Of a DNA stretch of 33,262 nucleotides, positions 1 to 33,262 are shown piece by piece. Source of the stretch: Bacteroidales bacterium. Lineage in GTDB: Bacteria; Bacteroidota; Bacteroidia; Bacteroidales; UBA10428. The translations under genes and the position numbers were made by a program. Positions within the stretch are counted from its first letter, which is position 1. The number at the start of each line of letters is the position of its first letter. Location: NCBI GenBank assembly GCA_030626465.1, contig DAOUOU010000003.1, positions 1 through 33,262 of the forward strand. The letters run 5' to 3'. The notes under the pieces were generated by a model that saw only the letters and a program-made list of their open reading frames with translations, was not told where the DNA came from and ran no database searches.

Positions 1-561
<561 letters not shown>

Positions 562-579
562 TATAGAGAAGTTAATAAT

Positions 580-657
580 ATCTGAGTCGAGGCTGTCTAA
601 GCCGCCACTTTTCAAGTGACGCAAGGGGGTAAATAAAACTACACCTGATAATCAGAT
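580..657 (+). ncRNA. Possible folded RNA element downstream of eno
   Basis: Three nested helices can be drawn by eye. ATCTGA (580-585) pairs with TCAGAT (652-657) as a closing stem. GGCT (591-594) pairs with AGCC (600-603). CACTT (606-610) pairs with AAGTG (614-618). GGT (628-630) could also pair with ACC (643-645). There is no run of T after the hairpins, so it is not an ordinary terminator. It lies upstream of the likely promoter at 717-747, so it would belong to the eno 3' UTR or be a separate small RNA. It matches no riboswitch class I can identify. Short helices in AT-rich DNA can arise by chance. Confidence 0.25.
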
Positions 658-701
658 TGTTAATACTTTTACTTATGTCGAGCTCACGTTAAATAGGATA
701 A

Positions 702-713
702 TATCATATGATA
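702..713. promoter_or_regulatory. 12-bp palindrome next to promoter, possible operator
   Basis: TATCATATGATA is a perfect palindrome that ends three bases before the putative -33 TTG (717-719) of the sensor gene. Its place suggests a binding site for a dimeric regulator, but it is AT-only apart from one C/G pair, and no second copy was noticed. Confidence 0.25.
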
Positions 714-716
714 GGA

Positions 717-747
717 TTGTTTCTTACCATTTAGTTAACTAATTTTA
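717..747 (+). promoter_or_regulatory. Likely Bacteroidota promoter for the SpoIIE sensor gene
   Basis: TTG at 717-719 and TAATTTTA at 740-747 are separated by 20 bases. This fits the Bacteroidota -33 TTG / -7 TAnnTTTG pattern with one mismatch in the last base. Transcription would begin about 20 bases before the ATG at 776. Confidence 0.35.
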
Positions 748-775
748 GTATATATATCTCTGAGTAAATAAATTC

Positions 776-3700
776 ATGAGAAGCAGATTATTACTACTGT
801 TTTATATACTATTTATATTTCAATCAATATGGGCTCAAAAATACCATCCTGTAGAAAGATTTACTATTAAGCAGGGTTTATCTCACAATGATATCACAAG
901 TCTTTATCTCGACAGTAAAGGTTTTCTGTGGATTGGCACCAGCGAGGGACTAAATCGTTACGATGGATATACTTTTTATAAATATTATTCTGATTTAAAG
1001 GATATTTCTTCCATACCAAATGATCATCTTTTTAAAATACAGGGCGAAGGCGATGATAATCTTTGGTGTGCATCAGCAACCGGAATTTTTAAGCTGGATT
1101 TGAAAAACAATAGTTTCACTTCATATACTAATTTTCTGGACACACTTAACTATTCTGCTTTTTCACCAGTATATGATTTTGTTATTGATACGCTAAATAA
1201 TAAAGTCTACTATGTGGGGAAACAGTTTTTTGGTAAGTTAGACATGATATCAGGATATAGCGAACGAATTCCTCTCGGGAACAATAATCCTTTCACCAGC
1301 TTTACTCACAATTATTCTATCGAATCTTTTTCTGATAGTGACAGCATAATCATTGTTGCCGGGAATGAAATTTTTAACTACAATAACAAAAATGATACGA
1401 TCTTCCCGATATTGGATACATATACTGAATTGTTTGAAAAAGATGGTGGAATCAACGGAATTAGGTCTGGTTTAAACAATGAATTATGGATTTTTTCCAA
1501 GAAGAGAATATGGCAGTACGTTAATAATCAGCAATTGATAGAGATATCTTCTCTAAAGATTGCAGGGGATCATAACATTGAGATCATAAATATTGTCCAG
1601 AAAAATGATAGCACTCTTCAGGTTTTTACTTTCAAGCGGATAATTGAATTTGATTTTCTCAACCAATCCGTAATTTCTTTTTCTATATTTGAAATACCAT
1701 CAACTTCTACCTGTGAGATTTCATCATATCTAAAGGATCGATCTGGTATTTACTGGCTGGGTAGTGATCAAGGCTTATACAAATTCAATCCCCATATAAA
1801 TGTCTTCAAGCATTATTTTATGACTGAGGCTTTTGAAAGATCTTTTTCTTCAGATATTGCATCGGCCGTTTTCGATTCGAATGGAAAGATATGGTTAGGT
1901 CTAAGCTCCGGATACTTATTAATAGTTGATCCTGAAAGGAAAGATCTCATAAATTCCATTCTCGTCAGTAAAAACCTTAACTCAAGGATCAACTCATTGA
2001 AAATAAATAATTCAGGAAAAATATTGGTATGTACCAATAGCGGCTTAAGTGAGTTTGATGTGCCATCTAATAACCTTTATACCAATAATTCCCTGAAATC
2101 AGAAATTATTCTCCTTGATAATATCGTTTATACGGCTTATACAGATGGCCCAGATACTATCTGGATATCAACCAGTAATGGTATTTACTTTCTTGATGGA
2201 AGCAATGATGCCTTACCCAAATCTATCTCATCTGAATTACTCTCATCTGAACCATACGAAAAAATCAAATCTACTTCGGAGCATATATATTTTATGCAGA
2301 CTCACCAGCTTGCTGAATTGAATCGCGCAAACAATCAAATACAACTTATCACAATAACTGATTCAATAAAAAATAATATAAGCTATCTTAATGATATTCT
2401 CCCACTGGATAACAAGCGTTTATTAATTGCAACTTCGGATGGAATGTATGTGTATGATTCTCAGGGTAAACAGATTACCTCATTTGATTTTCATACAAAG
2501 GGAATTAATAATTGCATTAATTCCCTTTTAAAAGATAGCAATGGAGATTTATGGATAGCAACAAGCAATGAGCTGATCTCCATTGAAAATAATAAAAACA
2601 GAGTCAAGCATTATACTATTCAGGATGGTCTAAATATTGGAATATTCGGCAGGAGGGTTGCATCGGTAGCTCCTGATGGCAAATTGCTCTTTGGTGGTAA
2701 GCATGGATTTGTTACTTTTTATCCCGATTCTATCATAGCGAATAAGTATATTCCAAACATTGAATTAACGCAAGCCATATTCTCCGGGAAAAATCGAAGA
2801 TTCACTAAAAATCTGGTCGGGCTTGATACACTCTTGGTTGAACCTGAGTATCGTTATTTAAGAATTGGTTTTTCAGCATTGAACTTCTGGGCTCCGGGAA
2901 AGAACCAATACAAATATTCCTTGGAGCGTTTGGAAAGACCGGAGAATTGGATCCCGCTTTATAACCAGAATTTCATTGATGTATCAGGTTTAAAAGCCGG
3001 CATTTATCGTCTTAAAATATTGGGATCAAATAGTGATGGCATCTGGAATTCTGACTCACGCGACCTCGTAATTCAAATTAATGCTCCCATATGGCAGTCA
3101 AGGGTATCCATTCTTGTTTACGGAATTATTCTAATTATTGTATTTTATATTACAATCTATTTTAGAACCAAACAACTGAGAAAACTTAACAAGGGATATC
3201 GCGAACGAGAGCATATTGGTAAAAAAATAGAATTACAAAAGGAAGAATTAGCCATAAAAAATAAAAATATTACGGATAGCATTAATTATGCAAAACGAAT
3301 TCAAATTGCTCTGATGCCATCCCAAAAACTGTTTAAGAAATTATTTTCTGATTCTTTTATTCTTCATATTCCAAAAGATATAGTAAGTGGCGATTTTTAT
3401 TGGGTCAACGAAGTTGAAGGAAGAATATACATTGCAGCTGTCGATTGCACTGGGCATGGAGTACCGGGAGCTTTTATGTCAGTCATAGGATTTGAATTAT
3501 TTCGACGCATCACTGAAACGGAAAAGAAAAAACAGCCAGCAGAAATTTTAAACAGTCTGAATAGAGGATTTGAGTCCATTTTCAGTGATGCCGATAGTGT
3601 AATACTTCGTGACGGAATGGATGTAGCCTTTTGTGCTATCGATCAGGAAATGAAGGTTCTCGAGTTTGCAGGTGCTTTTAATCCACTTTATCTTATTCGT

Positions 3701-4027
3701 GAGAACAGCATTACTGAGATTAAAGGAGATAGATTTTCTGTTGGCTTGAATGAAGAGGAGAATGAACAAAAATCATTTAATGATCATGTTATTCCTCTTT
3801 CTAGAGGCGATGTAATTTATATTTTTACTGATGGTTTTGCCGATCAATTTGGAGGTCCGGACGGGAAAAAATACAAATACAGAAGATTTCGTCACTTATT
3901 GTTAGCATTGCATCAATTACCTATGGAACGTCAGGGTGAATTTCTTAAAAGAAGTATTTTGGATTGGAAGGGATCCCTGGACCAGGTGGATGATGTTTTG
4001 GTTGTTGGTATAAGGATTGATAAATAA
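776..4027 (+). CDS. Periplasmic propeller sensor with SpoIIE-type PP2C phosphatase output
   Basis: The 1083-residue protein has a signal peptide (MRSRLLLLFYILFIFQSIWAQ), then many Reg_prop-type blades across roughly residues 30-660 (FLWIGTSEGLNRYDG, YWLGSDQGLYKF, IWISTSNGIYFLDG and others). A Y_Y_Y Ig-like domain follows at about 680-770, one membrane helix near 776-798, a short coiled linker, and a SpoIIE/PP2C phosphatase domain from about 845. The phosphatase metal sites appear intact: SGDFYW, DCTGHGVPGAFMS and FTDGFADQFGG. This matches hybrid two-component sensors with the kinase replaced by a Ser/Thr phosphatase, probably acting on a phosphorylated anti-sigma antagonist. No such partner is encoded nearby. 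The next gene is convergent and ends one base away. The ATG at 776 is chosen because the signal peptide begins there. Confidence 0.9.
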   Translation: MRSRLLLLFYILFIFQSIWAQKYHPVERFTIKQGLSHNDITSLYLDSKGFLWIGTSEGLNRYDGYTFYKYYSDLKDISSIPNDHLFKIQGEGDDNLWCASATGIFKLDLKNNSFTSYTNFLDTLNYSAFSPVYDFVIDTLNNKVYYVGKQFFGKLDMISGYSERIPLGNNNPFTSFTHNYSIESFSDSDSIIIVAGNEIFNYNNKNDTIFPILDTYTELFEKDGGINGIRSGLNNELWIFSKKRIWQYVNNQQLIEISSLKIAGDHNIEIINIVQKNDSTLQVFTFKRIIEFDFLNQSVISFSIFEIPSTSTCEISSYLKDRSGIYWLGSDQGLYKFNPHINVFKHYFMTEAFERSFSSDIASAVFDSNGKIWLGLSSGYLLIVDPERKDLINSILVSKNLNSRINSLKINNSGKILVCTNSGLSEFDVPSNNLYTNNSLKSEIILLDNIVYTAYTDGPDTIWISTSNGIYFLDGSNDALPKSISSELLSSEPYEKIKSTSEHIYFMQTHQLAELNRANNQIQLITITDSIKNNISYLNDILPLDNKRLLIATSDGMYVYDSQGKQITSFDFHTKGINNCINSLLKDSNGDLWIATSNELISIENNKNRVKHYTIQDGLNIGIFGRRVASVAPDGKLLFGGKHGFVTFYPDSIIANKYIPNIELTQAIFSGKNRRFTKNLVGLDTLLVEPEYRYLRIGFSALNFWAPGKNQYKYSLERLERPENWIPLYNQNFIDVSGLKAGIYRLKILGSNSDGIWNSDSRDLVIQINAPIWQSRVSILVYGIILIIVFYITIYFRTKQLRKLNKGYREREHIGKKIELQKEELAIKNKNITDSINYAKRIQIALMPSQKLFKKLFSDSFILHIPKDIVSGDFYWVNEVEGRIYIAAVDCTGHGVPGAFMSVIGFELFRRITETEKKKQPAEILNSLNRGFESIFSDADSVILRDGMDVAFCAIDQEMKVLEFAGAFNPLYLIRENSITEIKGDRFSVGLNEEENEQKSFNDHVIPLSRGDVIYIFTDGFADQFGGPDGKKYKYRRFRHLLLALHQLPMERQGEFLKRSILDWKGSLDQVDDVLVVGIRIDK

Positions 4028-4028
4028 G

Positions 4029-5771
4029 TTAAGACTCAGGATTTTGCAGAGATAGAAGGTTACGCATTTTTTGTAGCAAAATCTCTACCTGAAATGGTTT
4101 GGAAATGTACTCGTTCATTCCGGCTGCCAGACAAGACTCTTTATCGCCAGATAAGGCGTTTGCAGTAATAGCAATAATAGGCGTTTGTGTATTCGTACTT
4201 GATTCAAGCTCCCTTATTTTCTTTGTTGCAAGAATACCATTCATAACAGGCATCTGAATATCCATCAGTATAAGATCATATTTGGTAGTGCCAAATTTAT
4301 CCAGTGCTTCCTTGCCATTACTGGCAACCTCAATATTCTTAACCTTATTCTTCAGACTCAGTATAACTATTTTCTGATTTATAGAATTATCTTCAACAAG
4401 CAACACATTTGCATCTTCAAGTTTTTGGCTAATGTAAGGTTGAATAATTTGCTTTGATTGTACATCAGGTGTGACTCTTTGTGTCTTATCGTTATTCAAT
4501 AAAAAGGCAAGACCAATATAAGTACGATTATTCTTTGTACTAACCTCAAAGCTTCCGTGATAATGATGAACTATTTTTCGAGCGATGCTAAAATCAAGAT
4601 AATTCTTTTGCAATTCATTTTTTGTTTGAATCGGATTATCCGGAGAAACAAAATAATTATCCTTATCATCTTTTTTCAGTTTTAGCAGAGGACAGGCAAT
4701 TTGAAATTCCAGTTTACTAAATTCATCATTTTCAGCTGAGATAGTCACATCGATTGAGATTTTTGGTTTCCCGTTAAAGCTAATTTTAATAAGGTTTTCT
4801 ATCAGGTTAAGTATTAATTGTTTAATTCTTACCGGATTGCCAATATAATGAGTTTCAGGAGCATTTATTGTTGATTCTATCTCAAGCTTATCCTTATGTT
4901 GATTTCTGAAAAGCATAAGCGTATTATCGATAGTAGATTGAATGTTAAAACTTACCTGACTCTTTTCATCATCATCTATATCAATGGTTGATATCTGAAC
5001 AATATTGTCTACAACATTTACAAGATTATTAGTAGAAGCAATTATGGTCTCAAACAAATCTAGTTGATCCGGAGGCAATTTACTTCTGTCGACGAGATTT
5101 GATATCAGCGTAATATTATTTAATGGTGTTCTGATCTGGTGTGAAAGTTTAGATAGAAAATCATCCTTTCTCTTACTTTCATTTCGACTATCAGCAATCC
5201 ATTCCTGCATAGTTTTCAGATTACGCACACGCAAAAATTCATAGGTATAAATTATTGCATGGATTGAGAGATATGCACCAATTATTCTCAAGCTAAAGCT
5301 TAACTCATAATCGGGAAGCACAGTAATATAAAGATTTAGATAACAAATTAGTGTAATGAAAATCAAGAAAACAAGAGATCCTCTTGTCCCATTATCGAGT
5401 CCTTTTAAGGCAATAGCAAGAATAGGGAAAGGAAAAACCCACAGGAAGCCAGTTCCAAACGCACCTCCGGTTGCAAGACAATACAATAAAACACAGGCGG
5501 TAATGACCAGAATGATGTTAGAGGATAATTCAATTTTTAACGATCTATAGAGAAAATAATATGTTAAGTATACCAATGCAGAAGCAATACCCAATACAAG
5601 TGCAAGCAGGTAATTCTCATTGATGATTGCAATAACACCAAAAGTGAGGTAGAAAAATAGTGAGATAATACCTGCATAGCTGATTGTAATAACCTTATCA
5701 GTATCTTGCAGATCAAGGTTTTTGTCAACTTTCTGCGAGAAATAGTTTGTTAACTGCTGAAGTAATCCCAT
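4029..5771 (-). CDS. Membrane hybrid histidine kinase with degenerate ATP-binding domain
   Basis: The 580-residue protein has about six hydrophobic segments in residues 28-180, a HisKA box with the phospho-acceptor His211 (LSHQIRTPLNN), a HATPase-like domain at about 305-425 and a complete receiver domain at 454-575. In the receiver, Glu460/Asp461, Asp504 (LILMDIQMPVMNG) and Lys558 are all present. The HATPase region keeps an N-box (LNLIENLIKIS, Asn326), but the glycine-rich G1 (DxGxG) is replaced around FQIACPLLKLKKDD and G2 (GxGLGL) is replaced by KNYLDFSIARKIV. It may therefore be a poor kinase that works as a phosphatase, scaffold or heterodimer partner. There is no recognisable periplasmic sensor domain. 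It is convergent with the SpoIIE gene and divergent from the secreted-protein pair at 5956. Confidence 0.88.
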   Translation of the reverse strand: MGLLQQLTNYFSQKVDKNLDLQDTDKVITISYAGIISLFFYLTFGVIAIINENYLLALVLGIASALVYLTYYFLYRSLKIELSSNIILVITACVLLYCLATGGAFGTGFLWVFPFPILAIALKGLDNGTRGSLVFLIFITLICYLNLYITVLPDYELSFSLRIIGAYLSIHAIIYTYEFLRVRNLKTMQEWIADSRNESKRKDDFLSKLSHQIRTPLNNITLISNLVDRSKLPPDQLDLFETIIASTNNLVNVVDNIVQISTIDIDDDEKSQVSFNIQSTIDNTLMLFRNQHKDKLEIESTINAPETHYIGNPVRIKQLILNLIENLIKISFNGKPKISIDVTISAENDEFSKLEFQIACPLLKLKKDDKDNYFVSPDNPIQTKNELQKNYLDFSIARKIVHHYHGSFEVSTKNNRTYIGLAFLLNNDKTQRVTPDVQSKQIIQPYISQKLEDANVLLVEDNSINQKIVILSLKNKVKNIEVASNGKEALDKFGTTKYDLILMDIQMPVMNGILATKKIRELESSTNTQTPIIAITANALSGDKESCLAAGMNEYISKPFQVEILLQKMRNLLSLQNPES

Positions 5772-5822
5772 AATGGGGAATGGTTTAATACTTATTAAAT
5801 TTAATTAAAATTAGCATAAATA

Positions 5823-5848
5823 GTAATTTTCTTCGTTATTAAAATTAC
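5823..5848. promoter_or_regulatory. Inverted repeat in the divergent intergenic region
   Basis: GTAATTTT (5823-5830) and AAAATTAC (5841-5848) are perfect 8-base inverted arms around a 10-base spacer. They lie between the divergent starts at 5771 and 5956. This could be an operator, but the arms are AT-rich and chance is possible. Confidence 0.2.
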
Positions 5849-5924
5849 AAGCCCTTAAGTTATTTTCAACTTTAAATCATTTACAAAAGCTGAATTTTTA
5901 TTTCTGACTTTGCTACAGAAAAGG

Positions 5925-5932
5925 TAAATTTG
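5925..5932 (+). promoter_or_regulatory. Putative -7 element (TAAATTTG)
   Basis: TAAATTTG matches TAnnTTTG exactly and ends 23 bases before the ATG at 5956. No well-placed -33 TTG was seen. Confidence 0.35.
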
Positions 5933-5955
5933 TTTTGACAGGAACTATTTTTATT

Positions 5956-6630
5956 ATGAGATTATTGGCCGGATTGATTTTTCTTGTACTTGTTAACCAC
6001 TGCGTTTCTTCACAGGTTGATTCCACTGAACTAGTTGAATATACAACTGATTTTCAGTTCAAAGAGGGACTATATCTTAATTTTAATCAGATAAAAACCA
6101 ATTCTCCTCTTCCAAAATCCAGAATAATCTCAACATATGATTACAATGATCCCGAATTTTTTGATAAAGTATTGTCCAAGTTGAAAGTCTTTTATTACGA
6201 TAACATTGGTAACAGGAATGAATTAAAATCTGATAATATTTGGGGATATTCCAGAAATGGATTCCTGTATATAAATATAGATGATGATTTTTTTAGAATT
6301 ACATTAATAGGAGCCATTTGTCACTTTATTGCAAGTCATACAACATACACCAATTATTATAATTCGCCCTATTACTACAATTCATATTATGATCCATATC
6401 GTATGCATCCTTCCTCATACCCAACTACAGAGATGAGACAATATTTACTGGATTTTACAACAGGAAGGGTATTGGATTATAACTTTGAATCGCTTGAAGC
6501 AATATTAATGCAGGATCCGGAATTACATGACGAATTCGTTGCTCTGAGTAAGAAAAAAAAGAAACAACTTAAATTTATTTATATACGTAAGTTCAACTCA
6601 AGAAATCCTTTATATTTTCCAAAAAATTAA
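5956..6630 (+). CDS. Secreted protein of unknown function with Tyr-rich segment
   Basis: I do not recognise this family. From the ATG at 5956 the product is 224 residues with a clear signal peptide (MRLLAGLIFLVLVNHCVSSQ), so it is exported. An in-frame TTG at 5935 is less likely because it lies almost at the end of the -7 element. The middle has a hydrophobic stretch (FFRITLIGAICHFIASHT), then a Tyr/Asn/Pro-rich patch (YNSPYYYNSYYDPY). The C-terminus is basic, with a Lys run encoded by an A8 tract (6551-6558) that could be slippage-prone. The next secreted-protein gene starts 12 bases downstream, so the two probably form an operon. Confidence 0.7.
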   Translation: MRLLAGLIFLVLVNHCVSSQVDSTELVEYTTDFQFKEGLYLNFNQIKTNSPLPKSRIISTYDYNDPEFFDKVLSKLKVFYYDNIGNRNELKSDNIWGYSRNGFLYINIDDDFFRITLIGAICHFIASHTTYTNYYNSPYYYNSYYDPYRMHPSSYPTTEMRQYLLDFTTGRVLDYNFESLEAILMQDPELHDEFVALSKKKKKQLKFIYIRKFNSRNPLYFPKN

Positions 6631-6642
6631 AAATGTTTAATC

Positions 6643-7491
6643 ATGAGAAAAACGATAATTGCTCTGATCTATAGTGCCTTGTCAACTATAATTATTGCGC
6701 AAAGTTACATCCCAAGCAGAGACGATATCAATGCCTTTTTTAACACTAAAACCATGGTAGTGTTGCTGGATAATCCCTTATTGGAATATAATATTGTAAT
6801 CAAGGAGGTAATGGAACAGGAATGGACCATCACAGAATTCGAATACATCACCTTCAAAGAATTTGAGGAGCTGAGATTTGATCCACAGTATTCTTTTCTT
6901 TATATGTCGCAGGTTACATTTGAAAATGACAAAACAGACGCGAGATACAGATTCCTTCACCTATCACTTGGCGGAGATTATTTCAGAAAGAACCAGATGC
7001 CAGATATTGCTTCTATTCCTCTATCCTACTATAATGTTGAGGAAGACAACTACATATATAAACTGGCAATTCTGGTGAGATTCATCCAGAAACATGCTTT
7101 GCTGATTAAAGATCATCCTGAGATAGTTTCAGCAAATGTTCTTCAACATTACAATAATAATATCAAGGACATAAAGGGCAAGAACCTGTATTTGCTTGAA
7201 GAAGAATTATCAGATGAAGTGAATTCCACAGCCAGGATAAAGAAAATATATTCCTACGATTTCAGGATTGTAACAAAGGAAAATATCACTGAGGCTATTG
7301 CTAACAGGGATAAGGATATTGTATTTCTCCATAAAGTTGGACCTGAAGGTACGAAAATTAATGCAAGGTGTTATAAAATTATTATTGGAGCTGCAGATGC
7401 CAATTTTTACTATTTCGATTATCATAAAATCTCAAATAAAAAACCTGATGGATTTTTAAGTCAGGATTTTAAAAAACTTGAAAGGAAATAA
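6643..7491 (+). CDS. Secreted protein of unknown function
   Basis: The 282-residue product begins with a signal peptide (MRKTIIALIYSALSTIIIAQ). No catalytic motif or known domain was recognised in the mature part, which is a mixed, soluble-looking sequence with two stretches that are rich in aromatic residues (EFEYITFKEFEELRF and ANFYYFDYHK). It starts 12 bases after the preceding secreted-protein gene on the same strand, so the two are probably co-transcribed and may work together in the periplasm or at the outer membrane. The next gene is 159 bases away, across a stretch where no clear terminator or promoter was found. Confidence 0.7.
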   Translation: MRKTIIALIYSALSTIIIAQSYIPSRDDINAFFNTKTMVVLLDNPLLEYNIVIKEVMEQEWTITEFEYITFKEFEELRFDPQYSFLYMSQVTFENDKTDARYRFLHLSLGGDYFRKNQMPDIASIPLSYYNVEEDNYIYKLAILVRFIQKHALLIKDHPEIVSANVLQHYNNNIKDIKGKNLYLLEEELSDEVNSTARIKKIYSYDFRIVTKENITEAIANRDKDIVFLHKVGPEGTKINARCYKIIIGAADANFYYFDYHKISNKKPDGFLSQDFKKLERK

Positions 7492-7650
7492 TCTGTGGCT
7501 GATTGAAATAGCTTCGACAGGTATTTTCACAGATATTATTTTACCTAAAAAATCGAGGATACCCAGCCATATACTGTTTATATGTTCTTAATACGCGAGG
7601 TAAAACTCAAATTTCTTTTTACTATCTTACATGCCAAATAGGATAGAACC

Positions 7651-8406
7651 ATGACCTGCAGATTATATTTTTCTATTCTTATTCTTCTTTTATTATCATT
7701 TAATGCCCAATTATTATCGCAACAAGAAGATTTAGAAGCAAGTTTATTATTGGTAGACAGATATATAGCATCTGGAGAAATTACTAAGGCTCTGACTACA
7801 ATAGAGAATATTCTGGTAAAACAACCAAATAATGTTGATGGACAAGAAAAGAAGATCAGCATACTTACGGAACAGGATAGAAGTAAAGACGCTTATAATG
7901 ATGTAGAGGACTATATGAGGATGTATCCTGACCAGCCGGAATATTTTTATTTTAGAGCTCTACTGCATCTTCAAAAAGGAAAATACTCAAAAGCAATTGA
8001 TGATTTTAACCGGGCTATTCAACTGGACATGCCAGATAATACTGTTTACAAGGTATACCTGAACAGGGGAATGGCTCACTTTTATCTGCAGGATTTTGAT
8101 TTAGCTGAAGATGATTTTAATGAAGTATTATCATTACATTCTAAATCTGCAGCAGCATGTCATGGTAAGGGTATGATTAAATATGAACTGCGTGAATACG
8201 AGGAAGCTGTAATACAGTTTCAGAAAGCATTAAAGCTTGAAGATGAAAACCCTATCACTCATTTTAACATGGCTATGACTTATTTCAGACTGGAAGAGAT
8301 AGATAATGCATGCTATCATTTTAATAAATCATGTTCTCTTGGACATAGAAATGCGTGCAGACTACTTATGATGGAATGTTCCCAGGAAATAAAAATTTCT
8401 AAATGA
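7651..8406 (+). CDS. Secreted TPR-repeat protein
   Basis: The 251-residue product has a signal peptide (MTCRLYFSILILLLLSFNAQLLSQ) followed by tandem tetratricopeptide repeats that fill the rest of the chain. Clear TPR signatures include YFRALLHLQKGKYSKAIDDFNRAIQLD (residues about 100-126), LNRGMAHFYLQDFDLAEDDFNEVLSL, GKGMIKYELREYEEAVIQFQKALKL and MAMTYFRLEEIDNACYHFNKSCSLGH. The last repeat has a Cys-rich form (ACYHFNKSCSLGHRNAC) similar to TPR proteins common in Bacteroidota. TPRs bind partner proteins, so a periplasmic scaffold role is likely, with no partner evident. A glycosyltransferase gene follows after 57 bases and appears to have its own -7 element. Confidence 0.85.
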   Translation: MTCRLYFSILILLLLSFNAQLLSQQEDLEASLLLVDRYIASGEITKALTTIENILVKQPNNVDGQEKKISILTEQDRSKDAYNDVEDYMRMYPDQPEYFYFRALLHLQKGKYSKAIDDFNRAIQLDMPDNTVYKVYLNRGMAHFYLQDFDLAEDDFNEVLSLHSKSAAACHGKGMIKYELREYEEAVIQFQKALKLEDENPITHFNMAMTYFRLEEIDNACYHFNKSCSLGHRNACRLLMMECSQEIKISK

Positions 8407-8438
8407 GGGTCTTACTACACCCCTAAATATTTATATTG

Positions 8439-8446
8439 TATATTTG
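8439..8446 (+). promoter_or_regulatory. Putative -7 element (TATATTTG)
   Basis: TATATTTG matches TAnnTTTG and ends 17 bases before the ATG at 8464. No good -33 TTG was seen. It would start the glycosyltransferase-E2 unit. Confidence 0.35.
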
Positions 8447-8463
8447 TCCTCTTTTCGCAACCG

Positions 8464-10422
8464 ATGGATCTTTCGGTAATAATAGTAAATTATAACGTCA
8501 AGTATTTCCTTGAACAGTGCCTTCATTCGGTTTTCAAATCATTAGAAGGCATGAGTGGTGAGGTTATTGTGGCAGACAATAACTCGGTTGACGGATCGTG
8601 TCAGATGGTGAAAGAAAAATTCGAGGATGTTATTCTTTTTCAAAACAACAGAAACCTGGGCTTCTCCAAGGCAAACAATCAGGGTATTAAAATTTCCAAA
8701 GGGAAGTATGTTTTATTACTTAATCCGGATACTATTGTACAGGAAGATACTTTTTCAAAATGTTTTTCCTTTATGGAAAAGCATTCAGATGCAGGAAGTC
8801 TGGGTGTAAAAATGATTGATGGCAAAGGTAATTTTTTGCCTGAATCGAAAAGATCCCTGCCAACTCCACTTGTATCTTTTTTTAAAATTTTTGGATTATC
8901 TGCTCTTTTACCTAAATCAAAATTATTCGGAAGATATCATTTAGGTTATCTGAATAATAATGATATAAATAAAGTTGAAATATTATCGGGCGCATTTATG
9001 TTTATTAGAAAGTCTGTTCTTGACCAAACAGGGTTTCTTGATGAGACATTCTTTATGTATGGAGAAGACATCGATCTTTCCTACAGAATCATTCTTGCAG
9101 GGTATGACAACTATTATTATCCCGAAACAACTATCATTCATTATAAGGGAGAGAGTACAAAAAAGGGCAGTATCAATTATGTAATGATGTTTTACAGAGC
9201 CATGATAATATTTGCAAGGAAACACTTTTCGGTAAAAAATGCACGCTTGTTTAGTTTTCTGATCAATTCGGCAATTTATTTACGTGCTTCAGCCTCAATC
9301 ATCAGAAGATTCTTTCTTTCCATTATTATTCCCTTAAGTGATGCTTTGTTAGTATTTGTCGGATTCTATTTTCTGGAACCGTTCTGGGAGAAATTCAAGT
9401 TTGGCAAGGAGAATTATTATCCTAATGAATACCTGATGTATGTAGTTCCTTCTTATATTATAATATGGTTTTTCTTTTTATACATTTCTGGTGCTTATGA
9501 AAAACGCACCAGATCTATTGACCTGATAAAGGGTATTTCACTTGGTACAATGGTGTTACTCCTTATCTATGCTTTACTTCCCGAGAGTTTGAGATATTCA
9601 AGGGCACTTATTCTTCTTGGAACTCTTTGGGCAACATTCTCCATATTTTTCACCAGAATCACTATTGGTACTATCCTGAATAATGTAAAACTATCCTTTA
9701 GAAAACAGAAAAGAAGAATTGTTATAGCAGGGTCACCCAGAGAAAGTAACAGGGTTCTTTCAATTATGAAACAGGTAAATATTGATCCCTCTTTTATTGG
9801 ATTAGTGGGATGGAAAGATGAAGATAAAGTTGAAAGCTACATGGGAAATCTTTCGCAACTTAATGATATCATAAAAATAAACCGAATTGATGAGATAGTT
9901 TTCTGTGCCAAGGATATCCCTTCACAGAAGATAATTCAGACCATGTTAAGTGTTTCCGAAACATCAGTTGATTTTAAAATAGCTCCCCCTGAAAGCCTGT
10001 CAATAATTGGAAGCAGTTCAATAAATTCGGCAGGTGAGTTGTACGTTGTTCATTTCAATTCACTTAGTCAAAATCTGGCCAGAAGAAAAAAGAGAATATT
10101 TGATTTAATTGCAGCATTGGCCCTTTTGCTGACAATTCCCATATCTGTTCTTTTTATCAAAAAACCTTTAGGATTTATACGGAATATTGTTCTTGTGATC
10201 ATAGGTGTCAGAACATGGGTCGGATTTTATTATATCCATTCAAGTGAGTTGAGTTTGCTTCCTCGTATTAGTCCGGGAATTCTTACTCCTATAACAGCAT
10301 CCAGGAATAAGGCAATTAATACTGAAACTATTAAGCGGATGAACTTGTTGTATGCAAAAGATTATAAAATGATAACCGATTTATCTATCATATTACGTGA
10401 CTTTAATTATTTGGGCAGATAA
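8464..10422 (+). CDS. GT2 glycosyltransferase fused to a truncated polyprenyl-phosphate sugar transferase
   Basis: Residues 1-240 form a GT-A family 2 glycosyltransferase of the rhamnosyltransferase-like type: VIIVNYN, VADNNSVDGS, the metal/sugar-binding LLLNPDT (residues 85-91) and MYGEDIDLSYR (198-208). Residues about 266-402 carry four or more membrane helices, followed by a nucleotide-binding-like soluble domain (KRRIVIAGSPRES, 416-428). This is the layout of the N-terminal half of polyprenyl glycosylphosphotransferases. The final part (RRKKRIFDLIAALALLL at 540-555, then LPRISPGIL and LDLK-like DLSIIL) matches both ends of a Bac_transf domain, but the catalytic middle is missing. It probably acts at the inner membrane in surface polysaccharide or glycolipid assembly. 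E2 follows after 6 bases. Confidence 0.85.
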   Translation: MDLSVIIVNYNVKYFLEQCLHSVFKSLEGMSGEVIVADNNSVDGSCQMVKEKFEDVILFQNNRNLGFSKANNQGIKISKGKYVLLLNPDTIVQEDTFSKCFSFMEKHSDAGSLGVKMIDGKGNFLPESKRSLPTPLVSFFKIFGLSALLPKSKLFGRYHLGYLNNNDINKVEILSGAFMFIRKSVLDQTGFLDETFFMYGEDIDLSYRIILAGYDNYYYPETTIIHYKGESTKKGSINYVMMFYRAMIIFARKHFSVKNARLFSFLINSAIYLRASASIIRRFFLSIIIPLSDALLVFVGFYFLEPFWEKFKFGKENYYPNEYLMYVVPSYIIIWFFFLYISGAYEKRTRSIDLIKGISLGTMVLLLIYALLPESLRYSRALILLGTLWATFSIFFTRITIGTILNNVKLSFRKQKRRIVIAGSPRESNRVLSIMKQVNIDPSFIGLVGWKDEDKVESYMGNLSQLNDIIKINRIDEIVFCAKDIPSQKIIQTMLSVSETSVDFKIAPPESLSIIGSSSINSAGELYVVHFNSLSQNLARRKKRIFDLIAALALLLTIPISVLFIKKPLGFIRNIVLVIIGVRTWVGFYYIHSSELSLLPRISPGILTPITASRNKAINTETIKRMNLLYAKDYKMITDLSIILRDFNYLGR

Positions 10423-10428
10423 TTCATT

Positions 10429-11757
10429 ATGAGTAAAATAGAAGTTATATTACCAGCAATGGGAGAAGGAATTATTGAGGCCACCATTACGAAGTGGTTG
10501 GTCGAGGAAGGTAAATTTGTTCATGAAGATGAATCCTTGCTGGAAATTGCTACAGACAAAGTTGATTCAGAGATACCTGCTCCTGCATCGGGCATGCTTT
10601 CGCGCATCATTTATCGTGAAGGTGAAATACCAAAAGTTGGAGAAGTTCTGGCAATAATTGAGAGCGGGATCGAAAAAAAAATCGTTATTACAGAAGAAAA
10701 AACAGATACAGACATTGGAGATAATACAATTTTTAAAGAGGTGGCAGATAATGAGATCCTTCCTGATAAACCTGTTATTTCGAGCTCAGAATCAAAAAAA
10801 ATCAGATCCTCATCTGAGGATCTGATTTTGACTCCTTTTATACGTTTTCTTGCCAAGAACCGTGGAATCACATTCGAAGAACTTAGGCAAATAAAAGGTA
10901 CTGGGCTTAACGGACGTATTACAAAAGCAGATTTAACTTCCTATATTGTTTCAGGAAGAAGCTATCAGGCGGTTAGATCAGCAGACTTTTCCAGGGAGCA
11001 AGTATCAAAAACTGTGCAGAAGGAAAACAAACAGGAGGAGTACAACATAGGTCCCGGCGAAGAACTGATAGAAATGGATCGCACGCGAAAGTTAATTGCT
11101 GAGCACATGGTACGTTCCAAACGAATTTCCCCACATGTAACCTCTACAGTTGAAGTTGATGTAACCTCCCTTGTCCTATGGCGGAACAAGAATAAAGATA
11201 ACTTTTCTAAGAAGTATGGAGTTAAGCTAACATTTACACCAACAGTTGTTTATGCTGCCGTAAAAGCATTGAAAGAATTTCCGGACATTAATATCTCGGT
11301 TTCCGGTCATTCTATTATTCGCAAGAAATATATTAACATTGGTGTGGCAACAGCATTACCTGATGGAAACCTGATCGTACCGGTGATAAAAGATGCCGAT
11401 AAACGGAATTTTGCAAACATTGCTCTTCAGGTTGCTGATTTAGCATCAAAAGCCAGGCAAAGCAAACTAAAACCATCTGATATCAAAGGAGGTACATTCA
11501 CCATTACAAATATGGGAAGGTATGATAATATTTCAGGCACTCCAATAATCAATCAACCCGAAGTTGCGATATTAGCTGTGGGAGCTATAAAAAGAAAGCC
11601 TGCTGTTGTAATAAATAATGGCACGGAAACACTGGGGATTCGCGATATCATGGTATTATCCCTGACTTATGATCACAGGGTTGTGGATGGTTCTTTAGGT
11701 GGCTCATTTGTTCAGACTCTGGGAAAATATTTAACCAAAGAACTGCCTGAGTATTAG
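10429..11757 (+). CDS. Dihydrolipoamide acyltransferase (E2) of a 2-oxoacid dehydrogenase complex
   Basis: E2 moves the acyl group from E1 to CoA through a swinging lipoyl arm in the cytosol. The 442-residue chain shows a lipoyl domain at 1-78 with the lipoylated Lys44 (EIATDKVDSEIPAPASG). A linker follows, then a peripheral-subunit-binding domain at about 134-172 (TPFIRFLAKNRGITFEEL, GRITKADL). The catalytic domain runs from about 205 to the end, with FTPTVVYAAVKAL, NIGVATALPDG and the active-site motif DHRVVDG (His416, Asp420). Motifs suggest a branched-chain or pyruvate-type E2, but which substrate cannot be told. No E1 or E3 gene is in the window. It starts 6 bases after the glycosyltransferase, so they are probably co-transcribed. 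The linker DNA holds a perfect inverted repeat at 10798-10829. Confidence 0.93.
   Translation: MSKIEVILPAMGEGIIEATITKWLVEEGKFVHEDESLLEIATDKVDSEIPAPASGMLSRIIYREGEIPKVGEVLAIIESGIEKKIVITEEKTDTDIGDNTIFKEVADNEILPDKPVISSSESKKIRSSSEDLILTPFIRFLAKNRGITFEELRQIKGTGLNGRITKADLTSYIVSGRSYQAVRSADFSREQVSKTVQKENKQEEYNIGPGEELIEMDRTRKLIAEHMVRSKRISPHVTSTVEVDVTSLVLWRNKNKDNFSKKYGVKLTFTPTVVYAAVKALKEFPDINISVSGHSIIRKKYINIGVATALPDGNLIVPVIKDADKRNFANIALQVADLASKARQSKLKPSDIKGGTFTITNMGRYDNISGTPIINQPEVAILAVGAIKRKPAVVINNGTETLGIRDIMVLSLTYDHRVVDGSLGGSFVQTLGKYLTKELPEY
10798..10829. repeat. Perfect 15-bp inverted repeat inside the E2 gene
   Basis: Left arm AAAATCAGATCCTCA (10798-10812), two bases TC, and right arm TGAGGATCTGATTTT (10815-10829) are exact reverse complements. 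The arm ends in TTTT and is preceded by an A run (10794-10800), so in RNA it would look like an intrinsic terminator on either strand. It sits in the flexible linker between the lipoyl and subunit-binding domains (residues 124-134), where sequence is poorly constrained. Confidence 0.85.
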
Positions 11758-11843
11758 TATTGGTACACAAAAGTTAGAATGATCTTTCTACTATATATGG
11801 TTACTCTCGTAAAATAATCATTATGTGCATTACAAATTATTTT

Positions 11844-11851
11844 TAAATTTG
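11844..11851 (+). promoter_or_regulatory. Putative -7 element (TAAATTTG), first PorE-like unit
   Basis: TAAATTTG matches TAnnTTTG exactly and ends 25 bases before the ATG at 11877. The same octamer precedes the third paralogue at 17224. No good -33 TTG was seen. Confidence 0.4.
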
Positions 11852-11876
11852 TTAAAAACCAACCAATCTTTAAAAG

Positions 11877-14800
11877 ATGAGGATTAACTATCAGTTTTTG
11901 TCTCTCATTTCCATTGCCTCCCTAATTTGCTTTAATGCGATTACTCAGGAGGTAATCAATACCAAAGAATTATTTATTGAGGCTGAATCTTATTTTCTGT
12001 TTGAAGAATACAGGGATGCATTACCCTTGTACCAGAAGATAATACGTACAGAACCAAATAATTATAATGTTCTCTTCAAAATTGGAGTATGTTATCTCAA
12101 CGATACCTATTTGGCAAATAAATCTTTGCAATACCTTAAACAATCTGCTGAAAACATCAATCTTAAATACAAGCGGAATAACTTTCGAGAGAAACAAGCT
12201 CCTCTTGAAGCCCTTTATTATTTTGGCAGAGCTTACCATATCAACAATATGCTTGACGAAGCCATTGAAAGTTATCAGCGTTTTAAAAATCTTGCACATC
12301 CTGATGAATTTGACATAGATATTGTCAATGAAGATATAAATGCCTGTCAGGTTGCAAAAAAGATGCTTGGCAATCCTGTATTTTTCTCACCTATAAATAT
12401 GGGTAATACAATTAATTCAAGGTTTGAAGAGATCAATCCGGTTGTTTCCGGCGATGGGAAAACATTAATATTTACAAGAAAACTACAGTTCTATGATGGG
12501 GTATTTTTAAGCAAGAAAGATGACAATGGAAATTGGTATGAACTCATAAATCTAACTTCTGATTTTGGATTGGATGGGAATACTTACTCATGCGGAATTT
12601 CCTATTTTGGAGATGAAATTTTTGTGTATCGAAGTGACAATTATGACGGTAATATTTATTCCAGCAAACTTGTTGGAGATAATTGGGGAAGATTAATCAA
12701 ATTGAACTTTAACATCAACACCAAATTCTGGGAATCGCATGCAACTCCTTCACCAGACGGACAATACCTATATTTCACTTCAAATCGTACCGGCGGATAT
12801 GGAGGCCTTGATATTTATAAATCAAAGAAAGGCGCAAAAGGAGAGTGGGGATCTGCAGTAAACCTTGGCCCGGTTATTAACTCTCCTTATAATGAAGACA
12901 CACCTTTTTTAAGTAACGAAGGATATACAATTTTTTTTAGTTCTCAAGGGCATGAAACAATGGGAGGTTATGATATTTTTGTAAGCAATTTAAAGAGCAA
13001 TGGTACCTGGAGTAAACCAAAAAATATGGGTTCTCCGGTTAATACTACCAACGACGATTTATTTTATAATCCGATAGGAGTAAATTCTTTTGGTTACTAT
13101 TCCTTGTTTGATGAATCAAGTTCTTTTGGCATGTTGGACATTTATAAGATTGAAGTGTATAATGAGATGATTCCTCGAAGTTTTGAGGTAAAGGGACAGT
13201 TAAACGTTGCTGATGCCAGTTCGAGATTTTATAAAAAGCTTACTGCAAAACTTATTGATACAGAAACAAGGGAAATAGTTAACGAAACCATGGTTGAAGG
13301 AGACGGGAGTATTTCATTACCCGCCTCACAGGGCGCATATATTTTAGTAATTGAGGGGCAGGAAGTTGAATCTTACCAGAAAGAAATAATCCTTTCCCTT
13401 ACACAACCTGAGACAATTGTTGTTTTGCCTGCAATGAATTTAGTGAAAACTGACAGTAAAACACCTCCTGTAGAAATTGGATCACCAGTAAAAGAAAAGA
13501 TAGTAGCAAAAAGCGATTTCTATGCAGTAAGTGATTCAAGTGTTGTTCCTATTTCCCTTATCATTCCAAAAGGATCCGATTTGAATATTGAGGTTTCGGT
13601 TAACGACAGATTTGGCTATTCAGAACGGTTAGAATCTGTTAATAAGAGATTTACATATTTCTACAAACCAAAACCAGGAGAAAATCTATTAAAGTTTACG
13701 GCTACTGATAAAGATGGAGTTATTTCTTCAACAGAAGTTGTAGTTACCTATTATTTGCCTTATGTGGCTGAAAAAGAAATTAAATTACAGGAAAAGGAAG
13801 CTATTCTGTCGTTGTATGCCAAATCGTTTGATTTGTTAGCAGTAGGAGCATTGCAGGAGTATTTGCATGAGATAGAAACCTCTGATTTCAAGAGCTATTA
13901 CCATTTGTATACTCATCTTTTAGAAGTATCAGAGGAAAAGGGATTTATAAAGAAAGATATTGACGAGGTCTTTTCCATATATTTTACACAAAAGAGCATT
14001 ATACTATTCGATCTGGAGCTTAAAAAAGCATATTCAGAACAAGACAGTAATTGGCAACGTGTTCTTGATAGTTCAACTATCCCTATAATCTATATTCAAA
14101 CTCTTCTAAAGAAAAAACTTGTTTTAGAAAAGAACATACAGGAAGCATTACTGAAAATTGTATCAGATAAATTTGAGAGTGGTAAAGAGACATACAATTA
14201 TCTGTTAGGATTTCATAGGAATACAGATGAGTTTTCCATAAAAGACATTGATATGGCAACATCCGTTCAGGCCTGGGAATTGCTTTCAAACAATATTGGT
14301 GATAAGGATGCTTATTCCTTACTTCAACTGGCATCTACTACCGAAGGCCTGGATTATTTTTACCAGAATTTATTAGCAGCTTCAACAGATAGTTTGCATG
14401 ATTATCTGACAAGTATACAATTTGAACCTCTGGGGATTAATAATTCGGTTGATTTGACCGAACATTTGTTTGATATTGCATCCCAGGGAAGCTTTACTTT
14501 GGCAGAACTTATTAAAATTCTGGAACTGGTCTCAAATAATAAAAAGTATTATTTGAATTCTTTTAACGAGGTACTTACCAATAGTGCAAGAGGCACTTTA
14601 AAATCACAACTTTTACTGCTTAATATGGATGAAAAGCAGATTCACAGTTACGAAGGATTATTGCGGTATCTTGTTGAACAATCCCAACATAAAGATTTCT
14701 CAAGAGAAGAAGTGTATAACTTACTTCTCGAATTGATAGGTATTACAGATATTAATGTATTTGCACATAAAATAAAATCTTATAGTATTGCCTCAATCAA

Positions 14801-15083
14801 TAAGGCTCTTGCAGATACTTCATTAAAATATTTTTCAAATCCATTTGAGCTATTGCAATATCTTTTAGTTTCGGTTCAGGATTACGACTTCACTGAGTCT
14901 GATATCAATAATTTACTCATAAGAATGATTTTGGAACGTGGACTTGCAGAGGGAATTGATAAAAATTATGATGTGGATGAAAAGAAAATTTGGAAGAACA
15001 AGAATTTCCTGACATCCATTATCTTAGTAAATATCGTAATATTGATATTAATTATTCTCCTATCCCGACGTAGAAAAAAATAA
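11877..15083 (+). CDS. PorE-like TPR/PD40 protein with helical-repeat tail and C-terminal membrane anchor
   Basis: This is the first of four tandem paralogues. The 1068 residues read: signal peptide (1-24), TPR region (about 28-165), PD40/WD40-like propeller (about 170-425, with YFTSNRTGGYGGLDIY, FFSSQGHETMGGYDIF and NTTNDDLFY), carboxypeptidase-regulatory-like beta domain (about 434-510) and Ig-like segment (about 548-627). A long helical region (640-1035) then replaces the OmpA domain. Within it a ~28-residue motif of the form LLxYLxxxxxxxF[ST]xx[DE][IV]xxLL recurs about six times. A C-terminal helix (FLTSIILVNIVILILIILL) with a basic tail suggests anchoring in a membrane, unlike the OmpA paralogues. 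TPR, propeller and regulatory-like domains are as in PorE of the type IX secretion system. The next gene begins 11 bases later. Confidence 0.85.
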   Translation: MRINYQFLSLISIASLICFNAITQEVINTKELFIEAESYFLFEEYRDALPLYQKIIRTEPNNYNVLFKIGVCYLNDTYLANKSLQYLKQSAENINLKYKRNNFREKQAPLEALYYFGRAYHINNMLDEAIESYQRFKNLAHPDEFDIDIVNEDINACQVAKKMLGNPVFFSPINMGNTINSRFEEINPVVSGDGKTLIFTRKLQFYDGVFLSKKDDNGNWYELINLTSDFGLDGNTYSCGISYFGDEIFVYRSDNYDGNIYSSKLVGDNWGRLIKLNFNINTKFWESHATPSPDGQYLYFTSNRTGGYGGLDIYKSKKGAKGEWGSAVNLGPVINSPYNEDTPFLSNEGYTIFFSSQGHETMGGYDIFVSNLKSNGTWSKPKNMGSPVNTTNDDLFYNPIGVNSFGYYSLFDESSSFGMLDIYKIEVYNEMIPRSFEVKGQLNVADASSRFYKKLTAKLIDTETREIVNETMVEGDGSISLPASQGAYILVIEGQEVESYQKEIILSLTQPETIVVLPAMNLVKTDSKTPPVEIGSPVKEKIVAKSDFYAVSDSSVVPISLIIPKGSDLNIEVSVNDRFGYSERLESVNKRFTYFYKPKPGENLLKFTATDKDGVISSTEVVVTYYLPYVAEKEIKLQEKEAILSLYAKSFDLLAVGALQEYLHEIETSDFKSYYHLYTHLLEVSEEKGFIKKDIDEVFSIYFTQKSIILFDLELKKAYSEQDSNWQRVLDSSTIPIIYIQTLLKKKLVLEKNIQEALLKIVSDKFESGKETYNYLLGFHRNTDEFSIKDIDMATSVQAWELLSNNIGDKDAYSLLQLASTTEGLDYFYQNLLAASTDSLHDYLTSIQFEPLGINNSVDLTEHLFDIASQGSFTLAELIKILELVSNNKKYYLNSFNEVLTNSARGTLKSQLLLLNMDEKQIHSYEGLLRYLVEQSQHKDFSREEVYNLLLELIGITDINVFAHKIKSYSIASINKALADTSLKYFSNPFELLQYLLVSVQDYDFTESDINNLLIRMILERGLAEGIDKNYDVDEKKIWKNKNFLTSIILVNIVILILIILLSRRRKK

Positions 15084-15094
15084 TAGCCAAGTAT

Positions 15095-17104
15095 ATGAAA
15101 TATTGCCTATATTCAGCACTAGTACTCATCTTACAGACAATTTTTATTGTAGATATTCCCGCTCAAATCTGGCTTTCAAATAAGGATATATATAATGAGG
15201 CAGAAGAATACCTGCACGCCAATGAATACATAGAGGCTCTGCCTCTTTATATGTTACTTGAGAAAAAAGAAGTAATAAATGCCAATATCTCTTATAAAAT
15301 TGGTATATGTTATTTGAATATCCGGGGTAAAAAGAATAGGTCAATTCCATATCTGGAAAGTGCCAGCCAAAATGTAAGGTATGATTATCAAAATACTGTT
15401 GAGGAAACAAATGCTCCGCTCAAGGCGATTCTCTTATTAGGTGTAGCATACAGAATAAATAACGAACTAAAAAAAGCGATTAAAACTTTTGAATCACTTC
15501 GAGATAAGGTGGCAATTAGTGACTCGGAGCTGGATGCAATAATCGATATGCATATCAAACGATGCGAAAATGCTATTCTTCTGGGTGCTTTCCCGGGAGA
15601 ACCGCGTACTGAGAAACTTCCGGATCATATAAATAATGAATTTTCAAATTTCAATCCTGTTTTGGTTGACCATGACAGAGTATTGTACTATATGGAAGAA
15701 CTGAAGTTTTATGATGCTTTAATGCGTGTGGAAAGTGATAATGATAGTTGGGGTATGCCTGAAAACTTAACACCAAAAATTGGAAGTGATGGGGATCATA
15801 TACTTGTTGGTGCATCATCCGATGGAAAAACATTGCTGCTATACATATATGAAGCCCTGAAGGCAGGTGAAATTTACTCCATTCAATTTGCTGATGGTGG
15901 CTGGTCTAAACTAAAGCCACTGAATAAAAATATTAACACAAAGTATCACGAAACACATGCCAGTTATTCGGCAAAGAATGAGACCCTGTATTTTACAAGT
16001 AATCGTCCCGAAGGTTATGGAGGCTTGGATATTTATATGTCAAAACTTGACGAAAATAACAACTGGGGACCTGCGGTAAATCTGGGACCAATTATTAATA
16101 CCCCCTACAACGAAGAAACTCCCATTATCAATAACGATGATAATATTCTGTATTTTAGTTCACAGGGGCATCTGAATATGGGAGGATACGATGTTTTTCA
16201 TTCCTTGCGTAAAGAAAAAAACGAGTGGAGACAACCGATCAATATGGGATCGCCGGTATCAACAACCGATGATGACCTTTTTTATTTTCCTCTTGAAAGT
16301 GGTATTTCCGGATTAATGTCACGTCTGGAAGAGTCCAATTCAACTGCATACGACATATACCGTTACAATAGCATGGTGTTTGCAAATTCTCCCCGGTTTG
16401 ATGTAAGGGGAAAAGTACAATCGGTTGATAGTTCAAATTACATAGATCACCAGGTAATAGTTGTTAATAATGAAACATCAGACACACTTATAAGCAGAAT
16501 TCCTGAACCGGATGGAAATTACGAAATATTATTGCCTGCAGGAAATTTTTCGATTCTTGTTTTTGATCAGAAGGGAAATATTAGTTCCGGCACGGTAATT
16601 CTCGAAGATGGAGATACCGAGAAGGAAGTAATTACAGGAACTCTCGCTCAAAGGGTTGATAGTATTGAATCAGAGGAAATAAGAAGAGATACCGTGTATC
16701 TAAAACATTTGCTTTTTGGTTTTGATAATCATGTATTTTCAACCGTATACAAGAATTATCTCGATACCATAATCAGTATTATGCACAAATATCCCTCTCT
16801 TGTAATTAACATTGAAGGATATACAGATGCAATTGGTAGCGAGAATTATAATCTTTATCTTTCAAGGCGACGGGCAAACGCCGTTGCCAGATATCTCCTT
16901 TCTGATAATATTGGCCAGGAAAGGATTAAGGTTATAGCCCATGGAGAATCCAATCCGATTGCAATTAACACAAATACAGATGGGACTGATTGTTCTGATG
17001 GACGAAGATATAACAGAAGAGTTGAACTCGTACCTCAACAGGATACATCAGAAGTTATCTTTGTTATAGAGATTCATATGCCTGAAAGACTAAAACAGAA
17101 GTAA
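15095..17104 (+). CDS. PorE-like TPR/PD40/CRD/OmpA protein
   Basis: The second paralogue has 669 residues: signal peptide (to about 24), TPR region (28-165), PD40 propeller (170-425; TLYFTSNRPEGYGGLDIY, YFSSQGHLNMGGYDVF), carboxypeptidase-regulatory-like domain (about 433-505) and OmpA-like domain (534-646). The OmpA domain keeps the peptidoglycan-binding residues: Asp578 in GYTDAIGSENYN and Arg641/642 in YNRRVE. This is the full PorE domain order. PorE is an outer-membrane-associated periplasmic protein that ties the type IX system to peptidoglycan; whether this one serves that system is inference. It aligns with the upstream paralogue almost without gaps over the first ~425 residues and starts 11 bases after it, so the two are probably one operon. 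The C-terminal tail after OmpA (PERLKQK) is shared with the third paralogue. Confidence 0.88.
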   Translation: MKYCLYSALVLILQTIFIVDIPAQIWLSNKDIYNEAEEYLHANEYIEALPLYMLLEKKEVINANISYKIGICYLNIRGKKNRSIPYLESASQNVRYDYQNTVEETNAPLKAILLLGVAYRINNELKKAIKTFESLRDKVAISDSELDAIIDMHIKRCENAILLGAFPGEPRTEKLPDHINNEFSNFNPVLVDHDRVLYYMEELKFYDALMRVESDNDSWGMPENLTPKIGSDGDHILVGASSDGKTLLLYIYEALKAGEIYSIQFADGGWSKLKPLNKNINTKYHETHASYSAKNETLYFTSNRPEGYGGLDIYMSKLDENNNWGPAVNLGPIINTPYNEETPIINNDDNILYFSSQGHLNMGGYDVFHSLRKEKNEWRQPINMGSPVSTTDDDLFYFPLESGISGLMSRLEESNSTAYDIYRYNSMVFANSPRFDVRGKVQSVDSSNYIDHQVIVVNNETSDTLISRIPEPDGNYEILLPAGNFSILVFDQKGNISSGTVILEDGDTEKEVITGTLAQRVDSIESEEIRRDTVYLKHLLFGFDNHVFSTVYKNYLDTIISIMHKYPSLVINIEGYTDAIGSENYNLYLSRRRANAVARYLLSDNIGQERIKVIAHGESNPIAINTNTDGTDCSDGRRYNRRVELVPQQDTSEVIFVIEIHMPERLKQK

Positions 17105-17223
17105 CAAATTCAGAATTCAAGATATTTGTATCAATCTTATCTCAACTTTTTTTATTAATTTAATGGTGTTAACATGGAATGAAATTGTTAATAGAGTGAT
17201 CTGTTTTATTCATGTTATTGATT

Positions 17224-17231
17224 TAAATTTG
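17224..17231 (+). promoter_or_regulatory. Putative -7 element (TAAATTTG), third paralogue
   Basis: TAAATTTG ends 16 bases before the ATG at 17248 and is identical to the octamer before the first paralogue. It lies in a 143-base gap, which suggests separate transcription from the first two genes. Confidence 0.4.
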
Positions 17232-17247
17232 AATAAAATCCATCCTG

Positions 17248-19110
17248 ATGAAAAGGCTGATTATTATCTTAATACTGGTTCATTATGTGGGATTCAGTTC
17301 TTTTGGGCAAAAAAGTGAAAGTGAAATTGCTTTGAAAGAATATTTTATCGATGCTGAGTTTTTTCTTGCTCAGGAATTCTATATAGACGCGCTTAACGAT
17401 TATTTACAGGTTTACAGAAGAGGGTATGATAATAATGCAAATATCAATTACAGAATAGGTATCTGTTATTTGAATATTCCGGGGCAAAAAGAAAAATCCA
17501 TTCAGTATTTTGAAACTGCTAAAACATCAGTATCTGCAAAATATCGTGAAAGTAGCCTTAAAGAAAAGAATGCTGCCATTGATGTTTATCTATACCTTGG
17601 TAATGCTTATAGGGTAAACAACAGATTGGATGATGCTATTCGTTCTTATAAAGAATATAAGAAACTTTTGCCCGAGAATGAATCAAATTTGCATAAATAT
17701 GCTGACCAGCAGATTGAGGCCTGCAATATTGCCAGCGAATTCATGAAACATCCGATAGATGTTGAATTTTCTAATCTTGGTCCTGTTATCAATAACAGTG
17801 GTGAAAACTACAAAGCTGTGGTTTCAGGAGACGGATCAGTTCTTGTTTATATGAATCGGTTGCCTTTTTATGATGCGGTATCTTTTTCCAGGAATATTGG
17901 TGGAGAGTGGTCAGAACCTGAAAATATTACGCCTCAGATAATGTCTGATGGAAACCAATTTGTCACTTCTTTATCGTATGATGGCACCATGCTCCTTCTT
18001 ACAAAGGAAGATGAATTCAATAGTGATGTACTTGTCAGTCATTATGTAGATAACAGATGGACAAAATCTGAACTCCTGGGCTCAAACATTAATACAAAAT
18101 ACTGGGAGTCTCATGCCTGCATTTCAAAAGATGGTAAAACACTTTATTTTACAAGTAACCGCAAAGGAGGAATAGGAGACATGGACATCTATGTTTCTCA
18201 TCTGACCGCAGAGGGGAAGTGGGGACCGGCGATAAATCTGGGCACTGACATTAACACCAAACTTAATGAAGATACTCCATTTATTACTGAAGATGGTCAA
18301 CAACTTTATTTTGGCTCACAGGGATTTACAAGCATGGGAGGTTATGATATATTTGAATCAAAATTGGAAGGTGAGGGGAAATGGTCTGTACCTGAGAATC
18401 TGGGTTTTCCGATAAACACAACAGATGATGATTTGTTTTACTATCCTTGGAACAATGGTGTAGTGGCATACATGGAAAAAATACAAGAGGATAGTTATGG
18501 TGCTACCGATATATATAAAGTTATATATCCTTTAAAAATCGATGAAAGTATTGCACAACAAGTTATTCCTGTTGATACAAAACCTGATACGACAACCGGG
18601 ATCATTCCGGCACCATTGACAGAGATGCCGGAATCTTCCGAAATTAGAGAAGAACCTGAGCAGACGCTTGAAATAGCGGAGGTTAAAACCATTGCTATTT
18701 CTCCCGTCTTTTTTGGCTTTGATAAATCGATTCTAACTGAAAAGGGCAAGGAAGAATTACACAAGATCGTTGATTTGCTCAGGCAAAATTCGCATATACG
18801 TGTAGAACTGATTGGGTATACTGATCCTTTAGGACCAGCTTATTATAACGTAAGATTGGCAGAAAAAAGAGCAGTATCAGCCATGAATTTCCTTATTGAA
18901 CAGGGGATTGATGCTGATCGGCTAAAAGCAATTGGAAAAGGTGAAGTTGATTTTATCGCAGTGAACACCAATAAAGACGGATCAGATAATAGTAAGGGCA
19001 GAAAATACAATCGCAGAGTCGAATTTGAGATAACAGGTGTTGATAACAATACCTTAATTATAAAGCGGATTGATCCGGTGCCAGAGCATTTGAAAATTCA
19101 ACAGAAATAA
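17248..19110 (+). CDS. PorE-like TPR/PD40/OmpA protein lacking the CRD domain
   Basis: The third paralogue has 620 residues: signal peptide (MKRLIIILILVHYVGFSSFG), TPR region (about 28-165), PD40 propeller (about 170-425; TLYFTSNRKGGIGDMDIY, YFGSQGFTSMGGYDIF, NTTDDDLFYYP), then an acidic Pro/Thr/Glu-rich linker (about 430-480) where its upstream paralogue has the beta domain. The OmpA-like domain follows (about 482-596) with Asp526 (GYTDPLG) and Arg589/590 (YNRRVE), so it should bind peptidoglycan. The tail (VPEHLKIQQK) resembles that of the second paralogue. It has its own likely -7 element upstream and is followed by an intrinsic terminator (19118-19147), so it appears to be a single-gene unit. 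Confidence 0.88.
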   Translation: MKRLIIILILVHYVGFSSFGQKSESEIALKEYFIDAEFFLAQEFYIDALNDYLQVYRRGYDNNANINYRIGICYLNIPGQKEKSIQYFETAKTSVSAKYRESSLKEKNAAIDVYLYLGNAYRVNNRLDDAIRSYKEYKKLLPENESNLHKYADQQIEACNIASEFMKHPIDVEFSNLGPVINNSGENYKAVVSGDGSVLVYMNRLPFYDAVSFSRNIGGEWSEPENITPQIMSDGNQFVTSLSYDGTMLLLTKEDEFNSDVLVSHYVDNRWTKSELLGSNINTKYWESHACISKDGKTLYFTSNRKGGIGDMDIYVSHLTAEGKWGPAINLGTDINTKLNEDTPFITEDGQQLYFGSQGFTSMGGYDIFESKLEGEGKWSVPENLGFPINTTDDDLFYYPWNNGVVAYMEKIQEDSYGATDIYKVIYPLKIDESIAQQVIPVDTKPDTTTGIIPAPLTEMPESSEIREEPEQTLEIAEVKTIAISPVFFGFDKSILTEKGKEELHKIVDLLRQNSHIRVELIGYTDPLGPAYYNVRLAEKRAVSAMNFLIEQGIDADRLKAIGKGEVDFIAVNTNKDGSDNSKGRKYNRRVEFEITGVDNNTLIIKRIDPVPEHLKIQQK

Positions 19111-19117
19111 ATAAATG

Positions 19118-19147
19118 AGCTGTCTTTCTACCAGACAGCTTTTGTTA
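19118..19147 (+). terminator. Intrinsic terminator after the third paralogue
   Basis: AGCTGTCT (19118-19125) and AGACAGCT (19133-19140) form a perfect 8-bp stem with a 7-base loop, followed directly by TTTGTTATT. It lies 7 bases after the stop codon at 19110. Confidence 0.8.
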
Positions 19148-19201
19148 TTCATTGCCAATTGAGCTCTTAATAAATCGGTATACATTTTGCTGCCTTTTTT
19201 T

Positions 19202-19209
19202 TATTTTTG
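19202..19209 (+). promoter_or_regulatory. Putative -7 element (TATTTTTG), fourth paralogue
   Basis: TATTTTTG matches TAnnTTTG and ends 21 bases before the ATG at 19231. It follows the terminator at 19118, so the fourth paralogue probably starts a new transcript. Confidence 0.4.
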
Positions 19210-19230
19210 AATTAACCAAACTTGCTATCG

Positions 19231-20562
19231 ATGAAAATGTTTCTTTCATGCCTGTTTATAGCATTCGTTATAGGCTTTACTACAATACAGACTTTTTGCC
19301 AAAATGATAATGCAATTAGTGAAAACTTTAGAGAAGGTGAGTATTTCTTTAAAAGGGGAGAATATAAAAATGCAGTGATGTATTATATCAAACTGGTAGC
19401 AATAGACTCGCTTAATTCAAATTATAATTTTAAGGTTGGAGAATGTTATCTGAATATTCCTTCAAAGGAGCATCTTGCAATACCTTATTTTGAAGTAGCG
19501 GTAAAAAATGTTGTACCAAAGAAAAAGTATAAGAGAAGGTCGCAGGAAGAAAGGAACGCTCCATTGCATGCATATTTTTATCTGGGCAATGCTTATCGTA
19601 TCAATAACAAATTGGATAAGGCTTTGGAGAGCTATGCAAAGTTTATTGATTCTCCCTTTTTTTGGGGCAACTATAATCCGGGTATTGTCGAGCGGGAAAT
19701 CAAGTCCTGCGAAAGAGCAAAAATTATTCAAGATGCTCCTATTGAATATGAAAAAATAAATCTTGGAGAGGCAATTAATTCGCGTTTCTCAGAAGAAAGA
19801 CCTGTTGTATCGGGTGACGGGAATACACTAGTATTCATAAGACGCTTACAATTCTACGATGCTATATTTTACTCTGTGAAGGAGAATGGCAAATGGCGAA
19901 AAGCGAAAAATATTAATCCGCAAATTTTATCTGATGGTGAATTCTACCCTTCAGGGTTATCGCACGATGGAAGTCAATTGCTATTAATAAAAAAAGAATC
20001 AGAGACAAGCAATATTTATATTTCGTATCTTGAAGTAGACAACTGGTCAGAAGCCATAGAAGCAGATAATAATCTGAATTCAAATTCATCCGAAATACAT
20101 GCAAGTTTCGATCGGGAAGGAAATACTATTTATATAACTAGCAACAGATCAAAGAGCAAAGGTGGTTATGATATTTTTAAATCGAAACTTACTTCAAAAG
20201 GAACATGGAGCAAGCCTAAGAATCTGGGGAAGACAATTAATTCCGAATTCAATGAACAGGGAGCATATAATTATTCAATTCCCGGCGTACTCTTTTTTTC
20301 CTCCAAAGGGCATTATAACATGGGAGGCTTTGACATCTTTTATAGCAGAAGAACAGGTAAGAAATGGTCCATACCGGTAAACATTGGATATCCAATTAAT
20401 GATACTCGTGACAATCTGAATTATTGTCCTTCAGAGAAACTGAAAGAAGGATATTATGCTATCAATGATTCCCAAGGACTTGGCCAGTCTGATATATTTC
20501 TTATAAAAATTAAATCACTAAGTGTGTTGAATTTTGAACTGGAAGATGAGAAGGAACAATGA
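19231..20562 (+). CDS. Short PorE-like TPR/PD40 protein without OmpA domain
   Basis: The fourth paralogue has 443 residues from the ATG at 19231: signal peptide (MKMFLSCLFIAFVIGFTTIQTFCQ), TPR region and PD40 propeller (IYITSNRSKSKGGYDIF, FFSSKGHYNMGGFDIF), ending right after the propeller (QSDIFLIKIKSLSVLNFELEDEKEQ). An in-frame TTG at 19222 would add three residues and lies closer to the -7 element, so the ATG is preferred. With no OmpA, CRD or membrane anchor it should be a soluble periplasmic or surface-exposed member, perhaps a partner or competitor of the larger paralogues. The stop codon overlaps the ATG of a seven-codon reading frame (ATGA at 20559), then a degraded-looking ORF follows. 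Confidence 0.82.
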   Translation: MKMFLSCLFIAFVIGFTTIQTFCQNDNAISENFREGEYFFKRGEYKNAVMYYIKLVAIDSLNSNYNFKVGECYLNIPSKEHLAIPYFEVAVKNVVPKKKYKRRSQEERNAPLHAYFYLGNAYRINNKLDKALESYAKFIDSPFFWGNYNPGIVEREIKSCERAKIIQDAPIEYEKINLGEAINSRFSEERPVVSGDGNTLVFIRRLQFYDAIFYSVKENGKWRKAKNINPQILSDGEFYPSGLSHDGSQLLLIKKESETSNIYISYLEVDNWSEAIEADNNLNSNSSEIHASFDREGNTIYITSNRSKSKGGYDIFKSKLTSKGTWSKPKNLGKTINSEFNEQGAYNYSIPGVLFFSSKGHYNMGGFDIFYSRRTGKKWSIPVNIGYPINDTRDNLNYCPSEKLKEGYYAINDSQGLGQSDIFLIKIKSLSVLNFELEDEKEQ

Positions 20563-20701
20563 AGCATAAGTACCAGAATTGAAAACAGATCTTAAATACC
20601 ATAGATTTTTATATGTGTTAGCTGTCTCTCTAATCCTGACATCCTATTTAGATGGACAAGCAACCGGGGATGCGAAAGAGGATTTCCTGATGCCTTTCTA
20701 A
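20559..20701 (+). pseudogene. Small signal-peptide-like ORF, possible gene remnant
   Basis: An ATG overlapping the stop of the fourth paralogue opens a seven-codon frame (20559-20582). Its TGA overlaps a TTG (20579) that opens 40 codons to the TAA at 20699-20701. The second frame reads like an export signal: LKTDLKYHRF, then LYVLAVSLILTSYLDGQATG, and a short acidic end. This looks like the start of a secreted protein broken by a frameshift, with an early stop. It could also be a real small exported peptide. Residual open stretches in other frames continue to about 20740, just before the acetyltransferase gene, which fits decay. I do not recognise a parent gene. Confidence 0.3.
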
Positions 20702-20752
20702 GAACTATAGTTACTGTCCAGAATTATTCAGGAGAATAAAATAGATGGAGCT

Positions 20753-21286
20753 ATGAAGAAAAAAAAGAAAATAAATCTTAGAGCGCTCGAAGCTGAGGAT
20801 ATTGGCTTGCTTTACGAGTGGGAGAATGATAAACGAATATGGCAAGTGAGCAATACCATTACTCCGTTTTCAAAATTTATCCTGCAAAAATATCTTGATA
20901 ATTCTCACATGGATATTTATCAGGCAAAACAACTGAGATTAATGATCGATCTTGCTGAAGGCGATTCAAAGAGAACAGTTGGAGCAATTGACCTTTTTGA
21001 CTTTGATCCTTTTCATCTGAGAGCAGGTGTTGGAATTCTAATAGGGGGAGAAGCAGACCGCAATAAGGGGATTGCTACTATGGCCATGGAGGAACTTATC
21101 AATTATTCTTTTAACATTCTTCACCTACATCAGCTATACTGTAATATTTCTGCAAAAAATAAAGCAAGCTTGAGTGTATTCAAAAAAGCAGGATTTAGTA
21201 TTTGTGGCACAAAAAGAGAATGGTTGAAGTCACATGAAGGATTTGTTGATGAAGTTTTACTTCAACTAATCAATTCAAGTTATTAA
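20753..21286 (+). CDS. GNAT-family N-acetyltransferase (RimJ/RimL/SpeG-like)
   Basis: The 177-residue cytosolic protein has the standard GNAT length. It shows the N-terminal INLRALEAEDIGLLYEWENDKRIW strand-helix typical of RimL/SpeG-like members, the GAIDLFDFDPFHLRAGVGILIG central strands, the acetyl-CoA pyrophosphate-binding region (ADRNKGIATMAMEEL, matching the RxxGxA signature) and the C-terminal NISAKNKASLSVFKKAGF motif. It transfers acetyl from acetyl-CoA to an amine, but the acceptor (ribosomal protein, polyamine, amino-sugar) cannot be read from the sequence. The start is the ATG at 20753, preceded by GGAG at 20746. The next gene is 136 bases downstream on the same strand. Confidence 0.88.
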   Translation: MKKKKKINLRALEAEDIGLLYEWENDKRIWQVSNTITPFSKFILQKYLDNSHMDIYQAKQLRLMIDLAEGDSKRTVGAIDLFDFDPFHLRAGVGILIGGEADRNKGIATMAMEELINYSFNILHLHQLYCNISAKNKASLSVFKKAGFSICGTKREWLKSHEGFVDEVLLQLINSSY

Positions 21287-21422
21287 CATTTTTAATAAGT
21301 TAAATAAACAAATTCAAATATTATTTATAACTTAAGTGCATTAACAGCATAATATGGTTTGCACTGGGAAAGGAAATACTCCTGCTTCTATAAAATATCA
21401 ATTACCCTTGAGCCTTATTATT

Positions 21423-23006
21423 ATGAGAAGGAAAGTTATTGAGTACATTATACTGATTTTTATTTGCTCATGTTCTTTTCAAGCAAAAGCTCAGAGTCTG
21501 ATCGCTTTAAAGGATTATGTTATCAAAAAAGACAAATTTGCAGTCGATAAGGCCATTGACAAAATAAAAGAGGCAGGAGAACTCACGCAGGAAGCCAATA
21601 ATTACTATAATGAGGCATTGGAACTACAATCGAATTATAAGCTTGATGAACAGACACTTCAGAAAAAGTTAGCAAAGGTTGAGAAGAAGGCACTGGAAAC
21701 CCAGATGAAAGCAGATAAAATCTATACTTCTGCCTATAAGTCTTTGTATGAAATATGCCAGAAAACTCTACAAGCCACTGGCACTGTTACTTATGGTGAT
21801 GCGGATAGTTTTATAGAAACAGCCGAAGAAATGATGAATAATGCTTCATCAAAAAGAAAGGAAGCATCGGGTGTTACTAATCCATATGAAAAAGCAGCAA
21901 TGCTGAATGATGCAGCAGGAATGGAAAATACTGCAATTGAGAATATGATCGTGGCGTTTAAGGCACAGGCAGGAGAAGATGTTACATCGGCTATGGCAGA
22001 ATCAACTGCTGAGGAATATTATGATTACCAGGAAGAAAGTTATGCCTCTTCTCAGGAAGAGTCATATACCAGTGAGGTATATCAAGTTAGTGAAAATCTG
22101 GCAATCGACAAGAATATAATCCAAAAGTATGAGGATTATGTATCAGACGAATCTATACCTGATCCAATAATGATAAATCGTTCAGGAGTAGTTGGAGTAT
22201 CTGAAGCATCGGTAGATCAGGCAAGGATAATTCTTCATGAGTACACAACAGGAGATATCAGTGCAATGTATACGGACAAAGAACCTTCATTGGCTATCCT
22301 GGATTCCATTAGCAGCATAACTCAGACAGAAGAAGTCACTGGTACTATTGATGATGAATATGCAAGTCAGTACGAGGAGAGAATCATAGAGATGGAGGAG
22401 CCTACCGAAGCAAGAGAAGTTTTTGACATAAGTTATGTGACGCAATCTAAAGGGGTTCGGTTCATGGTGCAATTGGCGGCAAGCAGAATCCCTCTTAATC
22501 GTGCTCAGATGTGGGCTATTTATCCGGGCAATCTTACCATTGGAGTTATCAGAGAAGATAACTGGTACAAGTATCGCATAACAGGATTCAGACTTTTTTC
22601 AGAGGCAAACCGGGTTGCAATTAAATCAGGTGTTAAATATGCCTGGGTTTTATCATCAAACGATGGGATCTTAATAAACCTTGTAGAGGCAAGAGACATG
22701 ACGAGGGTTTTGGAAGCTGATGTAAAACGGAGAGGTAGAGGTGTTATTGAAAATGAAACTGATTTCTTTGTGCAGGTTTTGGCTTCCAAAATAAGACTAA
22801 ACGAGCAGGAGATGAATAGCCATTGCGGTTATTCAGGCCGTTGCAGAGAAATAATTGAAGAAGGATGGTTCAAATATCAAATTTATGCTGGCACATCTTA
22901 CCAGGAGGCGCTCTCGTTGAAAAATGAGATTACCGGTAAGTCATTTATTGTTACATATAAAGCCGGATCTAAACAAAATCTATATAAAGCTATACATAAC
23001 AAGTAA
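21423..23006 (+). CDS. Secreted coiled-coil protein with two SPOR-like repeats
   Basis: From the ATG at 21423 the 527-residue product has a signal peptide (MRRKVIEYIILIFICSCSFQAKAQ). An earlier in-frame ATG at 21354 would bury the signal, so the later start is preferred. Residues about 35-185 are helical and Lys/Glu/Ala-rich, probably a coiled coil. Residues 190-345 are acidic and low complexity (YYDYQEESYASSQEESY). Two SPOR-like units follow at about 346-415 (RFMVQLAASRIPLNRAQM) and 447-515 (FFVQVLASKIRLNEQEM), each with a WYKYRI/WFKYQI strand. SPOR domains bind peptidoglycan with denuded glycans, so a periplasmic cell-wall role is likely. It ends 20 bases before the Wza-like gene and may be co-transcribed with the export genes. 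Confidence 0.8.
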   Translation: MRRKVIEYIILIFICSCSFQAKAQSLIALKDYVIKKDKFAVDKAIDKIKEAGELTQEANNYYNEALELQSNYKLDEQTLQKKLAKVEKKALETQMKADKIYTSAYKSLYEICQKTLQATGTVTYGDADSFIETAEEMMNNASSKRKEASGVTNPYEKAAMLNDAAGMENTAIENMIVAFKAQAGEDVTSAMAESTAEEYYDYQEESYASSQEESYTSEVYQVSENLAIDKNIIQKYEDYVSDESIPDPIMINRSGVVGVSEASVDQARIILHEYTTGDISAMYTDKEPSLAILDSISSITQTEEVTGTIDDEYASQYEERIIEMEEPTEAREVFDISYVTQSKGVRFMVQLAASRIPLNRAQMWAIYPGNLTIGVIREDNWYKYRITGFRLFSEANRVAIKSGVKYAWVLSSNDGILINLVEARDMTRVLEADVKRRGRGVIENETDFFVQVLASKIRLNEQEMNSHCGYSGRCREIIEEGWFKYQIYAGTSYQEALSLKNEITGKSFIVTYKAGSKQNLYKAIHNK

Positions 23007-23025
23007 TTACTTTAAATCTATTGAT

Positions 23026-23811
23026 ATGGAACGTATTTACAACCAACGGATTAGAATGCTGATTTTTGCTATTTTACCAGTAGCACTGGTAATGACCTCT
23101 TGTGTTTCACAAAAGAAAGTGAAACTGATTCAGGAAAGAGTAAACAAGGAAATGACCACTCAATTTGAGAATCCTCGTACTACTACTTACCGGATTCAAA
23201 CCGGGGATCATATATACATTCGTGTGTATAGTGTAGATCCTAAGACAAGTAAATTTTTTCAGTCGGATTTTCCTTACCTGATGAATTCAACATACCAATA
23301 CTTAAATACTTATGTTGTTGATGAGTTTGGATATATCTCCTTCTCATTTATCGAGAAATTGTATGTAAAAGGATTAACCATTCAGGAAGTTCAACAATCT
23401 ATCCAGACGCAGCTCGATGAGTATTTTAAGGAAGCAACTGCTTATGTGAAGCTTGTAAATTTTCAGGTTGGCGTTCTGGGAGATGTTAACTCACCCGGAA
23501 ATTATACGATTGAACAAGACCAGATCAATGTATTTCAGGCTATTGGTCTTGCTGGCGGAATAACAGATTTTGGAAATTATAAAGAAGTAAAAATAATAAG
23601 ACAAACTCAAAACGGATCAGAGGTTTATATTCTTGATTTAACAGATAACCGAATTCTTGAATCACCTTATTATTATATGTTGCCTAATGATGTACTCTAT
23701 ATTGAACCTCGAAATTCTAAATCGTGGGCATATAGTAAGTTTCCATATCAAACCTTATTTTACTTCTTTTCTGTGGCTATTTTAGGTGCTGCTTTGTATT
23801 TAAACTACTAA
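23026..23811 (+). CDS. Wza-like polysaccharide export lipoprotein
   Basis: The 262-residue product starts at the ATG at 23026 and carries a lipobox (LVMTSC, Cys26), so it should be an outer-membrane lipoprotein. A poly_export domain follows (TTYRIQTGDHIYIRVYSVD, VDEFGYISF), then a SLBB-like domain (VGVLGDVNSPGNYTIEQDQINVFQAIGLAGG). A final hydrophobic helix (TLFYFFSVAILGAALYL) may cross the outer membrane as in Wza. Longer in-frame starts exist further upstream but overlap the SPOR gene and lack the lipobox context. It forms the outer-membrane channel of a Wzx/Wzy-type exopolysaccharide exporter. The kinase partner starts 15 bases downstream. Confidence 0.9.
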   Translation: MERIYNQRIRMLIFAILPVALVMTSCVSQKKVKLIQERVNKEMTTQFENPRTTTYRIQTGDHIYIRVYSVDPKTSKFFQSDFPYLMNSTYQYLNTYVVDEFGYISFSFIEKLYVKGLTIQEVQQSIQTQLDEYFKEATAYVKLVNFQVGVLGDVNSPGNYTIEQDQINVFQAIGLAGGITDFGNYKEVKIIRQTQNGSEVYILDLTDNRILESPYYYMLPNDVLYIEPRNSKSWAYSKFPYQTLFYFFSVAILGAALYLNY

Positions 23812-23826
23812 TGCTGGGGTATCTTA

Positions 23827-26223
23827 ATGAATGATGAGAATCTGATAGCGGTTGAGGAGCAGGGTATTGATTTACAAAAATGGCTTAGACTTTTTTTACA
23901 CAACTGGCTGCTTTTTTTCATCAGTGTTTTAATTGCGCTGATAGCTGCAGTTGTCTTTATCAGACTTTCAACAACTCAATATGAGTTAACAACTCACGTT
24001 CTGGTAAATAAAGAGCATAATCCGCTGGATAAATCAGAGCTTTTCTCTACGCTTTATACAGATCCATATCAATTAGAAAACGAAAAGGGTGTATTAAGGG
24101 CCAAAACAATCACAAGCCGGACTTTACAACAATTGGATTTTCAAACCAGCTACTATGTTAACCAGCGATTCAACAAAGTAGAATTATACAACAACACTCC
24201 AATTACGGTTGAGATGGATACTACCCATCTTCAACCTCTTGGGATCTACTTTTCAGCAATATTCTTAAGTGATACTTTAATAGAACTTGAGGCAGAAGGT
24301 GAGGATGTCGTTTTGTACGATTTCTCAAACAATCAGGTGCAACAAATAATACCTGAATTCAAATTTTCAGATACAGTGAAATTTGGGCAGATAACAGGCA
24401 ATTCCTATTGCAGGTTTACGATCTTGCCTGGATATGCTTATGTCACAAACCAGGATTTAGACAAGAATTACCTTTACAGATTTCATTCATTGAGTGAACT
24501 GATTCGTACGTTTCGTCATTTCAAAATTGAAAACGATCGTGGTTCTTCCATATTAACAGTTTCTTTTCGATACAGACATCCACAAAAAGCAGCCGATTTT
24601 TTAAACAAACTGATCAGGGAATATTTGGTCAGGGGGGTTGAACGTGATAATCAGATTGCCGAAGCAACAATTCGGTTTATCGATGCACAATTGATAGATA
24701 TTGTTGACTCTTTGCATCTATCAGGCGAACGTCTGCAAGATTTCCAGTCTTCCAAACAGGTATTGGATATTGGTTTTCAGGCAGAGAAGGTATACACAAA
24801 GCTTGAAGTTCTTGAAGCAGAAAGAGCCAAATTGCTGGTTAAAAAGAGATATTTTAATTATTTGCTTCAAAACCTTCAGACCAAGTCGGATATAAATGAC
24901 TTAATAGCACCTACTACACTCGAAATTAATGACCCGGTATTAAACAATCTTATTATAGAGCTGGCAGATCTTTATAGCGAAAGAGCTGAAATTTCCTTTA
25001 TTTCTATTAAGAACAATCCCTATCTAAGCTCTCTTGAAGTGCAGATTAACAATACAAGACGCAAGCTGATGGATGCTGCACGAACAGTTCTCGAAGCAAC
25101 CGAAATAACCATTGAAGAAACCGATGCCCAGATTTACAGTGCGGAGCAGACATTAAATCGTTTGCCAAAAGATCAACAGCAGTTATTGAATATAGAACGT
25201 AAATTTAAATTGAATGATGAGCTTTATACCTATCTGCTTACCCGCCGATCGGAGATGGAAATTTTTAAAGCATCCAATTTGCCCGCAAATGAGATTCTTG
25301 ATCGGGCTGATCCCGATGATGCCCAGGCTGTATCACCGAATGTGAGATTGAATCTTATTGTTGCATTGATGCTCGGATTCTTTTTTCCCGGAGCGTTGAT
25401 CTATCTTCGTGAGACACTGAATAATAAGATACGTACCAGGGAAGATATACAAAAGCTTTCTGCTTTACCAATTATTGGACAGGTCATTGATTCAAAATTT
25501 AGTTTTTTCCCGGCCGTGCTGAGTAAGCCAAATTCTGTATTAACAGAATCGTATCGTACATTGCGGACCAACCTTCAATTTGTAATTGATGAAGCCGTAT
25601 CGAATGCTGTACTGATAACATCAGCAATTCAAGGCGAGGGAAAAAGTTTTACTGCTTTGAATTTAGCATCTGTATACGCCTTTTATGGAAAGAAAACAGT
25701 ATTGGTTGATTTTGACTTAAGAAAATCGCAGCTAAAAGAAAATCTTGGAATAGAAAAAGATATGGGTTTAAGCAATTATCTTAGTAAAAATGCCGACTAC
25801 AAAGAGATAATATACACGAATGATAAAATAAACTTTGATCTCATACTCTCTGGTCCTGTTCCGCCAAATCCATCGGAACTGATCGCTTCATCACAAACTG
25901 ATATTCTTTTTGATAAGATGAGAAAGGATTATGATCTGATAATTATTGATTCTCCTCCTTTGGGAGTAGTATCAGATGCACTTCTCATATACCCTCATAC
26001 CGATATTTCATTATTGGTAGTTCGATACAATTTTACTTCAATGGAAGTGTTTGAAAATGTTATAGAAGATCTGAAAACTCGCAAAATAGAAAAAATCAAT
26101 ATAATCTTAAACGATGTAATCATTTCCAAATCAAAGTATGGCTATGGCTATGGTTATGGATACGGGTACGGTTATCTTGAAAGCAGGCAGAGAAAAAAAA
26201 GATTTTGGAGCAAAAGGCAATAA
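23827..26223 (+). CDS. Wzc-like polysaccharide co-polymerase and tyrosine autokinase
   Basis: The 798-residue inner-membrane protein has a first membrane helix at about 25-45, a Wzz-type periplasmic chain-length domain with long coiled segments (about 50-505), and a second helix at about 508-526. The cytosolic BY-kinase domain has Walker A IQGEGKS (601-607), Walker A' VLVDFDLRK (625-633) and Walker B LIIIDSPP (704-711). A Tyr-cluster tail follows: seven Tyr alternating with Gly at 771-783, then basic residues. Wzc cycles phosphate on such Tyr clusters to control exopolysaccharide polymerisation and export with the Wza channel encoded just upstream. No flippase, polymerase or other glycosyltransferase gene lies adjacent, so the rest of the pathway must be elsewhere. 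Confidence 0.93.
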   Translation: MNDENLIAVEEQGIDLQKWLRLFLHNWLLFFISVLIALIAAVVFIRLSTTQYELTTHVLVNKEHNPLDKSELFSTLYTDPYQLENEKGVLRAKTITSRTLQQLDFQTSYYVNQRFNKVELYNNTPITVEMDTTHLQPLGIYFSAIFLSDTLIELEAEGEDVVLYDFSNNQVQQIIPEFKFSDTVKFGQITGNSYCRFTILPGYAYVTNQDLDKNYLYRFHSLSELIRTFRHFKIENDRGSSILTVSFRYRHPQKAADFLNKLIREYLVRGVERDNQIAEATIRFIDAQLIDIVDSLHLSGERLQDFQSSKQVLDIGFQAEKVYTKLEVLEAERAKLLVKKRYFNYLLQNLQTKSDINDLIAPTTLEINDPVLNNLIIELADLYSERAEISFISIKNNPYLSSLEVQINNTRRKLMDAARTVLEATEITIEETDAQIYSAEQTLNRLPKDQQQLLNIERKFKLNDELYTYLLTRRSEMEIFKASNLPANEILDRADPDDAQAVSPNVRLNLIVALMLGFFFPGALIYLRETLNNKIRTREDIQKLSALPIIGQVIDSKFSFFPAVLSKPNSVLTESYRTLRTNLQFVIDEAVSNAVLITSAIQGEGKSFTALNLASVYAFYGKKTVLVDFDLRKSQLKENLGIEKDMGLSNYLSKNADYKEIIYTNDKINFDLILSGPVPPNPSELIASSQTDILFDKMRKDYDLIIIDSPPLGVVSDALLIYPHTDISLLVVRYNFTSMEVFENVIEDLKTRKIEKINIILNDVIISKSKYGYGYGYGYGYGYLESRQRKKRFWSKRQ
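26137..26175 (+). repeat. Tyr-Gly repeat tract in the Wzc tail
   Basis: Alternating TAT/TAC and GGN codons encode seven Tyr interleaved with Gly. The units are imperfect in the third codon position, which suggests selection for the peptide rather than recent slippage. Confidence 0.8.
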
Positions 26224-26228
26224 GATCA

Positions 26229-26702
26229 TCATAATATACTGAAACGAGGGATCTCTTTCAGAAAATCGAAAGTATTTTCAGCATCATTTAACTTACAACA
26301 GTAATGTTTCATTCCGTTCGTTACGAGTAAGTAGTTGGCCTTTATTGAAATATTGTACAATGATATCTGGTCGAATGTATCCTGGTTTACAGCTATTTCA
26401 GGAGCTTTACATTCAATAAGCATAAGGGCATGACCATTTCGATCATATACCAATGCATCATATCGGCGTATCTGTCGATTCACTTTAATGGCTGCTTCAG
26501 TGGATATTAACGAAGGGGGATAATCCTTTTCTTGTATAAGGAACTGCAATATATTCTGACGAACCCATTCTTCCGGGGTAAGTAAAACAAACTTTTTTCG
26601 ATACGGATCATAGATCTGCTGTTTATCATTTTCTGACAGAGTGATAGTAAAAGAATATTCCGGCAGATTCAACTTTTTCATTTTTGCGTAAGGATAATTC
26701 AT
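26229..26702 (-). CDS. Stand-alone HSDR_N-like (PD-(D/E)XK nuclease fold) protein
   Basis: The 157-residue product matches only the N-terminal domain of type I restriction HsdR subunits. It shows LTPEEWVRQNILQFLI, then RYDALVYDRNGHALMLIECKAPE, where the Asp and the later Glu-x-Lys form a PD-(D/E)XK nuclease-like motif. No helicase part and no HsdM/HsdS genes are present, so this is not a restriction system. The function is unknown; a nuclease or a DNA-binding fold is possible. The gene diverges from holA with about 59 bases between starts. An alternative start at 26681 would remove seven residues. It runs towards the Wzc gene, with 5 bases between their stops. Confidence 0.8.
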   Translation of the reverse strand: MNYPYAKMKKLNLPEYSFTITLSENDKQQIYDPYRKKFVLLTPEEWVRQNILQFLIQEKDYPPSLISTEAAIKVNRQIRRYDALVYDRNGHALMLIECKAPEIAVNQDTFDQISLYNISIKANYLLVTNGMKHYCCKLNDAENTFDFLKEIPRFSIL

Positions 26703-26761
26703 TTTGTGAACGGCAAATTAATAATCTTTTTCTATTTTTAGCCCGTTTGAAATTCACTGTG

Positions 26762-27763
26762 ATGACCTTTGAAAAAATATTTAGTGACCTTCAGAATAAA
26801 GTATATGCTCCCATCTATCTGTTAATGGGTGAAGAGCCTTATTACATTGATCAGATCAGTGAATACATTGTTTCGAATGTCCTGACAGATGAGGAGAAAG
26901 CATTTAATCAGACAATATTGTATGGAAGAGAAATCGATGCTGCGGCAATAACAGATGCTGCAAAACGTTTTCCCATGATGTCGGAATGCCAGGTAGTGGT
27001 AGTACGGGAGGCACAAAATATAGGAAACATCGATGATCTTGTTTATTATGCTTCAGATCCCTTAAAATCAACAATACTGGTTTTAAACTATAAGTACAAG
27101 AATCTCGATAAGCGAAAAAAACTGTACAAAGTGATTGAAAAAACGGGAATCATTTTCGAATCAAAAAAAATCTATGAAGACAAGGTTCCGGGATGGATCA
27201 ACGAACATCTTAAAAAAAAGGGTTATACCATTCAACCTCCTGCAGCAAGCTTGCTTACTGAATATTTGGGCAACGATCTTCAAAAAATTGATATGGAGTT
27301 GGGGAAACTGATCATTACACTTCCAAAAAACGAAAAGCAAATTACCACATTTCATATTGAAGAGAATATAGGCATAAGCAAAGAATTCAATACTATTGAA
27401 CTTCAGAAAGCATTGGTAGAGAAAAATGCCTTGAAGGCTTTCAGGATTGTGAATTATTTTGGGCATAATCAGAAAAATAATCCCATCACCGTAACCATTA
27501 CATCTTTGTATTTTTTCTTTAGCAAAGTGTTCTTATATTCAGTTCTTAAGGATAAGTCCCGTCAGAATATTGCTGAGAAACTTAAAATCCATCCTTACTT
27601 CCTTACCGAATACCAGAAGGCAGCTCGTGTTTTTAATCCGGCTGAAACGGCACGAATTATTCACTGGCTTCGTGAATACGATTTGAAATCCAAGGGAGTC
27701 GGGAATCTCTCAGGCACTCCACATGATTTACTTAACGAGTTAATATATAAAATTCTTAATTGA
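26762..27763 (+). CDS. holA: DNA polymerase III delta subunit
   Basis: The 333-residue product loads the sliding clamp as part of the clamp-loader complex. It begins MTFEKIFSDLQNKVYAPIYLL and shows the family's LMGEEPYYIDQISEYI opening, a central VVVREAQNI region, then FHIEENIGISKEFNTIELQKALVEKNALKAFRI typical of the delta AAA+-like and collar domains. It has no Walker motif, as expected for delta, which binds no ATP. The ATG at 26762 is chosen because further upstream sequence has no family match and runs into the divergent promoter region. A rhomboid protease gene follows after 9 bases, so the two may share a transcript. Confidence 0.9.
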   Translation: MTFEKIFSDLQNKVYAPIYLLMGEEPYYIDQISEYIVSNVLTDEEKAFNQTILYGREIDAAAITDAAKRFPMMSECQVVVVREAQNIGNIDDLVYYASDPLKSTILVLNYKYKNLDKRKKLYKVIEKTGIIFESKKIYEDKVPGWINEHLKKKGYTIQPPAASLLTEYLGNDLQKIDMELGKLIITLPKNEKQITTFHIEENIGISKEFNTIELQKALVEKNALKAFRIVNYFGHNQKNNPITVTITSLYFFFSKVFLYSVLKDKSRQNIAEKLKIHPYFLTEYQKAARVFNPAETARIIHWLREYDLKSKGVGNLSGTPHDLLNELIYKILN

Positions 27764-27772
27764 GGATAAGAT

Positions 27773-28393
27773 ATGACTGTACTCATTATTGCAATTACAA
27801 TACTTATTTCTGTACTGGCCTTTAATAACCGGACTTTATTCTCTCGTCTGCAGTTTAATGCTTATCAGATCTATTACCGCAGAGAATTTTACAGACTTTT
27901 AAGTCATGGTTTTGTGCATGCAAACTGGTGGCACCTGCTTATCAATATGCTTGTTTTGTATTTCTTTGGAGGGTATGTTGAGCAGACATTAAAAATACTT
28001 TCTGTGCAAGGCATGTTAAAATATCCATTACTTGTATATCTGATCCTGTATCTTTCCGCCATCGTTTTTGCCTCAAGTATCAGCCTGGTAAGGCACAAAG
28101 ATAATCATTGGTACAATTCGGTCGGAGCCTCGGGAGCAGTCTCGGCAGTGGTTTTTTTCAGTATCTTTTTTGAGCCATGGAAGAAACTATACCTTTATGG
28201 CGTGCTGGGTATACCGGGGATCGTATTCGCTGTTCTTTACCTGATATATGCGCAATATATGTCGCGCCGGGGAGGAGACAACATCAATCACGACGCACAC
28301 TTCCTGGGGGCTGTTTTCGGCTTTGTTTTTCCTCTTTTTATTGATATGAACTTGTTCAAATACTTTCTTTCCCAGCTGGGAGGGATTTTTTGA
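27773..28393 (+). CDS. Rhomboid intramembrane serine protease
   Basis: The 206-residue protein has about six membrane helices and the rhomboid motifs: HANWWHLLINMLVLYFFGG (with the conserved His and Asn in helix 2), GASGAVSAV with the catalytic Ser120, and HDAHFLGAVFGF with the catalytic His176. Rhomboids cut single-span membrane proteins within the bilayer; the substrate is unknown. It begins 9 bases after holA, which suggests co-transcription, and is followed by a ~310-base intergenic region. The length is normal for a minimal bacterial rhomboid and both catalytic residues are intact. Confidence 0.92.
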   Translation: MTVLIIAITILISVLAFNNRTLFSRLQFNAYQIYYRREFYRLLSHGFVHANWWHLLINMLVLYFFGGYVEQTLKILSVQGMLKYPLLVYLILYLSAIVFASSISLVRHKDNHWYNSVGASGAVSAVVFFSIFFEPWKKLYLYGVLGIPGIVFAVLYLIYAQYMSRRGGDNINHDAHFLGAVFGFVFPLFIDMNLFKYFLSQLGGIF

Positions 28394-28468
28394 TATTTTG
28401 CTACAGCATTAAAGTCGTGGCAAAGGATAAAAAGATATTTATTTTCATTAGAATTTCTATAACTACTC

Positions 28469-28556
28469 AGTGTCTTAAGTGCCTAAAGTACTTAAAGTGC
28501 CTGAAATACTTAGAGTGCCTGAAATACTTAGAGTGCCTAAAGTACTTTAAGTACTG
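28469..28556. repeat. 9/18-bp tandem repeat array
   Basis: Four 18-base units begin at 28478, 28496, 28514 and 28532 and consist of alternating 9-mers of the AGTGCCTAA / AGTACTTAA type (units 2 and 3 are identical). A partial 9-mer lies before them and another after. Unit 4 contains the palindrome TAAAGTACTTTA (28538-28549). Such short intergenic arrays occur in Bacteroidota, but the role is unknown. Confidence 0.9.
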
Positions 28557-28642
28557 ATTTGTTACGAATTTCTATTGCCCGGACTTTAAAGCCTGTGCAA
28601 CATGATATAGCATGCAACAGATCATCTTATGCCCTGGAAAAA

Positions 28643-28674
28643 TTGTTTATTCCTCGATTGGATTGCTAATTTTG
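28643..28674 (+). promoter_or_regulatory. Promoter of the class IV aminotransferase gene
   Basis: TTG at 28643-28645 and TAATTTTG at 28667-28674 are 21 bases apart, an exact TAnnTTTG box with a well-placed -33. The -7 element ends 28 bases before the ATG at 28703. Confidence 0.5.
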
Positions 28675-28702
28675 TAAGGCATTTTCATATTTATTTTTCT
28701 CC

Positions 28703-29554
28703 ATGCAAGCAAGATACATCTGCCTGAACGGAAAATTCTTACTCAGTACAGAGAATACTCTGCTGCACAACAACCGTGCATTCTGTTACGGAGATGCCTT
28801 ATTTGAAACAATACATTGTCTGGGAACAGAGCCGCAGTTTTTTGAAAGGCACTGGACAAGACTTTTGCATGGTATGAAGCTATTAAAAATGGAAGCTGGC
28901 AGTGATTTTATACAGGAAACGATTCGGTATTCTGTTGAGAAACTTCTGAATAAAAACCGGATCTTTAAAGGGGCACGAATACGGTTCATGATATTTCGCG
29001 ACCATGGTGGATTGTACACCCCGGAAAAAAATTCGGTTTCATGGTTGATGGAATCCTCAGTGCTTGAACACGAGAGGTACGAACTAAACACGAAAGGTAT
29101 GGTAGTTGGTATTTACGATGGTGTGTATAAACCTGCAAATAAGCTCTCAAACCTGAAAACAACAAATGCATTAATATATATACTTGCCGGATTGTATTGC
29201 AAAGAAAATGATCTGGATGAATGTTTTGTCTTAAATCAATATAGTCGAATCGCGGAGTGCATAAGTTCTAATGTATTCCTTGTAGTTGAAGATGAAATTG
29301 TAACCCCTGCATTGTCAGAGGGATGTATTGCCGGAGTTATGCGACAGATAGTAATTGATACTGCTTCCTCAAAAGATTACAAGCTCAGCGAACGGGCAAT
29401 TTCAGGAAAAGACCTGATCAAAGCCGAGGAAATTTTCATCACTAATGCCATACAGGGAATCAGATGGGTAGTGGCCTATAAGGATCGCAGGTATTTTAAC
29501 TTTATCGCAAGGAGACTTATCTCTTCTTTGAACGAGATGGCATTTAGTACTTAA
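28703..29554 (+). CDS. Class IV PLP-dependent aminotransferase
   Basis: The 283-residue product belongs to the aminotransferase class IV family (aminodeoxychorismate lyase, D-amino acid or branched-chain aminotransferase type). It shows the N-terminal LLHNNRAFCYGDALFET motif, the PLP-binding Lys152 in KLSNLKTTNALIY, the Glu185 region SRIAECISSNVFLV, and TPALSEGCIAGVMRQIV. These do not settle the substrate. The missing part of folate synthesis (4-aminobenzoate) or branched-chain amino acid synthesis are both possible. It stands after its own promoter. The stop overlaps the stop of the convergent YqgE gene by four bases. Confidence 0.9.
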   Translation: MQARYICLNGKFLLSTENTLLHNNRAFCYGDALFETIHCLGTEPQFFERHWTRLLHGMKLLKMEAGSDFIQETIRYSVEKLLNKNRIFKGARIRFMIFRDHGGLYTPEKNSVSWLMESSVLEHERYELNTKGMVVGIYDGVYKPANKLSNLKTTNALIYILAGLYCKENDLDECFVLNQYSRIAECISSNVFLVVEDEIVTPALSEGCIAGVMRQIVIDTASSKDYKLSERAISGKDLIKAEEIFITNAIQGIRWVVAYKDRRYFNFIARRLISSLNEMAFST

Positions 29555-30138
29555 TTCATCTCCGGATTCTCAGGGAAGTTTGACCACATCTCATACTTCT
29601 TACCCATGCGTTGAAGCGTTTTTGTCCAGAAGTGCTTGTTCATTGGCATCATAACTTCTTCGGGGGTTATGTCACCAACAACCCATGCATTCTCTGCAAG
29701 CTCATCCTTTAGTTGATTTGGTGACCATCCCGAGTATCCCAGGAAAAACCGGACCTGACCTTTTCCAATATTTCCTGAACTTATTAAGCGTTCAACTACT
29801 TCAAATTCCCCTCCCCAATAAATATTCCCCATCACATGAACACTATCAGGTATGATATCGCCAAGTGTATGAAGATAATGCAAGGTATTGGTGCTTACCG
29901 GTCCTCCAAGGGCAACATCTGCATTTATTTCAGGAAAGTTTTCAATTACATCGCTGATATTCACATCAACAGGTTTGTTCAGCACAAAACCGATTGTACC
30001 GTTCTCATTGTGCTCGGTGATCAGTACAATGGAACGCTTAAAGTAATTATCCAGCAAAAAAGGCTCACTTAACAATACTTTGCCTTTTTGTGGCTCCTGG
30101 TTATTATCCGGTTCGAAAAAATTATAATCCAATACCAT
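29551..30138 (-). CDS. YqgE/AlgH family protein
   Basis: The 195-residue product matches the YqgE/AlgH family (DUF179) in length and motifs: GKVLLSEPFLLDNYFKRSIVLITEHNENGTIGFVLNKP, then VALGGPVSTNTLHYLHTLGD, IYWGGEF, FFLGYSGWSPNQLKDEL and NAWVVGD. The biochemical role is still not known; AlgH was named for an effect on alginate synthesis in Pseudomonas. It is convergent with the class IV aminotransferase, and their stop codons overlap within TTAA (29551-29554). A good promoter lies upstream at 30189-30217. Confidence 0.93.
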   Translation of the reverse strand: MVLDYNFFEPDNNQEPQKGKVLLSEPFLLDNYFKRSIVLITEHNENGTIGFVLNKPVDVNISDVIENFPEINADVALGGPVSTNTLHYLHTLGDIIPDSVHVMGNIYWGGEFEVVERLISSGNIGKGQVRFFLGYSGWSPNQLKDELAENAWVVGDITPEEVMMPMNKHFWTKTLQRMGKKYEMWSNFPENPEMN

Positions 30139-30188
30139 AATAAACCTAAATTAATCGAGTTCCTGGTTGGCAGTAGTGCATTATGTTA

Positions 30189-30217
30189 CAAAAATAAATT
30201 ATTTCCTGTATATCCAA
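30189..30217 (-). promoter_or_regulatory. Promoter of the YqgE/AlgH gene
   Basis: On the minus strand TTG (30217-30215) and TATTTTTG (30196-30189) are 18 bases apart, a close match to the Bacteroidota pattern. The -7 box lies about 50 bases before the ATG at 30138. Confidence 0.5.
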
Positions 30218-30359
30218 CTATGCTTAGATTATTTTATGGTTAAATTAACAATAAATGATTAGATTGTCTGATTTGAAAAAGACAAATACCATCTTTCTTT
30301 TTAGGAAAATTATGGTAAATATGCGTTCTTTGAAAAACCACCTATTACATATCTAATTA

Positions 30360-31808
30360 ATGAGCAGCTTAAAAAAACCTTCAATTCTTATTTCACTAGT
30401 ACCTGTTATTTTTCTTATCATCTTTCTTACTGCGAATGTTTTGATATATGGAGATGCCACACTTGAGGGGTCAAACCAGATCGCTCTTCTGCTTGCAGCT
30501 TCTTTGGCATCCTTAATCGCCTATCGTTATAAAATCAACTGGACAAGAATAAGCGATTCGATTATCAACAACATAGGGAAAGCCATGCCAGCTATGTTAA
30601 TATTACTACTGATTGGATCTCTTGCAGGAACCTGGCTGATCAGCGGGGTAGTGCCCGCAATGATCTTCTATGGCTTGAAAATAATTCATCCGAAGGTATT
30701 TTTGGTCACAGCATTGATTGCTAGTGGGCTGATCTCCATGGCCACAGGCTCTTCATGGTCTACAATTGCTACTATTGGTGTGGCTTTGCTGGGCATAGGC
30801 AAAGCATTAGGAATTCATGAGGGTCTGGTAGCAGGAGCAATTATCTCCGGAGCGTATTTTGGAGATAAAATGTCACCCTTGTCAGATACAACAAACCTTG
30901 CTCCTGCAATTGCAGGAACAGACTTGTTTACCCACATACGCTATATGGTTATTACTACCGGACCGTCAATAACCCTGGCCGGAATTATTTTCCTGATAAC
31001 AGGTTTTCTTCACAAATACAATAATGAAGTTTCTGATATAGAGGGAGTAATGCAGGCTATTGAAGGGAAATTCTACCTGTCTCCGGTTTTGCTGCTGGTT
31101 CCAATTGTATTAATCTTCATCATAATAAAAAAAGTACCTCCCCTGCCTTCTCTTATGATGGGCACTTTGCTGGGTGGATTTTTCGCCGTTTTTTTTCAAC
31201 CGGCACTTGTTAAGGAGATAGCCATGCATGATGCTCCTTACCTGGTTCAGTCATACAAAACATTTATGCAGGCTATGTTTGGAGAGATTAAGATTATCAC
31301 TGATAATGCAATTGTAAGTGAGCTTTTTAACACAGGGGGAATGAAGGGAATGTTAAATACTGTCTGGCTGATATTATCTGCAATGATTTTTGGAGGTTCT
31401 ATGGAGGCTGCAGGTTTCTTGTCGCGTATAACTGAGGCTATAATAAGTCGCGTAAAGTCGACCGGATCATTAATCATGTCCACCATTTTCACATCAGTTT
31501 TTTTCAATATTACGGCATCCGATCAATACATATCCATTGTAGTTCCCGGACGCATGTATTCTGATGTATACAGAAAAAGGGGGCTGAAACCGGAGGTTCT
31601 TAGCCGTACGCTTGAGGACGGAGGCACATTAACGTCTGTACTTATTCCATGGAATACATGCGGTGCAACGCAATCAAAAGTGTTGGGTGTGTCAACATGG
31701 ACATATCTGCCCTATTGTTTTTTCAATCTTATCAATCCATTGGTTGCCATACTAATTGGGTATCTCAATTATAAAATAAGAAGAACTGAAGAAACAAAGG
31801 AGGATTGA
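30360..31808 (+). CDS. nhaC: NhaC-type Na+/H+ antiporter
   Basis: The 482-residue inner-membrane protein has about 11-12 hydrophobic segments and the NhaC family signatures. These include SMATGSSWSTIATIGVALLGIGKALG, GAYFGDKMSPLSDTTNLAPA (the conserved Asp-rich motif), GGSMEAAGFL, ASDQYISIVVPGRMY and LIPWNTCGA. It exchanges Na+ (or a malate/lactate-coupled variant) for protons to hold pH and ion balance. It has the usual length, and no broken motif was seen. No clear TAnnTTTG element was found in the 221 bases upstream. The next gene starts about 73 bases later, so it may be separately transcribed. Confidence 0.93.
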   Translation: MSSLKKPSILISLVPVIFLIIFLTANVLIYGDATLEGSNQIALLLAASLASLIAYRYKINWTRISDSIINNIGKAMPAMLILLLIGSLAGTWLISGVVPAMIFYGLKIIHPKVFLVTALIASGLISMATGSSWSTIATIGVALLGIGKALGIHEGLVAGAIISGAYFGDKMSPLSDTTNLAPAIAGTDLFTHIRYMVITTGPSITLAGIIFLITGFLHKYNNEVSDIEGVMQAIEGKFYLSPVLLLVPIVLIFIIIKKVPPLPSLMMGTLLGGFFAVFFQPALVKEIAMHDAPYLVQSYKTFMQAMFGEIKIITDNAIVSELFNTGGMKGMLNTVWLILSAMIFGGSMEAAGFLSRITEAIISRVKSTGSLIMSTIFTSVFFNITASDQYISIVVPGRMYSDVYRKRGLKPEVLSRTLEDGGTLTSVLIPWNTCGATQSKVLGVSTWTYLPYCFFNLINPLVAILIGYLNYKIRRTEETKED

Positions 31809-31881
31809 AAAGGAATAGTATCATTGTATGAACACTAATTTAATTTATTTATAAAATATTTATTTGCTAAAATCAATCAAA

Positions 31882-32520
31882 ATGCTGAAAACTTGGATTA
31901 CAGCAGTGAGACATGGTGAGACGAAATGGAATGTTGCCATGCGACTGCAGGGTATTCAGAACAGTGAATTATCAGAGAAAGGGAACCAGCAGGTTGAATC
32001 GGTTTCAAAGGAGCTGAGTAACAAAAAGTTTGATATGATTATTTCAAGCGATCTTGGCAGGGCCATAAAAACAGCAGAGGTAATTAATAAATACCATAAG
32101 CTTGATATTATCAGAGATCCTTCTTTGAGGGAAAGAAATTTTGGCATAATGGAAGGTCTTACCCGGGAGGAGATTCTGGAAAAGTATCCTGATGTTTTTA
32201 GTGCCTATCAGAAAAGGAAAGAAAGTTATAAAATACCCCAAGGCGATAGTCTTATTGAGTTTTATGAAAGAGTATTAACAGGATTAGAAAAGGTAATCAG
32301 TTTGAATAAAGGGAAAAGGATTTTGATTGTAACGCATGGAGGTGTACTCGATTGTATCATACGCATGATGTTTAACTATTCATTGTCGGCCCGTCGAAAT
32401 TTTTCAATTTACAATACTGCGATCAATATCTTTTCTGTCATGAATAATGAGTGGACACTTGAAGAATGGGGAAATTCAAATCATCTTAATACCGATGAAG
32501 CATCCAGTGAGTTCAATTAG
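31882..32520 (+). CDS. Histidine phosphatase (phosphoglycerate mutase-like)
   Basis: The 212-residue cytosolic protein belongs to the histidine phosphatase superfamily. It shows the RHG motif (VRHGETKWN, His11), the second arginine motif (SSDLGRAIKTAE, Arg60), the acid residue (LRERNFGIMEG, Glu84) and the second histidine (IVTHGGVLD, His152). The family includes phosphoglycerate mutases, alpha-ribazole phosphatases (CobC) and broad-range phosphatases; the length and motifs do not decide between them. The ATG at 31882 is preferred over an in-frame TTG at 31864, because the catalytic motif starts close to the ATG as in relatives. Confidence 0.92.
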   Translation: MLKTWITAVRHGETKWNVAMRLQGIQNSELSEKGNQQVESVSKELSNKKFDMIISSDLGRAIKTAEVINKYHKLDIIRDPSLRERNFGIMEGLTREEILEKYPDVFSAYQKRKESYKIPQGDSLIEFYERVLTGLEKVISLNKGKRILIVTHGGVLDCIIRMMFNYSLSARRNFSIYNTAINIFSVMNNEWTLEEWGNSNHLNTDEASSEFN

Positions 32521-32661
32521 CAAATTTGTCCCGGTATTGAATTATTGAATCATTAATTTTATATACCCAGCATAACTCTAAAAGAAATTAGTTATTTACG
32601 TTAAACCTTTTTATAATATTATCATCAAACAGAACAAAAAGTCCTCTGGCTGATAACAGGA

Positions 32662-33222
32662 ATGGTGCAAATGAAGGGTGAATATACCGATTCGGAACTC
32701 ATAAGACTTTTTCATGAGCCGGGGAAAAGTAACTATGCCTTTAACCTTATTGTGCTCAGGTACCAGGAACGATTGTACTGGCACATTCGAAAATTACTTA
32801 TTGACCACGAAGATACGGATGATGTATTGCAGGATACCTTCATTAAGGCCTGGAACGGATTGGATGGTTTCAGGGAGGATGCATCACTATATACCTGGTT
32901 GTACCGTATAGCTACAAATGAAGCTCTTAGTTTTTTAAGAAAGAGAAAGAAACGGTTTATATTGCCTTTGTTCGATAGTGAACATAAACTTGAAGAGAAA
33001 CTCGAAAGCGATGTATATTTCGATGGTGATACCATTCAAAAAAAATTGCAAAAAGCAATTCTCACCTTGCCGGAGAAGCAGAGGATTGTCTTTAATATGA
33101 GGTATTTTGATGAAATGAAATACGATGAAATATCGAAAATCCTTAATACAACTATAGGTTCTCTAAAAGCATCGTACCATCATGCAGTTAAAAAAATAGA
33201 AAATTTTCTATTGAGCGAATAA
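32662..33222 (+). CDS. ECF-type RNA polymerase sigma factor
   Basis: The 186-residue product has the two domains of extracytoplasmic-function sigma factors. Sigma region 2 (DTDDVLQDTFIKAWNGLDGFREDASLYTWLYRIATNEALSFLRKRK, about 45-100) binds the -10 element, and sigma region 4 (LPEKQRIVFNMRYFDEMKYDEISKILNTTIGSLKASYHHAVKKI, about 140-180) is the helix-turn-helix that binds -35. It is likely controlled by an anti-sigma factor, usually the next gene. Two candidate starts, 32662 and 32671, are nine bases apart; the first has AGGA five bases upstream. A possible next gene begins at 33255. Confidence 0.93.
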   Translation: MVQMKGEYTDSELIRLFHEPGKSNYAFNLIVLRYQERLYWHIRKLLIDHEDTDDVLQDTFIKAWNGLDGFREDASLYTWLYRIATNEALSFLRKRKKRFILPLFDSEHKLEEKLESDVYFDGDTIQKKLQKAILTLPEKQRIVFNMRYFDEMKYDEISKILNTTIGSLKASYHHAVKKIENFLLSE

Positions 33223-33254
33223 ACCTTTTATAATTTTATTAGTCAAAGTAGAGA

Positions 33255-33262
33255 ATGAAAAA
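33255..33262 (+). CDS. Possible start of the next gene (cut by window edge)
   Basis: ATG at 33255 after GAGA, continuing in Lys codons to the end of the window. It lies 32 bases after the sigma factor stop, the usual place for a cognate anti-sigma factor. Only eight bases are visible. Confidence 0.3.

Follow-up and report, generated by a model that had tools for sequence, protein, structure and literature searches.

A Bacteroidales protein with a previously unnamed four-helix repeat between a TPR-PD40 head and a C-terminal membrane helix: a candidate inner-membrane tether

The locus and its TPR-PD40 proteins

The window (the whole stretch of 33,262 nucleotides that was analysed, from a genome that is 70% complete) contains a gene at 11877–15083 which encodes a product of 1068 residues. 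From the N-terminus to the C-terminus, the protein consists of a signal peptide, TPRs, a PD40 propeller, a CRD-like segment with a further conserved segment, helical repeats, a transmembrane (TM) helix, and a basic tail (Table 1). Its orthologues also carry signal peptides of the cleavable type without a lipobox. We infer that a segment within residues ~436–640 probably forms a β-sandwich, an assignment made independently of structure prediction, and Pfam gave nothing above cut-off for this region.

Table 1. Features of the repeat protein and its paralogues in the window. Coordinates of the TPR, CRD-like and β segments are approximate.
Feature	Residues	Nucleotides	Strand	Basis or remark
Sec signal peptide	1–~24	11877–11948	+	Read from the sequence; no lipobox by eye
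TPR region	~36–140	11982–12296	+	Pfam TPR all below gathering score; NCBIfam CHU_0125/PorE N-terminal match
PD40 β-propeller	~168–430	12378–13166	+	PF07676, E 5e-21, three stretches
CRD-like and further conserved, probably β-sandwich segment	~436–640	13182–13796	+	Aligned in all orthologues
Repeat unit 1	649–713	13821–14015	+	HMM 42.9 bits; helices in model
Repeat unit 2, degenerate	~708–763	13998–14165	+	Four model helices; visible to HMM in six-unit orthologues, not in window
Repeat unit 3, degenerate, helix B unformed	~769–821	14181–14339	+	Model; visible to HMM in six-unit orthologues
Repeat unit 4	826–898	14352–14570	+	HMM 53.6 bits; both models
Repeat unit 5	894–964	14556–14768	+	HMM 64.9 bits; both models
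Repeat unit 6	960–1028	14754–14960	+	HMM 56.1 bits; both models
C-terminal TM helix	~1044–1062	15006–15062	+	Hydrophobic helix in all homologues whose C-terminus is complete
Basic tail RRRKK	1064–1068	15066–15080	+	Sequence; homologues basic there too
TPR-PD40-OmpA paralogue, adjacent		15095–17104	+	Pfam; next to the repeat gene in most loci of f1
Second TPR-PD40-OmpA paralogue		17248–19110	+	Pfam; most persistent partner across families
TPR-PD40 paralogue, ends after propeller		19222–20562	+	No OmpA, no membrane anchor; conserved in cluster

The TPR-PD40 part found its best NCBIfam match in the CHU_0125 family (NF053607, E 6.8e-44), for which the protein scores 150.4 bits, below the cut-off of 620. 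The preliminary description had called the protein PorE-like, which is right insofar as the TPR and propeller are common with PorE. However, the protein reaches only 128.8 bits with the PorE model NF052230 (cut-off 600). The genome encodes a true PorE elsewhere, on contig C81, with 671.6 bits. Of the TPR and PD40 domains by which PorE is recognized, PD40 was found above the gathering score and the TPR models below it.

In family f1 and several other families, the repeat gene usually lies directly upstream of the OmpA-bearing TPR-PD40 paralogues. A glycosyltransferase/sugar-transferase gene (8464 in the window) is usually found upstream of the repeat gene; a dihydrolipoamide acyltransferase gene (10429) often separates the two but is absent in some loci. 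Where the repeat protein is missing, the glycosyltransferase neighbourhood is usually devoid of the whole gene group; in two loci, L098 and L104, a single TPR-PD40 protein related to 17248 occurs and the repeat protein is absent. Because the repeat gene of L102 (family f38) has no OmpA paralogue beside it, this neighbour is not obligatory.

In the rest of the window, ORFs 5935–6630 and 6643–7491, whose order is conserved in the f1 loci, have no Pfam match at E ≤ 0.01, and 776–4027 encodes a fusion of a Reg_prop/Y_Y_Y sensor with a SpoIIE phosphatase; the adjoining gene, for a hybrid histidine kinase, runs on the other strand. Downstream, 22924–26223 encodes a Wza-like export protein and a Wzc-like kinase. 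Only a part of the related loci include the Wza-like gene, so exopolysaccharide export does not always go with the cluster. ORFs 21354–23006 and 22924–23811 overlap by 83 bases, the second probably starting further downstream.

Repeat units and their structural model

A helical repeat had been proposed for residues 640–1035 from a short motif occurring about six times, and it proved to be real. When the motif was relaxed, four sites that missed no more than 2 of its 10 positions were found in this region, compared with 0.49 expected, and none of 1000 shuffles reached four sites. Looser matches (fewer than 8 of 10 positions) were not above chance, so that four of the proposed copies stand out on sequence whereas the other two sites do not. 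An HMM built in a first round from nine units of L050 and L051, two proteins whose families differ from that of the window but lie in its order, detected four domains in the held-out window protein with a whole-protein E value of 1.9e-27, and 4–10 domains, some of them weak, in most other homologues held out of its building. The HMM was iterated for three rounds with the window's own units taken in, the first round being the only independent test. In its iterated form, it scored window units 1, 4, 5, and 6 at 43–65 bits, compared with at most 8 bits in 500 shuffles, and found nothing beyond chance in the neighbouring ORFs, including the OmpA paralogues.

The repeat region spans residues ~649–1028, and the true repeat unit comprises ~68 residues forming helices A–D. 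The short motif, which had been taken as the unit, covers only helices C and D in its second half. The spacing had been described as irregular, yet it is regular, because successive units mostly lie 65–68 residues apart in relatives with six clean units; the 112 residues between window units 1 and 4 hold two degenerate copies (units 2 and 3). Pairwise Smith-Waterman comparison of the window units was clear only for units 5 and 6 and for units 1 and 5 (marginal for 1 and 4 and for 1 and 6), so the window alone is insufficient to prove six units. Units 2 and 3 are assigned from the structural model and the six-unit relatives.

An AlphaFold model of residues 640–1068, which had been suggested as a check, was computed with 18 orthologues and predicts six four-helix units (unit 3 without helix B); a linker predicted with low confidence leads from them to the TM helix. 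The pLDDT was 86.4 and the pTM 0.83. The last three units alone were predicted with a pLDDT of 93.6 and a pTM of 0.89. Five of the six motif positions fit the C-D hairpins in the model (674–703, 736–763, 857–887, 925–954, and 989–1020), but the third, given as 770–797, is out of register with its hairpin at ~796–821.

The preliminary description recognized no known repeat family, in agreement with our searches. Pfam assigned no family to residues 641–1068 of the window protein, and Pfam and NCBIfam returned only sub-threshold, mutually inconsistent matches for the repeat regions of the homologues. Sequence searches of the PDB gave adenylosuccinate lyase at E 0.048 as the best match of the whole repeat region and E 0.084 as the best value for a single repeat unit, both of which were taken as chance. 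In Foldseek searches, neither the six-unit nor the three-unit model matched anything in the PDB at E ≤ 0.001, and the three-unit model had no match among viral models. The helical repeat has not been named before, and neither Pfam, NCBIfam, the PDB sequences, nor the PDB folds gave a match for it, the statement on folds holding for the PDB and viral structure libraries and for a method that can miss helical repeats.

The weakness of Foldseek on helical repeats and the restriction to these libraries leave some room for a diverged known repeat, such as TPR, HEAT, annexin or similar, an ancestry that would be compatible with any functional reading. We consider this rather unlikely. The repeat does resemble TPR and HEAT solenoids in having tandem helical units in an array, but it differs from them in having four helices per ~68-residue unit and in lacking any match above cut-off in Pfam or a convincing one in the PDB, and the uneven A–D pattern does not correspond to two ~34-residue TPRs; no TPR model matches the repeat.

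Distribution, copy number, and phylogeny

Of 118 relatives, 26 carried a homologue, and so did 31 of 393 genomes of the order, with the window's own genome counted in both; a search with a single unit identified 23 of 247 order genomes, again including the own genome and a few weak matches. Approximately 8–9% of the sampled Bacteroidales genomes carry homologues. The named records with the repeat protein are Bacteroidales MAGs, and the matches of one genome in the tabulated set generally fall within one open frame. A first scan of genome contigs with a single protein as the query returned no homologues. In a sample of the class (n = 395), the window's own genome was the sole match, and a single-unit search of a phylum sample (n = 396) gave the own genome and three weak partial matches only; both samples contain some non-matching genomes of the order. 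The three phylum matches cover ~32 residues of ~355-residue proteins at E values of 7e-6 to 5e-4 and were not accepted as members. Beyond Bacteroidales, there was no convincing homologue among the genomes sampled.

This distribution bears on whether the protein could be a dedicated component of the type IX secretion system (T9SS) replacing PorE. Its TPR-propeller part resembles PorE, and SprA is encoded in the window's genome and in most relatives (SprA_N in 56 of 60). Nevertheless, the genome already has its true PorE, and because SprA_N is far more widespread than the repeat protein, the latter is not a general T9SS part. We therefore regard such a replacement as very improbable.

The number of units per homologue ranges from 1 (L052) to ~10 (L053 and L064, in which some units are weak). 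In a midpoint-rooted tree of the TPR-propeller parts of 99 TPR-PD40 proteins, the 25 repeat-bearing proteins form an exclusive clade with a support of 0.974, which suggests a single acquisition of the repeat followed by expansion and loss of units. In the alignment from the repeats to the tail, 13 of the 17 invariant columns fall in units 5 and 6, nearest the membrane, and most remaining unit positions vary among homologues.

Membrane topology and a possible tether function

As noted previously, a membrane helix with a basic tail occupies the C-terminus of the protein, where two paralogues have OmpA; no OmpA domain was found by Pfam in the repeat protein itself. The basic tail is clear in nearly all homologues with a complete C-terminus and weaker in L075 and L076, and the C-termini of L064–L066 are cut off at the locus edge. 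Within the TM helix, Asn1052 (15030–15032) is conserved in almost all of the aligned proteins, which is unusual for a plain anchor; more distant homologues often have no matching Asn.

By the positive-inside rule, the basic flank of a TM helix lies on the cytoplasmic side. The signal peptide without a lipobox, the periplasmic-type domains, the C-terminal TM helix, and the positive tail together suggest an inner-membrane protein with a periplasmic body and a cytoplasmic tail. A link to a membrane is the likeliest reading, and the signal peptide and the positive tail point to the inner membrane. PEP-CTERM and GlyGly-CTERM signals also consist of a TM helix and a short basic tail at the extreme C-terminus, and the homologues gave weak matches to the GGIII-CTERM and LPXTG models; the C-terminus could then be a sorting signal cut by an exosortase/rhombosortase-like enzyme, with the mature protein released or attached elsewhere. 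As all of these matches are below cut-off and the alignments show no common short motif ahead of the TM helix, processing of this kind appears improbable.

We favour, at a probability of roughly one half, a Sec-exported, single-pass inner-membrane tether or scaffold in which the solenoid links the periplasmic head to the C-terminal TM helix and sets or spans a distance. Sec export and signal-peptide cleavage would place the TPR, propeller, and β segments in the periplasm, where the solenoid of four-helix repeats (~68 residues per unit) would join them to the TM helix, with the basic tail behind it reaching the cytoplasm. The TPR-propeller head may bind envelope partners, perhaps the paralogues with OmpA from the neighbouring genes, for which binding to peptidoglycan is expected; the choice of these partners is a guess from gene order. 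The solenoid would then serve as an arm of adjustable length, either fixing how far the head stands from the inner membrane or bridging that gap flexibly.

A stack of repeats ending in a membrane anchor probably links the propeller with the inner membrane, and the constancy of the head and anchor combined with a varying unit number fits a tether with an arm that is longer in some species than in others. On the other hand, L102 lacks the adjacent OmpA paralogue, the tails of L075 and L076 are less basic, and the solenoid length is not strictly kept, given the degeneration of units 2 and 3 in the window's genus. In addition, a weakly constrained binding surface would also vary in copy number. 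Protein binding is the usual task of helical solenoids, and the repeat region may be mainly a binding platform in the style of TPR/HEAT solenoids, the anchor only localising it and length being secondary. The near-invariant residues in units 5 and 6 would agree with this, whereas the range of 1 to ~10 copies with head and anchor constant and the variability of most other unit positions argue against it, and we hold such a platform to be possible but doubtful.

The anatomy of the protein is well supported: the repeats, their model, the TM helix and tail, the clade, and the gene neighbours come from computation, whereas the topology, the inner-membrane location, the binding of partners, and the role as a spacer are inferred. 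In Bacteroidota, the TPR-PD40-OmpA proteins make up a family that takes part in type IX secretion and in keeping the envelope intact, and they have been described as outer-membrane or peptidoglycan-bound. If the topology is correct, an inner-membrane-anchored member with its own repeat of variable length would hint at how TPR-PD40-OmpA systems bridge the envelope. The repeat also adds an unnamed family that annotation pipelines have overlooked.

Among the known proteins, PorE (NF052230; PG1058 of Porphyromonas gingivalis) shares the TPR, PD40 propeller, CRD-like segment, and periplasmic export with the repeat protein, which differs from it in having helical repeats and a TM helix instead of OmpA and in the lack of a visible lipobox. 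The repeat protein is also unlike the CHU_0125 family in having a C-terminal membrane anchor and no OmpA domain. Published work places PorE, with its TPR, propeller, CRD, and OmpA domains, in the periplasm in association with the outer membrane (PMC5053529), and deletion of CHU_0125 impairs outer-membrane integrity (PMC5891637). No member with a C-terminal TM helix is described in the covered parts of these two papers, which came from a light, open-access literature search.

In its most specific form, our interpretation is tentative: the repeats might constitute a new Bacteroidales-restricted family that acts as a length-tuned inner-membrane arm carrying a TPR-propeller head and bridging to the cell wall with the OmpA paralogues, resembling TolA/TolB in a single chain. 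TolB provides a PD40 propeller in the periplasm, and TolA provides a helical arm extending from an inner-membrane TM helix. The likeness to the repeat protein, which would combine these two elements, is one of analogy only. In contrast to TolA and TolB, the repeat protein has both parts in one chain and its TM helix at the C-terminus, and its helical units are unrelated to theirs by the searches run.
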